Below are positions 1-64,000 of a DNA stretch of 64,000 nucleotides, piece by piece. The stretch's first letter is position 1. Each line of letters starts with the position of its first letter. This DNA comes from Desulfovibrio ferrophilus. Its GTDB lineage: Bacteria; Desulfobacterota; Desulfovibrionia; Desulfovibrionales; Desulfovibrionaceae. A program made the translations under genes and the position numbers. The notes under the pieces are model-generated. The model searched no databases, was not told the origin of the DNA, and was given only the letters and a program-made list of their open reading frames with translations. The DNA lies in NCBI RefSeq assembly GCF_003966735.1, contig NZ_AP017378.1, positions 558,001 through 622,000 of the forward strand. The letters are read 5' to 3'.

Positions 1-1
1 G

Positions 2-2665
2 GTCCCAAGGAGTGCTGATGAACTTCAGTACTACGGCAGCAGGATCTTTTTCAGGGAAGGCATGCGGGACAAGGGCAAGGTCGGCACCCTGCCGGTTTCC
101 GACGAAATGGGCTCCGGCCAGTATGATATTTGCTATTATGTGGCGAGTTACGATTATTTTGACCGCTTTGCCGGGTTCCTGTGTGCCAATGCGCCGATGT
201 CCGACTTTCTGGGGGAGGTGCAGAGCATGGGCCTACCTTTGCCCGGGTATCTGACTGTTCTTTCCACCGAAGGGCTTCCATTGGCCAACCTCCTCTTGGG
301 TGGAGCCTCCAGGCTTTCTGGTACCATTAGGGAGTCCATGTTCTCGCTGAATGTGAGCGAATCGCGTAAACTTTTCGATCTGCCCGAAGGAGTTGCCCGG
401 GCTTCACTGGTGGATATCGAAGGCGAGCGGTTTGTCCTGTTTAAGAAGGCTCTGCCGGAGTTGAATTGGAATCTCCTGCTCTGGATTCCACATTCAGAGT
501 TCATGAAACCTGCTGCCGAGATTCGGAACTATGCCTTGTTTGTGGCCCTGTTTTCATTACTTGTGGTGATGGCTTGGGGCCATTTTATTTCTGGTCGTTT
601 TGATCGTCAGCTCCAGAGCCTTGTTTCTGCAATGGGGGCCGCGGCCAAGGGCGATTTCACCAGCCGCGCGGAGTTGGCCTCAAAGGATGAATTGGGAATG
701 CTGGCCTCCAGCTACAATTCCATGCTGGATAAAATCCAAGGCTATGAAAGAGATCTTGTAGCGGTGAACAAGTATCTGGGGAATCTGATTGCGGAAATGA
801 GCGACGGGCTGATTGCCTTGGGACCGGATTTGAGGATTGAAATGGTCAATAAGGCCGCGTGCAGGTTGCTGGGGGCTGAGGAATCGGAGCTCTATGGTCG
901 TAATGTCTGTCAGGTCCTTGCTGCCTTCAGTGGATGCGGACGGGAGACCATCGTCCGGGAAGGGTGGTTCCGACAGGATTTTCATGGCCTCGAGTTGAAA
1001 TCCGCTCCTTCGGGTACTGATCCGACCTGGCTGTCAATCTCCGGAGCACGTCTGACTGATGAATCATCAGGCTTGGCCGGGTTTATTTGTCTGGCTCAGG
1101 ATATTACCCCTCGCAAGCAGTCCGAAAAAGCACTCCGTCTTGATGCTGAACGGTTCAGAAATATGGCCGATAAGCTGCCCACACCAATTCTGGAAGTAGG
1201 TGAGGGATTGGAGATCGGTTACGCCAATAAGAGTGCCGTGAGGATATTCAATCTGCCCGCCAGGGTGCAGAGGGAACGGTTGACGGTGGATTTTTTGGCT
1301 TGCCCTGAAGACAAGGATCGTTTCAGGCAAACCCTCCGCTCTGCTGTAGAGGGTGAGTCCTTTGGACCATTGGAAGTAGGGATGCAGGCTTTGAGTGGAG
1401 GAAAACTGACTTGCTTGGTGAATGGTGTCCCCTTAAGTGGTGAGCATGGCAAGGGAGTGCGGATTTCCTCGCAGGATATCAGCGAGCGAAAGCAGGAAGA
1501 GCGTGAAGTGTTGCTGGCCAAGGAGGCAGCCGAGGCCGCGAACAAGAGCAAGGGTGAGTTTTTGGCGAATATGAGCCACGAACTGCGAACCCCCTTGAAT
1601 GGCATTTTCGGGATGCTTCAGTTGATGCAGATGACGTCGCTCGATGAAGAGCAGCAGGAGTATATCCGTACGGCACTGTCCACGGGCAGGAGTCTGTTGA
1701 CCCTCATCAACGATGTGCTCGATTTCTCGAAACTGGAGGCAGGAGCTCAGGGGCTCGTGGAGAGTTCATTCGATCTGAGGCGGACTGTTTCTCAGGTTCT
1801 GGATAATTTTCGTGTTCCGGCAGACGAGAAGGGGCTGCTCCTGGCTGCGGTTTTCCATGCAGATGTGCCCCGCTACATCGTTGCAGACGAAAGCCGGTTC
1901 AGGCAGGTCTTGTTCAACCTTGTGGGCAATGCCGTGAAGTTCACCGAGTCCGGTAAGGTGGAGGTCAATGTCAGTCCCTTACCTGGAGTGACGATCTCCG
2001 CCAAGGTCACTATTTTACTGTCTGTGACAGATACTGGTATCGGGATTCCCGAGTCGCAAATAGAGAACATCTTCGAGGCCTTCACCCAAGTGGATGGGGC
2101 TCACGCCCGCCGTTACAAGGGCACCGGGCTGGGGCTGGGCATTGTTCGGCGCCTGATGGAACTCATGGCTGGGGAGATTTCCGTGGAGAGCACGGAAGGG
2201 GAAGGGACAACCGTCTACTTGACCCTGCCCGTTGCCGTGGGCAAGGAACCATCGTCAGCGGATGAGGTTGTCTTTGGGTTGGATAAGTCCTCCAAGCCGA
2301 TGCGAATCCTGGTTGCCGAGGATGATGCCGTCAATCGATTTACGGTTGAACATTTTCTGAGCAAGATGGGCCATCGCATCACCTGTGTGGATCATGGCGA
2401 GGCCGCAATCAAGGCGTTGACAGATGGCCAATTTGATTGCGTGTTGCTGGATATCCAGATGCCGGGAACTGATGGCCTGGAAGTGACTCGGCTCATTCGC
2501 TCCGGCAAGGCTGGAATCCGCAGTACCATTCCGATCATTGCCATGTCGGCCCATGCCATGAGTGGCGACCGGGAACGGATTCTGGAGTCCGGTGTTGATG
2601 GTTATGTGCCCAAGCCCATGTCTCTGGATACTCTGGAGTTGGCGCTGCAACAGGTGATGGAATAA
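2..2665 (+). CDS. Hybrid sensor histidine kinase (5' end outside window)
   Basis: The reading frame is open to the left edge (in-frame codons from base 2), so the N-terminus is missing; the first internal ATG is at 62. Counting from that ATG: remainder of an extracytoplasmic sensor domain (to about residue 155), a membrane segment at about 157-177, HAMP (about 180-232), two PAS domains (about 240-350 and 360-475), HisKA with the H-box NMSHELRTPLNG (His near 507), HATPase with N box GNAVKF and G boxes DTGIGIP and GTGLGLG, and a C-terminal receiver with acidic pair EDD, phospho-acceptor DIQMPG near 795 and VPKPM. It should autophosphorylate and pass phosphate to its own receiver; no separate output gene is adjacent. 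The sensor ligand is unknown. Confidence 0.93.
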   Translation, partial: VPRSADELQYYGSRIFFREGMRDKGKVGTLPVSDEMGSGQYDICYYVASYDYFDRFAGFLCANAPMSDFLGEVQSMGLPLPGYLTVLSTEGLPLANLLLGGASRLSGTIRESMFSLNVSESRKLFDLPEGVARASLVDIEGERFVLFKKALPELNWNLLLWIPHSEFMKPAAEIRNYALFVALFSLLVVMAWGHFISGRFDRQLQSLVSAMGAAAKGDFTSRAELASKDELGMLASSYNSMLDKIQGYERDLVAVNKYLGNLIAEMSDGLIALGPDLRIEMVNKAACRLLGAEESELYGRNVCQVLAAFSGCGRETIVREGWFRQDFHGLELKSAPSGTDPTWLSISGARLTDESSGLAGFICLAQDITPRKQSEKALRLDAERFRNMADKLPTPILEVGEGLEIGYANKSAVRIFNLPARVQRERLTVDFLACPEDKDRFRQTLRSAVEGESFGPLEVGMQALSGGKLTCLVNGVPLSGEHGKGVRISSQDISERKQEEREVLLAKEAAEAANKSKGEFLANMSHELRTPLNGIFGMLQLMQMTSLDEEQQEYIRTALSTGRSLLTLINDVLDFSKLEAGAQGLVESSFDLRRTVSQVLDNFRVPADEKGLLLAAVFHADVPRYIVADESRFRQVLFNLVGNAVKFTESGKVEVNVSPLPGVTISAKVTILLSVTDTGIGIPESQIENIFEAFTQVDGAHARRYKGTGLGLGIVRRLMELMAGEISVESTEGEGTTVYLTLPVAVGKEPSSADEVVFGLDKSSKPMRILVAEDDAVNRFTVEHFLSKMGHRITCVDHGEAAIKALTDGQFDCVLLDIQMPGTDGLEVTRLIRSGKAGIRSTIPIIAMSAHAMSGDRERILESGVDGYVPKPMSLDTLELALQQVME

Positions 2666-2667
2666 GG

Positions 2668-3084
2668 TTATTCACCGATGATTTTCACCAGCACCCGTTT
2701 TTTTCGACGTCCATCGAATTCACCGTAGAAAATGCGCTCCCATGTTCCGAAATCCAGCTGTCCGTCCGTGATGGCGACCACGACTTCCCGCCCCATTATC
2801 TGACGTTTCATATGTGCATCTGCATTGTCTTCATAACCGTTGTGTCGGTACTGGGAGACAGGTTCGTGCGGAGCAAGTTTTTCCAGCCAGACCTCGTAGT
2901 CATGATGCAGACCGGATTCATCGTCGTTGATGAAGACACTGGCCGTAATGTGCATGGCGTTGATCAGACATAAGCCTTCGCTGATTCCTGATTCATCCAG
3001 GCAGCTCTGAACTTCCGGGGTAATATTGATTAAGGCCCGGCGGGTGGGAACTTCGAACCAAAGTTCCTTGCGGTATGATTTCAT
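2668..3084 (-). CDS. YjbQ family protein (UPF0047)
   Basis: 138 residues, the usual length for the UPF0047/YjbQ family. The C-terminal signature is visible: a conserved His in [12 protein letters not shown], then a G-x-L-x-x-GTWE stretch and [10 protein letters not shown]. Some family members show weak thiamine-phosphate-synthase-like activity, but the physiological role is unsettled. The start ATG has GGAG 6-8 bases upstream. It converges with the hybrid kinase (2 bases between the stops) and is divergent from the PilZ-kinase gene. Confidence 0.9.
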
Positions 3085-3237
3085 GGTTGCTCCGTGCTGT
3101 TTCAGGTTGGGGCATCCTACCTGGGCTTGGAGTCTTCGCCAAGAGGTCTTGGCGCTGTCTTCAATTCATCGATGGGCTATGCTAGTGTTTGGGCTCTGTC
3201 TGTTGTGATTGCAGTATTGATGGTTGGGAGGGGCAAT

Positions 3238-4941
3238 ATGAGCGATGATGAACGTCGGCATCAGGATCGGGTTGCATTGGACCCACCCGGATTGGCTGTT
3301 TTACGTGTCGGTGGCAATGGGGATGAGATCTCCGACACTGTCCCCACCTTCGTGGATGTACTCAATGTCAGCCCGGGAGGGGTGATGGTTGAGGCGGAAC
3401 ACGGCGTTCCTGACCCGCAGCAGTGTATATTGCAGTTCTTTGATAATCAGCTCCAGGATTGGCGCGCCAGACCCTGTAGCCGGGTCTGGGAAGCTGAGGC
3501 AGATACTGATGATTCGCGGCTATGGGGCATGGCTTTCAAAGGATTTGATGAGTTGAATGCGCGCCTGTCCCTGCCGCCGGAGGATATTGATTTTCTGATG
3601 CGGATGAGTCTGCTCGGGAGTGTCCCTCGAAAGGCCACGTGTCGGTTGCTCAACTGTCTGGTGAGGAAACGGTTTGCTGACGGGGAAACCCTCGTGCGTC
3701 AGGGTGAGGCTGGCGATAGTCTGTTTGTCCTCCAATATGGAGATTGCCAGGTCGAAGTGATCAAGGATGGCGTGGTGCATGGTCTGGCCATGTTGCACCC
3801 CGGGGATGTGGTCGGTGAGATGGCCGTGTTGACGGGGGAACCTCGTACAGCCAGTGCTGTTGCCCAAGGGGATGTGACGGCTTGGCGGTTGGCTCGGTCC
3901 GATTTCGACAGATTGGCCAAGGAACAGCCTGATCTGTTGATATTCTTGACAGAATTGGTGGCCAACCGCTTCGAATCATCGCAGATTATTGCTGACCGGA
4001 CTGTGGCCAAGTACGTGATCCGACATCAGTTGGGAAAGGGCGAGTGGAGTATCGTCTACCGTGGGGTGCATCAGGCTCTGGACATGCCGGTTGCCATCAA
4101 AATGATGCGTCATGACATGGCCATGAATCATGCTTTTTTGCGAACCTTCCGGCAGGAAGCCAATACCATCGCGAAGCTTCGTCATCAGAATATCGTGCAG
4201 GTCTTCGATATCGAGGAACTCTACCGCACGGTGTTCATCATTATGGAATCCTTGCAGGGATTTTCTCTTAGGGATGTGTTGGAGCGGACCGGACGAATCC
4301 CGGCAGAACGCGCTGCGGCGATGTTAGTCCAGATTTGTTCCGGTCTGGCTTATGCCCATGAACAGGGGGTTGTGCATCGCGATATCAAGCCCGCCAATGT
4401 CTTTGTTCAGGACGGTGACCGGATCAAGATTCTTGATTTTGGGCTGGCCTGCACTCCTGCTGATGAAGGATTGGGGATTTTGGGGACACCCTTGTACGCC
4501 GCCCCGGAGCAGGTTGGTGGGTGCGCCACCGATCATCTGGCGGATATGTATTCCACCGGTATCATGGCCTACGAAATGGTCATCGGGCAGCGGCCCTATC
4601 CTGAGCGCAGCCGTTCGGAACTCATGCAGTTGCATCGCAATCAGGATATCCCCGATCCCTTGTTGTCCGTACCCGAGTTACCTGAGCCTTTGCGTGAGTT
4701 CATTGTCACCTGTTGCCGCAGGGACCCGAGTGAGCGTTTCAGCGATATGGAACAGGCCAGGGCATTACTGACCCCGTTGCTGAACGGAAAGGATCTTTGC
4801 ACCCGGCGCAAGATGTCCTCATTGTATCTGTTCTATCCCGAAGAGGTACAGGGTGGCGTCAACGAACTCATGGAGGAACTCTCGGTCCGGGCCAAGGCCA
4901 TGGGGGTGGAGTTGAGAACTGCCGAGATCAAGGATGTCTGA
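3238..4941 (+). CDS. PilZ / cyclic-nucleotide-binding / Ser-Thr protein kinase
   Basis: 567 residues from the ATG at 3238, chosen because GGGAGGGG lies just upstream; the frame is open further up to 3094. N-terminal PilZ-like domain (about 5-110) with both c-di-GMP signatures: RxxxR (R7-HQD-R11) and NxSxxG (N43-VSPGG). Next a cyclic-nucleotide-binding domain (about 140-255) with a phosphate-binding cassette GEMAVLTGEPRTAS. Then a Hanks-type kinase (about 260-515): glycine loop GKGEWSIVYRG, VAIK lysine near 284, HRDIKPAN near 379, DFG near 399, and GTPLYAAPE. No membrane segment, so cytoplasmic. Its end overlaps the PP2C phosphatase start by 8 bases. Inference: phosphorylation gated by two nucleotide messengers. 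Substrate unknown. Confidence 0.92.
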   Translation: MSDDERRHQDRVALDPPGLAVLRVGGNGDEISDTVPTFVDVLNVSPGGVMVEAEHGVPDPQQCILQFFDNQLQDWRARPCSRVWEAEADTDDSRLWGMAFKGFDELNARLSLPPEDIDFLMRMSLLGSVPRKATCRLLNCLVRKRFADGETLVRQGEAGDSLFVLQYGDCQVEVIKDGVVHGLAMLHPGDVVGEMAVLTGEPRTASAVAQGDVTAWRLARSDFDRLAKEQPDLLIFLTELVANRFESSQIIADRTVAKYVIRHQLGKGEWSIVYRGVHQALDMPVAIKMMRHDMAMNHAFLRTFRQEANTIAKLRHQNIVQVFDIEELYRTVFIIMESLQGFSLRDVLERTGRIPAERAAAMLVQICSGLAYAHEQGVVHRDIKPANVFVQDGDRIKILDFGLACTPADEGLGILGTPLYAAPEQVGGCATDHLADMYSTGIMAYEMVIGQRPYPERSRSELMQLHRNQDIPDPLLSVPELPEPLREFIVTCCRRDPSERFSDMEQARALLTPLLNGKDLCTRRKMSSLYLFYPEEVQGGVNELMEELSVRAKAMGVELRTAEIKDV

Positions 4942-5656
4942 TTCGAGGATGAATCTGGAAGCCTTTGGGCTCAGCCGTGTGGGACGGGTCAGGTCCAATA
5001 ACGAGGACAGGTTTCTGGTGCGCCACGTTGGGCGCGGTGTATTGCTTGCTGTGGCCGATGGTATTGGCGGGCAATACGGTGGAGCCAGGGCTGCTGGGTT
5101 TGCCATCCAGAGTTTTCGGGAGTTCGACGCGGAGGCTGCTCCTGAGTTGGCCTTGAATCGTTGCATGACGAAAGCCAATGAATCAATTTATCTGCATCGG
5201 GTGGAGAACCCTCGATTGAGGCACATGGGGACAACGTTGACGGCTGTGTATGCCGACCCGTTTCGGGCCGTGTACATCCATGCTGGCGATAGCCGGTTTT
5301 ATCTCCTTCGAGATGCGACTTCGACCTTGGTGACTCGGGATCACAGTACCTTGAGGACCATGATCGAAACGGGTGACGTGACTGCCGCCATGGCCAGAAT
5401 GCACCTGGAGAGGGATTCCCTGGAGCAATGTCTCGGGTGTCCCGACCTGGAGCCGGACAGGGGGGAGTTGCGACTTGATGCGGGGGATGTTCTGCTGGTG
5501 TGTACTGATGGTCTCTATCGTGAAGTGGCTGACGACACCATGACACGAACGCTTGTGGGAGGGGTTCCCCTGCGTCTGGCAATATTGGAGCTGGCTGCAA
5601 CGGCGCTGGCTTCTGGCGCACGTGACAACTTCACCATGGTCTCCGCTCGCATCTGA
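4934..5656 (+). CDS. PP2C-family protein Ser/Thr phosphatase
   Basis: 240 residues. PP2C/Stp1-type motifs in order: RSNNEDRF near the N-terminus, AVADGIGGQYGG (metal-binding Asp), HAGDSRFYLLRD, VCTDGLYREVADD, and SGARDNFTMV at the C-terminus. These are the Mn/Mg-coordinating aspartates of the family. Its ATG overlaps the end of the preceding kinase gene by 8 bases, so translation is probably coupled and it is the natural antagonist of that kinase. Soluble, no signal peptide. A second in-frame ATG at 4949 is possible but has poorer spacing. Confidence 0.93.
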   Translation: MSDSRMNLEAFGLSRVGRVRSNNEDRFLVRHVGRGVLLAVADGIGGQYGGARAAGFAIQSFREFDAEAAPELALNRCMTKANESIYLHRVENPRLRHMGTTLTAVYADPFRAVYIHAGDSRFYLLRDATSTLVTRDHSTLRTMIETGDVTAAMARMHLERDSLEQCLGCPDLEPDRGELRLDAGDVLLVCTDGLYREVADDTMTRTLVGGVPLRLAILELAATALASGARDNFTMVSARI

Positions 5657-5789
5657 TCCATTTTCTTTTGTCCTCTATTCGATATCTGGTGTATTGTCTG
5701 TGATGATTTTGGCCTTTTTGGGAATACAGCCAGAAGTCATTTCATTGTGATAGCGGTGGTTGTGAGATTTTATGACCGGGAGGACTGTT

Positions 5790-6746
5790 ATGCAGGACGT
5801 CATTCGTTGGGATCATTTTCTGATTGCAGAGCACGAACTGATTGAGCGCGCCATGGCGGTGCTCAAGGCGAATCTGGAGTTGGTGGAACAGGCCGGGCAT
5901 GATTCTTTGCAGCTCAAGCGTGCCCTGGATTTTCTGCTGGAGTTCGGGGACAGGATTCATAACGTGAAGGAAGAGCAGTTTTTGTTCCCCAAAATGCAGG
6001 AACGCGGTATTCCGGTGGAGGGCGGCCCGCTTGGAGTGATGCTTATGGAGCATGAGGCCGAGCGTGAGTTGCTCGGCAGAATGGCGGCATCCGTGGATGG
6101 ATTGAAGGGGGTGGCTCCAGAGGCCCGACGGACGTTTGTGCAGGAAGGATTGGATTACCTGAAGGTCAGGGCCGAGCATATCTGGAAGGAAAATGATGTT
6201 CTCTATCCCATGGGGCGTAAAGTCCTCAGTGAAGCTGACGCAGATGTGCTGCTGGAGAGTTTTTTGGCGTTGGATGTCCAGGTCTACGGGGAAGGTGCTC
6301 AGGAGAATTATGCGGCCATGGTCGCCGAAATCGAGGATGAGAAGGTCCGAAAGTCCCTGGTTGCCGGCCTGTCCATTGAGCAACTGCATGGCATTATGGA
6401 AACTCTGCCTTTTGAAGTGACCTTTGTGGATGCCAAGGACACCGTCGCCTATTTCAATAGACTGGACAAACCAAAGATTTTTCCGCGTACTCGTTCCGTC
6501 ATCGGACGCAAGGTCGAGAAATGTCACCCTGGTAAAAGTGTGGGCACCGTGCGTGAGATTGTGCAGGGATTCAAGGACGGCACGCGTGACAAGGCGGAAT
6601 TCTGGATCGATATGGGTGGAATGAAGGTCATGATCCGCTATTTCCCGGTGCATGATGAAGAGGGCAGGTATATGGGCGTTTTGGAAGTGACTCAGGACAT
6701 TGCCCCGATACAGGCCATCGAGGGCCAGAAACGACTGCTTGATTAG
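5790..6746 (+). CDS. Hemerythrin HHE domain / PAS protein (DUF438-like)
   Basis: 318 residues from the ATG at 5790, which has GGGAGG six bases upstream; an earlier ATG at 5772 lacks a ribosome site. The N-terminal half is a hemerythrin-like HHE cation-binding domain with spaced histidines (WDHFLIAEHELIE, RIHNVKEEQFLFPK, LMEHEAE, AEHIWKENDVLYPM). The C-terminal part (about 200-315) is a PAS domain of the type found with DUF438 proteins (METLPFEVTFVDAKD ... GRKVEKCHPGKS). Families with this order are thought to sense or handle oxygen, NO or iron. An intrinsic terminator follows directly, so it appears monocistronic. Confidence 0.88.
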   Translation: MQDVIRWDHFLIAEHELIERAMAVLKANLELVEQAGHDSLQLKRALDFLLEFGDRIHNVKEEQFLFPKMQERGIPVEGGPLGVMLMEHEAERELLGRMAASVDGLKGVAPEARRTFVQEGLDYLKVRAEHIWKENDVLYPMGRKVLSEADADVLLESFLALDVQVYGEGAQENYAAMVAEIEDEKVRKSLVAGLSIEQLHGIMETLPFEVTFVDAKDTVAYFNRLDKPKIFPRTRSVIGRKVEKCHPGKSVGTVREIVQGFKDGTRDKAEFWIDMGGMKVMIRYFPVHDEEGRYMGVLEVTQDIAPIQAIEGQKRLLD

Positions 6747-6768
6747 TACTTGCGGTCTGAAGGTCAGT

Positions 6769-6801
6769 AAAGCCCCGCGTCATTGGATGTGGGGCTTTTT
6801 C
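6769..6801 (+). terminator. Intrinsic terminator after hemerythrin/PAS gene
   Basis: Stem AAAGCCCC / GGGGCTTT around a 14-base loop, followed by T5. It ends the 5790-6746 transcript. Confidence 0.85.
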
Positions 6802-6854
6802 GTGTGGGACCGTTTGTTGGGAATTAGAACTTGGGTGAGGGATCGTTGGGTTTG

Positions 6855-7391
6855 CTAGGTGGAGACATTACGGCGGGCCTGGGTCAGAGACTTGCCCGGC
6901 AGGAAGGAGTTGCGCAGGAAGCGCGGGTGGAAAAACATCAGGGGATTGCGCAATACGGCATCCGGTAGCAGATGATACCAGCGATAGCCCATGGTTCTGA
7001 ACAGGTTCTGCGCACGCTGACCAAGCCCTGTTTCGTGGGCGGCTTGCATTGCGGCGTCGCGCTGGCAGCGGGAACCAGCCACAAGCAGGAAGATGCGTCG
7101 GTTCCAACCCCGACTGGAGAGCATGTGCTTGATGCGTCGATATTCACGGTATCTGGAGAACCCGTCCATGAGCGCGATGCCTGCCAACCCGAGCCAACCA
7201 ATGGCTTTTATGCCGAGAATGGTGGTCCAGGGACTGTCGGTGGGCTGCAGATCCAAGGCCCACATGGCGAGTGCAACTGCGATGGCAAGCGATGCAGACG
7301 CAGTGGCGTGCGGCAACGGTGAAGCGCGGAAGTAGCGGGCGGCCTTTGAATTGGCGAGGCGCGAAAGAGGGGTGCGTATCGTCTCAGGCAT
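6855..7391 (-). CDS. Hypothetical membrane protein
   Basis: 178 residues from the ATG at 7391 (MPETIRTP); the frame continues to a TTG at 7481 inside the upstream gene, but that extension looks unlikely. Two hydrophobic segments are visible at about 27-47 (ASLAIAVALAMWAL) and 57-77 (AIGWLGLAGIALMDGF), followed by a basic soluble tail of about 100 residues. I do not recognise the family. It lies 61 bases downstream of the phospholipase C-like gene on the same strand and may be cotranscribed with it. Confidence 0.6.
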   Translation of the reverse strand: MPETIRTPLSRLANSKAARYFRASPLPHATASASLAIAVALAMWALDLQPTDSPWTTILGIKAIGWLGLAGIALMDGFSRYREYRRIKHMLSSRGWNRRIFLLVAGSRCQRDAAMQAAHETGLGQRAQNLFRTMGYRWYHLLPDAVLRNPLMFFHPRFLRNSFLPGKSLTQARRNVST

Positions 7392-7452
7392 AGGATGTTC
7401 GTCTTTGGTCTTGAAGGCTGAGTTGGCAGCTTGGCCGCTGGCGGTGCAGATG

Positions 7453-8367
7453 TCAACTGCAGCGTAGTGTTCTGGCTGCAATTGGGCAGGAACTATAGAT
7501 GTCCGGGAGGGATGAAAACTCCGGCATTACGGGGAAAAGGTTCCCGATCTGGGCCTGTGGCAATCTTCGAGATAACCGGCGGCGTTTGCGCTGGAGTTGC
7601 TTGACCCGCCAAAGAGCCTGACTCCCTATGGGGTCCTGGCTGAGGACCGGGGATGTTTCGGGCTGGGTCAGGAAATCGCCTACGGCGTCCAAGGTCAGCC
7701 CGAACATTTCTCCAAAATAGGATCGGGCACCTTTGCGCCTGAAGAGGCGGTGCGCCAGGTCGAGGGATCCTGTGTATTCGTGGGTGCCGCATAGGGCCAG
7801 GTGACTTTTCATCACCCTTTTCTTGACCAGGAAGGGCAATCGTGACGCGGCCATTGTGGTGCGCAGTGTCTGGTCAGTCTCCCGCTCCGGGCGTGAGAAG
7901 AGTGACACGGCCTGTCTATGATCCCACAGAACCATTCGATCGGCCTGCATCTCTGCATAGACGTGGCTGATCTTGCCGCCTCCGGGCATGAGCCCCATCA
8001 TGTTGGGCACGTAGATATTGTGTGCAACCGTATCGGCCGCCAGATGAGCCAGATATCCATAGGCATAGGCTTTGGTGCGGTTCGTGTCCGCAGCGGCAAG
8101 CAGGCCCTGACCGATGCTCCAGTTGTGGCTGTGTCCCGGGCGCACTGTGCAGCCTTTACCAATGAAAATGTCGGCGGATAGGCAGCCGTACAGAAAGGCT
8201 CCGGGGTTGGCCGCCAGGAGGCGGGCAATCTCGGGGGCAATGCAATCCAGGCGTGCGAGGAAAAAGTTCCCTGCTGCCAAGTGGACCCCTGGGCCCCAGG
8301 CCCAGGCTTCGGTATCCGGCAACAGAATCATGACTGCTGTGACAAGCAGTGCGAGTGTCCATTTCAT
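7453..8367 (-). CDS. Zinc-dependent phospholipase C family protein
   Basis: 304 residues from the ATG at 8367, chosen because it begins a signal peptide (MKWTLALLVTAVMILL, cleavage likely after AWA) directly followed by WGPGVHLAAG, the Trp-Gly...His start of PF00882 zinc-dependent phospholipase C/S1-P1-like enzymes. Further candidate metal ligands are in GHSHNWSIG, YLAHLAADTVAHNIY and HVYAEMQADR. The open frame extends to 8538 but would overlap the next gene and precede the signal peptide. Exported. Natural substrate unknown; the C-terminal third is basic and not obviously part of the catalytic domain. Confidence 0.85.
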   Translation of the reverse strand: MKWTLALLVTAVMILLPDTEAWAWGPGVHLAAGNFFLARLDCIAPEIARLLAANPGAFLYGCLSADIFIGKGCTVRPGHSHNWSIGQGLLAAADTNRTKAYAYGYLAHLAADTVAHNIYVPNMMGLMPGGGKISHVYAEMQADRMVLWDHRQAVSLFSRPERETDQTLRTTMAASRLPFLVKKRVMKSHLALCGTHEYTGSLDLAHRLFRRKGARSYFGEMFGLTLDAVGDFLTQPETSPVLSQDPIGSQALWRVKQLQRKRRRLSRRLPQAQIGNLFPVMPEFSSLPDIYSSCPIAARTLRCS

Positions 8368-8470
8368 GGGGTAAAGTCTAGTCCTCCCTAGGCCTATGTC
8401 AACGCCTGAAACCGCAGTATTCAACGATGACCATGCAACGCGTTGGAAACCGGGAGGAAAAATATGGTGA

Positions 8471-9814
8471 TTATAAGGAGAGTGGAACTCTGGCTTCCAC
8501 ACAAGCGCCCTGACCATTGGAAAGTTGGAGATGCCCATGGAGTTGATAGGTCACCAGATTGTTCATGAGCTTCAGACCGATCTCGTTATTGTAGGCTGGG
8601 TCGATCTCCGATGGGAATCCAGGGCCGTTGTCAGTGACTCGCAGGGTAAGGCCATTCCCCTGAGTTTGTTCGAGTTGGATTGTGATTGCTCCGGAGATGT
8701 CCCCTGAGGGGGCGTGCTTCAGGGCATTGGTGACAGCTTCGTTCAGAACAAGTCCCAGCGGGATGGCCGTGCCAATGGGCAGTTTGATTTCATCCAGGAG
8801 GTAAGTGAATTGGATTTCGTGGGCGTTGAACATGCTTTGCAGTTCGTTGCACAATGACTTGGCGTAGTCGTCAAAGCGTACGTTGCCCATGTCCCGACTC
8901 GTATAGAGTTGAGAATGAACCAGAGACATGCTGCGTAGCTTGGCTTGAATATCCCGAAAGGCTTCGCGAGTTTGATTACCGGTGACGTTGCGCGCTGCAA
9001 TGTCCACAAGACTGTTGACCACCTGAAGGTTGTTTTTCACCCGGTGATGCAGTTCTTGGAGCAGGATATGTTTTTCATCCAGAGCCTTGGTCATGTTTTC
9101 TTCTGCCAGTTTGCGCAGGGTGATGTCCGAGGCTGCTCCAACGACCTCGATGACATCATTGGTGGAAGAACAACGGACCGGCTTGGCAACATAATGAAGA
9201 TGGCGGAGTTGGCCGGTTTTGGTGATGATTCGGCATTCGAATTCGACGGGATTTCCTCTGATTACATGTCGGGCATGATCTTTGACCCTGGGAAGATCCT
9301 CGGGGTGCAGGAACAGGTGCCATTGCTCGGATGTCGGAATTTCATCCAGGCTATAGCCCACGATATCTTCGAAAGGTCCTTCAAGCCAACTTAGCTTGAG
9401 CAGGTCGTTTGGGTGAACTGTGGCGGTGAAGGCAAAGTCCGAAGTCATGGTCGTGACCGTGCGATAACGTTTTTCCAGTTGGGCGAGATTGGCTTCATTT
9501 TGCTCGAGTTCCGTGAGCAGAGGCAACCATTTGATGGCTCCCCAGGCAATGAGACTAAGTCCGCCAAGATAGCAGACTACTTTTTCCATGAAAGCCTGAG
9601 CCGGGGTATCACCGATTAGAACCCATCGATTAAGCTGGGGATAATTGTCCGTGATATCGAATAAGGTGCCCAGAAAGACCAGCCACATGCCAGCCATGAG
9701 CAGTTTCCAATTGGGTCTGGTTATTTCCGCACGCTGTTTATTGGCCGTTGCCAGTGTGATGCAGATCAGAAACATCAATATGGAACGAAGGATTTCGAGG
9801 AGAATGTCGGTCAT
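8471..9814 (-). CDS. Membrane PAS sensor histidine kinase (HisKA_2 type)
   Basis: 447 residues. The N-terminus carries three hydrophobic segments (about 5-25, 38-55 and 75-98), then a PAS/PAC domain (about 120-240, ending EVVGAASDITLRKLAEEN), a HisKA_2 dimerisation domain with ELHHRVKNNLQVVNSL, and an ATPase domain with NEAVTNALKHA and DNGPGFP. This is the kinase subclass often paired with PAS-linked or stand-alone regulators of the general stress type; no partner receiver is adjacent. It precedes the phospholipase C-like gene on the same strand by 103 bases. Confidence 0.9.
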   Translation of the reverse strand: MTDILLEILRSILMFLICITLATANKQRAEITRPNWKLLMAGMWLVFLGTLFDITDNYPQLNRWVLIGDTPAQAFMEKVVCYLGGLSLIAWGAIKWLPLLTELEQNEANLAQLEKRYRTVTTMTSDFAFTATVHPNDLLKLSWLEGPFEDIVGYSLDEIPTSEQWHLFLHPEDLPRVKDHARHVIRGNPVEFECRIITKTGQLRHLHYVAKPVRCSSTNDVIEVVGAASDITLRKLAEENMTKALDEKHILLQELHHRVKNNLQVVNSLVDIAARNVTGNQTREAFRDIQAKLRSMSLVHSQLYTSRDMGNVRFDDYAKSLCNELQSMFNAHEIQFTYLLDEIKLPIGTAIPLGLVLNEAVTNALKHAPSGDISGAITIQLEQTQGNGLTLRVTDNGPGFPSEIDPAYNNEIGLKLMNNLVTYQLHGHLQLSNGQGACVEARVPLSL

Positions 9815-9915
9815 GTTTGGTCGGTCCAGAAATACGGGGTGTTCTTACAATCAGGATCTGATTGATTTGTGTTGTTGCGATAGCAATGATTGCCGAATAC
9901 TGGCTCGTATCAAGA

Positions 9916-10080
9916 TCAACGGCTGATGGGAATAGCTGATACCGTGATCTCGGAACCATTGGATGCTGTGTCATAACTCAGGCTGATGGCATAGCGCTGT
10001 GGCGGTCCCGCGAGATCCAGCACAACCCGTAGGCGTTTTTCATCAGCATGCAGGAAGGTCCGGATGCGGCGAATGATGTC
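9916..10080 (-). other. Out-of-frame C-terminal part of the AMIN-like gene
   Basis: About 54 codons in a frame one off from 9978-10337, with coherent beta-strand-like sequence (RLRVVLDLAGPPQRYAISL, then SEITVSAIPISR) and a stop at 9916. It joins the upstream part if the G6 tract at 10080-10085 is read as G7 or G4. Confidence 0.7.
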
Positions 10081-10337
10081 CCCCCGCCAGTGGGCAGATA
10101 GGCTTCGTCCCAGCCGTTGATCCCTGGAAAGTCAAGGATGATCCGTGGGCGGTCGCCTCCCAGGACTTCGGATTTAGGCCAGACGAATTTGCCTCCGGGA
10201 AGCCGGATGAAGGCCATCTCCTCGCTGCCGAAAGCCACCAGACGGACGCCGTGATCTCGCTCCTGCCCCAGAGCCGGGAGAGCGGTGGTGGCGAGAAACA
10301 TGACGCAGACAAGTGTCAGCAGGAGGCGACGGAACAT
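9978..10337 (-). CDS. AMIN-like periplasmic protein, apparently frameshifted
   Basis: As read, 119 residues: signal peptide MFRRLLLTLVCVMFLATTAL (cleavage near ALG), then a mature start and a segment PRIILDFPGINGWDEAYLP like part of an AMIN domain. After the six-G tract at 10080-10085 the frame turns into unrelated sequence (GTSFAASGPSC...). Shifting frame by one at that tract gives DIIRRIRTFLHADEKRLR and RVVLDLAGPPQRYAISLS, ending at 9916, clearly the genuine C-terminus. So the gene is either a recent pseudogene, a slippage gene or a sequencing indel. ATG 10337 has GGAGAAGG upstream. It follows the sialidase-like gene by 98 bases. Confidence 0.7.
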   Translation of the reverse strand: MFRRLLLTLVCVMFLATTALPALGQERDHGVRLVAFGSEEMAFIRLPGGKFVWPKSEVLGGDRPRIILDFPGINGWDEAYLPTGGGTSFAASGPSCMLMKNAYGLCWISRDRHSAMPSA

Positions 10338-10435
10338 CGTGTTTCCTTCTCCTTGATTTTCTGGGTCCCGTTCCGTGGCCGGTGGAATGGGAGCTTTATG
10401 TCTCTCAAGCTTGCGTTGGCGGGAAGATTGGCCTT

Positions 10436-11980
10436 TTATCGTTCAAAATCAGAGCCGCCAAAGCGGGTGGCACGAACAAAGGAAGTTTTGCCCGGTTCGT
10501 ACCCCGGTGTGTCACCACCTCCGTGGTGGTAGGCACAGACAAAGGAGTTGTTTTCTGTTTCCGCCCAGCCCGAATAGCCATAATCACACCAGGCCGCTCG
10601 TGGGTCCGCGGCCAGTTCCAGCACCTGCTCTCTGACTCGGGCGTCGGGCTGGCCCAAGGCTGATTCCCAATCCCATACATACGTTTTTTGAGTGTCAGGC
10701 TCAATATTCATTTGCCGGATTTGTTGCCACTTGCTGGTTCCTTCCCCCGAGGGGTTGGCCCCTACCAGTATCATCCGTCGGCGGACGTGTGCTGCCGGTA
10801 AATTCAGCGTGGCGCGTTGTTCATCGTTGACCAATACCTCCAGGCATCCCCGGTTGTATTCCAGACGGATCGTATTGAATTGGTCGTGGGGAAGCGGGAT
10901 GGATAAATCCCGGGGAACATCTTCTGCGCCTTCGTGCTCCTCTGGTGGTAGCAAGGGGGACATGGCCGTTTCAGTAATCTGCCAGGCGATCCCCAGGCGC
11001 ATCAGCCCTCCAGCGCCTGTTGCTTTGACCCTGGCTTCAAGGGTGGCCCGGGCCTGGATAGGGTTGGTCAGTGGGTACAGCGCGTAGATGGGGCGAGAGT
11101 GGTCGGATGTTTTGAGCAACAGCCCTTCGGTGGTCAATTCTGGCTCAGGGCCATGCTGCACCGATGAGTGGACAGCAAAACCTTCCAGATCAGCTATATC
11201 TCCCAACCACGCGACCGTTCCTCCGGCAGGTCCCCGATTACGATATGTCACGAGGAGTCGCTTGTCCCGGGTCAGTCCCAAGGTGGGGCGATGCCCGATC
11301 AGCATACTCGCTTCAGGAGCACTCCATGTCCTGCCGTCGTCGCTGGAGAAGGTGAAATACATCGGCTCGAAGACCTGACTGTTTTCCCGTAATAGCGCCA
11401 GGATGCGCCCATCCGGGAGCCGGGTCATGGACGCTTCGCATAAGACGAGGTTGGGGTCACCACCGAGGGTCGCAATTTTTTCCCAGTTCGCTCCGTGGTC
11501 CTGTGAGCGGAAGACCCCTTGTGTTGCCGGTTTCTGCCCGGCGATGGGATTGTGCTCTCCCTCGTGACGATGGGCTGTGCTGAGCCAGGAACCATCGGGA
11601 AGGGCCATGACTCGGTCCGGGATGCCATAGGGCATCCCGGCATGTTTGCCCTCCGTCCAGGTCCGGCCCTGATCATGACTGCGGTAGAGCAGGCGGGCGG
11701 CATCGTCGATGAGGATCAGTTCCTTGGCTCTTGGCTGGCTGAACCGGGGACAATGGCCCTGAGTCGGATGCAGTTGCTGTGGTGGAGTCCAGCTTGCTCC
11801 ACCGTCCATGCTGCGCGAGAGCAGGAGTCGCCGCCTGTTGGGGACATGCTCGTCAGCCTCGCGGTATGCACACAGCAGTTCGCCGTCGGGCGTGCGCCAA
11901 AGATCGGGGAAACTCAGATAGTGGCCTTCGCGGCGGTCGATAATGGTGTGGCGTGCGGCATCGGAAGTGAGTGAGTGCAT
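10436..11980 (-). CDS. BNR-repeat sialidase-like (exo-alpha-sialidase fold) protein
   Basis: 514 residues from the ATG at 11980; an alternative GTG at 12061 adds 27 poorly characteristic residues. Four Asp-box (BNR) motifs are visible: SMDGGASW, SHDQGRTW, SQDHGANW and SSDDGRTW, the hallmark of the six-bladed sialidase propeller. The start of the fold is SFPDLWRTPDGELLCAYRE. Around residues 280-430 an insertion breaks the propeller, and the last blade returns at NNSFVCAYHHGGG. No signal peptide, so likely cytoplasmic. The substrate is uncertain; such proteins in non-pathogens need not cleave sialic acid. It heads a possible two-gene unit with the AMIN-like gene. Confidence 0.82.
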   Translation of the reverse strand: MHSLTSDAARHTIIDRREGHYLSFPDLWRTPDGELLCAYREADEHVPNRRRLLLSRSMDGGASWTPPQQLHPTQGHCPRFSQPRAKELILIDDAARLLYRSHDQGRTWTEGKHAGMPYGIPDRVMALPDGSWLSTAHRHEGEHNPIAGQKPATQGVFRSQDHGANWEKIATLGGDPNLVLCEASMTRLPDGRILALLRENSQVFEPMYFTFSSDDGRTWSAPEASMLIGHRPTLGLTRDKRLLVTYRNRGPAGGTVAWLGDIADLEGFAVHSSVQHGPEPELTTEGLLLKTSDHSRPIYALYPLTNPIQARATLEARVKATGAGGLMRLGIAWQITETAMSPLLPPEEHEGAEDVPRDLSIPLPHDQFNTIRLEYNRGCLEVLVNDEQRATLNLPAAHVRRRMILVGANPSGEGTSKWQQIRQMNIEPDTQKTYVWDWESALGQPDARVREQVLELAADPRAAWCDYGYSGWAETENNSFVCAYHHGGGDTPGYEPGKTSFVRATRFGGSDFER

Positions 11981-12173
11981 CTGGTCACCAGTAGGCAAGA
12001 AGTGTTGTGTGTATAGCACGGGGGGCTGTGAGCGTGGGCAGCCTGATTCGATTGCCTGCACAGAGATCTGAATGTGCCGGCAAAGGCTGCGGGCCCTACG
12101 GGAGGGCGCTTCATGTGCTTCACCTCAATGGTCATTCCGAAGAACCGATCCGGACCTGAGGCCTCGGTCTGCT

Positions 12174-13544
12174 TCAGTCGCAGATGTCGATGCGTTCCCC
12201 ATCCCGTTCGCGATAGGCCAACTGGCCGGTGGTCTCCATGACCGCGCGCCAGTAGTCGGAATTGATCTCCAGCTTGCGGCGTTTGGCCGTGACCAGAGAC
12301 AGCGGTAGATGAATGTAGTGCCCGCGCATTTTACTGACAACCATGCCCGTCTTACCGGCCATGGCTGCGTGTACCGCGTGCTGCCCCAGGAATCCGCAAT
12401 AGACCCGATCGTTGGCGTTGGCAGGGATCGAGCGGATGATATAGCTGGGATCGATGAACTTCAGGGTGAAGGGAATGCCCTGTTCCTTGAAGTATTTCTT
12501 GATTTCCTCTCTGAGGATGGAGCAGATGTCGCCGAGCATGACGTTGCCCGAGGCATCGGTCTGCCCATTGGCCTTGCAGAGGTCCTGGCCCGCACCTTCG
12601 GCAACGACGATCACGGCGTGGTGACGCTGCTGGATTCGTCTGGCCAGTGCAGGGATGATTCCCTTTGGGCCGTAGAGTTCCAGGGGGGCTTCGGGTACAA
12701 GAACGAAGTTGACCTCGCGCTGGGCCAGGGTGGTTTGGGCGGCGATGAATCCGGATTCGCGCCCCATGAGCTTGACCATGCCCACACCATTGTATGCACC
12801 GGTGGCTTCGGTGTGGGCGCATTGTACGGCCTGGGTGGCGGCGTCCACAGCAGAATCGAAGCCAAAGGACTGGAAAACGAAATTGATGTCGTTATCGATG
12901 GTCTTGGGGATACCAATGACGGAAATCTTGAGGTTGCGCGCTTCGCATTCCAGTTGCACTTTTTGGGCAGCTTTCATGGTGCCATCCCCGCCAATGCAGA
13001 AGACTACGGAGATGTTCATACGTTCCAGTGCATCCACGATCCCTTCGGGAGGCTGATGCCCACGTGATGATCCCAGGATGGTGCCACCAAAAAGATGAAT
13101 ATTGGAAACATCGTGGGGTGTCATTTCCCAGATATTATGCCCGAACTCAGGCATGAAACCTTCCAATCCGAAGCGAATACCCAGAGTTGCGGCCACATTG
13201 TAGTTGTGATGCGCTTCCATGACGATGGCCCTGATGACGTCGTTGATGCCGGGGCACAGGCCCCCACAGGTCACGATGGCACATTTTGTCTTGGAGGGAT
13301 CGAAGTACGTGTGTTCGCGAGGGCCGGCTTTTTCGAAGTACAGCCTCAGGGATTCGTCCTGATTCGGGTCGAGTTCCTCACGCACATGGATGTCTACCTT
13401 GGCGTCGTGGTCCACGAATCGGCAGTAGGGCATGGGCGAGGGAATTTTGGCCTTGCCTAGGGTCGCGATGCTTGTGTCTGGAGCCAGCGCCGTCTTTTTT
13501 TTCGAGGGGGCTCTTTTGCTTGATGTTTTCTTCTTGCCGGGCAT
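12174..13544 (-). CDS. 6-phosphofructokinase (ATP-type, long form)
   Basis: 456 residues. Motifs of the PFK family: CGGLCPGINDVIRAIV near residue 90, nucleotide-site GGDGTMKA, PKTIDNDINFVFQSFGFDSA (catalytic Asp region), and MGRESGFIAA. The Gly in GGDGT points to ATP rather than pyrophosphate as donor. Length and the N-terminal extension (Lys-rich, about 1-80) match the long group shared by plants, trypanosomes and many deltaproteobacteria. It commits fructose 6-phosphate to glycolysis in the cytoplasm. ATG 13544 has AAGGAG upstream. Transcribed alone by spacing (112-193 bases to neighbours). Confidence 0.93.
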   Translation of the reverse strand: MPGKKKTSSKRAPSKKKTALAPDTSIATLGKAKIPSPMPYCRFVDHDAKVDIHVREELDPNQDESLRLYFEKAGPREHTYFDPSKTKCAIVTCGGLCPGINDVIRAIVMEAHHNYNVAATLGIRFGLEGFMPEFGHNIWEMTPHDVSNIHLFGGTILGSSRGHQPPEGIVDALERMNISVVFCIGGDGTMKAAQKVQLECEARNLKISVIGIPKTIDNDINFVFQSFGFDSAVDAATQAVQCAHTEATGAYNGVGMVKLMGRESGFIAAQTTLAQREVNFVLVPEAPLELYGPKGIIPALARRIQQRHHAVIVVAEGAGQDLCKANGQTDASGNVMLGDICSILREEIKKYFKEQGIPFTLKFIDPSYIIRSIPANANDRVYCGFLGQHAVHAAMAGKTGMVVSKMRGHYIHLPLSLVTAKRRKLEINSDYWRAVMETTGQLAYRERDGERIDICD

Positions 13545-13720
13545 GGGGGGCTCCTTGCGCTGGCTGTGATTATTTTTTCTATTTCGTTATCTGTATCAGA
13601 AAGTGCGGCCCGGATGAACTCTGTGGAGTGAAATTGCACTTGTGTATCCCGATTCAATCGAGCCTTTCCAGCTTTGTGTACCCAAGTGCGTCTCAGGTGG
13701 CAATGATTCCCGGTGGTTGT

Positions 13721-13748
13721 AAAAAAAGGAGGACCCGAAGGCCCTCCT
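13721..13748 (-). terminator. Intrinsic terminator of cytochrome c3 gene
   Basis: On the minus strand, stem AGGAGGGCC / GGTCCTCCT closed by a TTCG tetraloop and followed by T7. It sits 25 bases past the cytochrome stop. Confidence 0.93.
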
Positions 13749-13773
13749 GAAGATTTATGACGTCGTGCGAGGC

Positions 13774-14169
13774 TTATTCCTTGATGTGGCAGCCCTTGCA
13801 CTTTGTGGGGCCATATTTTTCAGCCTTTTCCTTTTTCAGGGCCTTATGACAGCCCAAACAGCTCTGCTTGCCCGGCTTGTGGTAGGTCAGATAATAGGAC
13901 TTGTCGCCCTTCTTGACCGTGACATCATCGTGGCAACCTGCGCTCTTGCATGTCTTGATTTCAGCCTCGCCGTCCCAGGTGTGGTGGCAGGCTGTACAGT
14001 CCAGCGCGGCATGGTTGGCGTGTGGGAAGATGACAGGCGGCTTGGTTGTCTTGCTTCCTTCGGGCATCATCATCGTGATTGGATCCTTGGGTGCGTCAGC
14101 AGCCGAAAGCGGCATGACGAACATCACGCCAAGAAATATGAGGGACAGGAGTATAAGCAACCGTTTCAT
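13774..14169 (-). CDS. Tetraheme cytochrome c3
   Basis: 131 residues from the ATG at 14169, preceded by GAGGAGG; an in-frame GTG at 14184 overlaps that ribosome site and is rejected. Signal peptide MKRLLILLSLIFLGVMFVMP, cleavage near SAADA. Four heme-attachment motifs: CTACHH, CKSAGCH (a CX4CH), CLGCHK and CKGCH, with extra histidines (FPHANHAALD, YHKPGK) for bis-His ligation. This is the class III periplasmic electron carrier of Desulfovibrio, which accepts electrons from periplasmic hydrogenase or formate dehydrogenase. A weak promoter (TTGCGC-17-TATTTT, 14228-14256) lies upstream; a strong terminator follows. Confidence 0.95.
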   Translation of the reverse strand: MKRLLILLSLIFLGVMFVMPLSAADAPKDPITMMMPEGSKTTKPPVIFPHANHAALDCTACHHTWDGEAEIKTCKSAGCHDDVTVKKGDKSYYLTYHKPGKQSCLGCHKALKKEKAEKYGPTKCKGCHIKE

Positions 14170-14351
14170 CGTGAACCTCCTCACCGCATAATGCGATGCA
14201 TCGGGTTAGCCATCTGCATTTGGGACGAAAATACCAAGGATAAGACATTGGCGCAAGGCATGTTGGAAATGGAGTGTGGTTCTTTGCAAAAGCTAATTTC
14301 GTGACACGATGTTCAATTTCGTGTAATCAACGCCCATCTCAAGGAGACGCA

Positions 14352-14960
14352 ATGCATATTTCAGAAGGTGTACTTACGGCCCCGGTTCTCGGGGGCGGTG
14401 CGGTGCTGGCCGTTGCCGGGACCTGGCTGGGACTCAGGAAGCTCGACTATGATCGTTTGATGACCGTAGCTATCCTTTCGGCTGCGTTTTTTGTGGCCTC
14501 GCTGATTCATGTGCCTGTGGGCGTGGCCAGTGCGCATCTGATCATGAACGGTCTGCTCGGGGCCGTGTTGGGCTGGGCGGCGTTTCCCGCCATTCTCGTG
14601 GGATTGGCCTTGCAGGCCCTGTTGTTTCAATTCGGTGGAATCACCGTGTTGGGGGTCAATACTTTCAATATGGCTGCTCCAGCCGTGTTATGCGGGATGC
14701 TGTTCAGAGGTCTGATGGAACGAGGCGGGCGCGCCCGGACCATTGGTGGCTTTCTGTGCGGCGCCTTGTCCGTTACGCTGTCCGCCGCACTGACCGCCGG
14801 TTCCTTGGCTTTGGCCGGAGATGGTTTCCTTGCTGCGGCCGGGGCATTGTTCGCTGCGCATGTGCCGGTGATGGTCGCCGAGGGTGTTGTGGTGGCCTTT
14901 GCCGTCTCCTTCCTTGGGCGGGTGCGTCCAGAACTCCTGGCCTTCAGGACAAGTGCTTAG
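14352..14960 (+). CDS. cbiM: CbiM-type energy-coupling metal transport membrane protein
   Basis: 202 residues from the ATG at 14352 (AAGGAG ten bases upstream). The N-terminus MHISEGVL is the CbiM/NikM signature: Met1-His2 coordinate Co2+/Ni2+ in this family. Six or so hydrophobic segments follow, with the conserved GVNTFNMAAPAVL motif. It is the substrate-capture subunit of an ECF importer for cobalt or nickel. Oddly, no CbiN, CbiQ or CbiO gene is beside it; the next gene is an acyltransferase. I found no recognisable cobalamin riboswitch or NikR-type palindrome in the 180 bases upstream. Confidence 0.88.
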   Translation: MHISEGVLTAPVLGGGAVLAVAGTWLGLRKLDYDRLMTVAILSAAFFVASLIHVPVGVASAHLIMNGLLGAVLGWAAFPAILVGLALQALLFQFGGITVLGVNTFNMAAPAVLCGMLFRGLMERGGRARTIGGFLCGALSVTLSAALTAGSLALAGDGFLAAAGALFAAHVPVMVAEGVVVAFAVSFLGRVRPELLAFRTSA

Positions 14961-15063
14961 TCAATGTCAGATTGAAGGAAATAGTTCTGGCAGAACTTAC
15001 TGATCACTCCCAAAGATGTTTCCTTACGTTGTCTTTTTTTTGCGCTGCTGCTAACGCGGACGA

Positions 15064-16191
15064 ATGAAGAATACAGATGATATCCCCCGGCAAAGGCTTT
15101 CGATGCCAGACATTGCCCGATTCTATGGAATCGTCCTTGTCTATTATGGCCATATTATCGAACGCATCATGTATCTCAAGGATCCTACTGCAGCGCTGCA
15201 TTACAAATTCATTTATTCATTCCATATGCCGTTTTTCTTCCTGCTTGCCGGTTTCGTGGTTGCGCCGGCCAAGTCCACCTTGCCGGTAGGCCGTTTCCTG
15301 CGCCAGATGGCAGCGTCACGCCTCGCTCCATATGTATTTTTCAGCCTTCTTCTGGCCCTCATGAGTCTTATTTTTCCTGGCCATTATGTGGTCGTGGATC
15401 TCTCCTCTGCCAAGGGCTATGCCAAAGGCCTTATTGCCACGGCCATGGGCTTTCCTGTGTTCAATATCCCGCTGTGGTTCATGGCCTGTCTGGTGGTTGT
15501 AGAGATTATGCATCGTGCCTGGGCGCGGCTTGTGGCTGGGACTGCTGGGCTATTCGCAGTGGTTGTGGTCTGCCTGCTGGGTGGGCTCTGGCTGAATCAG
15601 AGGATCCCGTTTCTTATGGAAGGCAAGAATTTCTGGATTGTGAACGAGGCTCCGGTCATGGCCGCCTTCTATCTTGTGGGAGTGTTTCTGCGGCGGCGGG
15701 AATTCCTGCTGGGAAATGTTCCGCGTCCTGTGCTGGTCTTTGGCGTGCTGGCCTGCATCGCTGCGGTGATGTTGACTTTCGATTTGAACCAAGGACCGTT
15801 CAGGCTTTTTCAGGCAGTGGTCGTTGTTCTTGGTGCCCATGGCAACTGGCTGCTCTTTACGGTGACCGCTCTGGCCGGTTCGTTGGCGCTGCTGTATCTG
15901 GCGCGTCTCACTTTTCCAGCCCGCTGGTTGCTGTTCATGGGGCGCAACGTGCTCATTTTATTCTGTCTGAATGGCGTTTTCTACCATTATATTAATGGTC
16001 CCTTTGCCGATTGGTTCATGCGCACATTCGAGGGTGGAGCTTGGCTCGTATTCGGTGCCGGTGTTGTTTTTACAGCGCTGAGCCTTGTGGCGAGCGTGCC
16101 GTTCGTCCTGCTTTTTAACCGCTTCATTCCCCAACTGGTGGGCAAGCCCCGCCAGTCCGGCCCTCTTTTGCCAGCGCTCATTCGAGAGTGA
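15064..16191 (+). CDS. Acyltransferase 3 family membrane protein
   Basis: 375 residues with about ten hydrophobic segments. The start has the family hallmarks: DIARFYGIVLVYYGHIIER (conserved His in the first membrane helix) and FIYSFHMPFFFLLAGFVV. Such enzymes O-acetylate or otherwise acylate cell-surface sugars; the acceptor here is unknown. No strong ribosome site precedes the ATG. The stop codon runs straight into a bidirectional terminator shared with ilvN. Confidence 0.88.
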   Translation: MKNTDDIPRQRLSMPDIARFYGIVLVYYGHIIERIMYLKDPTAALHYKFIYSFHMPFFFLLAGFVVAPAKSTLPVGRFLRQMAASRLAPYVFFSLLLALMSLIFPGHYVVVDLSSAKGYAKGLIATAMGFPVFNIPLWFMACLVVVEIMHRAWARLVAGTAGLFAVVVVCLLGGLWLNQRIPFLMEGKNFWIVNEAPVMAAFYLVGVFLRRREFLLGNVPRPVLVFGVLACIAAVMLTFDLNQGPFRLFQAVVVVLGAHGNWLLFTVTALAGSLALLYLARLTFPARWLLFMGRNVLILFCLNGVFYHYINGPFADWFMRTFEGGAWLVFGAGVVFTALSLVASVPFVLLFNRFIPQLVGKPRQSGPLLPALIRE

Positions 16192-16220
16192 AAAAAGGGG
16201 AGCCTAGGCTCCCCTTTTTT
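16191..16220. terminator. Bidirectional intrinsic terminator
   Basis: Perfect palindrome: A6 then GGGGAGCC, TA centre, GGCTCCCC then T6. It terminates the acyltransferase (plus) and ilvN (minus) transcripts. Confidence 0.95.
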
Positions 16221-16245
16221 GCATGTGCAGCGCATGGCTTCGTCA

Positions 16246-16554
16246 TCAACTGGTCATGATGTCCCGTAGCTGTCCAAAGACCTGATGGTTGCCGGGATGT
16301 CGATTTACCCGGTGCACGTCCTGAAGCTTGGTGACCTGGGTCACCATCTGGTTCAGTCGATTGCTGTCTTCCACCAGCAGCCAGATGCGGCTGGTCTCCC
16401 CGCCGCCTTCCGGCAGGCAGGCAATACCTTCGACATTGTAGGCCCGGCGGGAGAACAGCCCGCAGACATGGCTCATGACCCCGGGATGGTTGTTCACATG
16501 CAGTTCCAGCACGGTTTTGGGGGATGTAGTTTTAGATGCAGGCATGTTCGGCAC
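16246..16554 (-). CDS. ilvN: Acetolactate synthase regulatory subunit
   Basis: 102 residues, close in length and sequence to enteric IlvN: an ACT domain with HVNNHPGVMSHVCGLFSRRA and the following NVEGIACLP, then RIWLLVED and RLNQMVTQVTKLQDV. It binds valine and confers feedback inhibition on the catalytic subunit. Its start overlaps the ilvB end by 23 bases, indicating coupled translation. Short form: one ACT domain and no long C-terminal domain, as in AHAS I. Confidence 0.95.
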   Translation of the reverse strand: MPNMPASKTTSPKTVLELHVNNHPGVMSHVCGLFSRRAYNVEGIACLPEGGGETSRIWLLVEDSNRLNQMVTQVTKLQDVHRVNRHPGNHQVFGQLRDIMTS

Positions 16555-18217
16555 CTCCGATCATTTCGCGGTTGGCAGCGCCCGGAGGCACCATGGGATA
16601 CACCCCGTCCGAGGCGTTAACGGGCAGATGAATCAGGCAGGGGCCCTGTTCCGAGAAGATGCGTTTCAATTCTCCTTCAGGATCGGGATGACCGTCCAGG
16701 TCAACGGCGGGCAGCCCGAATCCGCGGGCAATGGCGGCAAAATCCGGGCTGTGCTTGTAGTCCGAGGCAAACAGGCGATTGCCGTAGAACAACTCCTGCT
16801 GCTGTTGGACCAGGCCCAGGGCATTGTTGTTGGTCAGCACGATTTTGACGTTGGTCCTGTGCTCTGCGGCTGTGGCCAGTTCCTGGATGTTCATCATCAG
16901 GCTGCCGTCGCCGGAGAAGCAGACCACGGTACGTTCCGGCTCGGCCAGGGATGCACCGATGGCTGCCGGCAGTCCGAAGCCCATGGTACCGAGTCCGCCA
17001 GAGGTCAGCCAGCGGCCGGGACGGCGGAAAGGGTAAGCCTGTGCCGTGCGCATCTGATGCTGGCCGACATCCGTGGTGATAATGTCATCATCTTCCATCA
17101 GTTTTGAAACGGCCTGGATAATGCCGTAAGGGGCCATGATGTCATCGGCGCGGGGCAGATCCAGGGGGTGGCTGTGGCGCAGGCGGCTGACCCGCTCTGA
17201 CCACTGGCGGCGCGGGCGTTTCTCCACCATGGGCAGTAATGATTCCAGAACCTGTTTGGCATCTGCGGTGATTCCCAGAAGTGGAGTCTTGATCTTGTCC
17301 AGCTCTCCAGGGTCGATGTCCACATGCAGAATCTGCGCACCGGGACAGAACTGATCGGCCTTGCCCGTGGCGCGATCATCAAACCGCACACCAAGGGCGA
17401 TGAGCAGGTCGCTTTCTTCCAGCAACAGGTTGGTGCAGGGGGCGGCGTGCATGCCGAGCATTCCCAGGCAGAGCGGATGATCGGAGGGCAGTGCGCCAAG
17501 GCCCATCAGGGTCGTGGCCACGGGGATGGAGGTCTTTTCCGCCAGGGCGCGGGCCAGTTCCGAGGCGCCGGACTGGACCACGCCACCGCCGATGTACAGG
17601 AACGGGCGTTGGGCTGCGTTGATCATCTTTGCGGCCTTTTCGATGTCATCCCAGCTGAAGGGTGGCAGCGGGTTGGGCTTACCGGGTTCGGGCCATTGCT
17701 CGAATTCAAGCATTGCGGTCTGGACATCCTTGGGGATGTCGATGAGCACCGGGCCGGGTCTGTCGGAGGCAGCGATGCGGAAGGCTTCGGGGATGACGGT
17801 GAGCAGTTCCTCGGCCGAGCGGACCAGAAAATTGTGTTTGGTGGCAGGGATGCTCATGCCGTAGATATCCACTTCCTGAAAGGCGTCACTACCGATCATG
17901 GATGTTGGCACTTGCCCGGTAATGCAGATGATGGGCACGGAGTCGAGCTTGGCATCGGCCAGGGCTGTGAGGGTATTGGTTGCTCCAGGACCTGAGGTGG
18001 CCATGAAGACCTGGGGAGTGCCGCTGGTGCGGGCCATGCCCTGAGCCATAAACCCCGCGCCTTGCTCGTGGCGTGCCAGGACGTGACGGATCTGTTCGCT
18101 GTGGGAGAGGGCGTCGTACAGGGGAAGGTTGGTTCCCCCGGGAATTCCTGGGATGATGTGAATGCCTTGGCGTTCCAAGAGCCGAATGGTGGCCTCTGCG
18201 CCTGTCATACGTTTCAT
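16532..18217 (-). CDS. ilvB: Acetolactate synthase catalytic subunit (AHAS I type)
   Basis: 561 residues, the usual length. ThDP-enzyme features: GIPGGTNLPLYDAL, catalytic Glu in ARHEQGAGFMAQGMAR, SGPGATNTLTALADAKLDS, DAFQEVD, and the ThDP/Mg motif GDGSLMMNIQELATAAEH ending NNNALG. The first 180 residues resemble E. coli IlvB more than IlvI. It condenses two pyruvates (or pyruvate and 2-oxobutyrate) in valine/leucine/isoleucine synthesis. ATG 18217 has GGAGG upstream. Expression is expected to be set by the valine-codon attenuator at 18276-18434. Confidence 0.96.
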   Translation of the reverse strand: MKRMTGAEATIRLLERQGIHIIPGIPGGTNLPLYDALSHSEQIRHVLARHEQGAGFMAQGMARTSGTPQVFMATSGPGATNTLTALADAKLDSVPIICITGQVPTSMIGSDAFQEVDIYGMSIPATKHNFLVRSAEELLTVIPEAFRIAASDRPGPVLIDIPKDVQTAMLEFEQWPEPGKPNPLPPFSWDDIEKAAKMINAAQRPFLYIGGGVVQSGASELARALAEKTSIPVATTLMGLGALPSDHPLCLGMLGMHAAPCTNLLLEESDLLIALGVRFDDRATGKADQFCPGAQILHVDIDPGELDKIKTPLLGITADAKQVLESLLPMVEKRPRRQWSERVSRLRHSHPLDLPRADDIMAPYGIIQAVSKLMEDDDIITTDVGQHQMRTAQAYPFRRPGRWLTSGGLGTMGFGLPAAIGASLAEPERTVVCFSGDGSLMMNIQELATAAEHRTNVKIVLTNNNALGLVQQQQELFYGNRLFASDYKHSPDFAAIARGFGLPAVDLDGHPDPEGELKRIFSEQGPCLIHLPVNASDGVYPMVPPGAANREMIGGAEHACI

Positions 18218-18275
18218 GATTCTGCCTCCATGGTTGTCCGCTTGGGTGGCCGGTGGAGGTTTGCTTTGAGAAATG

Positions 18276-18305
18276 AAAAACCCCCGCCGGTTGCGCCGGC
18301 GGGGG
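18276..18305 (-). terminator. Attenuator terminator of ilvBN
   Basis: Minus-strand stem CCCCCGCCGG / CCGGCGGGGG, loop CGCAA, then T5-C-A-T3. It sits between the leader peptide stop (18339) and the ilvB start (18217), so it is a conditional terminator rather than an operon end. Confidence 0.93.
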
Positions 18306-18350
18306 TGGTCAATCTGTCTGTGTCCCTGGGACTACCCGCTACAACGCAAC
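18290..18350 (-). promoter_or_regulatory. Antiterminator pairing of ilvBN attenuator
   Basis: Minus-strand GTTGCG (18345-18350) and GCGGG (18335-18339), next to the leader stop, can pair with CGCAAC (18290-18295) and CCCGC (18299-18303). The second pair of segments lies inside the terminator stem and loop, so the two structures exclude each other. A small competing hairpin CGTCG-TACA-CGACG covers the last valine codons and ends against GTTGCG, matching the classical 1:2 / 2:3 / 3:4 attenuation layout. Confidence 0.8.
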
Positions 18351-18434
18351 GTCGTGTACGACGCATACGATTACTACTACGCTTACTACGCCCTGTACGG
18401 CGGAAGTTAGGGAAGTGGTGATCGTGCGGTGCAT
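18339..18434 (-). CDS. ivbL: Valine-rich leader peptide of ilvBN (IvbL-like)
   Basis: A 31-codon ORF, below usual gene-calling limits. Ten of 31 residues are valine, concentrated in VVSVVVIVCVV (residues 16-26); eight of the ten are GTA. It starts ATG with GGAG eight bases upstream, and a promoter-like TTGACG-17-TAGCAA lies before it. It stops at TAG immediately before the antiterminator segment. By analogy with E. coli ivbL, scarcity of charged tRNA-Val would stall the ribosome, favour the antiterminator and let transcription enter ilvB. The peptide itself is probably non-functional. Confidence 0.9.
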   Translation of the reverse strand: MHRTITTSLTSAVQGVVSVVVIVCVVHDVAL

Positions 18435-18472
18435 CGGGGTCTCCATACAATCGATTAATCAGATGAAATGTA

Positions 18473-18501
18473 TTGCTACATCCAGCAGGACGTGCCGTCA
18501 A
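18473..18501 (-). promoter_or_regulatory. Candidate promoter of ilvBN leader
   Basis: Minus strand TTGACG (18496-18501), 17-base spacer, TAGCAA (18473-18478). The -35 is good and the -10 is poor (3 of 6). Position about 40 bases before the leader ATG fits. Confidence 0.55.
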
Positions 18502-18542
18502 GTCCCTTTTGCATCAGGATTTTCGGAGGTTGGCGTAGGACG

Positions 18543-20354
18543 TTAGCTCTCGATGGCAAGCAATCTGTCCATACCCGCCAGGAAATGCGTATAGGCTCCG
18601 GGTTGGTTGCGGACGTTGTCAGCAAAGGCATTGGACAGGGTCTGTGCCTGTTGTCGCCAGGCCTTGTTTCCAGTCAGTTCGGCCAGATCAAGCAGATTGT
18701 GCAGGGCCTGGGAATTGGCAGAAGGGGCAGGGCCGTCGTGCAGTTCCTTGGGACGAACAGGCAGCAATGCATCGGGTTGCGACAGGAAATAGCCTCCGCC
18801 TTTTTGGTCGAGGAATGTTGAGTCCATGGCGGTCTGGAGTGCCACTGCCTGTTCGAGTCGGGCGGAGTCTCCTGTTGTGCGATGCAGTTGGAGCAGCCCT
18901 TGAATCATGAAGGCATGATCCTCGGCCGTGCCGGGTGCAGCGGCTTCGCCATCCACCCATCGGTGCAGCAGATTGCCGGAGGCATCACACATTTTTTGCA
19001 GTACGAAGTCTGCGGCACGGGCAGCGGCCTCGGCGTACGTCTGTTCATTGAGAATGGAGGCTCCCAGCGCCAGGGTTGCAATCATCTGGCCGTTCCAGTC
19101 TGCCAGAATCTTTTCATCGCGATGGGGGCGGATGCGTTGCTCACGAACCTCGAACAGCTTCTTGCGATTCTGCTCCCAACGCTCTCCGTCAGTCCCTTCC
19201 AGCGGGTTGCGCAGATGCAGGATGTTCAGGCCTGTGGGCTGCTTCGTTGATTCATCCCGGAAGTTGCCATGGGTCTCAACCCGGAATAGCGTGGAGAGTG
19301 GACCTGCTTCGTCCACGCCAAGGATATCGATAAGCTCCTGGGCCTTCCAGAGATAGAATAATCCTTCCTCGCCCTCGCTGTCCGCGTCTTCGGCGGCAAA
19401 GAAGCCCCCTTCTGGGTGGGCCAGATCGCGCAGGACATATTCAAAGATTTCGTGCGCTGTCTGCGCCAGGAACGCATTGCCCGAAACCCGGTGGAGTTCA
19501 AGGCAGGCCGTGGCAATTCCGGCTTGGTCATAGAGCATCTTTTCGAAATGAGGAACCAGCCAGCGTTCGTCGGTGGAGTAGCGATGAAAGCCGAATCCCA
19601 CGTGGTCGAAAAGTCCACCAAGGCGCATTCGGGTCAGGGTGTGGCGAACCATTTCCAGCAGGCGCTCATCACCGCTTGCGGCGTAGCGACCAAGCAGGAA
19701 GGTCAGATTGAAAGGCGTTGGGAATTTGGGTGCTTCGCTGAAGCCACCGAGGCGGACATCATAGCGTTTGGAAAGCCCCTGTTCGGCCAGGGCCGAAACG
19801 TTGCCATCAAGGGGGCTTCCGCCCTTGGCGCTATCGGCATAGTAGTCTGCCAGGTGCTGGCGCATCTGGTCCGAGTTTTCCAGGAGCTTGGCCCGGTCTC
19901 CGGCCCAGTGTTCACCTATGGCGCGGGTCAGTTCCAGCAGGCCCGTTGTTCCGAAACGGTTGCGGGGCGGTAGGTATGTCCCTGCCAGAAAAGGCAGGCC
20001 GTCCGGCGTCAGCAGGGCGGTCAGGGGCCAGCCCCCGCGTCCTGTAATCATTTGGCAGGCGGTCATGTAGACGGCATCCACATCGGGTCGTTCCTCGCGG
20101 TCGGCCTTGATGCAGACAAAAGTTTCGTTCAAGGCCGTGGCGACCTCGTCATCCTCGAAGGATTCACGTTCCATGACGTGACACCAGTGGCAGGTGGAGT
20201 AGCCGATGGAGAGCAGCACGGGCTTGTCTTCGCGCCGTGCGATTTCAAAAGCCTCGGGGCCCCAAGGCTTCCAGTCCACAGGGTTGTGGGCATGCTGTTG
20301 CAGGTAGGGACTCTTCTCATGAATCAGGCTATTCGGGGGCTGCTTTTTGGTCAC
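18543..20354 (-). CDS. Thioredoxin-domain protein of DUF255/YyaL family
   Basis: 603 residues. N-terminal thioredoxin-like domain (about 1-170) with the family signature [14 protein letters not shown] and [12 protein letters not shown] preceded by STCH (CHWC redox pair), then [14 protein letters not shown] and [15 protein letters not shown]. The remainder is an alpha/alpha-barrel, N-acylglucosamine-epimerase-like region ([15 protein letters not shown] ... [14 protein letters not shown]). Widely conserved from bacteria to human SPATA20; biochemical role undefined. The start is a GTG with AAGGAG 12 bases upstream. Stands alone on the minus strand. Confidence 0.92.
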
Positions 20355-20447
20355 TGTACGGGTGTCTCCTTGATGGTCTGCCAGAGTGGTCGCGTCAGGC
20401 GATTCGCTTGTGGCGTAACCATGAGTATAGGCATGCGGGACTGTTTG

Positions 20448-21257
20448 TCATCCCTTGGAAGATGGTTCGGGCGGATTATGGTGCAGGAAACGACCGGGAG
20501 GGACTCCTACGGCGTGACGAAAGGCCCGGGTGAAGTGGCTTTGGTCGGCAAACCCACAGGCCAAGCCAGCCTCTGTCAAGGGAGTTCCCGAGACGATTAG
20601 GTGCAGAGCGCGGCTGATGCGGCATTGAAGTCTGTAGTCGGCAGGGGACATGCCCGTCTGGGTGACGAACAATCGCTGGAGGTGGAATTTGCTCAGACAG
20701 GCGATCTGCGCCAGATCATCCAGAGAATGTTCTGCTGATGGCGTTTTGGCGATGGCTGTCATGGCTGCCAGAATTCCCGGGTGCAGTGGGCGCTGCTGTT
20801 CTGGTGGGAATGGAGTTGGTTGGCAATGGGTAACCACCGCGAGCAGCAATTCGGAAATGATCTGTTCCCGTTCAGGCAATGAGTGCGGCTCCGGGGGGAT
20901 AAGCTTGAAGTAGCACTGGAACAACTCGCTGGCTTCAGGGCTTTCAACCAGCGGTGTGGGTAGATGTTTCAGCACAGGTACTGTGTCTGGAGGTAGGCAC
21001 AACACCCTGTAGGTATGGGGCTGATGATTTTCACTTGTGCAGCGATGCCCTTGTTGTGGGGGGATGACAAAGAGCTCACCGGGATGGACGAGGAAGGCGC
21101 TCCTTCCCATTTCAATGCGCCGCACACCTGAATCCACCATGCCCAGCACCAATGAATGATGAGCATGGCGGGGAAAATGACCACGCAGGTGGTTGCCCAG
21201 GACGGCAGTAACCTTCTGGTCCGGGACAGGAGTAATATGGATGCTGTCCTCGGGCAT
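20448..21257 (-). CDS. AraC-family transcriptional regulator
   Basis: 269 residues from the ATG at 21257 (GGAGG just upstream); the longer open frame to 21512 runs through the cupin gene. An N-terminal cupin-like ligand domain (HFPRHAHHSLVLGMVDSG ... GELFVIPPQQGH) precedes two helix-turn-helix motifs at the C-terminus (LDDLAQIACLSKFHLQRLF; LTEAGLACGFADQSHFTRAF, then GVPPGRF). It follows a stand-alone cupin gene by 23 bases, so both are probably one transcript. Target genes unknown. Confidence 0.9.
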   Translation of the reverse strand: MPEDSIHITPVPDQKVTAVLGNHLRGHFPRHAHHSLVLGMVDSGVRRIEMGRSAFLVHPGELFVIPPQQGHRCTSENHQPHTYRVLCLPPDTVPVLKHLPTPLVESPEASELFQCYFKLIPPEPHSLPEREQIISELLLAVVTHCQPTPFPPEQQRPLHPGILAAMTAIAKTPSAEHSLDDLAQIACLSKFHLQRLFVTQTGMSPADYRLQCRISRALHLIVSGTPLTEAGLACGFADQSHFTRAFRHAVGVPPGRFLHHNPPEPSSKG

Positions 21258-21280
21258 GGTCCTCCAGGTTGGGGCGGTGA

Positions 21281-21661
21281 TTATTTCAGCGGGGGGCTGA
21301 ATGTCGCCACCAGAGTCAGACCGTGTTCTCCGGCCATGACACTGTGACGTTCGCCTTGCGGAATGATTGCCATTTCCCCCGGGTGATAGGCAACCTTCTT
21401 TTCCTGAATCATGCATGTCCCTTGGCCGGCTGCGACCTGGTGCAATTCCGTTTGGGTGGGATGATCGTGTTCTTTCAGGCAGCAGCCAGGGGCCACGCGC
21501 ACCAGGTGGCACGACAGCCGACCACCGGTGTCAGCTCCGGTGATCAGGTCCTTGATATGGACGCCCTCGAAAGCAGGGTGGGCGTTCCACTCCAGCTCAC
21601 AGATGGGGCGGGTCGCGTCTGTTGCAGCTACGCATGCGTTTTGAAAGGGAATGTTGTTCAT
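21281..21661 (-). CDS. Cupin-domain protein
   Basis: 126 residues. Single cupin barrel with the metal-binding motif pieces KEHDHPTQTELHQVAAGQG and PQGERHSVMAGEHG. GGAGG precedes the ATG. It sits 23 bases upstream of an AraC regulator that itself begins with a cupin-like domain, suggesting a shared small ligand. No enzymatic activity can be assigned. Confidence 0.85.
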   Translation of the reverse strand: MNNIPFQNACVAATDATRPICELEWNAHPAFEGVHIKDLITGADTGGRLSCHLVRVAPGCCLKEHDHPTQTELHQVAAGQGTCMIQEKKVAYHPGEMAIIPQGERHSVMAGEHGLTLVATFSPPLK

Positions 21662-21850
21662 GGCGGGTTCCTCCCGTTTGATGTTTCGGGAAGGATGACC
21701 GGCAACGGGGCTGGGGTCTTGTCTGATCTTGCGGAATCGGCTTTGACGCCTTGGGGCACGGGTGGCTATAGTGAAGATGGTGAAGACGGCGGATAACTCG
21801 GAACGTCCGGGAGTCCGCCATGGAAATAGAATGTCGCAAAGGAGTGCGAA

Positions 21851-22147
21851 ATGTCGGATGAGATCATGGATCTCGCGTCATTGGATATGGATGAGTTGCT
21901 TCCCCGTTTGGAGGGCGGCCTGTTTGCGCTGTTCCATAGCGAGGAGCATTATGCCGATCTGGTCAAGATTGCGACAGCTCTTGGCCTTAAGGATTTTGTG
22001 ACGTCCAAGGTTGCCGGACGTTCCAAGGAAGAGGTGTTGGGCCTGTTCTCCGATGGTGAAGAGGCAATATCAGAGTTTCTGCATTACGCGGCAGACAAGG
22101 GCCTGCTTGAACTTTCCGAAGATGAAACTGATACTGACGTCCAGTAG
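21851..22147 (+). CDS. Small acidic hypothetical protein
   Basis: 98 residues, strongly acidic, no membrane segment or cysteines. AAAGGAG sits eight bases before the ATG. The middle (HSEEHYADLVKIATALGLKDFVTSKVAGRSKEEVL) looks helical. I do not recognise the family. It is divergent from the cupin/AraC pair. Confidence 0.7.
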   Translation: MSDEIMDLASLDMDELLPRLEGGLFALFHSEEHYADLVKIATALGLKDFVTSKVAGRSKEEVLGLFSDGEEAISEFLHYAADKGLLELSEDETDTDVQ

Positions 22148-22192
22148 CCTCCGGGCATGGCTGGTCCATGCCCGCGAGCGTTGAGTGGTCTG

Positions 22193-22450
22193 CTAATCCA
22201 CTTCTTTCCAGGTGTATCCCTTGTCTTTCATGCACTGTTCCACGCTGGCATCGAATTCTGCATCAGTGGGATCGACCAGGGTATGCGTTCCGTCGCCATT
22301 GTCTTTGTGGGTGGCGCTCCATTCGCAGTTTTCAAGATTGATTTTCTGATGCTGCGGGGAGAGTTCCTTGTTGACCCATCCCATGTTCGGGCCGCAGGCG
22401 GTCAGCATGAGCAGGGCGGCTGCAAGGGCAATGAGTGCAAGACGGTGCAT
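22193..22450 (-). CDS. Small putative lipoprotein
   Basis: 85 residues with a lipoprotein signal peptide: MHRLALIALAAALLMLTAC, lipobox LTAC, lipidated Cys at 19. The mature part has two cysteines (ENCEW; VEQCMKDKGYTWKEV) that could form a disulfide. No family recognised. An AGGAG-like ribosome site (CAGGAGCTCC) precedes the ATG. Confidence 0.75.
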   Translation of the reverse strand: MHRLALIALAAALLMLTACGPNMGWVNKELSPQHQKINLENCEWSATHKDNGDGTHTLVDPTDAEFDASVEQCMKDKGYTWKEVD

Positions 22451-22556
22451 GGTGGAGCTCCTGTGTGGCTTTGTGTGTGAAAAAGGGCAACCAATATAAC
22501 AGGCTGCGCGTTTTGATTTCGCATAAAGTGTGGCTCAGGTCAAAATGATCGACTCG

Positions 22557-22593
22557 AAAAGCCCCGTACCGGATTGACCGGTGCGGGGCTTTT
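22557..22593. terminator. Bidirectional intrinsic terminator
   Basis: A4 GCCCCGTACCGG, 5-base loop, CCGGTGCGGGGC T4, with one G-T pair. Oriented to stop the 22630-22857 gene on the minus strand. Confidence 0.88.
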
Positions 22594-22629
22594 ACGTGAA
22601 AGGCGTACTCTCGGGCGAGGCCGGCCTGA

Positions 22630-22857
22630 TCAGCCCACAGAATCCAGAAGAGTTCCCGTGCCGGTGTATACCGCACTCAGGACGCTTTTCTGGAAGTCGT
22701 AGTTAGCACTCGTGCTTCCGGAAGAAGGGCTTGAGTTCATGTAGTCAAGGGTCTTGGTGACCACTTGGGCTCCAAACGTCTCTTTGTCGGCCGCCATGCT
22801 GAAGGTGCTGGCGGCACTCACGCCGCCAACGGCGGACATGTCCGTGAAGTTTGTCAT
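22630..22857 (-). CDS. Small hypothetical protein
   Basis: 75 residues from the ATG at 22857, with GGAGGGG upstream. Ser/Thr/Ala-rich, no membrane segment; the core reads FGAQVVTKTLDYMNSSPSS. It faintly recalls the small YjfB-type proteins of flagellated bacteria, but the match is too weak to name. It is followed by a terminator and preceded by a receiver gene 104 bases away. Confidence 0.65.
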   Translation of the reverse strand: MTNFTDMSAVGGVSAASTFSMAADKETFGAQVVTKTLDYMNSSPSSGSTSANYDFQKSVLSAVYTGTGTLLDSVG

Positions 22858-22961
22858 GTGCGTTCTCCCCTCCTTGGCCGGCGGGTAAAGAATCACGCCT
22901 TCCTCTTGTTATCGGCAGGGCAATAGAAAGACTTAAGGGGGGATTGAGAAAAAAAACGGAT

Positions 22962-23321
22962 TTAAGCGGCGAAGGAGCGGATGGTCTTAATCAGATTGTT
23001 AAACTCGAAGGGCTTTTCAATGAAGGCATTGATGCCCGCATCCTGAATATTTGGGAGTTCCCGCGGGCTGAAGCCAGTGAGTGCAATGATGGGCACAGCG
23101 GACTGTCCGCCCTGACTAGACCTGATACGGCGCGTGGCCTCCAAACCATCCATTACGGGCATCTTGATATCCATGACCACAACATCGAAGTCCTGTTGCG
23201 CAAAGGCTTTCAAGGCTTCGTCTCCGTCTCCCACAGCGGTGACTCCATACCCCAAGCTTTCCAGGGTGATTCGTGCGCTTTCTCTGGTGACAATTTCGTC
23301 CTCGACCAACAGGACTTGCAT
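22962..23321 (-). CDS. Stand-alone response regulator receiver
   Basis: 119 residues from the ATG at 23321 (GGAG upstream). Complete receiver: acidic pair VEDE near residue 8, phospho-acceptor in VVMDIKMPVMDG, conserved Thr in IALTGFS, and Lys in IEKPFEF. No output domain, so CheY-like or a phosphorelay intermediate. The nearest kinase on the same strand is the PAS kinase at 23839-24990, with the ferredoxin gene between on the other strand. Confidence 0.92.
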   Translation of the reverse strand: MQVLLVEDEIVTRESARITLESLGYGVTAVGDGDEALKAFAQQDFDVVVMDIKMPVMDGLEATRRIRSSQGGQSAVPIIALTGFSPRELPNIQDAGINAFIEKPFEFNNLIKTIRSFAA

Positions 23322-23515
23322 CAAGTCTTCTCCAATAGGCAGGGTGCCCGATGTGCAGTGATAATTCCGCGAATGGCGGCGAATATTTTGATTGGGTAAA
23401 CGTTATCCGGGGGGAGGCACTGTGTCAAGAGGGTTGGAAAGGTTGATAGGGTTGTGCGGTAAAAACCCCTGTGTGCACAAGGAATGATAACTACTGGTTG
23501 GGAATTCAAATTCCG

Positions 23516-23769
<254 letters not shown>

Positions 23770-23795
23770 TTCGAATTGTAATTTCTATGATCGAG

Positions 23796-23832
23796 AATGG
23801 GTCAACTCCTGATGGGCGTTGGCCCATTTTTG
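23796..23832 (+). terminator. Intrinsic terminator of ferredoxin gene
   Basis: AATGGGTCAAC / GTTGGCCCATT (one T-G pair), 11-base loop, T-rich tail. It lies between the converging ferredoxin and PAS kinase genes. Confidence 0.8.
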
Positions 23833-23838
23833 GTTTCG

Positions 23839-24990
23839 TCAGGCCGTGGAGTTGGCGTTGGGGATTTGAGCATAGAAGGTTGTGCCCGAATCCTTACTGG
23901 TGCTGAAGGAAATCCTGCCCTTGAGGTAGTTCTGAGTCAGCAGGCGCATGCTGAAGGTTCCAAGTCCCCTGTCCGTTCCCTTGGTGGAGAACGAAGGGCG
24001 AAAGATTTGTTTTTGTGCCTGGGGCGGGATGTAGGTGGGGTTGTGGACCCAGAAGGTGACCTGTTCGGCTTCGACCTCATAGCCCACGGTGATGGTCATG
24101 TCTGCAGTGCAGGCTTCCAGAGCGTTTTTGATCATGTTGCCTATGACTCGGCCCAGAAGCGCTGCATCGGCCTCGATGGTGTGAGGCGGAAGTCCTTCTG
24201 CCACGACAAGATGCTTCTGATTGGCTTCCCGGTAACGGCCCAGCTTACGGGTCAGGCGGTCGATCATCTGGTGGCAGTCAACCGACCCGGCGTGCACGAC
24301 AAGGTCTTCGTTTTCGGCGGCGAGCAGGGTGCGCTGGCTTTCGATTTCCTCCACAAGGTGAATCAATGCCTGCATCAGGATTTGCAAATCCTCGCGTTCA
24401 GTGGGGCCCGATTCCTCAAACAACACTTCGGCCATGCCCATGGCTCCGCCAGCGGTGTTGATGATGTCATGGAAGAAGATTCGCTCAAGGTAGCGCCGTC
24501 GGTTGCGGTCCGAGATGTCATCGACGGTAAACAGGACCAGATTCTGCCCAGATAGGGTCAATGGCTCTGCCGTGACACGAAGATCCTGCCCGCTGATTCC
24601 AGTGCTCTTTTCCTGAAGCAGGTGAAATTCCTCTGTGGCGGGAACACCGTCAATGGCCTCGATCATGGCCTGGACAGCACCGCATTCGCTACAGAATTTT
24701 GAGGTGCCGCAACCGCCCTTGGCGAACTTGACGAAGGCACAGCTCATGGCTTCGCCAGGACGCATTCCCATCAGGGACGCTGCGGCTTCAAGGCCCAAGG
24801 TTGCCTTGAGTGCCTTGTTGGCAAAGACGATCTGGCGGTGACGATTGATGAGCATCACCTGCGAGGGCATTGCGTCGAGAATAGCCGTGGCCTCCGCGTT
24901 GTTCAACTGCAGTCGACAACTGAGGATTTCCTCTGCTGGACAACGATCCGCGGGGGCGTATTCGGTGGAAATGGCGCGTGCAATATTCAT
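23839..24990 (-). CDS. Soluble PAS histidine kinase
   Basis: 383 residues from the ATG at 24990; a TTG at 24996 is possible. PAS domain (about 35-165) with an unusual cysteine-bearing insert KGGCGTSKFCSECGAV (CX5CX2C), which could bind metal or act as a redox switch. The dimerisation helix has FFHDIINTAGGAMGMAE (His of HD type), and the ATPase domain has NMIKNALEACTADM and GLGTFSMRLL. No membrane segments, so it reads a cytoplasmic cue. It sits on the same strand as the stand-alone receiver at 22962, a plausible partner. Confidence 0.88.
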   Translation of the reverse strand: MNIARAISTEYAPADRCPAEEILSCRLQLNNAEATAILDAMPSQVMLINRHRQIVFANKALKATLGLEAAASLMGMRPGEAMSCAFVKFAKGGCGTSKFCSECGAVQAMIEAIDGVPATEEFHLLQEKSTGISGQDLRVTAEPLTLSGQNLVLFTVDDISDRNRRRYLERIFFHDIINTAGGAMGMAEVLFEESGPTEREDLQILMQALIHLVEEIESQRTLLAAENEDLVVHAGSVDCHQMIDRLTRKLGRYREANQKHLVVAEGLPPHTIEADAALLGRVIGNMIKNALEACTADMTITVGYEVEAEQVTFWVHNPTYIPPQAQKQIFRPSFSTKGTDRGLGTFSMRLLTQNYLKGRISFSTSKDSGTTFYAQIPNANSTA

Positions 24991-25180
24991 TGGCAAAAGC
25001 GGGCTTGGGTTGGAAAGAGCAGACTTTTGCTTTTTTTGTTCAAGAAATCAAGCGACATTCGCTTGCAACACAGGAATTTAATGTGCTTTGCGACGAGCCT
25101 GGCCAGCTTTTGTGATGCATGCCGCACTCAAATGGGGTATGTCGAACAAAAGCGGACTCTTATTTATGCGGGGAGGGCTC

Positions 25181-25651
25181 ATGACTGGCAGTGAAGATCT
25201 CACGAAATATGTGATTAACGTTCCAGAGAGGGCTGATTATGCCAGCTTGAGAACGATTCCGTTTTTCGATGTATTCAAAAATGACGGTGACCTGACGACT
25301 GTGGCCAGAGGAGGCTCCTGGCTGGGCTGCCCCAAGGGGACAGTACTGATGCGTGACGGCGAGCTTGGTCATGACTTCTTTGTTCTGATCAAGGGGTGTG
25401 TCGAGGTCCGCAAGGGAACCACGGCTTTGGGCGAGGTCTGTCAGGGTGAACTGTTGGGCGAGATGGGTGCCATGCTCCATGAAAAGCGGTCTGCCGACGC
25501 CGTAACCAGGGAGGACTGTATCCTGTTCAGATTACACGTCACCGCGTTGAACAACCTGCCTCTGCAGGTCGTTTTTCCCTTGATGGTGCATATCTATCGC
25601 ATCACTGCCAAGCGATTGAAGTTGGCCGACAAGAAATTGTCGATGATGTAG
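25181..25651 (+). CDS. Cyclic-nucleotide-binding domain protein
   Basis: 156 residues from the ATG at 25181, preceded by GGGAGGG. One CNB domain (about 40-140): PKGTVLMRDGELGHDFFVLIKG, cassette LGEMGAMLHEKRSADAV with Glu and Arg in the ligand positions. There is no helix-turn-helix or catalytic domain; the C-terminal helix (HIYRITAKRLKLADKKL) ends the protein. Probably a regulatory subunit or adaptor for a partner elsewhere. Confidence 0.85.
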   Translation: MTGSEDLTKYVINVPERADYASLRTIPFFDVFKNDGDLTTVARGGSWLGCPKGTVLMRDGELGHDFFVLIKGCVEVRKGTTALGEVCQGELLGEMGAMLHEKRSADAVTREDCILFRLHVTALNNLPLQVVFPLMVHIYRITAKRLKLADKKLSMM

Positions 25652-25724
25652 CGGGTGCTCAGAACGTGGCAGTCTTATTGCTGTCTGTTATGTGCCTGCC
25701 TTTGGAGAGTCGGCCGGATGAAGG

Positions 25725-25943
25725 TTATCGTCCCTGCCTCATGAGATTGTTGGCGGTGTCAATGTCTTCAGGATAGCGGATGCCACCCTTGTCTACGATG
25801 ATGCCTGGAGCCAGAGAATCCGAGCGTGGGTCGTCCAGAGGCATGATGATCCATTCCCCGGTTCCGTCGTCTCCCACAACCATGTCGCAGTCGTTTTCGC
25901 GGGACAGATTGGCCGCGCGCTTGAGTGTCGCCTTGAGATCCAT
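25725..25943 (-). CDS. Small hypothetical protein
   Basis: 72 residues from the ATG at 25943. Acidic; the middle is CDMVVGDDGTGEWIIMPLDD. The frame extends far upstream but through the antisense of the TPR gene, so this start is preferred. No family recognised. Possibly cotranscribed with the TPR gene 83 bases upstream. Confidence 0.6.
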   Translation of the reverse strand: MDLKATLKRAANLSRENDCDMVVGDDGTGEWIIMPLDDPRSDSLAPGIIVDKGGIRYPEDIDTANNLMRQGR

Positions 25944-26026
25944 GAAAGTTCCGTTGGTGTCCTGATGAAACGCACGGGGTGCGTCATCCGGTGTCAATTT
26001 TTGTGGCCGGATGATGCAGGGTGTAC

Positions 26027-26857
26027 CTAGCCGGCCTTGTTCATGATTTCCTGGGCTTCTTCCAGGTTGGGATTCTTTTCCAAAGCCATGCGCGCATATT
26101 CCCAGGCTTTGTCCCGCTTGTTCCATTTCATATACAGTCGGGCCAGGTTGAGCAGGGTGATGGCGTGGTTGCCAAAGACCTTGAGTGCCTGGAGATAGAT
26201 TTCCTCGGCCTTGTCCCATTCGGCTTGAGTCATATGTGCCCGAACGCCGAGGGTGTAAGCCCGTTGGTCAGAGGGAAACAGCTCCCGGGCCTGGGCCAAC
26301 AGCTCTGCTGCGTCGCTGAGCAGGTCCTTTTCAAGCAGCATCTCAGCTATTTCTGTAAGAACTCCCTGCTCGTTGCCGAATTCTTCGGCCGCCCTGCGCA
26401 GGTGTGAACGGCCCAGAGGCAGTTCACCGCGCTGCAGACAATGCCGTCCTTTGGTGATCCAGTATTTCTTGTCCCTTTCATGCTGGGCTTGCAGGCGCTT
26501 TTCGCCTTCGGCAAGGTGGTCGGCCAGACGTGTACTCAATATATCCAGCTTGGTGACAATCTCAGTAACGGCGCCGCGGTTGTAGGCGATGAAGGGTTTG
26601 TGTCTGATACGGAAGCGGTCCAGCAACTCAAGGATGCCTTTGTTGGCGCTGAAGGTGTTGCAGAAGTCTTCCAGCATGAAGTCGATTTCGACTCGCTGCT
26701 GTCCGTAGAGCCCATTGCAGTCTGGTCTGGCTTCGAAAGCCAGTTTGGCTTCCTTGATGGCCTTGAGATATTCCTTCTTACGGATCGAGCCTTTGGCTCG
26801 CGCGATATTGCGTTTGACCCGTTGAGCTGCGGCTTCGTTAGAGCCTGCGTATTTCAT
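26027..26857 (-). CDS. Tetratricopeptide-repeat protein
   Basis: 276 residues from the ATG at 26857 (GGAG seven bases upstream); an in-frame GTG at 26926 has no ribosome site. A helical basic N-terminus (VKRNIARAKGSIRKKEYLKAIKEAKLAFEARP, itself TPR-like) leads to a coiled middle (about 90-160). Three TPR units are evident at the C-terminus (LPLGRSHLRRAAEEFGNE; YTLGVRAHMTQAEWDKAEEIYLQAL; LNLARLYMKWNKRDKAWEYARMALEKNP; each 34-residue period). No signal peptide. A protein-interaction scaffold; partner unknown. Confidence 0.82.
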   Translation of the reverse strand: MKYAGSNEAAAQRVKRNIARAKGSIRKKEYLKAIKEAKLAFEARPDCNGLYGQQRVEIDFMLEDFCNTFSANKGILELLDRFRIRHKPFIAYNRGAVTEIVTKLDILSTRLADHLAEGEKRLQAQHERDKKYWITKGRHCLQRGELPLGRSHLRRAAEEFGNEQGVLTEIAEMLLEKDLLSDAAELLAQARELFPSDQRAYTLGVRAHMTQAEWDKAEEIYLQALKVFGNHAITLLNLARLYMKWNKRDKAWEYARMALEKNPNLEEAQEIMNKAG

Positions 26858-26959
26858 TGTCAACTCCAATGCCCCATCGTGTCCCGGGGGTTGCTCCGGG
26901 GGCATGGGTGTATTCAGTGTAGCCACTCGTCCGGGATGAGACCGGAGGATTGAGATGGC

Positions 26960-27262
26960 TTATTCGTTGATTATTTCTTCCCAGATCTGGACCTTGAATG
27001 GCTCGACCAGAAGTTTTTTGCTTTTGTCGGCATAGCTCTTGATGTGTGGTTCATTCAGCAGCTTCATGAAGTGGTCCAGACTTTCCCACTTGGAGACAGT
27101 CATGTAGCTGGCTGCATTTTTGAGGTCTCGATGAATGGCGATACTCTTGCACCCGTCAGAGGTTCGGTTGGCGGCGCTAAATTCTTCCAGTTCCTGCCTG
27201 CCGATAATCTCCATTCCCGGGCGGAACAGATAGCTGACAGTGACGGTGATTCCTTCCGGCAT
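26960..27262 (-). CDS. Antibiotic-biosynthesis-monooxygenase (ABM) fold protein
   Basis: 100 residues from the ATG at 27262 (GGAGGGG 10 bases upstream; the ATG at 27280 overlaps this site). Dimeric alpha/beta-barrel features: ITVTVSYLFRPGMEIIGRQEL, DGCKSIAIHRDLKNAASYMTVSKWES and DHFMKLLNEPHIKSY. Members are small oxygenases or uncharacterised quinol-handling proteins; activity here is unassigned. Confidence 0.8.
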   Translation of the reverse strand: MPEGITVTVSYLFRPGMEIIGRQELEEFSAANRTSDGCKSIAIHRDLKNAASYMTVSKWESLDHFMKLLNEPHIKSYADKSKKLLVEPFKVQIWEEIINE

Positions 27263-27328
27263 TATGGCATCCCCCTCCATCCTTTCCGGGTACTATCATT
27301 GAGCTATTTCATGTGCATAGCAGTACAG

Positions 27329-27354
27329 GCCCCGCCGCACAAGTGCGACGGGGC
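27329..27354. other. GC-rich hairpin
   Basis: GCCCCGCCGCAC / GTGCGACGGGGC with a 2-base centre and one mismatch pair. Neither strand has a T-run after it, so it is not a clear terminator. Confidence 0.5.
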
Positions 27355-27386
27355 AAAAAGAGTTTAAGGGGCGTGAAAGGGATGAA

Positions 27387-27881
27387 TCAGTGCGCTGCGC
27401 GAAGCTGCATTGTGTATTGAGGAGCGATGGAGGGTGGCAGGACCGAGGGTGTGGGGTGCAGCCTTGCATGCAGGATGAAGCGCTTCTTTCGAGGTGCGTA
27501 TTGGTTTATCAGGGTTTGGGTGATAAGGCGCAAGTCGCCTGTGTCGGGGAACCAGAAGTGGGGTTCTCTGCGGATTTTGGCTCCACTGGGTGTGGGGGTG
27601 TTGCCTTCGACCAACTGGCAGGGATTTGCCAGAGGGAGTATTGACATGTGCCAGGTTGCCGGGGTGCCGCGTTCATTGAAATTGATACGCATGCATTGCA
27701 GGCCAGTCAGCGTGTAGATGTCCTGTTCCGGCCCTCGGATGAATGCCAAAGCACAGTTCAGGGATTTTCCGGCGTGCATGGGGAATGCTGCGCGTCCATC
27801 GAACAGTTCGTTGAAGAAACTGTGGGGAATGGCGCGAGCCGTGCCTTCGTCGAAGAGAATGGGTTTGTACGTGACGTTCAT
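27387..27881 (-). CDS. Hypothetical protein
   Basis: 164 residues, no signal peptide or membrane segment. Stretches such as FNELFDGRAAFPMHAGKSLN and REPHFWFPDTGDLRLI look like a folded soluble protein; the C-terminus is basic and Pro-rich. I do not recognise it. It is flanked by 124 bases downstream and 231 bases upstream without genes; the upstream gap contains an 8-bp inverted repeat (GGTTTCCT / AGGAAACC, 28036-28064). Confidence 0.55.
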   Translation of the reverse strand: MNVTYKPILFDEGTARAIPHSFFNELFDGRAAFPMHAGKSLNCALAFIRGPEQDIYTLTGLQCMRINFNERGTPATWHMSILPLANPCQLVEGNTPTPSGAKIRREPHFWFPDTGDLRLITQTLINQYAPRKKRFILHARLHPTPSVLPPSIAPQYTMQLRAAH

Positions 27882-28112
27882 GGCGCTGCCTTGGCCTGTC
27901 TCAACCGGTTGCAGTAACTGATAGTTTTTACGGCGGAGAAATGCCGTTTCACCTTGCCAGTCGGGGGGATTATCCGATTCTTCTAAAGTTACCAGCTTGT
28001 GGCGAAGGGAGCAAGGGGGCTTCGTGAAAATAGCTGGTTTCCTCCAGTCGAGGTGAAGGAAACCGCCGGGAAAGCATGCAAAGAAAATGAGAGAATGAAG
28101 TCGGAAGAGCGG

Positions 28113-29153
28113 TCAGGATTGGAGAGGAGAAATCTCGCAGCGAGCCCGCCCGTTTTTCTTGGCGGCGTAAAGCGCTCTGTCGGCGAGGCCGATCAGGTCC
28201 TTGGCAGTGTAGAGAGCTTGATCTGCAAATTCCAACGGGTCATTGTTGGAGGCTGGCGTGTGAGGTCGGAGGCTGGCAACTCCCGCACTGAGAGTTACGA
28301 TGCCATAGCCTTCCACTCCGGTGGCATGAGGGATTTTCAGTTCCCGCACAGCATCCAGGATCTGTCGGGCCACATGTTGAGCCCCTTCAGTGTCCGTATT
28401 CTGGAGGATGACGGCGAATTCTTCCCCGCCATAGCGTGCGGCAAGGTCTGCCGGACGCCTGACGGCCTGATGTATGGTGGTGGCGATGGCGGTGAGCGCC
28501 TTGTCTCCAGCTAGATGGCCGTACGTGTCGTTGAATTCCTTGAATTGATCGACGTCGAAGAAGATCAGCGCCAGGGATGTCTGTTCACGCTTGGCGCGGA
28601 ACCATTCCTGCTCGAGGGCTTCGTCAAAACAACGGCGGTTGGGGATGGAGGTCAGGCCATCGACCATTGCCATGTGCTCAAGTTTGGCGTTGGCCTCAGC
28701 CAGAGCCATTTCGGCTTTTCGGCGTTCCGTGATGTTGATCAGTGTACCGAGGACACCGATGAGGGTACCTTGCGAGTCGAAGATGGGGGACTTCCCTGCT
28801 TCGACCCACAGGGTTTCTCCATCCGGGGTGCATAATTCTTCCACCAAGTGCATTTCCTGACCGAGTTCAATGACTTGCCGGTCACTGGTAATGCATTCGT
28901 TGATGCCCGAATTACTCCACGGCATGTCGTGGTCCGACTTGCCGATCAGTTCCTCAGGGCTATCAAAGCCCGCCATGGAGGCAAATTTGTGGTTGCAGCC
29001 CTGGTAAACATGATTGGTATCCTTCCAGAAAACAGCGGAGGGCATGTTGTCCAGCAGCACCTTGAGCAGAAGCTCGGGGTTGCCCTGTCCCAGGCGAATG
29101 GGGCGGTTCGCTGCTTCCGTTGTAGAGGGAGGCTGAGTGGAGGATGTGGTCAT
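28113..29153 (-). CDS. PAS-GGDEF diguanylate cyclase
   Basis: 346 residues from the ATG at 29153 (AAGGA upstream); an ATG at 29174 lacks a ribosome site. PAS domain (about 30-155, ending INITERRKAE), then GGDEF domain: DGLTSIPNRRCFDE, FFDVDQFKEFNDTYGH, catalytic YGGEEF, and a product-inhibition I-site RPAD five residues before it. It should make c-di-GMP from GTP with feedback control. The C-terminus is odd: the usual single ADxALYxAK motif occurs twice (ADQALYTAK then ADRALYAAK). Cytoplasmic. Confidence 0.93.
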   Translation of the reverse strand: MTTSSTQPPSTTEAANRPIRLGQGNPELLLKVLLDNMPSAVFWKDTNHVYQGCNHKFASMAGFDSPEELIGKSDHDMPWSNSGINECITSDRQVIELGQEMHLVEELCTPDGETLWVEAGKSPIFDSQGTLIGVLGTLINITERRKAEMALAEANAKLEHMAMVDGLTSIPNRRCFDEALEQEWFRAKREQTSLALIFFDVDQFKEFNDTYGHLAGDKALTAIATTIHQAVRRPADLAARYGGEEFAVILQNTDTEGAQHVARQILDAVRELKIPHATGVEGYGIVTLSAGVASLRPHTPASNNDPLEFADQALYTAKDLIGLADRALYAAKKNGRARCEISPLQS

Positions 29154-29461
29154 CGTATGCTGTCCTTGGCTCATGGCGTAGATGGCAAGTAATTGTTGAG
29201 AAGCGCATGCATCTTGCTGCGGAGACCGACACCATGTGCTGTTGCCGCCCTTCTGGACAGGGCGCTGATCGACAATGCGACAGGCCGACCAGACATGTCC
29301 CCTTACTTATCGAGTAAACATGAATGGGCGAAAAACTGCAATCCCCTTCACTGATGCAGAAGGTCTCGCATTGAGCCTAACCCCTTGGGTACTCAATGGA
29401 TAAAAAAGTTGAGTGGATTTGTGTGTATTAGGGCGATTGGCAACGGATGCCAATCGGGTAG
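29154..29461. other. 308-base intergenic region
   Basis: No convincing gene. It holds an exact 9-bp inverted repeat (CGATTGGCA at 29434-29442, TGCCAATCG at 29448-29456) five bases from the stop of the 29462 gene. The repeat is a possible terminator on either strand, but neither side has a good T-run. Confidence 0.5.
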
Positions 29462-30679
29462 CTATTTATTTTTGGATTTGGCGAGTCTTTTTTTGGTCTC
29501 TCGAATCCTGCGTCTGTTGATCAGCACCATGAGGATGATCAGCAGGAAGAACACCGCACCGACATAGCGGATGTCCATGATTTTGCGGATGGTGTCCAGA
29601 GTGGTTTCCGGTTGGTTGATGACCTGTGGTTTGCCGGACTGCTCGGCTGGAGTAATGCCAAAACGCTTGAGGGCGTTGTGGTCGAATTGTATCCGCACGG
29701 CTGTGTTGGGGCTGGTGTCGATCTTGCGGATATATTGTCCGCGCCAGTGCCCCAGAAGCAACCATGCAGATCGCTTCCCTTGTTCGCTCCAGGAGGACAG
29801 GTAGCCTCCCAATACCCCCGTGCCCATGAACTGCGCGCGAGAGGTGTAGATGGGCACCTTGCAGGTGTAGGCCAGTCGGCGCATGTCTCGGTAGGACAAA
29901 TCCAGTCCGTTATCTTGGGTGCGGGCATAGTCCGCCAGATATACCACGTCTTTGGCACCGGCACCGGAGAGGGCGATCTCCATGCCGTTGAGATCGGTAT
30001 TGGGGATGAATCTGATTTTGTATTGCTCGGAGAGATTCCCCAGTTCAAGGCTCAGGGCAGTTCCCACTTCCGGGGCTCCCGTGGCAGGTCGGTTGATGAC
30101 CAGAATTCGTTTGGTGCCTGGGTGATGTTTGAGGGCCATGCGCAAGGTCAGAGCATGGGGCGGTTCGTCGGTCACGATATGGATTCCGCTCATATCTTCG
30201 GGCAGGCTGCCTGAGATGTCGATGCCCGCTGCAATGAGCACGGTGTCCGGGAAGAGCCTGCTTTTCAAGCGCGCGGCCATGTTCAGTGCGGGGATGCCCG
30301 AGGTGATGATGCCGTCGAACTGTGCGCCTTGGTATTTGATGGTCAACAATTCTTCCAGCAGTTCCAGATAGCGGGCCGAGGCATTACCGCCCATATCCAT
30401 ATGCTCAACGCGCCGCAGGACGCGGAAGTCGTTTTTGTTCAGGACGAAACTCAGGCCCTGGTTGACCCCTTCCACGCTTGCGCTGCCCTGACCTTGGGAA
30501 TGCAGGATCAGCAGATGTTTGTAATCGGGCGTGACCAGGGTCTTGTAGCTGGTTTGGGCCAGGGCGGGCGTGGCGCTGAAGAACAGGGAGAGGAGCAAAA
30601 GCGGCCATATCAGGAGAATGTCTGCTCGGACTCCATGGCGGTGTGCGATGCTGATGTGTTTGGTCTGGCGTGAGTTCAT
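29462..30679 (-). CDS. Periplasmic-binding-protein-like sensor with C-terminal membrane anchor
   Basis: 405 residues from the ATG at 30679; the open frame continues to 31459 but only as antisense of the pirin gene. Signal or anchor helix at about 20-40 (ILLIWPLLLLSLFFSATPALA). Then about 300 residues resembling ABC-transporter substrate-binding/sensor domains of the PF04392 kind (HLLILHSQGQGSASVEGVNQGL, QFDGIITSGIPALNMAA, RILVINRPATGAPEVG). A second membrane helix (YVGAVFFLLIILMVLI) precedes a 16-residue basic tail and stop. In relatives this module usually feeds a kinase or GGDEF; here none follows. Confidence 0.8.
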   Translation of the reverse strand: MNSRQTKHISIAHRHGVRADILLIWPLLLLSLFFSATPALAQTSYKTLVTPDYKHLLILHSQGQGSASVEGVNQGLSFVLNKNDFRVLRRVEHMDMGGNASARYLELLEELLTIKYQGAQFDGIITSGIPALNMAARLKSRLFPDTVLIAAGIDISGSLPEDMSGIHIVTDEPPHALTLRMALKHHPGTKRILVINRPATGAPEVGTALSLELGNLSEQYKIRFIPNTDLNGMEIALSGAGAKDVVYLADYARTQDNGLDLSYRDMRRLAYTCKVPIYTSRAQFMGTGVLGGYLSSWSEQGKRSAWLLLGHWRGQYIRKIDTSPNTAVRIQFDHNALKRFGITPAEQSGKPQVINQPETTLDTIRKIMDIRYVGAVFFLLIILMVLINRRRIRETKKRLAKSKNK

Positions 30680-30844
30680 CCTGGTGGCTTCCTTTGGGGA
30701 CTGCATTATCTTGATATTGAAGCACAAAATATGGCGTGGGCCAACGAGAAAGTTGCTCGAAAATGGATGAGGAACGGTGTCGCTCGTTGAGACTGTTTCC
30801 TCGTTGTGTTTTGGGGTAAGGTTTTGCAAATGTCTGGAGGACGT

Positions 30845-31687
30845 ATGAGGCGTGAGATCAAACAGATTTTCGAGGGAGAGCCAGTGACCGAAGGGGCCGG
30901 GGTTCGTCTGCGCAGGGTTTTTGGCTATTACGAGGCCTCCCTGTTCGACCCCTTTCTGATGATGGACGATTTCCGAGCCGAGAAACCCGAGGACTACATC
31001 AAAGGATTTCCCTGGCATCCGCACCGTGGCATCGAGACCATCACCTATGTCCTTGGAGGCGAGGTGGAGCATGGTGACAGCCTTGGCAACAAGGGAACAA
31101 TTGGCACTGGTGATGTGCAGTGGATGACGGCGGGCAGCGGCATCATTCATCAGGAGATGCCCAAGGGCGACGAGAGTGGCGCCATGCTCGGGTTTCAGCT
31201 TTGGGCCAATTTGCCCGCTGTCGACAAGATGATGGCCCCCCGGTATCGGGGCATCACGGCAGTGGAGATTCCCGAGGTGGTCCAGACCGATGGCACCGTC
31301 ATCAAGGTCATTGCCGGAAACGTTGATGGGGTTGGTGGTCCGGTCGCAGATGTCGTCATTGACCCTGAGTATCTTGATTGCACTGTGCCCACCGGAGTCG
31401 AGTTTGTGCATTCCGTGCCGCGGGGGCACACCGCCTTCGTCTATGTCATTGGTGGACAAGGCAGTGTCAATGGCTCTCCGGTGAAGAACCGGATGCTGGT
31501 CCTGTTTGATGATGGTGATGAGTTGGCATTATCTGCCGCTGACGACTCGTTGCGGTTCCTGCTGGTGTCGGGCAAACCGTTGAAAGAACCCATCGCCTGG
31601 CGTGGTCCTATTGTCATGAACACACAGCAGGAATTGGAGTTGGCCTTTCGGGAATTTCAGGAAGGGACTTTCGTCAAACACGGCTGA
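30845..31687 (+). CDS. Pirin family protein
   Basis: 280 residues from the ATG at 30845, with GGAGG upstream. Bicupin with the pirin metal site FPWHPHRGIETITYVLGGEVEH (His-His...His/Glu) and SGIIHQEMPKG. C-terminal cupin includes GHTAFVYVIGGQGSVNG. Pirins are iron-binding proteins with roles from redox sensing to quercetinase activity; function here is open. Monocistronic by spacing. Confidence 0.93.
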   Translation: MRREIKQIFEGEPVTEGAGVRLRRVFGYYEASLFDPFLMMDDFRAEKPEDYIKGFPWHPHRGIETITYVLGGEVEHGDSLGNKGTIGTGDVQWMTAGSGIIHQEMPKGDESGAMLGFQLWANLPAVDKMMAPRYRGITAVEIPEVVQTDGTVIKVIAGNVDGVGGPVADVVIDPEYLDCTVPTGVEFVHSVPRGHTAFVYVIGGQGSVNGSPVKNRMLVLFDDGDELALSAADDSLRFLLVSGKPLKEPIAWRGPIVMNTQQELELAFREFQEGTFVKHG

Positions 31688-31752
31688 AGTCGGATGTGCA
31701 GTGAAGTTGCGCTGTGCAGCTATGAGCAAGAGGTCATAAAGAACGCGGCAAA

Positions 31753-31783
31753 GAAAAAGGCTCCTGGATTTCTCCAGGAGCCT
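31753..31783 (-). terminator. Terminator of tRNA-Arg copy 1
   Basis: Perfect 11-bp stem AGGCTCCTGGA / TCCAGGAGCCT with a 4-base loop, then T5 on the minus strand. Confidence 0.9.
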
Positions 31784-31793
31784 ATTATTATCG

Positions 31794-31870
31794 TGGTGGG
31801 CCCGGCAGGATTCGAACCTGCGACCTACTGGTTCGTAGCCAGGCACTCTATCCAGCTGAGCTACGGGCCC
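31794..31870 (-). tRNA. tRNA-Arg(ACG), copy 1
   Basis: 77 nt including an encoded 3' CCA (31794-31796). Acceptor stem GGGCCCG / CGGGCCC, D-arm AGCTCAGCTGGATAGAG, anticodon loop CTACGAA (anticodon ACG, A34 presumably deaminated to inosine), T-arm GGTTCGAATCC. The anticodon stem has a C-T mismatch at its outer pair. Own promoter upstream and terminator downstream. Confidence 0.97.
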
Positions 31871-31888
31871 ACGTCGTCGAGGGATTGG

Positions 31889-31917
31889 TTTCTATGCAAC
31901 CAGCCCCTGTTCGTCAA
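31889..31917 (-). promoter_or_regulatory. Promoter of tRNA-Arg copy 1
   Basis: TTGACG (31912-31917), 17-base spacer, TAGAAA (31889-31894), 18 bases before the tRNA 5' end. Conserved in copy 2. Confidence 0.75.
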
Positions 31918-31995
31918 GCACAGATGAGGCTAATTATGTGGATTTCATAATGGGGGGCAGGAGTTGTGGGTTCGCTCGTATTCCGGGAATGAAAC

Positions 31996-32026
31996 AAGAA
32001 AGGCTCCCGGATTTCTCCAGGAGCCT
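31996..32026 (-). terminator. Weakened terminator of tRNA-Arg copy 2
   Basis: Same stem as copy 1 but with one mismatch (AGGCTCCCGGA / TCCAGGAGCCT) and an interrupted T-run. Read-through into copy 1 is possible. Confidence 0.65.
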
Positions 32027-32036
32027 ATTATTATCG

Positions 32037-32113
32037 TGGTGGGCCCGGCAGGATTCGAACCTGCGACCTACTGGTTCGTAGCCAGGCACTCTATCCAGCT
32101 GAGCTACGGGCCC
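32037..32113 (-). tRNA. tRNA-Arg(ACG), copy 2
   Basis: Identical to copy 1 across all 77 nt, with encoded CCA (32037-32039) and anticodon ACG. Confidence 0.97.
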
Positions 32114-32131
32114 ACGTCGTCGAGGAGTTGG

Positions 32132-32160
32132 TTTCTATGCAAACAGCCCCTGTTCGTCAA
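32132..32160 (-). promoter_or_regulatory. Promoter of tRNA-Arg copy 2
   Basis: TTGACG (32155-32160), 17-base spacer, TAGAAA (32132-32137). Confidence 0.75.
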
Positions 32161-32265
32161 GCGGTTTTTGAGAAAAACGCAAATTTCCTTGGGGCGGTCG
32201 GTTGCCATCAGGGGCTGGCTGCCGTATTCGATGCCCACCCGGCAACAACTCCGGGGAGATACCTT

Positions 32266-32997
32266 ATGGAAAATCATAAACGGATCATATCTGAGCTCTA
32301 CTCACCCGACCCTGGTGGTCCGACGCTGGATGGCAAGATTGCCGAGGTCGTGGCATGTGTTGATTCCGCTATTGCTGCAGTGGGGCCGGATGGTCTGGCT
32401 GTGGCCTGGACTGGGGGCAAGGACTCAACTCTTGTGCTGCATCTGGTGCGTGAACGGCTGGCTGAGCTGGCTCCGGGCGCGTCGCTGCGGGCCATCTCCA
32501 TTGATACGGGCTGCAAGTTTCCGCAGGTGGTTGCCTTTCGTGACGCCTTGGCCCGTGAGTGGGATGTGCAGTTGACCATCGCCCGGCCCGAGGTGGATAT
32601 GGCAGGCTATCCAGTTGCCCATGACAAGGCAGCCTGCTGCCATGATTTGAAGGTTCTGCCTCTGAATCGAGCCATCAAGGAGACCGGAATACAGTTGCTC
32701 CTGACCGGTATTCGAGCGGACGAGCATCCTTCCCGAGCCATGCGCCCGGCGGTGGAGGCCGTTGCCGAGCCTGCTCATTTGCGCCTGCATCCTCTTCTGC
32801 ATTTCAGCGAGATGGACGTCTGGTCCTTTATCATGGATCGTGGTCTTCCGGTTTGCCCTTTGTATCAGCAGGGTTATCGCTCACTGGGGTGCATGCCCTG
32901 TACAGTTCTTCCCGGAACAGGGCAGGGCGAGCGCTCCGGGCGCGACCAGGACAAGGAATCCATGATGGATACGCTGCACAGTCTCGGCTATTTCTAG
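32266..32997 (+). CDS. PAPS/APS-reductase-like (CysH family) protein
   Basis: 243 residues from the ATG at 32266 (GGGGAG upstream); the frame is open to 32128 through the tRNA promoter. PP-loop AWTGGKDSTL at about 48-57. Four cysteines fit the [4Fe-4S] signature of assimilatory APS reductases: Cys124-Cys125 (AACCHDLKVLPL) and Cys209/Cys212 (LGCMPCT), a CC-X83-CXXC spacing. The C-terminal catalytic Cys motif ECGLH of true reductases is absent; the protein ends HSLGYF. It may be a non-reducing nucleotide-sulfate protein or depend on another thiol. Cytoplasmic. Confidence 0.85.
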   Translation: MENHKRIISELYSPDPGGPTLDGKIAEVVACVDSAIAAVGPDGLAVAWTGGKDSTLVLHLVRERLAELAPGASLRAISIDTGCKFPQVVAFRDALAREWDVQLTIARPEVDMAGYPVAHDKAACCHDLKVLPLNRAIKETGIQLLLTGIRADEHPSRAMRPAVEAVAEPAHLRLHPLLHFSEMDVWSFIMDRGLPVCPLYQQGYRSLGCMPCTVLPGTGQGERSGRDQDKESMMDTLHSLGYF

Positions 32998-33127
32998 AAC
33001 AGCTCTCAGGGCTGCAATTTCTTAGTGTTCTCTTGTTTAAAGCGCCTTTGGGGCCTTCTGTGCCCTTGGCTTGAGTGGCGAAATGGGATAACTAATCCTC
33101 TCTTTAGTAGAATAGAGACGAGGACCC

Positions 33128-34240
33128 ATGACCGCACACCTAATTGACGACCCATACCGCCCCGCGCGGCGCAAGACCCGTACCCTGAACATAGGGCATG
33201 TGGCTATTGGCGGAGACGCCCCGGTGGTGGTTCAATCCATGACCAACACCGACACCCGTGACGTTGAGGCCACCGTGGCTCAGGTGACCGCTCTGGCTGA
33301 AGCCGGATGCGAGATCGTGCGCCTTGCCGTGCTGGATGAGGACGCGGCCCGGGCCATTGGCCCCATTCGCAAGGCTTCCCCCGTGCCGCTGATTGCGGAT
33401 ATTCATTTCGACCATCGTCTGGCCCTGATGGCGCTGGATGCTGGCGTGGATGGACTGCGCATCAACCCTGGTAATATCGGCGGGGCCGAGCCTGTGGACA
33501 AGGTTGTGGCTGCGGCCAAGGCCTGCGGTGCCCCGATTCGCATCGGAGTCAACTCCGGGTCCGTGGACAAGAAGCTCTTGAAGAAGTTCGGTGGCCCCAC
33601 GCCCGAGGCCATGGTGGAAAGTGCCATGGAGCACGTGCGATTGCTGGAGGAACGGGATTTTTTCGATACCAAGATTTCGCTCAAGTCATCGTCGGTGCCC
33701 GCCACAATCGCGGCGTATCGCCTGCTGGCCGGGCGCTGTGATTACCCGCTGCACATCGGTGTGACCGAGGCCGGAACTCCGGGACGGGGTACGGTGAAGT
33801 CCTCTGTGGGGCTGGGCGTACTGCTCTATGAGGGCATCGGTGATACACTACGAGTCTCGCTGACGGGCGATCCCGTGACCGAGATGGATGTGGCCTGGGA
33901 GATTTTGCGTTCATTGAATCTGCGTGCCCGTGGCCCGGAGATTGTCTCGTGCCCCACATGCGGACGCACGGAGATCGGGTTGATACAACTGGCTGAAGAG
34001 GTGGAGCGCCACCTGCGCCCGGTGACCGAGGTTTTTACCGTGGCCGTCATGGGGTGCGTGGTCAATGGCCCCGGAGAGGCTCGCGAGGCCGATATCGGCA
34101 TTGCCGGCGGGCGGGGCATGGGCATCATCTTCCGCAAGGGAGAGGTGGTGCGTAAGATCAAGGGTGAAGAGAACCTGCTGCCTGAATTTTTGAATGAACT
34201 GGACATATTTCTCGAAGAACTGAGAAAGGAGAATTCATAG
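33128..34240 (+). CDS. ispG: 4-hydroxy-3-methylbut-2-enyl diphosphate synthase
   Basis: 370 residues, normal for bacterial IspG/GcpE. TIM-barrel part: VVVQSMTNTDTRD, VRLAVLDEDAA, PLIADIHFDHRLAL and LRINPGNIG. C-terminal [4Fe-4S] cysteines in SCPTCGRTE and MGCVVNGPGEA. It converts MEcPP to HMBPP in the MEP isoprenoid pathway. GAGG precedes the ATG. The stop codon abuts the proS ATG, so the two are cotranscribed; dxs and ispA lie farther down the same strand. Confidence 0.97.
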   Translation: MTAHLIDDPYRPARRKTRTLNIGHVAIGGDAPVVVQSMTNTDTRDVEATVAQVTALAEAGCEIVRLAVLDEDAARAIGPIRKASPVPLIADIHFDHRLALMALDAGVDGLRINPGNIGGAEPVDKVVAAAKACGAPIRIGVNSGSVDKKLLKKFGGPTPEAMVESAMEHVRLLEERDFFDTKISLKSSSVPATIAAYRLLAGRCDYPLHIGVTEAGTPGRGTVKSSVGLGVLLYEGIGDTLRVSLTGDPVTEMDVAWEILRSLNLRARGPEIVSCPTCGRTEIGLIQLAEEVERHLRPVTEVFTVAVMGCVVNGPGEAREADIGIAGGRGMGIIFRKGEVVRKIKGEENLLPEFLNELDIFLEELRKENS

Positions 34241-36001
34241 ATGCGTTACAGCAACCTGTATGTGCCCACGTTGAAGGAAGCCCCGGCGGATGCCGAGGTC
34301 ATCAGTCACAAATTGCTTATCCGCGCGGGTATGATCCGTAAGCTGACTTCGGGCATTTACACCTATCTGCCCATGGGGCTTCGCAGCCTGAACAAGGTGG
34401 CGACCATCGTGCGCGAGGAAATGAATCGCGCCGGGGCACAGGAGATTTCCATGCCCATGGTCCAGCCAGGTGATCTCTGGGAAGAGACTGGCCGCTGGCA
34501 GTTCTACGGCAAGGAACTCTTGCGCATCAAGGACCGCCATGGCCGGGACTACTGTCTCGGACCCACGCATGAAGAGGTCGTGACTGATCTGGTACGTGGC
34601 GAGGTCAATTCCTACAAGCAGTTGCCCATCAACCTGTATCAGGTCCAAAGTAAATTCCGCGACGAGATTCGCCCGCGCTTCGGCCTGATGCGTGGCCGCG
34701 AATTCGTGATGAAGGATGCCTATTCATTTGATGCAGACGACGCCGGGGCCGAGGCCAGCTACAAGGCCATGTATGCCGCCTACAGCGCTATTTTCGAGCG
34801 CCTGGGCCTGACCTTCCGCCCGGTGGAGGCCGATTCCGGCTCCATTGGTGGCAGCTTCTCCCACGAGTTCATGGTCCTGGCCGAAACCGGTGAGGACACC
34901 ATTGCCGTGTGTTCGGCCTGCGAGTATGCGGCTAACCTGGAGAAAGCCGAGGTGACCGGCGAGGTCAAACCCTGCCTGGATGAAGGCCCGATGATGGTCG
35001 AAGTGGCGACTCCCGAGACGCATACCGTCGAGGAAGTGGCCAAGTTCCTGAACGTGCACAAGATGCAGGTCATCAAGACCTTGCTCTTTGACGCCGACGG
35101 CGAGGCCGTGGCAGCGCTTGTGCGTGGTGATCGCGAACTGAACGATATCAAATTCAAGAATGCCCTGGACTGTGCTGAACTGACCATGGCCAGCCCCGAG
35201 CAGGTTCAGGAATGGACCGGCGCTCCCGTGGGCTTTGCCGGGCCTGTGGGGCTCAAGGTTTCACGCATCCTGGCGGATAACGAGATCAAGGGCGCAACGG
35301 ACTTTGTTGTCGGTGCCAACAAGGCCGACACCCATCTGCGCCACCTCAACCTTGCCCGCGACGTGGAAGCCGAAGTCCAGTACGCCGACCTGCGCGTCAT
35401 CACCGAGGACGATCCCTGTCCGCGCTGCGGTGGCCAGTTGACCATGCCCAAGGGTATCGAGGTCGGCCATGTCTTCAAACTGGGGACCAAGTATTCCGAG
35501 GCCATGGACGCCAAGTTCCTGGATCAGAACGGCAAGGAACAGCTGATGATCATGGGGTGCTACGGCATCGGCGTGTCCCGTGTGGTGGCTTCCTGCATCG
35601 AGCAGAATCATGACGAGAACGGTATCGTGTTTCCGCCGCCGGTTGCTCCGTTTGAAGCCATTGTGCTCTGTCTGGACCCCAAGAAGGAAGAGATTCTGGG
35701 CAAGGCCGAGGAAATCTACAACATCATCGAGGCCTCCGGGGCCGATACCCTGTTGGACGACCGAATCGAGCGTCCTGGCGTAAAGTTCAAGGACGCCGAT
35801 CTGGTGGGCTATCCCATTCAGATCGTTGTGGGCGGCAAGGGGGTCAAGAACGGCATCGTGGAATGCAAGGACCGCCGTACTGGCGAGAAGATCGAGCTTG
35901 GACTGGATAACTTCGAGCGCGATTTCGTGGCCTGGCGCCGCGATGTGTGGTGTGGTTGGGGCCTGACCGATGGTGATGCTGACCTGGATTCCTGCAGGTA
36001 G
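34241..36001 (+). CDS. proS: Prolyl-tRNA synthetase (bacterial type)
   Basis: 586 residues. Class II motifs: [18 protein letters not shown] with [13 protein letters not shown] (motif 1), [25 protein letters not shown] (motif 2), and [12 protein letters not shown] (motif 3). The YbaK-like editing domain is inserted at about 225-400 ([27 protein letters not shown]), as in the bacterial ProS form. Starts on the base after the ispG stop. Confidence 0.97.
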
Positions 36002-36003
36002 CC

Positions 36004-36615
36004 ATGACTGTTGAAGGACTCATCGCCTTGGCCGGGGCCACCGCATTGTTTGCCCTTATTCCCGGTCCCGGCATCATGGCCGTGGTGGCCCAGGCCCTGT
36101 CGCGTGGTCTGGGGCCCGCCGTGATGTGGATCACCGGGCAGGTGTTGGGCGACATGATCTATCTGCTCATGGCCATGTTCGGCCTGGGCTGGGTGGCCTC
36201 GCAACTGGGTGATGGGTTCATCGTGCTGCGGTATGTAGGGGCCGCGTATCTGATCTGGATGGGGTTCAAGGCCTGGACGGCCAAGCCTCCCTGCGAAAAT
36301 GTGACAGCTCCACCGGCCCGGGCCGGTGGCCGTTACTTTTTGGGGGGCATGTGTGTTTCGCTGGGCAACCCCAAGGCCATTGCCTTCTACTGCGGTTTTC
36401 TGCCTGCGTTCATCGATTTGACGGTGCTGACATCCACGGACGCAGCAACGGTCATTGCCGTCATCTGTCCCATCGTGTTTGTGATTCCTGTCGGATACGC
36501 GTGGCTTGCTGCTCGTGGACGCGGCGCGATCCGCACTACGCGAATCTGGAAGATCGCCAACCGCAGCGCCGGGGCGGTGATGATTGGTGCTGGCGCGACA
36601 GTGGCGGCGGAGTAG
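36004..36615 (+). CDS. LysE/RhtB family amino-acid exporter
   Basis: 203 residues with five to six hydrophobic segments. Family signature at the start: LIALAGATALFALIPGPGIMAVVAQALSRG, followed by GQVLGDMIYLL and GAAYLIWMGFKAW; later CVSLGNPKAIAFYCGFLPAF. It likely exports an amino acid or derivative. Only two bases separate it from proS and four from xseA. Confidence 0.92.
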   Translation: MTVEGLIALAGATALFALIPGPGIMAVVAQALSRGLGPAVMWITGQVLGDMIYLLMAMFGLGWVASQLGDGFIVLRYVGAAYLIWMGFKAWTAKPPCENVTAPPARAGGRYFLGGMCVSLGNPKAIAFYCGFLPAFIDLTVLTSTDAATVIAVICPIVFVIPVGYAWLAARGRGAIRTTRIWKIANRSAGAVMIGAGATVAAE

Positions 36616-36619
36616 TCCC

Positions 36620-38008
36620 GTGCCCCATATCTTCGAGGTCACCGAACTGACCGGCGCGGTCAAGGACGTGCTGGAGAGCCAGTTCCCTTTCATCTGGGTT
36701 CGGGGGCAGGTCAGCGGTGTCACGCGGCCACCCAGCGGGCATCTCTATTTCACCTTGAAGGATGACCGCGCTCAGCTGTCCGTGGTCTGGTTCAGGAATT
36801 CCCGGCGCGAGATCGAAGCTGGGGGCGTGGACCCGGCAACCGGTGAGGTGCTGGAACATGGCTTTGTGCCAGACGTTGACGATGGCATGCAGGTTTTGGT
36901 GGCCGGACGCTTGAATGTTTATGAGCCACGCGGAACCTACCAGCTGGTTGCCGAGTTTGTGCAGGAAGAGGGCGTGGGCCAGCTGTATCTTCAGTTTGAG
37001 GCCATGAAGGCCAAATTGCAGGCCAAGGGATATTTCGCTGAGGATCGCAAGATGCGACTGCCAACTGCGCCCAAGCGCGTGGCAGTGATTACCGCTCCAA
37101 CGGGAGCCGCAATTCAGGATTTTCTGCGCATAGCGGACGGGCGTGGAGCGGGTTGCGAGATTCGAATCCACCCTTCCCTGGTGCAGGGTGATCGGGCTCC
37201 GGCGCAGATTGCCGCGGCTCTGGATGATGTCTGTGAACAGGGCTGGGCTGATGTCGCGGTGTTGATTCGTGGCGGCGGTTCCATCGAGGACCTGTGGGCC
37301 TTCAATACGGAGCCCGTGGCCGATGCCATTCACCGGGCCACGTTGCCGGTGCTGTCTGGAGTCGGACACGAAGTCGATGTGACCATTGCCGATTACGTCG
37401 CCGATGCCCGTGCAGCCACGCCCAGCCATGCCGCTCAGATGCTTTGGCCTGAACGGCGCGAATTGATGCAGCGCCTTGATGGACTGGAACTTGCTCTGCT
37501 GCGGGCGGGACAGGGGCTTGTCTCCGGACGGGAACGGGCCTTGCGCGCTGAAGAACGTGCTCTGGCCTGGTTGTCTCCGGTGCGGCAGGTGGACCGCTGG
37601 CGAGAACGATTTGACGTCGCAGCTCGCGATTTGACTCGGGCCTGGAATGCTTTTTACGAGGGGCGTGCCACGGCTTTGGATGAGGCCGGACGCGGCCTGC
37701 TGGCTGCGTATGGTCCGCAGACCATGGAACGCGAGGTTGCTGGGCTGGACGGTCTGGCCGGGCGTCTGGCCATGGCCATGGAAGGGCGGCTGCGTGGCAT
37801 TGATCGGGACCTGGCTGTGGCTTCGGCCACTCTGATGGCTTTGGACCCGGAGAAACCCCTTGAACGGGGCTATGGGCTGGTGCGAAGTGCCAGAACCGGA
37901 CGTTATCTACGCAGCGTGGACGAGGTGGCTCCCGGTGATGCGCTGGAAATCCGCGTACGTGATGGGCACCTTGGTGCTGATGTGACACGAATCAATAAGG
38001 ACGATTGA
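36620..38008 (+). CDS. xseA: Exodeoxyribonuclease VII large subunit
   Basis: 462 residues from the GTG at 36620, chosen because GGAG is seven bases upstream and the product starts with the family N-terminus (HIFEVTELTGAVKDVLES). OB-fold QFPFIWVRGQVSGVTRP, then catalytic core with VAVITAPTGAAIQDFL, RGGGSIEDLWAFN and LPVLSGVGHEVDVTIADYVADARAATP. With XseB it degrades single-stranded DNA to oligonucleotides. Its TGA overlaps the M23 peptidase ATG by one base. Confidence 0.96.
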   Translation: MPHIFEVTELTGAVKDVLESQFPFIWVRGQVSGVTRPPSGHLYFTLKDDRAQLSVVWFRNSRREIEAGGVDPATGEVLEHGFVPDVDDGMQVLVAGRLNVYEPRGTYQLVAEFVQEEGVGQLYLQFEAMKAKLQAKGYFAEDRKMRLPTAPKRVAVITAPTGAAIQDFLRIADGRGAGCEIRIHPSLVQGDRAPAQIAAALDDVCEQGWADVAVLIRGGGSIEDLWAFNTEPVADAIHRATLPVLSGVGHEVDVTIADYVADARAATPSHAAQMLWPERRELMQRLDGLELALLRAGQGLVSGRERALRAEERALAWLSPVRQVDRWRERFDVAARDLTRAWNAFYEGRATALDEAGRGLLAAYGPQTMEREVAGLDGLAGRLAMAMEGRLRGIDRDLAVASATLMALDPEKPLERGYGLVRSARTGRYLRSVDEVAPGDALEIRVRDGHLGADVTRINKDD

Positions 38009-38880
38009 TGTTTATATTCCGGGCCGCTCTGTGCCTGTTGTTGATGTTGCTGACGATGACCTCTGCCGTTTGGGCTGGAGTGCGGTTGGAATGCCCGGAT
38101 AAGGTCTCGCAGGGCGAGCCGTTTTATGTGCGTGTCGTTTCCGATGAACCTGTGGAGATTGTGCGCCTGTTCTGGGGTCCTATGACCGTCGATGCTACGG
38201 TGCGCAGTGAAGCAGGAGCCTGGGTGGCTTTGGCCATGCTGGGAACCGGCTCCATGGCCAAGCCTGGAATTGGTCAGGTCAAGGCCAGCATCCAAGGCTC
38301 CGATGGCCCGCGCGAGTTGACTCGTGCTGTACGCATCACGTCGCGCAAATTTGCGGAGCAGCGCCTGAAAGTGGCTAAAAAGATGGTCAACCTGAGTCAG
38401 GCGCAGCTGGACCGCCATTATCGTGAGAAGGCACGGGTCAAGAAAGCCATGGCGGACATCTCCCCGGAGCGATTCTGGAACGGGCAGTTCCTGCGTCCGA
38501 TCCCTGGTGGAATTTCCAGCACCTACGGCTTGCGGCGTATTTTCAATGGTGAGCCGCGCAAGCCGCATGCCGGGGTGGACTTTCGGGGCAAGAAAGGCAC
38601 GCCGATCAAGGCTGTTGCTCCGGGTGAAGTTGTCCTGACGGGGAGTCATTATTTTTCCGGCAATGTGGTTTATGTTGACCACGGGCTGGGGGTGGTTAGC
38701 GTATACTGCCACCTGTCCGCCATTGATGTGGCGGAAGGGCAGTTCGTGTCTGCCGGTCAGGTATTGGGCAAAGTCGGCTCCACAGGCCGCGTTACCGGCC
38801 CACATCTGCATTTTGGACTGTCGGTATTGGGGCAGTATGTGGACCCCATGCCGTTGATCGAAGGCAGGATTACTCCATAG
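38008..38880 (+). CDS. M23 family metallopeptidase
   Basis: 290 residues from the ATG at 38008. Signal peptide (MFIFRAALCLLLMLLTM, cleavage near VWA). An Ig-like N-terminal domain (about 24-115), a helical linker, then a LytM/M23 domain (about 165-285) with zinc ligands in KPHAGVDFRGKKG (H..D) and GPHLHFGL (HxH). A periplasmic peptidoglycan DD-endopeptidase by family; both metal motifs are intact, so probably active. Embedded between xseA and xseB. Confidence 0.94.
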   Translation: MFIFRAALCLLLMLLTMTSAVWAGVRLECPDKVSQGEPFYVRVVSDEPVEIVRLFWGPMTVDATVRSEAGAWVALAMLGTGSMAKPGIGQVKASIQGSDGPRELTRAVRITSRKFAEQRLKVAKKMVNLSQAQLDRHYREKARVKKAMADISPERFWNGQFLRPIPGGISSTYGLRRIFNGEPRKPHAGVDFRGKKGTPIKAVAPGEVVLTGSHYFSGNVVYVDHGLGVVSVYCHLSAIDVAEGQFVSAGQVLGKVGSTGRVTGPHLHFGLSVLGQYVDPMPLIEGRITP

Positions 38881-38999
38881 GAGGGCGTTTTTAGCGACCC
38901 ATAAAATGGATCTGCGATGTGAGCTGCGGCGACTGTGGCGGCAGGAATGGTTGATTTTGTGTATGACTGTCCCGAGACATGTTTTTGAGGACGAAGAAT

Positions 39000-39227
39000 A
39001 TGGCAAAGAAGAAACAGGATTTTGAAACGCGCTTGGCGCGGCTGCAAAAAATCGTGGAGTCATTGGAAGCTGGTGAGCTGGCGCTGGAAGACGGCGTCAC
39101 CCTGTTCAAGGAAGGCGTGGAGCTGGCAGGCTCGTGCCGAGAACAGTTGGAGAAGGCCCGCAACGAGGTCAAGCTGCTCACGGATGGCAAGCTCAAGGAT
39201 TTCCGTACGGAGGAAGATGATGTCTGA
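39000..39227 (+). CDS. xseB: Exodeoxyribonuclease VII small subunit
   Basis: 75 residues from the ATG at 39000 (GAGG upstream). The standard short helical XseB sequence: FETRLARLQKIVESLEAGEL, ALEDGVTLFKEGVEL and LEKARNEVKLLTDG. It partners XseA, separated here by the M23 gene. It overlaps the start of ispA by eight bases. Confidence 0.95.
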   Translation: MAKKKQDFETRLARLQKIVESLEAGELALEDGVTLFKEGVELAGSCREQLEKARNEVKLLTDGKLKDFRTEEDDV

Positions 39228-40113
39228 TGTTGATGTAAAAAAGACGTTGGCCAACTATGCGGCTGGCGTTGAGAAATACTTGGAGACCTGCCTGAAGGAT
39301 CGGGGCATTACCCCCAGACTTCAGGAGGCCATGGAGTACAGCCTGATGGCGGGGGGCAAGCGCCTGCGCCCGGTGCTGTGCCTGATCTGGGCCGAGATTG
39401 CGGGCATCGAGTCTGCCAAGGTCATGCCCTTTGCTGCGGCTATCGAGTGCATCCATACCTACTCGTTGATCCACGACGATTTGCCTGCCATGGATGATGA
39501 TGATCTCAGGCGTGGCAAGCCCACCAACCATAAGGTCTATGGCGAGGCCACTGCCATTTTGGCTGGCGACGCGCTTCTGACCGAAGCCTTCGGCATGATG
39601 CTCAATGTCAGTGATGTCCCGGCGGAGCGTGTGCTTCAGGCCGCGTCCATCATGGCTTATGGCGCGGGTTCCAACGGTATGGTTGGCGGCCAGCAGATCG
39701 ATATGGACCTGACGGGAAAGGACGGAGTTGAACTTCAGGAATTGCAGCAGATGCATGCCCTGAAGACCGGGGCGCTGATTACAGCGTCTTGTTTGTCCGG
39801 TTGCATTCTGGGGGGCGGCGATGAGGACGACATGAAAGCTGCCATGGAATGGGGCAAGAATGTTGGCATGGCCTTCCAGATTGCGGATGACATCCTGGAT
39901 GTGGTTGGCGACGAAAAAGAGCTTGGCAAGCCCGTGGGCAGCGATCAGGAGCAGGGTAAGAATACGTATCCCTCCATGATCGGCCTGGAAGAGAGCAAGA
40001 ATCTCGCCGTGCAGGTGGCTGCCACGGCCAATTTGGAAATCAAGAATTATTCCGGAGCACAGGCCGACTTCCTGCGCCATCTGGCTGCGTATATCGTACA
40101 GCGAACCAGCTAG
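39220..40113 (+). CDS. ispA: Polyprenyl synthetase (farnesyl/geranyl diphosphate synthase)
   Basis: 297 residues from the second of two adjacent ATGs (39220), which has the better spacing to GGAGG. First aspartate-rich motif in HDDLPAMDDDDLRRGKPT, second in FQIADDILDVVGD; KRLRPVLCLIWAE and KTYGALIT-like KTGALITASC are also present. It condenses IPP with DMAPP/GPP. Overlaps xseB by eight bases and precedes dxs, as in many proteobacteria. A hairpin ACCCGC-TTGA-GCGGGT (40129-40144) without T-run follows. Confidence 0.95.
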   Translation: MSDVDVKKTLANYAAGVEKYLETCLKDRGITPRLQEAMEYSLMAGGKRLRPVLCLIWAEIAGIESAKVMPFAAAIECIHTYSLIHDDLPAMDDDDLRRGKPTNHKVYGEATAILAGDALLTEAFGMMLNVSDVPAERVLQAASIMAYGAGSNGMVGGQQIDMDLTGKDGVELQELQQMHALKTGALITASCLSGCILGGGDEDDMKAAMEWGKNVGMAFQIADDILDVVGDEKELGKPVGSDQEQGKNTYPSMIGLEESKNLAVQVAATANLEIKNYSGAQADFLRHLAAYIVQRTS

Positions 40114-40191
40114 TTGAGTGAAGGCCCAACCCGCTTGAGCGGGTACTGAGGGCGATAGTATTTGCACCGTAGCATTCAGGGACGAGTATCA

Positions 40192-42093
40192 ATGAGTATC
40201 GACAATGATTCCCAAGGCATTTTGCAGGGCCTGAAGTGCCCGGCGGATGTGCAGGATCTGGATTCCAAGCAGTTGGTGACGCTGGCTGCGGAAATGCGCG
40301 AGGTGATCATCGACACCGTAGCCGCCAACGGTGGCCATCTGGCACCGTCGCTGGGCGTGGTTGAGTTGACCCTGGCTTTGCTCAAGGTCTTTGATCCTGC
40401 AGAGGACAAAGTCGTTTGGGATGTCGGCCATCAGGCCTACGGCTACAAGTTGCTGACCGGTCGCGCTGCGAATTTCGGTACGTTGCGGACCATGGGCGGA
40501 GTGAGCGGTTTTCCCAAGATGAGTGAAAGCCGTTACGACCATTTTGGTGTCGGCCATTCGTCCACATCCATTTCCGCTGCTGTGGGCATGGCCAAGGCTC
40601 GTGACCTGGCGGGCAAGGACAACAAGGTTGTTGCCGTGATCGGTGATGGCTCCATGACCGCGGGATTGGCCTATGAAGGGCTGAACCAGGCTGGTGATTT
40701 GGGCTCTGACCTTGTGGTGGTCCTCAATGATAACGAGATGTCCATCTCGCGCAATGTGGGAGCACTCTCGCAGTTCTTCTCCAGAAATCTGACCAAGAGT
40801 TGGATGGTGCGTTTCAAGAAGGATGTCGAATCGCTGCTCAAGCACGTTCCCAAGATCGGTGGCGACTTGGCCGAGTATGCCCGCAAATCCGAAGAAGCCT
40901 TTAAGCACTTCTTTACTCCGGGGATGTTGTTCGAGGCCTTCAGGTTCAACTATCTCGGGCCATTTGATGGGCATAATATCGATGGTCTGGCTGGTGTTTT
41001 CCAGCAGGTTCGCGAACTCAAAGGCCCCATTCTGGTGCACGTGTTGACCCAGAAGGGCAAAGGCTATGAGCCTGCTGAGACCAATCCGACCTATTTCCAC
41101 GGTGTGGGCTGTTTTGAGCCGGAAACCGGTGAAGCCAAGAAGTTTGGCCCCTGCGCCCTGGCTTCCTATACAGATGTCTTTGGCGAGACCTTGATCCGGC
41201 AGGCTGAGACGGACGAACGCATTGTGGCTATCACAGCCGCCATGCCCGAAGGCACGGGCCTGAATAAATTCGCGGATCGTTTTCCTGACCGATTCATTGA
41301 CGTGGGCATCTGTGAACAGCATGCGGTGACCTTTGCCGCAGGCCTCGCTACCCAGGGGTTCAAGCCCGTGGTGGCGATTTATTCGACCTTCATGCAGCGC
41401 TCTTACGATCAGATCGTTCACGATGTCTGTCTGCAGAACCTGCCTGTGACTTTGTGTCTGGATCGTGGTGGTTTGGTGGGGGAAGACGGTCCCACTCACC
41501 ATGGAGCTTTTGATATTTCCCTGCTGCGTCATATTCCCAATCTGGTGAGTATGGCGCCCAAGGATGAGGCAGAGTTGGCGCAGATGCTGGCAACGGCCAT
41601 GGCCCATGACGGACCGGTTGCCTTGCGCTATCCCCGTGGCGTAGGTGTTGGTGCGACTCCGGCGGAAAGTCCCGAGCCGTTGCCCTTGGGCGAAGGCGAG
41701 TTGCTGCGCGACGGTGAAGATGCAGTCATTCTCGCTCTGGGGAGCCGGGTTCATCCCAGCCTGGAAGCGGCTGTAGAGATCGAGGCTGAAACGGGCAAGA
41801 AGGTTGCCGTCTTCAACACACGCTTTGTGCGTCCGTTGCCCGTCGATCAGATCGTCGAGTTGGCCGGGCGCTTCAAGACCGTTATTACGGTTGAAGAGAA
41901 CGCATTGGCTGGCGGTTTCGGTTCCGCCGTGTTGGAAACATTGGCTGATCAGGGCGTGAACAACGTTTCCGTCCTGCGTCTCGGTTTACCCGATGCCTTT
42001 GTGGAACACGGCAAGCAGAAGGAACTGCGGGCGTCTCTGGGGATCGATAAGGCAGGTATCAAGAAGGCTGTGCTTAATTTGTTTTATGAATAG
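40192..42093 (+). CDS. dxs: 1-deoxy-D-xylulose-5-phosphate synthase
   Basis: 633 residues from the ATG at 40192. ThDP-transketolase features: NGGHLAPSLGVVELTLAL, WDVGHQAYGYKLLTGR, the GDG motif AVIGDGSMTAGLAYEGLNQA, and VLNDNEMSISRNVGA; the second half has FVDVGICEQHAVTFAAGLA-type sequence (IDVGICEQHAVTFAAG) and DRGGLVGEDGPTHHG. It makes DXP from pyruvate and glyceraldehyde 3-phosphate, the first MEP step. It ends the housekeeping run; the next gene is compositionally different. Confidence 0.97.
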   Translation: MSIDNDSQGILQGLKCPADVQDLDSKQLVTLAAEMREVIIDTVAANGGHLAPSLGVVELTLALLKVFDPAEDKVVWDVGHQAYGYKLLTGRAANFGTLRTMGGVSGFPKMSESRYDHFGVGHSSTSISAAVGMAKARDLAGKDNKVVAVIGDGSMTAGLAYEGLNQAGDLGSDLVVVLNDNEMSISRNVGALSQFFSRNLTKSWMVRFKKDVESLLKHVPKIGGDLAEYARKSEEAFKHFFTPGMLFEAFRFNYLGPFDGHNIDGLAGVFQQVRELKGPILVHVLTQKGKGYEPAETNPTYFHGVGCFEPETGEAKKFGPCALASYTDVFGETLIRQAETDERIVAITAAMPEGTGLNKFADRFPDRFIDVGICEQHAVTFAAGLATQGFKPVVAIYSTFMQRSYDQIVHDVCLQNLPVTLCLDRGGLVGEDGPTHHGAFDISLLRHIPNLVSMAPKDEAELAQMLATAMAHDGPVALRYPRGVGVGATPAESPEPLPLGEGELLRDGEDAVILALGSRVHPSLEAAVEIEAETGKKVAVFNTRFVRPLPVDQIVELAGRFKTVITVEENALAGGFGSAVLETLADQGVNNVSVLRLGLPDAFVEHGKQKELRASLGIDKAGIKKAVLNLFYE

Positions 42094-42179
42094 TTTCTCA
42101 TGGTTGTTGATAGAGTTCCGATTGGTGTTGTGAAAGTAAGTTTGGATCATAATCTCTATTAACTTGTCCAATAGATAGG

Positions 42180-43226
42180 GTGAGTGCTGTTTTGTCTGAG
42201 AAGGCTAGAGAAAGAAATATGTCCATTGAGTTTGTGAAGGGTATAGCGATATTTTTTGTGATTACTCTACATGTTCGAGATTTTGACCTCTGGATTCCCA
42301 AAATTATTTCAACAGCAGTCCCATTGTTTTTCATGTCCACAGGTTTTTTGCTTTGGTTAGTTTATCGTGATCGCTTTGAAGCTAAAAAATTTCTTAAATC
42401 TAGGGTTGTTCGATTGTTTCCGGATATATATCTTGTTGGATTGATTAGTGTTTTGTTGTGTCTTTTGTTTGATATGAATGAATTGGATGGTTTTTGGCGT
42501 TGGATTTATGGTGACATTCGAGGTTTTGGACCTGGATCTTATTACGTTTCTTGCTACTTGTTGTTGTGTGTCTGTTTAGTTCCTTTGTTGATGTCTTTTA
42601 AGACAAAGTGGATTGTTCATCTTTCTTTTTTGTATCTGTTATCTCATGCTTGTTTGTCTTTTTATAAAAATGAGTTTTTTTATTTGATGTTTAAAGAATT
42701 TCCAAGATGGTACATTACGATTAGTCCTACGCAATATTTCCCTCATGTTTTACTTGGTATTCTATTCGCTTCGTTGTGTGATCGAATTATAAGTCACAAG
42801 GAAAGAATCTTCGCTGTATTGTTTTTTGTGTTTTTGTGTTTTATTTTAGAGAGTGAAGGGTTTTATAACGGAAGGTTTATGTGGAATAAAGTTGATTCCG
42901 TTCCTTTTGAGTCTTGGGAGACGTTATATTATGGTATTTTATTTTGTTTCTCGTTTTTCATTGTTCTGTACAACTTGGAATTTTACATTAATGACAAATT
43001 AAAGCGTCCGGTTATATGGATGGGGGAGCGTTCATATCAGATATTTTTAGTTCAAGCTGTTTATTTTAAATGGATAAATAAAGTTGACTTACCGTTATTA
43101 AATCATGGTTTGAGTGGTTTTCTTGTGAGTGTGTCTGTGGTGGTACTATCCTTTATAATCTATAACTACATTTATGAATATCTACGAGTGATAAGCTTGA
43201 AGTTTTTGGCTGTGAGGATCAGCTAA
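42180..43226 (+). CDS. Acyltransferase 3 family protein in AT-rich sequence
   Basis: 348 residues from the GTG at 42180; an ATG at 42219 (MSIEFVKGIAIF) is the alternative with a GAGAAAGA site. About ten hydrophobic segments; family features RNMSIEFVKGIAIFFVITLH and STAVPLFFMSTGFLLW. The DNA is strikingly AT-rich with T-runs and AT-ending codons, unlike both neighbours, which indicates recent acquisition. It probably acylates a surface polysaccharide or lipid. No other transferred gene or mobile element adjoins it. Confidence 0.85.
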   Translation: MSAVLSEKARERNMSIEFVKGIAIFFVITLHVRDFDLWIPKIISTAVPLFFMSTGFLLWLVYRDRFEAKKFLKSRVVRLFPDIYLVGLISVLLCLLFDMNELDGFWRWIYGDIRGFGPGSYYVSCYLLLCVCLVPLLMSFKTKWIVHLSFLYLLSHACLSFYKNEFFYLMFKEFPRWYITISPTQYFPHVLLGILFASLCDRIISHKERIFAVLFFVFLCFILESEGFYNGRFMWNKVDSVPFESWETLYYGILFCFSFFIVLYNLEFYINDKLKRPVIWMGERSYQIFLVQAVYFKWINKVDLPLLNHGLSGFLVSVSVVVLSFIIYNYIYEYLRVISLKFLAVRIS

Positions 43227-43262
43227 CCTTTTTAAAGTGAGCCTGATATATCCTTCTGTGGA

Positions 43263-44111
43263 CTAGATGGACGGTCCGGGGTCGTCCGAATTCGATATAT
43301 CATAGTTGGAATCATCCGAGTCGAAAGACGTCTCATCCTTGCTTGAGGACTTGTCGAGGTCGATCATCTGCACACCGGTGGTGTATTCCATTGTTTTGTA
43401 GGAAGTTATTCCTCTGATTTTTTTGATGATATCGGCCATTTCGACGACACTCTGCTTGAGTGAGGCTACGGCCTTTCCAAAGTCTTCATCCAGTTCGTTT
43501 TTGCTGGCAATGTAGTCCACATCACCCAGAGCATATTGTAAGGGTTGGCTGAGTTCGTGGCAGGTTGCGGCCGCCAGTTCAAGCACGCCTTGCATCTTTT
43601 CCTTTTCGGCTCGTTCCTGCTCGGCGATTTTTATCTGAATAAGCATCTCGTTCAGGAGATTGGAGTTCTCCTCCTGTGCCATTTTTGCCTCTTCCATATC
43701 CACCAGTAACTTTTCGATTTCCAACACTTTTTCATTGTAGGCGGTAATGTCCTGAAATACGAAAAGTTCAACGTCCTGCATTTGATCATGAAAATCATCT
43801 GTCGCGTGACTTAGGGTGTGAAACCTGAAAAAGGCGATTTCACCATCGGGGCGTTGCAGTTCGATCATGTCTGAAATGCAGTAGGGTGCCCCTCGCGAAT
43901 GTGCATTCTGTTCACGATATTCCAGAATATCCTGCCGGAGGTTTTCAAGGACCTCTGGTGGTTTGCAGGCATCCTTGTCGCAACCCAGAAATTGGCAAAT
44001 CCTGTGGTTAAGACACCTGACTTCATCTCCCTTGATCAGGACGATTCCTATGATATCGTTGTCTGATAGCAAGTTCAGAATCTGTTTATGGTCGATTTGG
44101 ATGCTACCCAT
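43263..44111 (-). CDS. PAS protein with kinase dimerisation helix but no ATPase domain
   Basis: 282 residues; AGGAG before the ATG. PAS domain (about 5-130, ending LFVFQDITAYNEKV), a coiled coil (about 130-175), then an H-box-like segment ELAAATCHELSQPLQYALGDVDYI and a second helix ending IRGITSYKTMEY. The protein stops after an acidic Ser/Asp tail with no N or G boxes. It is too short for an HATPase domain, so it may be a phosphotransfer or dominant-interaction partner of another kinase. Confidence 0.82.
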   Translation of the reverse strand: MGSIQIDHKQILNLLSDNDIIGIVLIKGDEVRCLNHRICQFLGCDKDACKPPEVLENLRQDILEYREQNAHSRGAPYCISDMIELQRPDGEIAFFRFHTLSHATDDFHDQMQDVELFVFQDITAYNEKVLEIEKLLVDMEEAKMAQEENSNLLNEMLIQIKIAEQERAEKEKMQGVLELAAATCHELSQPLQYALGDVDYIASKNELDEDFGKAVASLKQSVVEMADIIKKIRGITSYKTMEYTTGVQMIDLDKSSSKDETSFDSDDSNYDISNSDDPGPSI

Positions 44112-44177
44112 CTTGCTCCTGCCGTGCAGATGATTGCGATATTTACCTAACCGTTAGCACATGATTGCTCCGTTGGG

Positions 44178-44915
44178 CTAGTTCTGTAATGGATCTGGTG
44201 TCCTGGGTGAAAGCAATGCGCGAGGTCCTTTAGGCACATCGCGCGTTGCTTGGATATCAGATGACTGCTGATTGGTTATCGCTTCGCTGGGGCATATTTC
44301 ATAGCAGGCTCCGCATTCAAGGCATTGGGTATGGTCAATTTTGAACAGTGTCTCATTCAGGGTAACAGCTCCGACCGGACAAACTTCAGCACATTGACCG
44401 CATGCAATGCAGTTGTCGTTAACCGCGAACATGGGCGCGGTGATTGTTGCCTTGCCAAATGAGAATCGGCGTCGACGCGGTGGTGTCTGCGAGAGGTCAA
44501 AAATTTCTCCTGTTCCATTTTCCATGACAAAGGTTTCAAGAATATACCGTTTTTCACCAGGATAGAGATCGTTCATCACTGGGTTGGCAAGAAACAAACG
44601 ATCCAGTTCATCACGGCTGTCTGTGAAGCGAATCTTTCCGCTGACACGGTACATGATGTAGTCGGAGCCCATACCAACGATAGCCAGACTGGGATTGTTT
44701 TTCAGCTGGTGATAGAAGGCCTTGCCACGTCCGGTGAGAAAAGACAGGCGATTGTCTTCTGCCAGCATGAGATCAATGATGCGTGCTGCAGGATTGCCAT
44801 TATGCACAGTTGCCAAGGTGACGGATTTGATTTTGCGTAGTTCCGTGAAGGCCTTGGTTGTGAGTTCTTCATTGTTGGCGTCGAGAGACAGTCCGGCAAT
44901 GGTTGAGTTGGTCAT
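44178..44915 (-). CDS. Flavin (PNPOx-like) / 2x[4Fe-4S] ferredoxin fusion protein
   Basis: 245 residues. N-terminal pyridoxamine-5'-phosphate-oxidase-like split barrel (about 15-150): KSVTLATVHNGNPAARIIDLML, LSFLTGRGKAFYHQLKNNP and YRVSGKIRF. C-terminal dicluster ferredoxin (about 165-225): CIACGQCAEVCP and CLECGACYEICP. It probably shuttles electrons between iron-sulfur clusters and a bound flavin or small substrate. Its ATG overlaps the TGA of a 51-codon gene by ATGA, and the pair lies downstream of a MarR gene with a palindromic operator between. Confidence 0.9.
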   Translation of the reverse strand: MTNSTIAGLSLDANNEELTTKAFTELRKIKSVTLATVHNGNPAARIIDLMLAEDNRLSFLTGRGKAFYHQLKNNPSLAIVGMGSDYIMYRVSGKIRFTDSRDELDRLFLANPVMNDLYPGEKRYILETFVMENGTGEIFDLSQTPPRRRRFSFGKATITAPMFAVNDNCIACGQCAEVCPVGAVTLNETLFKIDHTQCLECGACYEICPSEAITNQQSSDIQATRDVPKGPRALLSPRTPDPLQN

Positions 44916-45067
44916 GAGTGGCTCCTGTTCTTGAATGTTGCGAGTATTTGCAGCCCGAGGTTCACCATTCTTTTGGCGATGGAGGTCTTGGCATGTTTGA
45001 GTGGCGGAGGCAATGGTACTGCCAGAGCGGCTTCGACACTCAACCCGGCGATAGTGGAATTTTGCAT
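44912..45067 (-). CDS. 51-residue peptide gene coupled to the flavin/ferredoxin gene
   Basis: ATG at 45067 with AAGGAAAG ten bases upstream; it ends in TGA overlapping the next ATG (ATGA). The N-terminus MQNSTIAGLSVEAA closely mirrors that of the downstream protein (MTNSTIAGLSLDAN), while codons differ at many synonymous positions. The rest (PLPPPLKHAKTSIAKRM ... LQILATFKN) is basic and unlike the downstream protein. I do not recognise a family. Possible roles: a leader that couples translation, or a small partner protein. Supported by start site, coupling and position right after the operator. Confidence 0.6.
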   Translation of the reverse strand: MQNSTIAGLSVEAALAVPLPPPLKHAKTSIAKRMVNLGLQILATFKNRSHS

Positions 45068-45081
45068 GGACTTTCCTTTTG

Positions 45082-45095
45082 GTTCGTATACGAAC
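45082..45095. promoter_or_regulatory. MarR operator O1
   Basis: Perfect 14-bp palindrome GTTCGTATACGAAC, 15 bases before the 51-codon gene. Shares its half-site AGTTCG/GTTCG with O2 upstream of the MarR gene. Confidence 0.75.
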
Positions 45096-45116
45096 TAATT
45101 TTGCAAATAAAAAATA

Positions 45117-45557
45117 TCAGTTCGTGAAATTTGACTCTACTTGCTCAAGCAGATCGATGAGTAGTGCGCGCTGTTCGGCTGGCATGATTCCGTAGAAAGT
45201 GGAGAGCAATTGCGTTGATATTTCATCGAAATCTTTCTGTATCTCTACTCCCCGAGGCGCAAGGGCAACAAGAGTGACTCGTCCGTCATCGGTGCTGCGA
45301 ACCCTTGAGATGTAGCCGTGTTTCTCCAGAGTACGTATCATCACCGTTACGGTGGATTTTGCCCGTCCCGTGAATTCAACGATCGATTTCATGGGCACCG
45401 GTCCTTGGTTGGCATACAGGCAAGCGAGGACGGACCCGTGAGCTGGCACAAGGCCTGACATGCCTCGTGCAGAAAGCTCTGCTTCGATAATGGCATTGGC
45501 CTGGGAACGAATTCGGGAGATTCGTGATAGGGCAGAAGCGGTTCGTTTGTTGAACAT
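45117..45557 (-). CDS. MarR-family transcriptional regulator
   Basis: 146 residues, typical length. Winged helix-turn-helix: VPMKSIVEFTGRAKSTVTVMIRTLEKHGYISRVRSTDDGRVTLVALAPRG. Helical ends form the dimer (ALSRISRIRSQANAIIEAEL; ALLIDLLEQVESNF). No cysteine sensor is obvious. A palindrome sits just upstream (O2) and another downstream before the flavin/ferredoxin unit (O1), so it probably represses itself and that unit. No Shine-Dalgarno is visible before the ATG; a TTGACT-18-TAAACA promoter would start transcription about at the ATG. Confidence 0.92.
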   Translation of the reverse strand: MFNKRTASALSRISRIRSQANAIIEAELSARGMSGLVPAHGSVLACLYANQGPVPMKSIVEFTGRAKSTVTVMIRTLEKHGYISRVRSTDDGRVTLVALAPRGVEIQKDFDEISTQLLSTFYGIMPAEQRALLIDLLEQVESNFTN

Positions 45558-45562
45558 GAGAT

Positions 45563-45592
45563 TGTTTAGTTCGTATGCGAACTAAAAGTCAA
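45563..45592 (-). promoter_or_regulatory. marR promoter overlapped by operator O2
   Basis: TTGACT (45587-45592), 18-base spacer, TAAACA (45563-45568). The 22-bp palindrome 45565-45586 (arms TTTAGTTCG / CGAACTAAA, 4-base centre) fills the spacer, so bound regulator would block polymerase. Confidence 0.65.
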
Positions 45593-45684
45593 CATGATTT
45601 ATGAGTAGATTTCAGCAGCCGTTTGCAACGGCATTATGGTTGGGGTATTCTTTGAGTCTGGAGAGATATCGACAGGAGGATACA

Positions 45685-45894
45685 ATGCCTACAGAACGCT
45701 GTCCCAAGAGCCCAAATCACGAGCATTGCTGGCATGGCGATCCAGTACCAGACTACACGCGCGACAAGCCCTATCGTCATTCCTGTTGCTGGTGCGGCGA
45801 GGAGTATTTTGAGGAAGGCTACAACAAGGAAGAAGTTCCTGCCCATGGAAACTGCCGGGATGGATCGTGCAGGGAAGTAGGACCACAAAGTTAG
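45685..45894 (+). CDS. Small Cys/His-rich protein
   Basis: 69 residues from the ATG at 45685, with AGGAGG eight bases upstream. Cysteines and histidines suggest a metal site: RCPKSPNHEHCWHG, HSCCWCGEEYFEEG and HGNCRDGSC. No family recognised. It converges with the next gene, overlapping its end by four bases. Confidence 0.7.
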   Translation: MPTERCPKSPNHEHCWHGDPVPDYTRDKPYRHSCCWCGEEYFEEGYNKEEVPAHGNCRDGSCREVGPQS

Positions 45895-46244
45895 CTGAGC
45901 AGGTGGGGGTGCTTCTGTCGTCTGGCTTCGCGTTCGTCAGCTCGCTGTTCGGCGATACGAAGGAATTTTTGATAGTCACTGTCGGGGTGCAGGTTCAGAA
46001 GCTTGACCAGAACTCTGGTCTGTTGTTCCTGACGTCGGGAGAGTTCTCTGAATTGCCTGTTCCAGCGCAACATCATCAAGAAGAGCAGGAGTACGAACAG
46101 GGGCATTAAATCTTGGATGATACTGTAGCCATTGCTCAGAATCAGCATCACGCTGTCAATATAGGGCCTGGCTGCATCCATCGCAGTGCTTGTGGCTTCT
46201 ACGGCAAACTGCGTCTTGGCGCTGATCGTTGCAGGGGCATTCAT
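45891..46244 (-). CDS. Hypothetical single-pass membrane protein
   Basis: 117 residues from the ATG at 46244 (GGAG upstream); an ATG at 46283 has no such site. One strong membrane helix (LMPLFVLLLFLMMLRW, about 46-61), then a basic, Arg/Gln-rich cytoplasmic tail (RELSRRQEQQTRVLVKLLN). No family recognised. Confidence 0.65.
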   Translation of the reverse strand: MNAPATISAKTQFAVEATSTAMDAARPYIDSVMLILSNGYSIIQDLMPLFVLLLFLMMLRWNRQFRELSRRQEQQTRVLVKLLNLHPDSDYQKFLRIAEQRADEREARRQKHPHLLS

Positions 46245-46349
46245 GTCATGTGTCTCCAAACCGATGTGGGCATTTCGAGACATTTTCTACACAAAATATC
46301 ATAAAAAGGGAAATTTCTGTGTAACCACTGGGAAGCAAAGCTTTTTTAG

Positions 46350-47384
46350 CTAGGCAATTTTGGCTTCAGCAAGGATTTGGATGAGTCGTTTGAATAATTG
46401 GGGGTCGTGCGCACCCTGATCGTCACGGATATGCTTCAGTGCCTCAAAGGGGTGCAGTGGAGGACGATACGCAGTGCCCCTTGTCAGGTTGTCATAGTGA
46501 TTCGCAAGAGAGACGGCCTTGGCATAGAAAGGGATGTCATCCGCCATGGCACCGGAGGGGAACCCACGACCGTCCTCGCGTTCGTGATGGAATAGCACGC
46601 AGTGAATGGCCTCCGGGACCAGTGGAATGGATGCCGAGAGTTGAACTCCAATGGCCGGATGCGAGATGAACATTGTCCGCTCTGCATCTGTGAGGGTGTT
46701 CGGGGCCTTGTCCAGCAGGTTCGAAGGGAGCCTCGTTTTGCCAATATCGTGCAGGATCGCTCCCAGGCAGCAGGCCGTCATCAGCAGGTCATCGGGTTCG
46801 AAGGTATGGAGTATGCAACCCGTGTAGACCATGGTTCCGACACCATGTCCGTACCCCTTGCCGCTTTTAGTGATGAATTTGGAGAGTTCCTTCAGAGCTC
46901 TTGGTTCCTGAAAGAATCTGGTGCTCTGGGAGACGACATCCTCGAATCTTTTGTACCTGATTCGCAGTGTGGTCTTGGGCAGGTTCTGCTCAAAAAAGCC
47001 GCGTGCCATGTCTTGAGTTGTGGTGCTCCACGCCTTGGCTCTTTCCGCTACCGTAATACTCTCATCGTCAAGCAGTTGCCCTAGATTCCTGCGTAGATAT
47101 TCGTCGTAGGCTCTTTTCTGATGCAGTGGGATATAGACCTGATCCACACCTTGGCTTTCCAGCTTTTTGCGGTGTTCAGGGCTGAAACTTTCGCCCTTCC
47201 TGGTATAGAGCACAAACTGGTCATCCTGCCTGAGATAGATGGCGAAATCGGCCCGGGTATTGGCGATGATGTGGTTTGTGGGGAACTGATGAAATGAATC
47301 AGGCCGAATGTCGTTCACGTCGAGTCTCATGGATGAATCGTTATCTATTGTTTCAGGATGTCTGTGATTGGGGAACATTTCCAT
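46350..47384 (-). CDS. HD-GYP domain protein
   Basis: 344 residues. An N-terminal DUF3391-like region (about 15-120: DFAIYLRQDDQFVLYTRKGE) precedes the HD-GYP domain: catalytic HDIGKTRLP near 225, HPAIGVQLS, HHEREDGRGFPSG (GFP in place of GYP) and SLANHYDNLT. The HD pair and following His residues are present, so c-di-GMP hydrolysis is plausible. The H expected in the first helix of the domain is at GYGHGVGT. No strong ribosome site at the ATG. Monocistronic. Confidence 0.87.
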   Translation of the reverse strand: MEMFPNHRHPETIDNDSSMRLDVNDIRPDSFHQFPTNHIIANTRADFAIYLRQDDQFVLYTRKGESFSPEHRKKLESQGVDQVYIPLHQKRAYDEYLRRNLGQLLDDESITVAERAKAWSTTTQDMARGFFEQNLPKTTLRIRYKRFEDVVSQSTRFFQEPRALKELSKFITKSGKGYGHGVGTMVYTGCILHTFEPDDLLMTACCLGAILHDIGKTRLPSNLLDKAPNTLTDAERTMFISHPAIGVQLSASIPLVPEAIHCVLFHHEREDGRGFPSGAMADDIPFYAKAVSLANHYDNLTRGTAYRPPLHPFEALKHIRDDQGAHDPQLFKRLIQILAEAKIA

Positions 47385-47460
47385 GTTTATCCGACAAGAG
47401 CAATGGCTTTTTCAGACGGCAAGGGATGGTTATAGTGAGTGGCGATAGAATCGTTCAGAG

Positions 47461-47489
47461 TTGACGCATGTTCTCGGTGCCCGTATATT
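47461..47489 (+). promoter_or_regulatory. Sigma-70 promoter of azoreductase gene
   Basis: TTGACG (47461-47466), 17-base spacer, TATATT (47484-47489), 61 bases before the ATG. The best promoter match seen in the window. Confidence 0.8.
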
Positions 47490-47550
47490 CAGTAATGAGT
47501 GAAATCTTATGTTGAGATATGAAATGGCGAGTTCTGCCAAGGAGCACATC

Positions 47551-48171
47551 ATGAGCCGATTGTTGTATATCAAGGCTTCTCCTCGAGAGGAGCGCTCGCA
47601 TTCCATTGCCGTGGCCGATGCCTTTTCGGAAGCCTGGAAGGAGGCTAATGCTGGAGGCGAGGTGGTCATCAAGAATATTTTTGAGGAGGATCTTCCTCCT
47701 TTTGATGGCTTCAGGGTCCAGGCCAAGTACAATATCATGCACGGCAAGGAACATTCAGCCGAGCAGAAGCAGGCCTGGGAGGAGATTGAGAAGCTGATTG
47801 CAGAGTTCAAGTCCTTTGACCGTTTTGTGTTTGCGGTTCCCATGTGGAATTTCTCCATTCCCTACCGACTCAAGCAATACATCGATCTTATTGTACAACC
47901 CGGCTATACATTCGGGATGAACGAGACCGGATATTTCGGGATGGTGGAAGGAGCCAAGGCACTGACCGTCTACGCCAGCGGCGGGGAGTATCAGGAAGGG
48001 AATCCATTGGAGACCTTTAACTTCCAATCAACCTACCTGCGTTCGGTCCTCGGGTTTATGGGCATTACCGATGTCATTGAGATCGAACCCCGGGGAACCC
48101 TGATGGATTCGCGTGAGGCGAACAGAGAACAGGCGCTGGGTGAGGCTCGGGAGATTGCCAAGACCTTCTAG
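47551..48171 (+). CDS. azoR: FMN-dependent NADH-azoreductase / flavodoxin-fold quinone reductase
   Basis: 206 residues from the ATG at 47551 (AAGGAG upstream). Flavodoxin-like fold of the AzoR group: LLYIKASPREERSHSIAVADAF (phosphate loop), VFAVPMWNFSIPYRLKQYIDLI (flavin-binding MWNF motif) and ALTVYASGGEYQ. It reduces azo dyes in vitro; quinones or electrophiles are likelier natural substrates. Strong promoter and terminator indicate a single-gene transcript. Confidence 0.92.
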   Translation: MSRLLYIKASPREERSHSIAVADAFSEAWKEANAGGEVVIKNIFEEDLPPFDGFRVQAKYNIMHGKEHSAEQKQAWEEIEKLIAEFKSFDRFVFAVPMWNFSIPYRLKQYIDLIVQPGYTFGMNETGYFGMVEGAKALTVYASGGEYQEGNPLETFNFQSTYLRSVLGFMGITDVIEIEPRGTLMDSREANREQALGEAREIAKTF

Positions 48172-48190
48172 CGATTCCTTGCTTATAAAG

Positions 48191-48222
48191 AAAGGCCGCC
48201 GTGCAAATGCACGGCGGCCTTT
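48191..48222. terminator. Bidirectional intrinsic terminator
   Basis: A3 GGCCGCCGTGCA, AA loop, TGCACGGCGGCC T3. It lies between the converging azoR and fadD genes. Confidence 0.9.
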
Positions 48223-48244
48223 ATAATTGTCGAAGAGGCTGGTG

Positions 48245-50068
48245 CTATTTGTCTTGGGGCTTGGTCTCCATCTCCACGTCGGTGGAGGCCTCTTCCTTCT
48301 CCATCTGGAGCTCTTCGGCTGCCAGGTTGACTTCTGCTTCTTCGGCCTGCTGGGCAGCCTTTCGTGCGGCTAGTTTCTCCGCCTTATCTCTTATCTTTTC
48401 TTCTTCCTCGGCACGCAGTGCTCGGCGGAGGACCTTGCCGACCATGGTTTTGGGGAGTTCGTCGCGGAACTCCACCTGGCGAGGCAGTTTGTACTTGGCC
48501 AATTTCTGGCGGCAGAAGGAAATGACTTCACTCTTGGTCATTTCATAGCCTTCGTGGAGTACGACATAGGCCTTGACGATTTCACCGCGGGATGGGTGAC
48601 GGATACCGACAGCCACGGCATCTTTGATCTTCTCGTGCTCGTATAGAACTTCGTCGATCTCACGGGGGTAGATATTGTACCCACTGGAAATGATCAGATC
48701 TTTCTTGCGGTCCACGATGAAGAAGTAGCCTTCCTCGTCCATGGTGGCGATATCGCCGGTATAGAGCCAGCCGTTACGCAGGACGTTAGCTGTTTCGTCA
48801 GGACGATTCCAGTAGCCCTTCATGACCTGTGGCCCGCGGATGATCAGCTCTCCTTTCTTGCCGGGAGGCATGGGCACTTGGCCCACGTCCATGTCCACGA
48901 TCTGACAGTCAGTGTCCGGCATGGGGAGGCCGATGGAACCGAATTTCTTGACTCCGCCCAGGGGGTTGAAATGCGTGGCTGGTGAAGCTTCAGTCAGGCC
49001 GTAGCCTTCCACGATTTCACAGTTGGCGACCTTCTTGAATTGTTCAAGAGTTTCGACCGGAATGGGGGCGGACCCGGAGACGCACACGTCCAGGGACTTG
49101 AAGTCCTTGGGCGCGATATTCTTCTGGTGGAGCAGGGCCGCGTACACCGCCGGTGCTCCGGGGAAGATCGTGGGTTTGTTTTTCTTGATGACCTTCAGCA
49201 GGTCCTGCGGCACGAAGCGCGGAACGGGCAGCATGGTCGCGCCGATACTGGTGGGTAGATTAAGGCCCACGGTAAGGCCGTATATGTGAAAGAACGGCAG
49301 AACGTTCACAAAGGATTCGTGGCGATCGCCCAGGCTATGCAGCATCTGATGTGCCTGCTGGACGTTGGCGGTCATGTTGCTGTGGGTGATGACAACGCCC
49401 TTGGAGATGCCCGTGGTGCCACCGGTGTATTGCAGCAGTGCGGTATCCTGGCGCGGGTCCGCCGGGGGGCGGCTGATGCGTTCGTTGCCCTTGAGCATGC
49501 TCTTCCAAGGCAGGATGTGCTTGCCGTCGATGGGCACATCCATGAACAGATTGTTCTTCTTGGCCTTGAATTTGTAGAGCTTGTTCAGGGGAAAGCCCAG
49601 TCCGTCACTGATGGAGGTGACGATGAATTTTTTTACAGGCAACCGGTCCTTGACGGCCTTGATCTTGGGCCAGAGGTGGTCCAGAACGATCATGGTTTTG
49701 CAGTTGGCATCACCCAACTGGTGGATCAGTTCCTTCTCCATGTACAAGGGGTTGGTCATGACGCAGATGGCGCCGGACTTGAGCACTCCCCAATAGGCAA
49801 TGATGGTTTGCGGCAGATTGGGCAGCATCACGGAGACGCGGTCTCCGGGTTGGATCCCGAGGTGTCGCAAGTTGGCTGCCATGATCTCGGCTGTTTTGTG
49901 CAGAGTCTTGTAGTTCATCTTCCAGTTTCGGAAGACGATGGCGTTGCGCCTTGGATAGTTTTTAGCGGCCCGGTCAAGGTATTCGAACACGGGGATGTGT
50001 TCGTAGTTGACATTGGGCGACGCTTCTTTGTCGTAATGATCCAGCCATGGCCTGGCGATGTCGGTCAT
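48245..50068 (-). CDS. fadD: Long-chain fatty-acid-CoA ligase
   Basis: 607 residues. AMP-forming ligase motifs: LLQYTGGTTGISKGVVITH (P-loop, about 210-228), VEGYGLTEASPATHFNP, GWLYTGDIATMDEEGYFFIVDRKKDLIISSGYNIYPREID and the C-terminal Lys region PKTMVGKVLRR. It activates fatty acids with ATP and CoA at the inner membrane face. After the normal end (about 550) there is an extra tail of about 55 residues, rich in Glu, Lys and Ala, probably coiled coil, which most FadD proteins lack. Confidence 0.94.
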   Translation of the reverse strand: MTDIARPWLDHYDKEASPNVNYEHIPVFEYLDRAAKNYPRRNAIVFRNWKMNYKTLHKTAEIMAANLRHLGIQPGDRVSVMLPNLPQTIIAYWGVLKSGAICVMTNPLYMEKELIHQLGDANCKTMIVLDHLWPKIKAVKDRLPVKKFIVTSISDGLGFPLNKLYKFKAKKNNLFMDVPIDGKHILPWKSMLKGNERISRPPADPRQDTALLQYTGGTTGISKGVVITHSNMTANVQQAHQMLHSLGDRHESFVNVLPFFHIYGLTVGLNLPTSIGATMLPVPRFVPQDLLKVIKKNKPTIFPGAPAVYAALLHQKNIAPKDFKSLDVCVSGSAPIPVETLEQFKKVANCEIVEGYGLTEASPATHFNPLGGVKKFGSIGLPMPDTDCQIVDMDVGQVPMPPGKKGELIIRGPQVMKGYWNRPDETANVLRNGWLYTGDIATMDEEGYFFIVDRKKDLIISSGYNIYPREIDEVLYEHEKIKDAVAVGIRHPSRGEIVKAYVVLHEGYEMTKSEVISFCRQKLAKYKLPRQVEFRDELPKTMVGKVLRRALRAEEEEKIRDKAEKLAARKAAQQAEEAEVNLAAEELQMEKEEASTDVEMETKPQDK

Positions 50069-50439
50069 GCCTTCCTCGCGAAGAAAATGGTTGGCGCCGG
50101 AGACGGTTCGATTCTGTTCCCGGCGTTAGGGATATTGAATGGATTTGCAGAGGACGATGTCATTGCTCCGCTGTGACCTCACCGCGGCGTTCCCCCACAT
50201 CCCTTGCGGCTTTAAATCATCTGTCAGCAATTGTATAGTCGAACTCTATCCGAGATGGCTTCTTGCCAAGAGAAAATAGTGAGTGACCGGGGCGGCATCG
50301 ACCGATTGAAAAACGGCTTTGTCTTATCATTATAGCGCGGGGGACGGGAGTGCCTCTGAGTGGTCATTTACTTGCGCTTGGCTGTGATTTATGGTTGGTC
50401 ATGAGGGTGTCATACTTGGCACACAAGGAGATTGTGAAA
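50069..50439. other. 371-base intergenic region between fadD and STAS gene
   Basis: Divergent control region with no convincing gene. I see AT-rich patches (around 50205-50240 and 50315-50335) suitable for promoters, but no clear operator palindrome or structured RNA. Confidence 0.5.
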
Positions 50440-50760
50440 ATGAAGATTGATAATGAACAGAGGGGCTCCTGCACACTGATTTCGGTGTCTGGCCGGTTGG
50501 ATGTAGTCTCGGCTCCTGAATTTCAGAAAGCCTGCGTGGAATTGGCCGAACAGGGCAACGGACAAATGGCCGTTGATCTGGGAGGACTGGAGTACATCAG
50601 TTCGGCTGGCCTGCGGAGCGTGCTGTTCCTGGCCAAGAAGCTCAAGGGCTCTGGCGGTGAACTGAAGTTTTGTGGATTGACGGGAATGGTTGAAGAGGTC
50701 TTCCGCGTGTCGGGATTCTACTCCATGTTCACCATCGTTCCCACAGCTGACGATATCTAG
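50440..50760 (+). CDS. STAS-domain anti-sigma-factor antagonist
   Basis: 106 residues from the ATG at 50440 (AAGGAG upstream). STAS fold: LISVSGRLDVVSAPEFQKAC, MAVDLGGLEYISSAGLRSVLFLAKKL (the SSAGLR motif has the phosphorylatable Ser of SpoIIAA-type proteins), and VFRVSGFYSMFTI. It probably works in a partner-switching pathway with a serine kinase and a PP2C phosphatase, neither adjacent. Confidence 0.92.
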   Translation: MKIDNEQRGSCTLISVSGRLDVVSAPEFQKACVELAEQGNGQMAVDLGGLEYISSAGLRSVLFLAKKLKGSGGELKFCGLTGMVEEVFRVSGFYSMFTIVPTADDI

Positions 50761-50830
50761 AAGGTCGTTCCGCACTGTGGTCCGGGGGAACCCCGAGCCG
50801 ATGCGGTTGGACAAGTGGGATGGAAAGTAA

Positions 50831-50869
50831 AGAGTGCTGCCGGAGAGTTTTCCGGCAGCACTCTTTTTT
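50831..50869 (+). terminator. Intrinsic terminator after STAS gene
   Basis: 14-bp stem AGAGTGCTGCCGGA / TCCGGCAGCACTCT, 6-base loop, then T6. May also serve the outer-membrane protein gene on the other strand. Confidence 0.92.
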
Positions 50870-50896
50870 GAGCAAACGAGGTGTCGTCAGTACCCG

Positions 50897-52462
50897 TTAG
50901 TTGAACTTATAGGTCAACGTGGCAACGACTCGATCCTGCCGGTTCCAGTAGCCGTAGTAGGACCGGGCGGGTCCATTGAAGTACTCGGCGGACACATCGG
51001 CATTCAAGTTGTCGGTAATATCCCAGCCCAGGCCGACACGATTCATATTCGTCTTGTTGGTGAGTTCAAAGTCGGCCAGATAATGCAGGCGCAGGTCCTC
51101 GGTGAAATGCAACACCATGCCGGCAATGATATCATTTCTGCCGATGCGGATTTCCCGTGAACTGATGACATAGCCCGAGGCGTCCTGATCCTGAGTGATC
51201 ATTTCTCCTGCGTATTCCAGACCGCAGTCGATGCGATACAGCCCGATCTTGTTGGCCAGGGACTCGTTGGTCCAGCGGGTACCGATGACATACTGGAGGT
51301 AGTCATCGTCCTTGCCGTCATCACTTATGTTGAACAGTGCCTCGCCGTGGAATTCCAATTCCTTCCAGGTGGTGGAAAGGCCACCTGCGATTTGCGTGAC
51401 AGTGGGGTGCTCAACGGTCAGAGCTACCCCCGGAGTGGCTCTGTCCAGATCCAAGCCCAGTACAGGGTAGATGCTCGGACCATGGAAAGCCGAGAACAGG
51501 AAGTCCCAGTCGCCTACAGAGGTTTTGGCCTGCGCGAAGACGGACGGTTCATCGGGGGTTTCGTAGTGTACAGAGATATCCTCGGACGTTGTTGATACCC
51601 AACCGAATTCTTCAAGCAGTTGCTCGGTCAGCCAGCTGGTGAATTCTCCATCCTCACCTTCGAGGAGCCATTCGAAGAAGTACAGTTCCTCACGGAATGC
51701 GGCGTAGAACTCCTCGCGAGAACTGTACGCGGTGTTGGAATAATAAGCCGCGAGTTCACCATCGGCCGAGGAGCCTCCCATCCAGCGTGATTCTTCGCTC
51801 GGTGTTTTGGGAGTCTGGAAGACGGGCAGCAGGGCCAGCATCCAGGAGACGTCGGAGGTGTCGCCTTCCAGGGCGAGTTGCCATGTGCCGAACTGATGGG
51901 GATCAAGCGGATCGTTCAGGTCGAAGGAGTTGTAGCGGTTGGCCGGGGAATAGAGGGTCGAGATGCTGTTCTCGATGATCCGCTTACCTGCGGTCAGGCT
52001 CAAATCGCTGATGGGGAAGGTCAAATAGAGTTCGTTGATCTCAAGGATGTTACGACGGCGGTCATTGTCCTGCCACAGTCCGACTTCGCCCTTGTAGGTG
52101 TCTTTCTGGTTGCCGGTTTCAAGCCAGCCACTGAATGCCAGGCGGATATTTTCATTTTCATAGCTGGAGCCGAACTCGATCTTGATTTCACCATAATCGT
52201 CCTGCTTGTCCTGATCTACAGATCCGCCCAGGTCTCTCGCATTGTGGAACTGGTGTGATCCGCGCAGCCGTACGGAAAGATCAAGATTGCGGGTAATCTG
52301 TGCGGGGAAGGAGCGATCCACTTCCTCGGAGACCTTAACTTCCTCTTCCTCCATGGCCAGGCTCAGTTCGTTCAGCAAGCCTGTGTCGTCTGCACAACGC
52401 ACTGGCTGTGCAGGCAGGAGAAACAAGGCGCATGCCAATAGCGTTGGGAAGAGTTTGTTCAT
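50897..52462 (-). CDS. Outer-membrane beta-barrel protein (export operon)
   Basis: 521 residues from the ATG at 52462 (GGAG upstream). Signal peptide MNKLFPTLLACALFLLPAQP, cleavage near RCA. The mature protein has alternating aromatic/polar beta-strand patterns (LDLSVRLRGSHQFHN, LEINELYLTFPISDLSLTAGKR) and ends ATLTYKFN with a C-terminal aromatic-x pattern of outer-membrane barrels. It resembles DUF1302-type barrels that accompany MMPL exporters. Its ATG overlaps the MMPL gene stop by four bases (ATGA), so it is the third gene of that operon. Confidence 0.82.
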   Translation of the reverse strand: MNKLFPTLLACALFLLPAQPVRCADDTGLLNELSLAMEEEEVKVSEEVDRSFPAQITRNLDLSVRLRGSHQFHNARDLGGSVDQDKQDDYGEIKIEFGSSYENENIRLAFSGWLETGNQKDTYKGEVGLWQDNDRRRNILEINELYLTFPISDLSLTAGKRIIENSISTLYSPANRYNSFDLNDPLDPHQFGTWQLALEGDTSDVSWMLALLPVFQTPKTPSEESRWMGGSSADGELAAYYSNTAYSSREEFYAAFREELYFFEWLLEGEDGEFTSWLTEQLLEEFGWVSTTSEDISVHYETPDEPSVFAQAKTSVGDWDFLFSAFHGPSIYPVLGLDLDRATPGVALTVEHPTVTQIAGGLSTTWKELEFHGEALFNISDDGKDDDYLQYVIGTRWTNESLANKIGLYRIDCGLEYAGEMITQDQDASGYVISSREIRIGRNDIIAGMVLHFTEDLRLHYLADFELTNKTNMNRVGLGWDITDNLNADVSAEYFNGPARSYYGYWNRQDRVVATLTYKFN

Positions 52463-55230
52463 GATGTCTGCTCCGCTGTTTGACCGGCCTTTTGCCGGTA
52501 CATGAAGTTGGCGATAACCAATTGATGTCCAAGGATGCGTGCCAGGTTCTTGTGGATTTTGTCCGACAAGCGTGGATGCAGCCACTGGAGTCGTTTGAAG
52601 TCATCTTTGGAAAATTCCACCAGATGGGTTTCCGAACCGGCTCTGGCTGTAAAAGACCGAGGGCCGGGGTCGAGCATGGTGGTGGGGTCGCACACATCGC
52701 CCACGCCAAATACGAAATAGGAGACTTCCTCCCCGGTTTCGTCGTCAACGGTCAGACCGCTCACTGTGCCCTGAAGCACAAGGAACATGCTGTCCCCATC
52801 ATCCCATTCCTCGAAGATGGTCTCATTGGTCTTCACCTCGATGATTCGGCCCATGAGAATGATGCGTTTGATTTGCCACAGACGTAGTTCACGGAAGAAC
52901 TCGGACTGCTCGATGATTTTCGGGTCCACATGCAGCGAGATCATATCCCACAGGGTGAGCAGTTTTGTGGTGGCCATCAGCGGCCCCGTGAGCAGCAGAT
53001 CGCCCACCAGTGCCGCAATCATGACCAGAGCCGAGAGCAGGCCGAATTGGATGATGGTGGTGAACTGCGAGAAGGCCAGTACTCCAAACCCCATGGCCAG
53101 AGCGATGGAGGTGGAGACAACTGGGCGGATCTCTGCGTGAATGCATACTTCCATGGCCTTTTTTTGGTCTTTTAGCCGCAGCATTTCTTTGTTGTAGCGA
53201 ATCATGAAATGCAGGGTGTCGTCCACGGCAATGCCGATGGCGATAGCCGCCACCATGGCCGTACCAATGTTCAGTGGAATGTTGAACAGGCCCATGGTGC
53301 CGAACAGGATTAACACGGGGAAGATGTTCGGGATAAGTGACAGGAACCCGGCTTTGAAGTTGACGAACAAGAGGCTCATGATCAGGAAAATGATGGCCAA
53401 GAGCAACCCGATGGATTTTGCCTGGCCCTCAGCGATGGAGTCTGCGCCTTTGAGGATCAGGATGCTCTCGCCAGTGAAGAAACGGTTGAAATGCGGGTTC
53501 AGAGTCTTGTCCATGAACGCCACAAGATCGTCCAGAGCCCTTCGCTGTTCGTCGGATGAGCTCAGACTGTGGCGAACCAGGATGTTGATTTCCGAGAAGT
53601 CACTTTTGACATAGCGGGCGATATCGTCATCATGAATGAAGAGCAGGTATTGGGAGATGAGGTCTGCGCTTTTGGGGATCCTGTGGTAGACCGGGTCACC
53701 CTGATGCATTTCACTGTTGATGTGGCGCAGGGTGTCGGCAAGCGAGTAAGAGGCGTCGTAGATGCCCCGTTCCTGAATATAGTCCTGAACAGCTGCGATT
53801 TGTTTCAGGTTCTCGGGGGAACGGAAGGCGTTTTCGTGCCCGCCAGTGATACGGATGAAGAAGGTTTGCACTCCGGGGAGTTTTTCGGCCATCTGGTCGG
53901 TTCGTTGGCGAACTGTGGATGACTTTTTGAAGACCCCAAGAATATCGTTGTCCAAGCGGACGTTGGCCCCCATCAACCCGATGAGGATGGCCCCGGCCAT
54001 GATCCCCCAGATCAGGGTTGTGCGATGAGCATTGACTAAACGGGTAATTCTGTCTGCCAGGGAGTCGAAGGCGGAGGGCTTTGTCTCTCCGTCGCTGTCA
54101 TCAGCTTTTGCAGGTGTTTTTTTGACTGGGCCAAAAAAACGCAGGTAGACTGGCACCAGCAGAGCAGTGATCAGCGGGTTGACGAATAGCCCGAAAGCTG
54201 CAGCCATGCCGAACTGGCGCAGAATGTCTATCTTGTTCACCGTAATGGAGGCGAAACCGAGGAAGGTGGTCAACGCCGTGATAAGGATGACGATCCCCAT
54301 CTTGGAGATCATGAATTCGATGGCCAAATCTCGGGCACCGGTAATATTCATGCCTTCGAAATATTCCGAGAGCAGATGGATGTCCTCGGTGGAACCAATG
54401 ACGATGATCAGTGAGGGGACGATGATGGTCAGAATGTTCAGGGGAATGCCCGCCTGAACCATGAACGCCGCCGTCCATGCCACACTGGTTCCAGCTGTGA
54501 GCAGGGGCAGGATTGCTCCGGAGATGGATCGGGTCATCAGGAGCAGTGTAATCACCAGCACCAATGCTGATAGCGGGATCAACCGAGCCTGATCCTGCAG
54601 CATGGTATTGGCAATGGCTGTGCGGAAATAAGGGTTGCCCAGCTGGAAAATCTTGGAAAAACGATCCCTCAGAGGAAGGATCAAGGTCTCAATGCTGGCT
54701 GCCAGTTTATTATAATAATCGGGGTCATTCGGGTCGGGCTCCACAAAGACATTCAGTGAAGTGGCCGTACCATCTTTGGAAACCAAGTGCCCGGCGATCA
54801 TCGTGTTGGAGAGAGCTCTTTGCTTGGCTTCGGTTGCTTGTTGCTCGTCATCTGGAGGCCAGGGCATGAGTGGCCCAGAGCGCAATGAACCGTCTTCACC
54901 CCGAAAATCAGAGACCGAGTAAATGCTTTCCACTCGCACCACACCGGGAAGTTCCTCAAGCTGGAAGGCCAACTCTTCCAGATCCAGCAGGCGGTCGGGA
55001 CTGAAGAGGGCCTCGTCTTCGATATAGAGGACGGTCACCTGATCGGTGCCATAGGTGTCGATAGTCTGCAGGTAGACCCTTCTCGCATCAGGGTCGTCGG
55101 TCATCATGCCCTTGACGGAGGCCTCGATGCGGATATCGCGGAGCGTGGGCACGGCCAGGGCCGTGATGCAGACAAGAAGAGCCAGTGCCAGCCAGGGATG
55201 ACCATAGGCCAAACGCATCAGCCTCTGCAT
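52459..55230 (-). CDS. MMPL/RND-superfamily exporter fused to a cyclic-nucleotide-binding domain
   Basis: 923 residues. Two RND halves, each with one N-terminal helix, a periplasmic loop and a five-helix bundle (about 1-400 and 410-770). Motifs include TIIVPSLIIVIGSTEDIHLLSEY and AAIAIGIAVDDTLHFMIRYN, the GxxxDD/H element of SSD-like RND exporters. A C-terminal CNB-like domain (about 785-905) follows: TIFEEWDDGDSMFLVLQGTV, then VGDVCDPTTMLDPGPRSFTAR. The Glu of the usual cassette is missing, so ligand binding is doubtful. Neighbours (LolA-like and barrel proteins) suggest lipid or lipoprotein transfer across the envelope. Confidence 0.9.
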   Translation of the reverse strand: MQRLMRLAYGHPWLALALLVCITALAVPTLRDIRIEASVKGMMTDDPDARRVYLQTIDTYGTDQVTVLYIEDEALFSPDRLLDLEELAFQLEELPGVVRVESIYSVSDFRGEDGSLRSGPLMPWPPDDEQQATEAKQRALSNTMIAGHLVSKDGTATSLNVFVEPDPNDPDYYNKLAASIETLILPLRDRFSKIFQLGNPYFRTAIANTMLQDQARLIPLSALVLVITLLLMTRSISGAILPLLTAGTSVAWTAAFMVQAGIPLNILTIIVPSLIIVIGSTEDIHLLSEYFEGMNITGARDLAIEFMISKMGIVILITALTTFLGFASITVNKIDILRQFGMAAAFGLFVNPLITALLVPVYLRFFGPVKKTPAKADDSDGETKPSAFDSLADRITRLVNAHRTTLIWGIMAGAILIGLMGANVRLDNDILGVFKKSSTVRQRTDQMAEKLPGVQTFFIRITGGHENAFRSPENLKQIAAVQDYIQERGIYDASYSLADTLRHINSEMHQGDPVYHRIPKSADLISQYLLFIHDDDIARYVKSDFSEINILVRHSLSSSDEQRRALDDLVAFMDKTLNPHFNRFFTGESILILKGADSIAEGQAKSIGLLLAIIFLIMSLLFVNFKAGFLSLIPNIFPVLILFGTMGLFNIPLNIGTAMVAAIAIGIAVDDTLHFMIRYNKEMLRLKDQKKAMEVCIHAEIRPVVSTSIALAMGFGVLAFSQFTTIIQFGLLSALVMIAALVGDLLLTGPLMATTKLLTLWDMISLHVDPKIIEQSEFFRELRLWQIKRIILMGRIIEVKTNETIFEEWDDGDSMFLVLQGTVSGLTVDDETGEEVSYFVFGVGDVCDPTTMLDPGPRSFTARAGSETHLVEFSKDDFKRLQWLHPRLSDKIHKNLARILGHQLVIANFMYRQKAGQTAEQTS

Positions 55231-55300
55231 GTGAGACCTCGTGGTATCGGATTATGCTTGGAGTGGAGCATCAGGGTTCGTTTCATGTGCTCTGTGACCA

Positions 55301-56101
55301 CTACTGAGGCCGACGCCCGGAAGAAACAAAGCGCTCGGTGAAAATGTCGTCGTCCAGTTTCGCGTCAACATCCAGGGCGGCCAGGCCGACCAGTGTCTTG
55401 TGACGAGCGCGCTTGTTGTCGATGAGGGTTTTCTTGGCCATCCACATGTCACCTCGGATATTTTCGAGGTCGTGGTTGGTCTGGATCTTGAGTTCACGAC
55501 CACGCCGATCGAAGAATTCGGTTTTGACGGTAAAGACAATATCCTTGCGAATGTAGAAGACCCGCTTGGAGTAGCCGCTGGCCTTACGTTTTTCATCGCT
55601 GGCAGGGGTAACTTCAATGACCCAGCAATCCTGATTATCCAATGTTTCAGAACCGGTCAGGGCCATTTCGAAGTTGTCCAGGTCGTCGGATTCCATATCC
55701 TCGTAGGTCAGGTCGGTGCCCATGAAGTAGTCCGTCTTGGAGCTGGACGAAATGCGCTGCATGGATTTTGTGGCAGGCAGGAAAAGCCACTGCGAACCCT
55801 TGCCAGGTTCAGTCTCCACGGACAGAATACTCGTGCCTTCGAGGTCGGCAGGTTCGGTGAAGATCATCAGCGATCGGGACAGACCGTTGTCCAGAGTCTT
55901 CTTGAAACTCCTGACGGTCCTCTTCTTTTTGGTGCCTTTGCGGTCCACCAGGATCATGATCAACGAGGCTTTTTCGCTCGGGGCCTCATGGAGCTCCTTT
56001 TGACGCTCCATGATTTGGCGGGCAGTGAGGTCTTCGGCAAAAGCCGTCGGGCAGAGGAAGAGGCTGGCGAGGATGAGTGTCGCAATACGAAGAATATACA
56101 T
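55301..56101 (-). CDS. LolA-like outer-membrane lipoprotein-sorting protein
   Basis: 266 residues from the ATG at 56101 (GGAGAGGG upstream). Signal peptide YILRIATLILASLFLCPTAF, cleavage after AFA. LolA-like half-barrel: DLTARQIMERQKELHEAPSE, LEGTSILSVETEPGKGSQWLFLP, FMGTDLTYEDME and RVFYIRKDIVFTVKTEFFDRRG, the pattern of PF17131 proteins encoded beside MMPL exporters. Predicted periplasmic carrier of a lipid or lipoprotein. First gene of the operon, 70 bases before the MMPL gene. Confidence 0.9.
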   Translation of the reverse strand: MYILRIATLILASLFLCPTAFAEDLTARQIMERQKELHEAPSEKASLIMILVDRKGTKKKRTVRSFKKTLDNGLSRSLMIFTEPADLEGTSILSVETEPGKGSQWLFLPATKSMQRISSSSKTDYFMGTDLTYEDMESDDLDNFEMALTGSETLDNQDCWVIEVTPASDEKRKASGYSKRVFYIRKDIVFTVKTEFFDRRGRELKIQTNHDLENIRGDMWMAKKTLIDNKRARHKTLVGLAALDVDAKLDDDIFTERFVSSGRRPQ

Positions 56102-56328
56102 GTGCCCTCTCCTAGGATACCATGTTGAATTTATAGACATGAAAAGACAGCAAAGATGATACATGAAATTACTTAATAAATCTATAGCGGTAGTGGTTCT
56201 GTGTGTTTTTCATTCTCGGTGCTGTTGCTAACTTTTTTGCGTCCTGCTATTTGCTCGCAGGCTAACGGGCCATTTACCGATGATTTACCTGATTGAGACG
56301 ATACTAATAGTAAAAATGGAGTGATGTC

Positions 56329-56538
56329 ATGGACGTGAAAGATAGCAACGGCAATGTACTGAGCGATGGTGATTCCGTGACTCTGGTCAAAGACCTTAAG
56401 GTGAAGGGGACCTCCACGACCCTTAAAAGAGGCACCATGGTCAAGAATATTCGTCTTACTTCCAAGGATGGCGAGGTTGATTGCAAAATTGGTAAGACGC
56501 AGATCGTGCTCAAGACTTGCTTTTTGAAAAAGGCATAG
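56329..56538 (+). CDS. PhnA-domain protein (YjdM-like, C-terminal domain only)
   Basis: 69 residues. The whole protein matches the PhnA/YjdM C-terminal domain: [41 protein letters not shown] and [20 protein letters not shown]. The N-terminal zinc ribbon of E. coli YjdM is absent. Despite the old name, a role in phosphonate metabolism is not established. An intrinsic terminator follows. Confidence 0.92.
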
Positions 56539-56589
56539 TCAGGGCTACTGACCATCGCCTAGGGCGATGTTTCGAATTCAAAAAAAGAT

Positions 56590-56622
56590 GGCTGACATCC
56601 CTCATGGGATGCCAGCCGTTTT
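56590..56622 (+). terminator. Intrinsic terminator after PhnA-domain gene
   Basis: GGCTG-A-CATCCC / GGGATG-C-CAGCC with a 4-base loop and one internal mismatch, then GTTTT. Confidence 0.75.
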
Positions 56623-56755
56623 AGTTTGTGGAGTGGGACAGGACTCCCCGGCGAAAGACAGTGCTTGATTGTTTCAGCTAAGGCTTTGGTTTCTTCGCGG
56701 GTGATGCGGGGCATCGCTGTGGGCCGGTTAACAGAGTGATGTGGTGATTGCCCCT

Positions 56756-57310
56756 TCAGGGCGTTTTCGGGCAGATGGCACTCCTGCTCCAGCGTACAGA
56801 AACTCTCCGGATGCTTTCAATCTCGTCTGGAGGGATGCACAGGAATTCGAGAAACTCCTGGTGGCGCTTCGGAGCTGTGCGCTCGAATTCCCCATGCCAG
56901 CGCATCATGTCTTTTTCGTCGAAGCCTGAGGCCTGGAGCAGGTCCGTCCATGTTTTTTTGTTCATGACGCCGATATTGGCCTGTGCTTCGGGTGAGCGAA
57001 GAATGCCAAGAATGAAGCGTTGCTGTTCGCGCAGATGCTCGATGTCGGCATTGATTTCCTTCAACCGGTGCGTCAGGGCCTGCTGGATTGCTCCGGTTTC
57101 CGCATTCAGCAGGCCTTTGATTTCAGCAGTGGGCAATCCGGCCCTGCGGTATTCCAGGATCACTTCAAGCTGTCGGGCATCTTTGCTGGCGTATAGCCTA
57201 TAGCCACTTTTGGAGCGTTCGGATGGCGTCAAAAGCCCGATACGGTCGTAGTGCAACAGAGTGCTTCTGGCGATTCCAAAGCGCTTGGCAAGGCTTCCAA
57301 TGGCTTCCAT
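56756..57310 (-). CDS. MerR-family transcriptional regulator
   Basis: 184 residues. N-terminal MerR DNA-binding domain: IGSLAKRFGIARSTLLHYDRIGLLTPSERSKSGYRLY, then ARQLEVILEYRRAGLP and a dimerisation helix. The effector part (about 115-184) has no metal-binding cysteines typical of MerR/CueR and may bind a small molecule. It follows the SRPBCC gene by 14 bases, so both are one transcript. Confidence 0.92.
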   Translation of the reverse strand: MEAIGSLAKRFGIARSTLLHYDRIGLLTPSERSKSGYRLYASKDARQLEVILEYRRAGLPTAEIKGLLNAETGAIQQALTHRLKEINADIEHLREQQRFILGILRSPEAQANIGVMNKKTWTDLLQASGFDEKDMMRWHGEFERTAPKRHQEFLEFLCIPPDEIESIRRVSVRWSRSAICPKTP

Positions 57311-57324
57311 TCATCCTCCTGAGT

Positions 57325-57813
57325 TCACCAGGCGTTGTCCACCTGACTGAGCATTTCCCCTGTGCGCAGATAATGGCTCAGTGCTTTTTCGATGATCGTC
57401 ATTGTCTGTTCGTACCTCCCTTGGCGCAGGTGCTCAAGGGCCTCTTCGCCTTTGTCCGAAATTGCTGTGAATACCAATTCCCAAATCAGTCGCGTGCCTC
57501 CGTTCTCAGTCGCTCCGAGCGTAATGGTCAATCGGGTGATCATTCCGAGGGGTGCAAAGCGCACGTATTCTATGCTGCGCGGTGGTTCATAACGCGTGCA
57601 GGTCCAGACTTCGTGTCCAAGATCCAGCAAGTTGGTAGTGAATGCGCAGTCCTTGTGGGCAAGGCCGGACTCCGTGTGCAGGAGCTTACAGTGCCAGTGG
57701 GGAACCCACTCGTATTCGCGGACCGGACAGAGCAGTGGAAAGACCTTTTGGGGCGGTGCGAGCAGTGTCATGACCTTGGTTTCGGCGAAGCGCTTGGCGT
57801 GAATCGGGTTCAT
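57325..57813 (-). CDS. SRPBCC-domain protein
   Basis: 162 residues; AGGAG before the ATG. START/SRPBCC-type hydrophobic-ligand fold (APPQKVFPLLCPVREYEWVPHWHCKLLHTE, WTCTRYEPPRSIEYVRFAP, LIWELVFTA). Cotranscribed with the MerR gene downstream, which may sense the same ligand. Ligand unknown. Confidence 0.87.
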   Translation of the reverse strand: MNPIHAKRFAETKVMTLLAPPQKVFPLLCPVREYEWVPHWHCKLLHTESGLAHKDCAFTTNLLDLGHEVWTCTRYEPPRSIEYVRFAPLGMITRLTITLGATENGGTRLIWELVFTAISDKGEEALEHLRQGRYEQTMTIIEKALSHYLRTGEMLSQVDNAW

Positions 57814-57996
57814 GAAATTCTCCTGGTTGTGGTGAGTGAAAATCCAAGCATGAACTATGAAGTTGGTGTCGGGTCAACCCTGGGTGAACATTTTTCGCAA
57901 GGTGTACTGCTGTATTGTCGTGCGTTTCGAGTGTGCATATAAAAGTAAATAATTTAGTACTATAACATATATTTACATCTTTTTTCTTGATGTTTG

Positions 57997-58024
57997 TTGA
58001 CAAAGCCAGAGAAAGTAATACATC
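57997..58024 (+). promoter_or_regulatory. Candidate promoter of tetR-RND operon
   Basis: Perfect -35 TTGACA (57997-58002), 16-base spacer, weak -10 TACATC (58019-58024). A near-palindrome ATCATTTT-TT-AAAACGAT (58031-58048) just downstream is a candidate TetR operator. Confidence 0.5.
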
Positions 58025-58073
58025 AATTCAATCATTTTTTAAAACGATGTTTGAAATTGTTGCTGGAGATATC

Positions 58074-58724
58074 ATGACGAAGATGGACGGAAAAAAGATA
58101 GGCACCAAGGACCGTATTCAGATGGCTGCCTCGGATGTCTTTGCGGAGTACGGTTTCGAGAAGGCAACTGTGCGCGAGATCTGTGCACGTGCCGATGCCA
58201 ATGTTGCTGCCGTGAATTATCATTTCCGGGATAAGAAGGACCTCTTTCTGTTGGTGCTCCGTAGCTGGAAGATGTCTGCTCAGGAGAGATATCCGTTGGA
58301 TATGGGATTGCCTGACGATGCTTCTGATGATCAGAAAGTTAACGCCTTTTACAAGGCGATGCTCAGGCGAATTCTGTTGGCAACTCAGGACTCCACAACC
58401 TCGTATCGTCGGGCCAAGGTCTTTATGCGGGAGTTGACCGACGGGTTGTTCAGGAATTCCGATGAGGGATGCGAAAATCACAAGCAGATGTTTGAGCATC
58501 TGACTCCCATCGTGTCCCGGTTGCTGGGCAGCAACGCGCAGAACCAGTTGGTGAACTGCCTGGATTCCATCATCGGGCAGGTGCTGACCTATTTTGTGGG
58601 ATACGTTGTTGATCCCGAGATGTTCGAGGCGCTGCGCAGCGAAGGCGAGATCGATCGCGCGGCTCAACATATGACTGTATTTACGCTGGGAGGAATCCGG
58701 GCGGTCAAGGAGACACAGGAATGA
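58074..58724 (+). CDS. TetR-family transcriptional regulator (CecR-like)
   Basis: 216 residues from the ATG at 58074 (GGAG upstream); the frame is open to 57987. N-terminal helix-turn-helix: TKDRIQMAASDVFAEYGFEKATVREICARADANVAAVNYHFRDKKDLFL. The C-terminal ligand domain resembles the DUF1956 group (NAFYKAMLRRIL, RAKVFMRELTDGLF). It overlaps the adaptor gene by ATGA, so it is expected to control the pump operon that it starts. Confidence 0.93.
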   Translation: MTKMDGKKIGTKDRIQMAASDVFAEYGFEKATVREICARADANVAAVNYHFRDKKDLFLLVLRSWKMSAQERYPLDMGLPDDASDDQKVNAFYKAMLRRILLATQDSTTSYRRAKVFMRELTDGLFRNSDEGCENHKQMFEHLTPIVSRLLGSNAQNQLVNCLDSIIGQVLTYFVGYVVDPEMFEALRSEGEIDRAAQHMTVFTLGGIRAVKETQE

Positions 58725-59776
58725 AATTGCTGAGGGGTATCATTGTATCTGTCATGCTGGTGGGGCTTTTGGGAATGCTCTCTGGCTGTGGCGAGAAGAC
58801 TGCCGAAGCCGAGGTCAAATCGGAATTGAAGGCAACTGAAAGGATTGTGCAGGTCGCCGTGTCGCGTGTCGAGCCTGTGGTGCTGTCTGATATTCTGACT
58901 CTGCCGGGCGAAACCGAAGCTTCGCAGGATGTCACCTTGTCCGCTGAGACCTCGGGGCGGGTTGAATGGATCGGCCCTGCCGAGGGTGGACGCGTGGCCA
59001 AGGGTCAGCCCATCATGAAGATCAATGTGGCCTCCCTGAGGGCGCAGTTGGACAAGGCTCAGGCCGCTTTGCGGCTGGCCGAACAACAGGCCCAGCGCCG
59101 GAGCCAGTTGTTTGCCAAGGGTGTCGTCAGCCGTGAAGAGCTGGACGAAACCTTGACTGTTCTGGATCAGGCGCGAGCTTCGGCGGGAGAGGCCCAGGCT
59201 AATTATCGTTATGGGCAGGTGCTGTCGCCCGTGGACGGCGTGGTGGATGAACTGCACGTGGATTCAGGCGAGTTCGTGGACAAGGCCACGAACCTGGTGG
59301 ATATCGTCAACCGCGATGTCGTGCGTGTGTATGTCAGTGTTCCCGAACTGGACGTTCGCTATCTGAATCCCGGTGACAAGGTGCGTGTTACCGTGGATGC
59401 CTGGGCTGGTCGTGACTGGACCGGCAAGATTGATTTTATTTCCTCCAAGGCTGACTCTGGAACGCGGACCTTCCGTACCCGTGTGCTGGTCGATAATGCC
59501 GATGGGGCCATCCGTCCCGGCATGCTGGCCCGTGCCTCCTTCCTGCGTCGCGAGATAGCCGATGCCGTTGCCGTGCCCCTGTCATCCATTCAGGATCGGG
59601 GTGGCGAACGTGTACTCTATGTCGAGGACAAGGGCGTGGCTCGTTCACGGACCGTGAAGGTCGGTGTTGTTCAGGGCGGCCTGGTACAGGTCGTTGATGG
59701 GCTGATCGCAGGCGAGAACCTCATTGTTGCAGGGCAGGCCGAGGTTGAGGAAGGCGTGAAGGTGTCCGTGCAATGA
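58721..59776 (+). CDS. RND efflux periplasmic adaptor (membrane fusion protein)
   Basis: 351 residues. Lipoprotein signal (LVGLLGMLSGC, lipobox LSGC, Cys near 23). Biotinyl-lipoyl-like halves VTLSAETSGRVEWIGPAEGG and YGQVLSPVDGVVDELHVDSGE flank a short coiled hairpin (about 105-155), followed by the beta-barrel domain (VRVYVSVPELDVRYLNPGDKVRVTVDAW). Connects the inner-membrane pump to an outer-membrane channel. ATGA overlaps with genes on both sides. Short hairpin as in adaptors of HAE pumps. Confidence 0.94.
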   Translation: MKLLRGIIVSVMLVGLLGMLSGCGEKTAEAEVKSELKATERIVQVAVSRVEPVVLSDILTLPGETEASQDVTLSAETSGRVEWIGPAEGGRVAKGQPIMKINVASLRAQLDKAQAALRLAEQQAQRRSQLFAKGVVSREELDETLTVLDQARASAGEAQANYRYGQVLSPVDGVVDELHVDSGEFVDKATNLVDIVNRDVVRVYVSVPELDVRYLNPGDKVRVTVDAWAGRDWTGKIDFISSKADSGTRTFRTRVLVDNADGAIRPGMLARASFLRREIADAVAVPLSSIQDRGGERVLYVEDKGVARSRTVKVGVVQGGLVQVVDGLIAGENLIVAGQAEVEEGVKVSVQ

Positions 59777-62700
59777 TCATCAACAGAGCTGCCCTGAAGC
59801 GCCAGTCCACGGTGATGGTGCTGATGGTTTTTATTGTTCTGGCAGGGCTATCCGCCTATTCCTCGTTGCCTCTGGAGTCCAATCCGGACATTCAGATCCC
59901 CTTTGTTTTTGTAACCACGGAGTATGAGGGCGTTGCTCCGGCGGATGTGGAAAAGCTGGTGACCATCCCGTTGGAACGCGAACTGACCGGTGTGTCGGGC
60001 GTTGAGGAGATTCGTTCCACCTCCCAGGATGGATACAGCGTCATCGCGGTCAAGTTTGATCCTGATGTTGTCATCGACGATGCCATGCAGAAAGTTCGGG
60101 ACAAGGTGGACCAGGCCAAGCCTGATTTGCCATCGGATCTGGATGATGACCCGTTGATCACCGAAATGAACTTCTCGGATGAACCCGTGGTCAATCTAGT
60201 CTTGTCCGGGCCATTTTCTCTGAAGCGCCTCAAGGTCTTTGCCGAAGAGTTGGAAGACCGTGTGGAAGCCGTCCCCGGTGTGCTCGATGCCGAGATCGTA
60301 GGTGGACTGGAGCGTGAGATTCACGTCCTGTTCGACCTGGATCGGGTGGCCTTTTATCGTATGCCCGTGGACAGTCTTTTGGCTTCGGTCAAGGAAGCCA
60401 ACGTCAATATGCCGGGCGGGACAATGGATATCGGGGACCAGAAATACACGGTCCGTGTTCCCGAGGATTTTCAGCATCCCAGTGAAATCGACTCCATCGT
60501 GGCCTTTGTTCGCGACGGCAAGCCCGTGTACCTGCGCGACGTGGCCTCCATTGAAGACGCCGCCAAGGACCCGGACACCATGAGTCGCCTGGACGGCGTG
60601 CAGAGTGTGACTCTGCTGGTCAAAAAACGCACAGGCGAGAACATTGTGCAGACCGTTGAAGGCGTGCTCAAGGCTGTGAAGGAAGTTCAGGCCGAGCTTC
60701 CTCCCACCCTCAAGGTGGAGACCCTTTCGGATCAGTCCAAGGATATCCGGATGATGGTTTCCGACCTGCAGAACAACATCATCACCGGATTGGTGTTGGT
60801 GCTTGCCGTTGTCCTCATCTTCATCGGTGGACGCAGTGCGGTGTTCGTGTCGTTGTCGATCCCCCTGTCCATGCTCGTGACCTTTGTCTTGCTTCAGGCG
60901 TTCGGCATTACCCTGAATATGGTTGTTCTGTTCTCTTTGATTCTTGCTCTGGGCATGCTCGTGGATAACGGCATCGTCGTGGTTGAGAACATCTACCGAC
61001 ACATGCAGGAGGGTGCGACCCGCGAGCAGGCTGCCATGATCGCCACCGACGAGGTGGCATGGCCGGTTATTGCCTCGACCCTGACCACTGTGGGCGCGTT
61101 CATTCCCATGATCTTCTGGCCGGGCATCATGGGTGAGTTCATGACCTATCTGCCCCAGACCGTGATCATGTCATTGGCGGCCTCGCTGTTTGTCGCCCTG
61201 GTCATCAACCCGGTGCTTTCCTCCCGATATCAGACCGTGCGCTCTGTGCAAGCCAAGCCCCGGCGCATGGATGTGCTGCTGGATGGAGTGCAGATTCGTT
61301 ACGTACAGCTATTGGACTGGGCTCTGGATCATCGGGGGCTAGTCGTTGGGTTGTCCTTTGCGTTGCTTGTTGCTTCCGCCATGGTCTTTGGTGCGTTCGG
61401 CAAGGGGGTGGAGTTGTTCCCCGACTCCGATCCCAAGCGTGCCTACGTGCACATTAAAGCCCCTGTGGGTACCAACCTGAACGCCTCGGATCGCATCGTG
61501 AAGGTGGCCGAGGAATTGGTGGCCGAGTATCCGGATGTGGATCATGTGATCACCCAGGTAGGAACCTCGGGCGGTAATCCGTTCTCCAGTGAAGGTGCGG
61601 GGACCCATGTCTCGCAGGTGACCTTGGAGTTCAAGGATTTCCGGGAGCGCTCCATCTCGTCGTCGGCTGTGGTTGACGATGCCCGTAGCCGATTGAAGGC
61701 GGCCCTTGTGGGTGCTGAGGTTCGGGTGGAGAAAGAGGCCATGGGGCCTCCAGCCGGGGACCCGGTGAACATGGAGCTCGTGGGCACCGATATGGATCGT
61801 CTTGGCGAATTGACTCACGAGATCATGGCTGCCATTCGGGATATTCCCGGTCTGGTGGATTTGAAGACGGACTACATCGAGGGCAAGCCGGAGATTCGTA
61901 TCCGTGTAGACAAGGAAAAGGCGGCCATCACCGGATTGTCTGCCAGCGTCGTCGGTTCCACCGTCAGGACCGCCGTGGGTGGCTCCAAGGTGGGGACGTA
62001 CCGTGAGGGCAAAGACGAATACGATATCATTGCCAAGTTACCCGAAAAGGATAGGAATACCCTGGAAGGCATTCGACGTATCACCGTGTCCGGCAACGAT
62101 GGTGCTCCCGTGCCGTTGACCAGCCTGGCCAGGGTGGAGATGACCAGCGGCATCGGTGGCATCAAGCACATTGACCAGAAGCGGGTTGTGACCATCTCTG
62201 CGGATGTTTCTGGTCGTACGGCTAACGATGTCATTGCCGATGTGCAGAAGATCATGCAGGGCATGGATCTTCCGCGTGGCTACTCCTTCTCTTTCACCGG
62301 AGAGCAGGAAGAGCAACAGAAGGCATCGGACTTTCTGAGCAAGGCCTTCATTGCCGCGCTGTTCTTGATTTTCCTCGTGCTGGTGACGCAGTTCGATTCC
62401 ATTGTCACCCCGTTTATTATCCTGACCTCTGTCGTGTTGTCATTGATTGGCGTGTTCGTTGGGCTGTTGCTCACAGGGACGGCATTTTCCATTATCATGA
62501 CAGGTGTGGGAGTGATCAGTCTGGCAGGAGTGGTCGTCAATAATGCCATTGTGCTTATTGATTATTACAACCAGTTGAAGGCAGGCGGTATGGTCGTGCG
62601 CGAGGCTCTGATTCAGGCGGGTAAGACTCGTTTCAGACCCGTGGTGCTGACTGCCGTCACCACGATTCTGGGCTTGTTGCCCATGGCCACAGGCGTGAGT

Positions 62701-62880
62701 TTCGACTTCATGAACTTTGCCTGGGAGATTGGCAGTGAGTCCTCGCAGTGGTGGGGAGCCATGGCCGTGGCTGTGATCTTTGGTCTGTTGTTCTCCACGT
62801 TGTTGACTTTGGTAGTGGTGCCTTCATTGTGCTCGCTGGCTGATGGTTTCTCCAAGCACAGGAAGATTGCGAAGAAATAA
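59773..62880 (+). CDS. RND-type multidrug efflux permease
   Basis: 1035 residues, normal for HAE1-type AcrB relatives. First membrane helix MVLMVFIVLAGLSAYSSLPLESNPDIQIPFV, TM4 proton-relay LGMLVDNGIVVVENIYRHMQEGA (first Asp kept, second is Asn), and a C-terminal bundle with GVVVNNAIVLIDYYNQL and RFRPVVLTAVTTILGLLPMA. It exports hydrophobic or toxic compounds by proton antiport. No outer-membrane factor gene is in the operon, so it must use a channel encoded elsewhere. Confidence 0.95.
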   Translation: MIINRAALKRQSTVMVLMVFIVLAGLSAYSSLPLESNPDIQIPFVFVTTEYEGVAPADVEKLVTIPLERELTGVSGVEEIRSTSQDGYSVIAVKFDPDVVIDDAMQKVRDKVDQAKPDLPSDLDDDPLITEMNFSDEPVVNLVLSGPFSLKRLKVFAEELEDRVEAVPGVLDAEIVGGLEREIHVLFDLDRVAFYRMPVDSLLASVKEANVNMPGGTMDIGDQKYTVRVPEDFQHPSEIDSIVAFVRDGKPVYLRDVASIEDAAKDPDTMSRLDGVQSVTLLVKKRTGENIVQTVEGVLKAVKEVQAELPPTLKVETLSDQSKDIRMMVSDLQNNIITGLVLVLAVVLIFIGGRSAVFVSLSIPLSMLVTFVLLQAFGITLNMVVLFSLILALGMLVDNGIVVVENIYRHMQEGATREQAAMIATDEVAWPVIASTLTTVGAFIPMIFWPGIMGEFMTYLPQTVIMSLAASLFVALVINPVLSSRYQTVRSVQAKPRRMDVLLDGVQIRYVQLLDWALDHRGLVVGLSFALLVASAMVFGAFGKGVELFPDSDPKRAYVHIKAPVGTNLNASDRIVKVAEELVAEYPDVDHVITQVGTSGGNPFSSEGAGTHVSQVTLEFKDFRERSISSSAVVDDARSRLKAALVGAEVRVEKEAMGPPAGDPVNMELVGTDMDRLGELTHEIMAAIRDIPGLVDLKTDYIEGKPEIRIRVDKEKAAITGLSASVVGSTVRTAVGGSKVGTYREGKDEYDIIAKLPEKDRNTLEGIRRITVSGNDGAPVPLTSLARVEMTSGIGGIKHIDQKRVVTISADVSGRTANDVIADVQKIMQGMDLPRGYSFSFTGEQEEQQKASDFLSKAFIAALFLIFLVLVTQFDSIVTPFIILTSVVLSLIGVFVGLLLTGTAFSIIMTGVGVISLAGVVVNNAIVLIDYYNQLKAGGMVVREALIQAGKTRFRPVVLTAVTTILGLLPMATGVSFDFMNFAWEIGSESSQWWGAMAVAVIFGLLFSTLLTLVVVPSLCSLADGFSKHRKIAKK

Positions 62881-62964
62881 CCCATTGCAAAGTGTCCTGT
62901 TATTTTTGAACGACCTGTGTTCGGAAATGATTTGGAGAGTCTCCCCCCCTGACTCTCCACTCTG

Positions 62965-63010
62965 GTGGTCCCAACCGCGCCTCCCCCCCCCTTGGCGCGG
63001 TCGGGGCCAC
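62965..63010. other. Long hairpin with oligo-C loop
   Basis: Arms 62965-62981 and 62994-63010 pair over 16 of 17 positions (one mismatch, one G-T) around a loop containing nine C. No T-run follows. Between the RND gene and its terminator. Confidence 0.7.
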
Positions 63011-63044
63011 CTTCATATTCAGACCTGACTTATTCATCCAAAAG

Positions 63045-63070
63045 GAAAGGCCCGCATGCGCGGGCCTTTC
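63045..63070. terminator. Intrinsic terminator between RND pump and methyltransferase
   Basis: 11-bp stem GAAAGGCCCGC / GCGGGCCTTTC, loop ATGC, with a T-rich plus-strand tail (TGTTTATTATTT). Usable from both sides. Confidence 0.88.
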
Positions 63071-63093
63071 TGTTTATTATTTGTGACTTGAAC

Positions 63094-63855
63094 CTAGTCG
63101 TTTCGCCTCAGGATATGGAACTCATAGCCGAAGTGTTCCGAATAGGTGTCCATGAGGTACATCTCGTATTCGGTCATGTCGGCCACGGCCTGAGCGTCGG
63201 CGTCATTGGCGTTGGCCGCGCGGAAGATGGGCAGACGTTCCCTGAGTGGGCCGTAATAGTCGATGGTCCAGGCTTCAACGGGCAGATGAAAATGCCCAAT
63301 GGATGTCCAGCCCAACGACTGTGCGGCTTCATGGTTGGCCTGCACACTGCGCATACCCGGGTAATGAGCTGTCCAGAACTTCCAGAGTTCATCAGGTGGA
63401 TTATCAGTGAACCACGAGGCCTCACTGACCACCAGATAGCCGCCGGGGCGAACTAGTGGACGCCATTTGGTCAAGCCGTTGTCAAATCCCATGATATAGA
63501 CCGCACCTTCGCTCCAGACGAGATCAAAGGATTCTTCGTCAAAAGGGAGGTCATTCATGTCGGCCTGAACGGTTCGGATGCGTTCGTCGAGTCCTTCTTT
63601 GCGGGCGACCTTTTCAAGGTGCGTCTGAAAAAAAGACGGGAACAGATCCGTTGCCGTGATGCGCCCCTGAGTGGCCGAAGCTAGGACCAGGGTCTGAGAA
63701 CCTGAGCCGCATCCGACGTCAAGGATGTCGGGTGTTGCGGGCAGTTCCCGACACATTCTCAGGGCGCGAAGGGTGGACGGGGCATTGCCGGGGCCGAGCC
63801 GGGACAATCCGTCGTGAAGGTTGACGAGAAGTTCAATCAGTCGTTCTTCCTGCAT
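63094..63855 (-). CDS. Class I SAM-dependent methyltransferase
   Basis: 253 residues. SAM-binding motif I ILDVGCGSGSQTLVLAS, motif II region ITATDLFPSF, then VQADMNDLPFDEESFDLVWSEGAVYIMGFDNGLTKWRPLVRPGGYLVVSEASW. Methyltransferase-11-like; C-terminal 80 residues are specific and not assignable (substrate unknown). The ATG lies 145 bases from the right edge with no gene seen beyond it. Confidence 0.9.
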   Translation of the reverse strand: MQEERLIELLVNLHDGLSRLGPGNAPSTLRALRMCRELPATPDILDVGCGSGSQTLVLASATQGRITATDLFPSFFQTHLEKVARKEGLDERIRTVQADMNDLPFDEESFDLVWSEGAVYIMGFDNGLTKWRPLVRPGGYLVVSEASWFTDNPPDELWKFWTAHYPGMRSVQANHEAAQSLGWTSIGHFHLPVEAWTIDYYGPLRERLPIFRAANANDADAQAVADMTEYEMYLMDTYSEHFGYEFHILRRND

Positions 63856-64000
63856 CGTTGCAGTCTCCGTATTGGTATGGAGTCCGACACAGGTGCGGTC
63901 GGAATCCGGTCTGGTGGGATGGAACGCCCTGATGTTCAGGGCGGTGCTTCACAACCGAGAGCGGGTTCCTACACAAGATCCTTATTTTTCAAAAAAACCT

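Follow-up and report, generated by a model that had tools for sequence, protein, structure and literature searches.

The 64,000-nucleotide stretch of Desulfovibrio ferrophilus DNA analysed here (the window) encodes a member of a rare bacterial Ser/Thr kinase family that carries a PilZ and a CNB domain and, judging from its sequence, probably combines the inputs of two second messengers in a single phosphorylation output. Connections between c-di-GMP and cAMP signalling usually run via transcription or via enzymes that synthesise or degrade c-di-GMP. If this kinase reads both messengers directly, it would bring c-di-GMP and cAMP together at the post-translational level and would also be a bacterial example of Ser/Thr phosphorylation gated by cyclic nucleotides. 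Because the protein is small and predicted to be soluble, and its two sites can be removed singly, the dual-input question is directly testable.

The kinase gene and its domains

The gene and the segments of its product are located in the window as follows.

3238..4941, forward strand: PilZ-CNB-Ser/Thr kinase gene, 567 amino acids, ATG start, aligning end to end with the copy of a genus neighbour (G001)
3238..3567, forward strand: PilZ domain (residues 1-110; RxxxR = R7-R11, NxSxxG = N43-G48), assigned from homologues above the Pfam cut-off, the model of residues 1-129 and conserved motif columns
3658..3972, forward strand: CNB domain (residues 141-245), Pfam PF00027 at 5e-22
3814-3852, forward strand: CNB phosphate-binding cassette GEMAVLTGEPRTA (residues 193-205), with Glu194 and Arg203
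3973..4011, forward strand: conserved linker after the CNB domain (residues 246-258, motif (A/G)DRT(V/I)xKY), 92% identical to G001 and conserved in A1
4012..4752, forward strand: Hanks-type Ser/Thr kinase domain (residues 259-505) with a short activation segment, Pfam PF00069 at 2.5e-55
4753..4938, forward strand: C-terminal tail (residues 506-567), supported by alignment

The open reading frame was confirmed in the window from the ATG at 3238 to the stop ending at 4941, and the purine-rich GGGAGGGGC lies immediately 5' of this ATG. The copy in G001 is also 567 residues long and is 78% identical to the window copy over a full-length alignment. Since this alignment begins at the same ATG and runs end to end, the GTG at 3094, which is the start listed first, is less likely and was not favoured over ATG 3238. 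The product has the domain order PilZ, CNB, Hanks kinase and conserved C-terminal tail. Estimates of dN/dS between the window and G001 copies are 0.11 for PilZ, 0.08 for CNB and 0.08 for the kinase, with synonymous sites near saturation; these low values point to purifying selection. Promoter and terminator scans at the locus gave no more matches than shuffled sequences. A full-length AlphaFold model built from four sequences was poor (pLDDT 50), and the sensor-kinase arrangement is not readable from it.

PilZ domain

Despite a sub-threshold profile score, we regard the PilZ domain of the window protein as established on three independent lines of sequence and model evidence, namely its homologues, its predicted structure and its conserved motifs. 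PilZ (PF07238) was not detected in a Pfam search of the whole 567-residue protein, and the segment searched alone reached 15.8 bits (E 0.019), short of the 22.5 bits required. Homologues of the same architecture pass this cut-off, with 37.7, 32.5, 30.3, 28.2 and 25.2 bits. Modelled with AlphaFold2 (pLDDT 70, pTM 0.65), residues 1-129 form the six-stranded barrel of the PilZ fold and aligned best to PilZ structures, with VIA Z values of 9.9 for the BcsA PilZ domain, 8.6 for VCA0042 and 8.3 for MapZ; the top Foldseek matches were also PilZ, at weak E-values (5.7e-3). Many of the matching structures had been solved with c-di-GMP.

The two motifs read RHQDR (residues 7-11) and NVSPGG (residues 43-48). 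Among 14 PilZ-type sequences, a count that leaves out G015 (motifs lost) and G504 (copy cut by an in-frame stop), R7, R11 and G48 are present in all, N43 in 13 (once replaced by D) and S45 in 12. These members diverge down to approximately 40% identity, and residues 1-110 have a mean majority fraction of 0.40; the motif residues rank among the most conserved N-terminal columns, while the remainder of the domain drifts. The sequence-only reading had proposed a PilZ domain with both c-di-GMP motifs, and this is borne out for the motifs by their presence and conservation and for the fold by the homologues and the model. PilZ proteins that carry the motifs may still fail to bind c-di-GMP in vitro, as reported for PlpA (PMC8316039). 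Two further copies are incomplete in this region: the one in G504 (L113) has an in-frame TAA within its PilZ-CNB part, reflecting a decayed gene or an assembly error, and the N-terminus of the L037 relative is masked by a run of N upstream of position 4968.

CNB domain, linker and kinase domain

The Pfam cNMP_binding profile (PF00027) matches residues 144-229 with 78 bits (5e-22; cut-off 27.5). The cassette GEMAVLTGEPRTA at residues 193-205 contains both E194 and R203, as had been read from the sequence, and these are kept in 14/14 and 13/14 PilZ-type members, respectively. The proposal of two nucleotide inputs in one chain thus holds at the sequence level, with the site residues of both PilZ and CNB retained in divergent homologues, and this conservation supports the view that the two nucleotide sites are under selection. 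The linker (residues 246-258) connects the C-helix of the CNB domain with the N-lobe of the kinase and has the lowest dN of all segments between the window and G001 copies. A second CNB protein is encoded in the window at 25088-25651 on the forward strand, by a 187-amino-acid ORF whose only Pfam domain is cNMP_binding (1e-13).

The kinase is intact, as first described: K288, E307, H380-R381-D382, K384, N387, D400-G402 (DFG) and an APE motif ending at E424 are all present. The catalytic residues are invariant across PilZ-type members, and the HRD Arg varies in the family (R, Q or L). The best NCBIfam kinase model is of the PknB/Stk1 type (NF033483, 250 bits over the kinase region). The activation segment has 18-20 residues in all members, whereas that of the order's other kinases has 22-26. 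The last ~42 residues of the C-terminal tail have a predicted strand-helix-strand structure common to nearly all family members.

Family distribution and N-terminal types

Of 348 genomes in the class, 8 contain full-length relatives, the window genome among them, and G015, whose PilZ motifs are lost, is a ninth match; four further families with full-length relatives came from 395 genomes drawn from the phylum, and L036 is added to these. The kinase family is sporadic (~2-3% of the related genomes sampled), and the PilZ-CNB-kinase order, whose spread the sequence-only reading had left to a domain search, occurs in approximately ten genera. Given this recurrence, a chance fusion or a frame artefact was rejected as the source of the architecture. 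Scanning the genome contigs with a single query sequence recovered three relatives only. One genome (G506) has three PilZ-CNB-kinase copies (L114, L116 and L118).

The CNB domain, the kinase and the C-terminal tail are common to all members, and three kinds of N-terminus are found on this shared core: PilZ, none (family f61) and two-CW, the last identified by NF045718 (E 1e-26 to 1e-31). In a tree of the core, PilZ-type members occur to either side of the root, which was placed at the midpoint and is not independently fixed, and are also nested inside other groups; PilZ therefore looks like the ancestral N-terminus, with later losses or replacements. All five two-CW members have lost the cassette Glu (GG, GM or GV), four of them have also replaced the Arg, and the catalytic-loop Lys is changed to Asn or Thr in all five. 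With their HRDxT/N loop and broken cNMP cassette, these members (L102-L106) may be pseudokinases or altered kinases.

PP2C phosphatase and neighbouring genes

The kinase gene is followed by a phosphatase gene.

4934..5656, forward strand: PP2C phosphatase (Stp1/IreP-type), with an alternative start at ATG 4949, supported by Stp1/PP2C profile matches and by adjacent homologues in relatives

An antagonist phosphatase overlapping the kinase by 8 bases had been proposed, and the first part of this stands: an intact PP2C follows, retaining the metal/phosphate motifs NED, DGIGG, GDSR, TDG and DN, including the metal-binding Asp residues, and scoring 48 bits with PF13672 (cut-off 24). Its NF033484 score (172.6 bits) is under the equivalog cut-off of 230, and its PDB matches are bacterial PP2C phosphatases such as PstP. 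The overlap hinges on ATG 4934, whereas the in-frame ATG 4949 would leave a gap of 7 bases. The sole start available in G001, a GTG, corresponds to ATG 4949, so the overlap itself is not conserved and was rejected as a conserved coupling signal. A PP2C gene lies beside the kinase or within ~1.2 kb of it at about half of the loci, in PilZ, no-sensor and two-CW types alike. Located 3' of the window PP2C gene is a Hemerythrin-PAS protein gene (5772-6746, forward strand); a homologue also comes after the PP2C gene in G001 (L107 3481-4569), and another adjoins a two-CW member (L104 6622-7227).

Four loci (G231, G198, G407 and L036) encode a class III nucleotide cyclase within 5 kb of the kinase, and the cassette is intact in all four relatives. 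At the G231 locus, the PP2C, kinase and CHASE2-cyclase genes are all on one strand, with a last gap of ~240 bases; the cyclase is upstream on the same strand as the kinase in G198 and G407, and convergent in L036. Of the 21 loci with known genome totals, three have such a cyclase near the kinase against 0.33 expected (p ~0.004, in a test chosen post hoc). The proximity of class III cyclases to four relatives supports a cAMP/cGMP input. No match to a class III cyclase was found near the window kinase. Matches to class III cyclases number 8 in the window genome, and those to GGDEF 46, so both messenger types are probably made there.

L096 (3036-3953, reverse strand) and L036 (7226-8101, reverse strand) share a protein with a 'YHDVEHAV'-like motif, encoded near the kinase and the CHASE2-cyclase; it has no Pfam match and is possibly a phosphohydrolase of the same pathway. 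A short CHASE2 fragment adjoins the kinase in L097 (7012-7536), either a decayed gene or an assembly error.

Two genes in the window had been suggested to set the c-di-GMP level.

28113-29174, reverse strand: GGDEF gene, ~23 kb from the kinase
46350-47384, reverse strand: HD-GYP-type HD_5 gene, ~41 kb from the kinase

Both genes exist, but their link to the kinase is weak in view of these distances and of the 46 GGDEF matches genome-wide, and none of the kinase relatives had an adjacent GGDEF gene at the loci examined. The pair is thus unsupported as specific partners of the kinase.

Proposed mechanism and alternatives

With moderate confidence, we propose that the gene product is a soluble dual-input Ser/Thr kinase that senses c-di-GMP through PilZ and cAMP or cGMP through CNB. 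RxxxR and NxSxxG would provide the c-di-GMP site of the N-terminal PilZ domain, and the Glu/Arg cassette would be the site at which the CNB domain binds cAMP or cGMP. The state of both sensors would then reach the kinase N-lobe by way of the CNB C-helix and the conserved linker and set the activity of the kinase, in a manner comparable to the last CNB domain of PKG. The short activation loop, together with an HRD Arg that is unconserved in the family, makes control through the sensors more probable than control by phosphorylation of that loop. The adjacent PP2C, probably co-transcribed, would take the phosphates off. With the kinase gated by two second messengers, its output would be substrate phosphorylation under both signals. 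Ligand binding, the cyclic nucleotide that is read, the sign of each input, the AND/OR logic and the substrates are the parts of this scheme that we infer.

Two relatives have each lost one of the sites: G015 lacks the PilZ motifs and keeps the CNB cassette, and G016 lacks the cassette Arg and keeps the PilZ motifs. Some members therefore cannot use both inputs, and these separate losses, few as they are, form the pattern that would be expected of separable inputs. G015 would also suit a kinase controlled by cAMP/cGMP alone, in which CNB is the sole live switch and PilZ is a structural or docking domain, with c-di-GMP affecting location and not activity. Such an arrangement, which we consider rather unlikely, is consistent with the presence of the CNB-kinase-tail core in all types, with PilZ being absent in f61 or swapped for two-CW, and with nucleotide cyclases, never GGDEF genes, being found near the relatives. 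However, PilZ retains exactly the c-di-GMP ligand residues amid drift, and a pure docking domain would need none of them. The converse, a kinase controlled by c-di-GMP alone whose CNB domain is a scaffold or a sensor of something else, could account for G016, and certain CNB domains do take other ligands or none (PMC2246266); the canonical cassette in 13 of the 14 PilZ-type members and the intact cassettes of all four cyclase-linked relatives make it improbable. Least probable is a constitutive or phosphorylation-controlled PknB-type kinase with both sensors as remnants deaf to nucleotide, which the sporadic distribution might suggest but which is at odds with both ligand motifs being retained at large divergence, the low dN/dS in every domain and the short activation segment.

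Extending the dual-input reading to the whole family, we give an even chance to the sequence-based view that this is an ancient bacterial kinase family in which one polypeptide reads c-di-GMP and cAMP/cGMP to direct Ser/Thr phosphorylation. It would have a dedicated PP2C, its own cyclase in some lineages and an exchangeable sensor end (PilZ, none or two-CW), with the nucleotide site decaying upon exchange for two-CW.

Comparison with known systems

No description of a PilZ-CNB-kinase protein was found in the open-licence literature, where absence says little. The nearest described protein is Pkn1 of Myxococcus xanthus, in which a single polypeptide likewise combines a Ser/Thr kinase with PilZ; this PilZ is predicted to lack c-di-GMP binding and no CNB domain is described there (PMC8316039), whereas the PilZ motifs of the window protein are intact. 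Bacterial CNB-kinase fusions were noted in general terms, as an 'Other_bacterial' class, by Kannan et al. 2007 (PMC2246266), with PilZ absent and no such family described. Cross-talk between cAMP/cGMP and c-di-GMP through the CNB domain of a single chain is also found in Bdellovibrio Bd1971, a CNB-EAL protein stimulated by cAMP/cGMP (PMC6717892), but there an EAL phosphodiesterase acts on c-di-GMP as its substrate, and the protein has neither kinase nor PilZ. With PknB/Stk1-type kinases and their Stp1-type PP2C, the window system shares the catalytic domain and the linked phosphatase (NF033484, ~173 bits); it differs in a kinase that is predicted to be soluble, lacks PASTA domains, has, by sequence, nucleotide-binding domains as sensors and possesses a shorter activation segment.

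The best PDB sequence match across CNB and kinase is Plasmodium PKG, over residues 134-462. As in PKG (Plasmodium PKG, 5dyk, and human PKG1), a single chain contains a CNB domain with a canonical Glu/Arg cassette and, directly after it, a Ser/Thr kinase. Unlike PKG, which has tandem CNB domains, the window protein has a single one, with an added PilZ domain and a PknB-type catalytic domain instead of the AGC-type domain and C-terminal tail of PKA/PKG, and the Plasmodium PKG matches stop at window residue 462-465. The single CNB domain and the PknB-type kinase led us to reject membership of the PKA/PKG family. The bacterial counterpart of PKA/PKG envisaged by the sequence-only reading is supported as an analogy, for which 'PKG-like' is a fair label.
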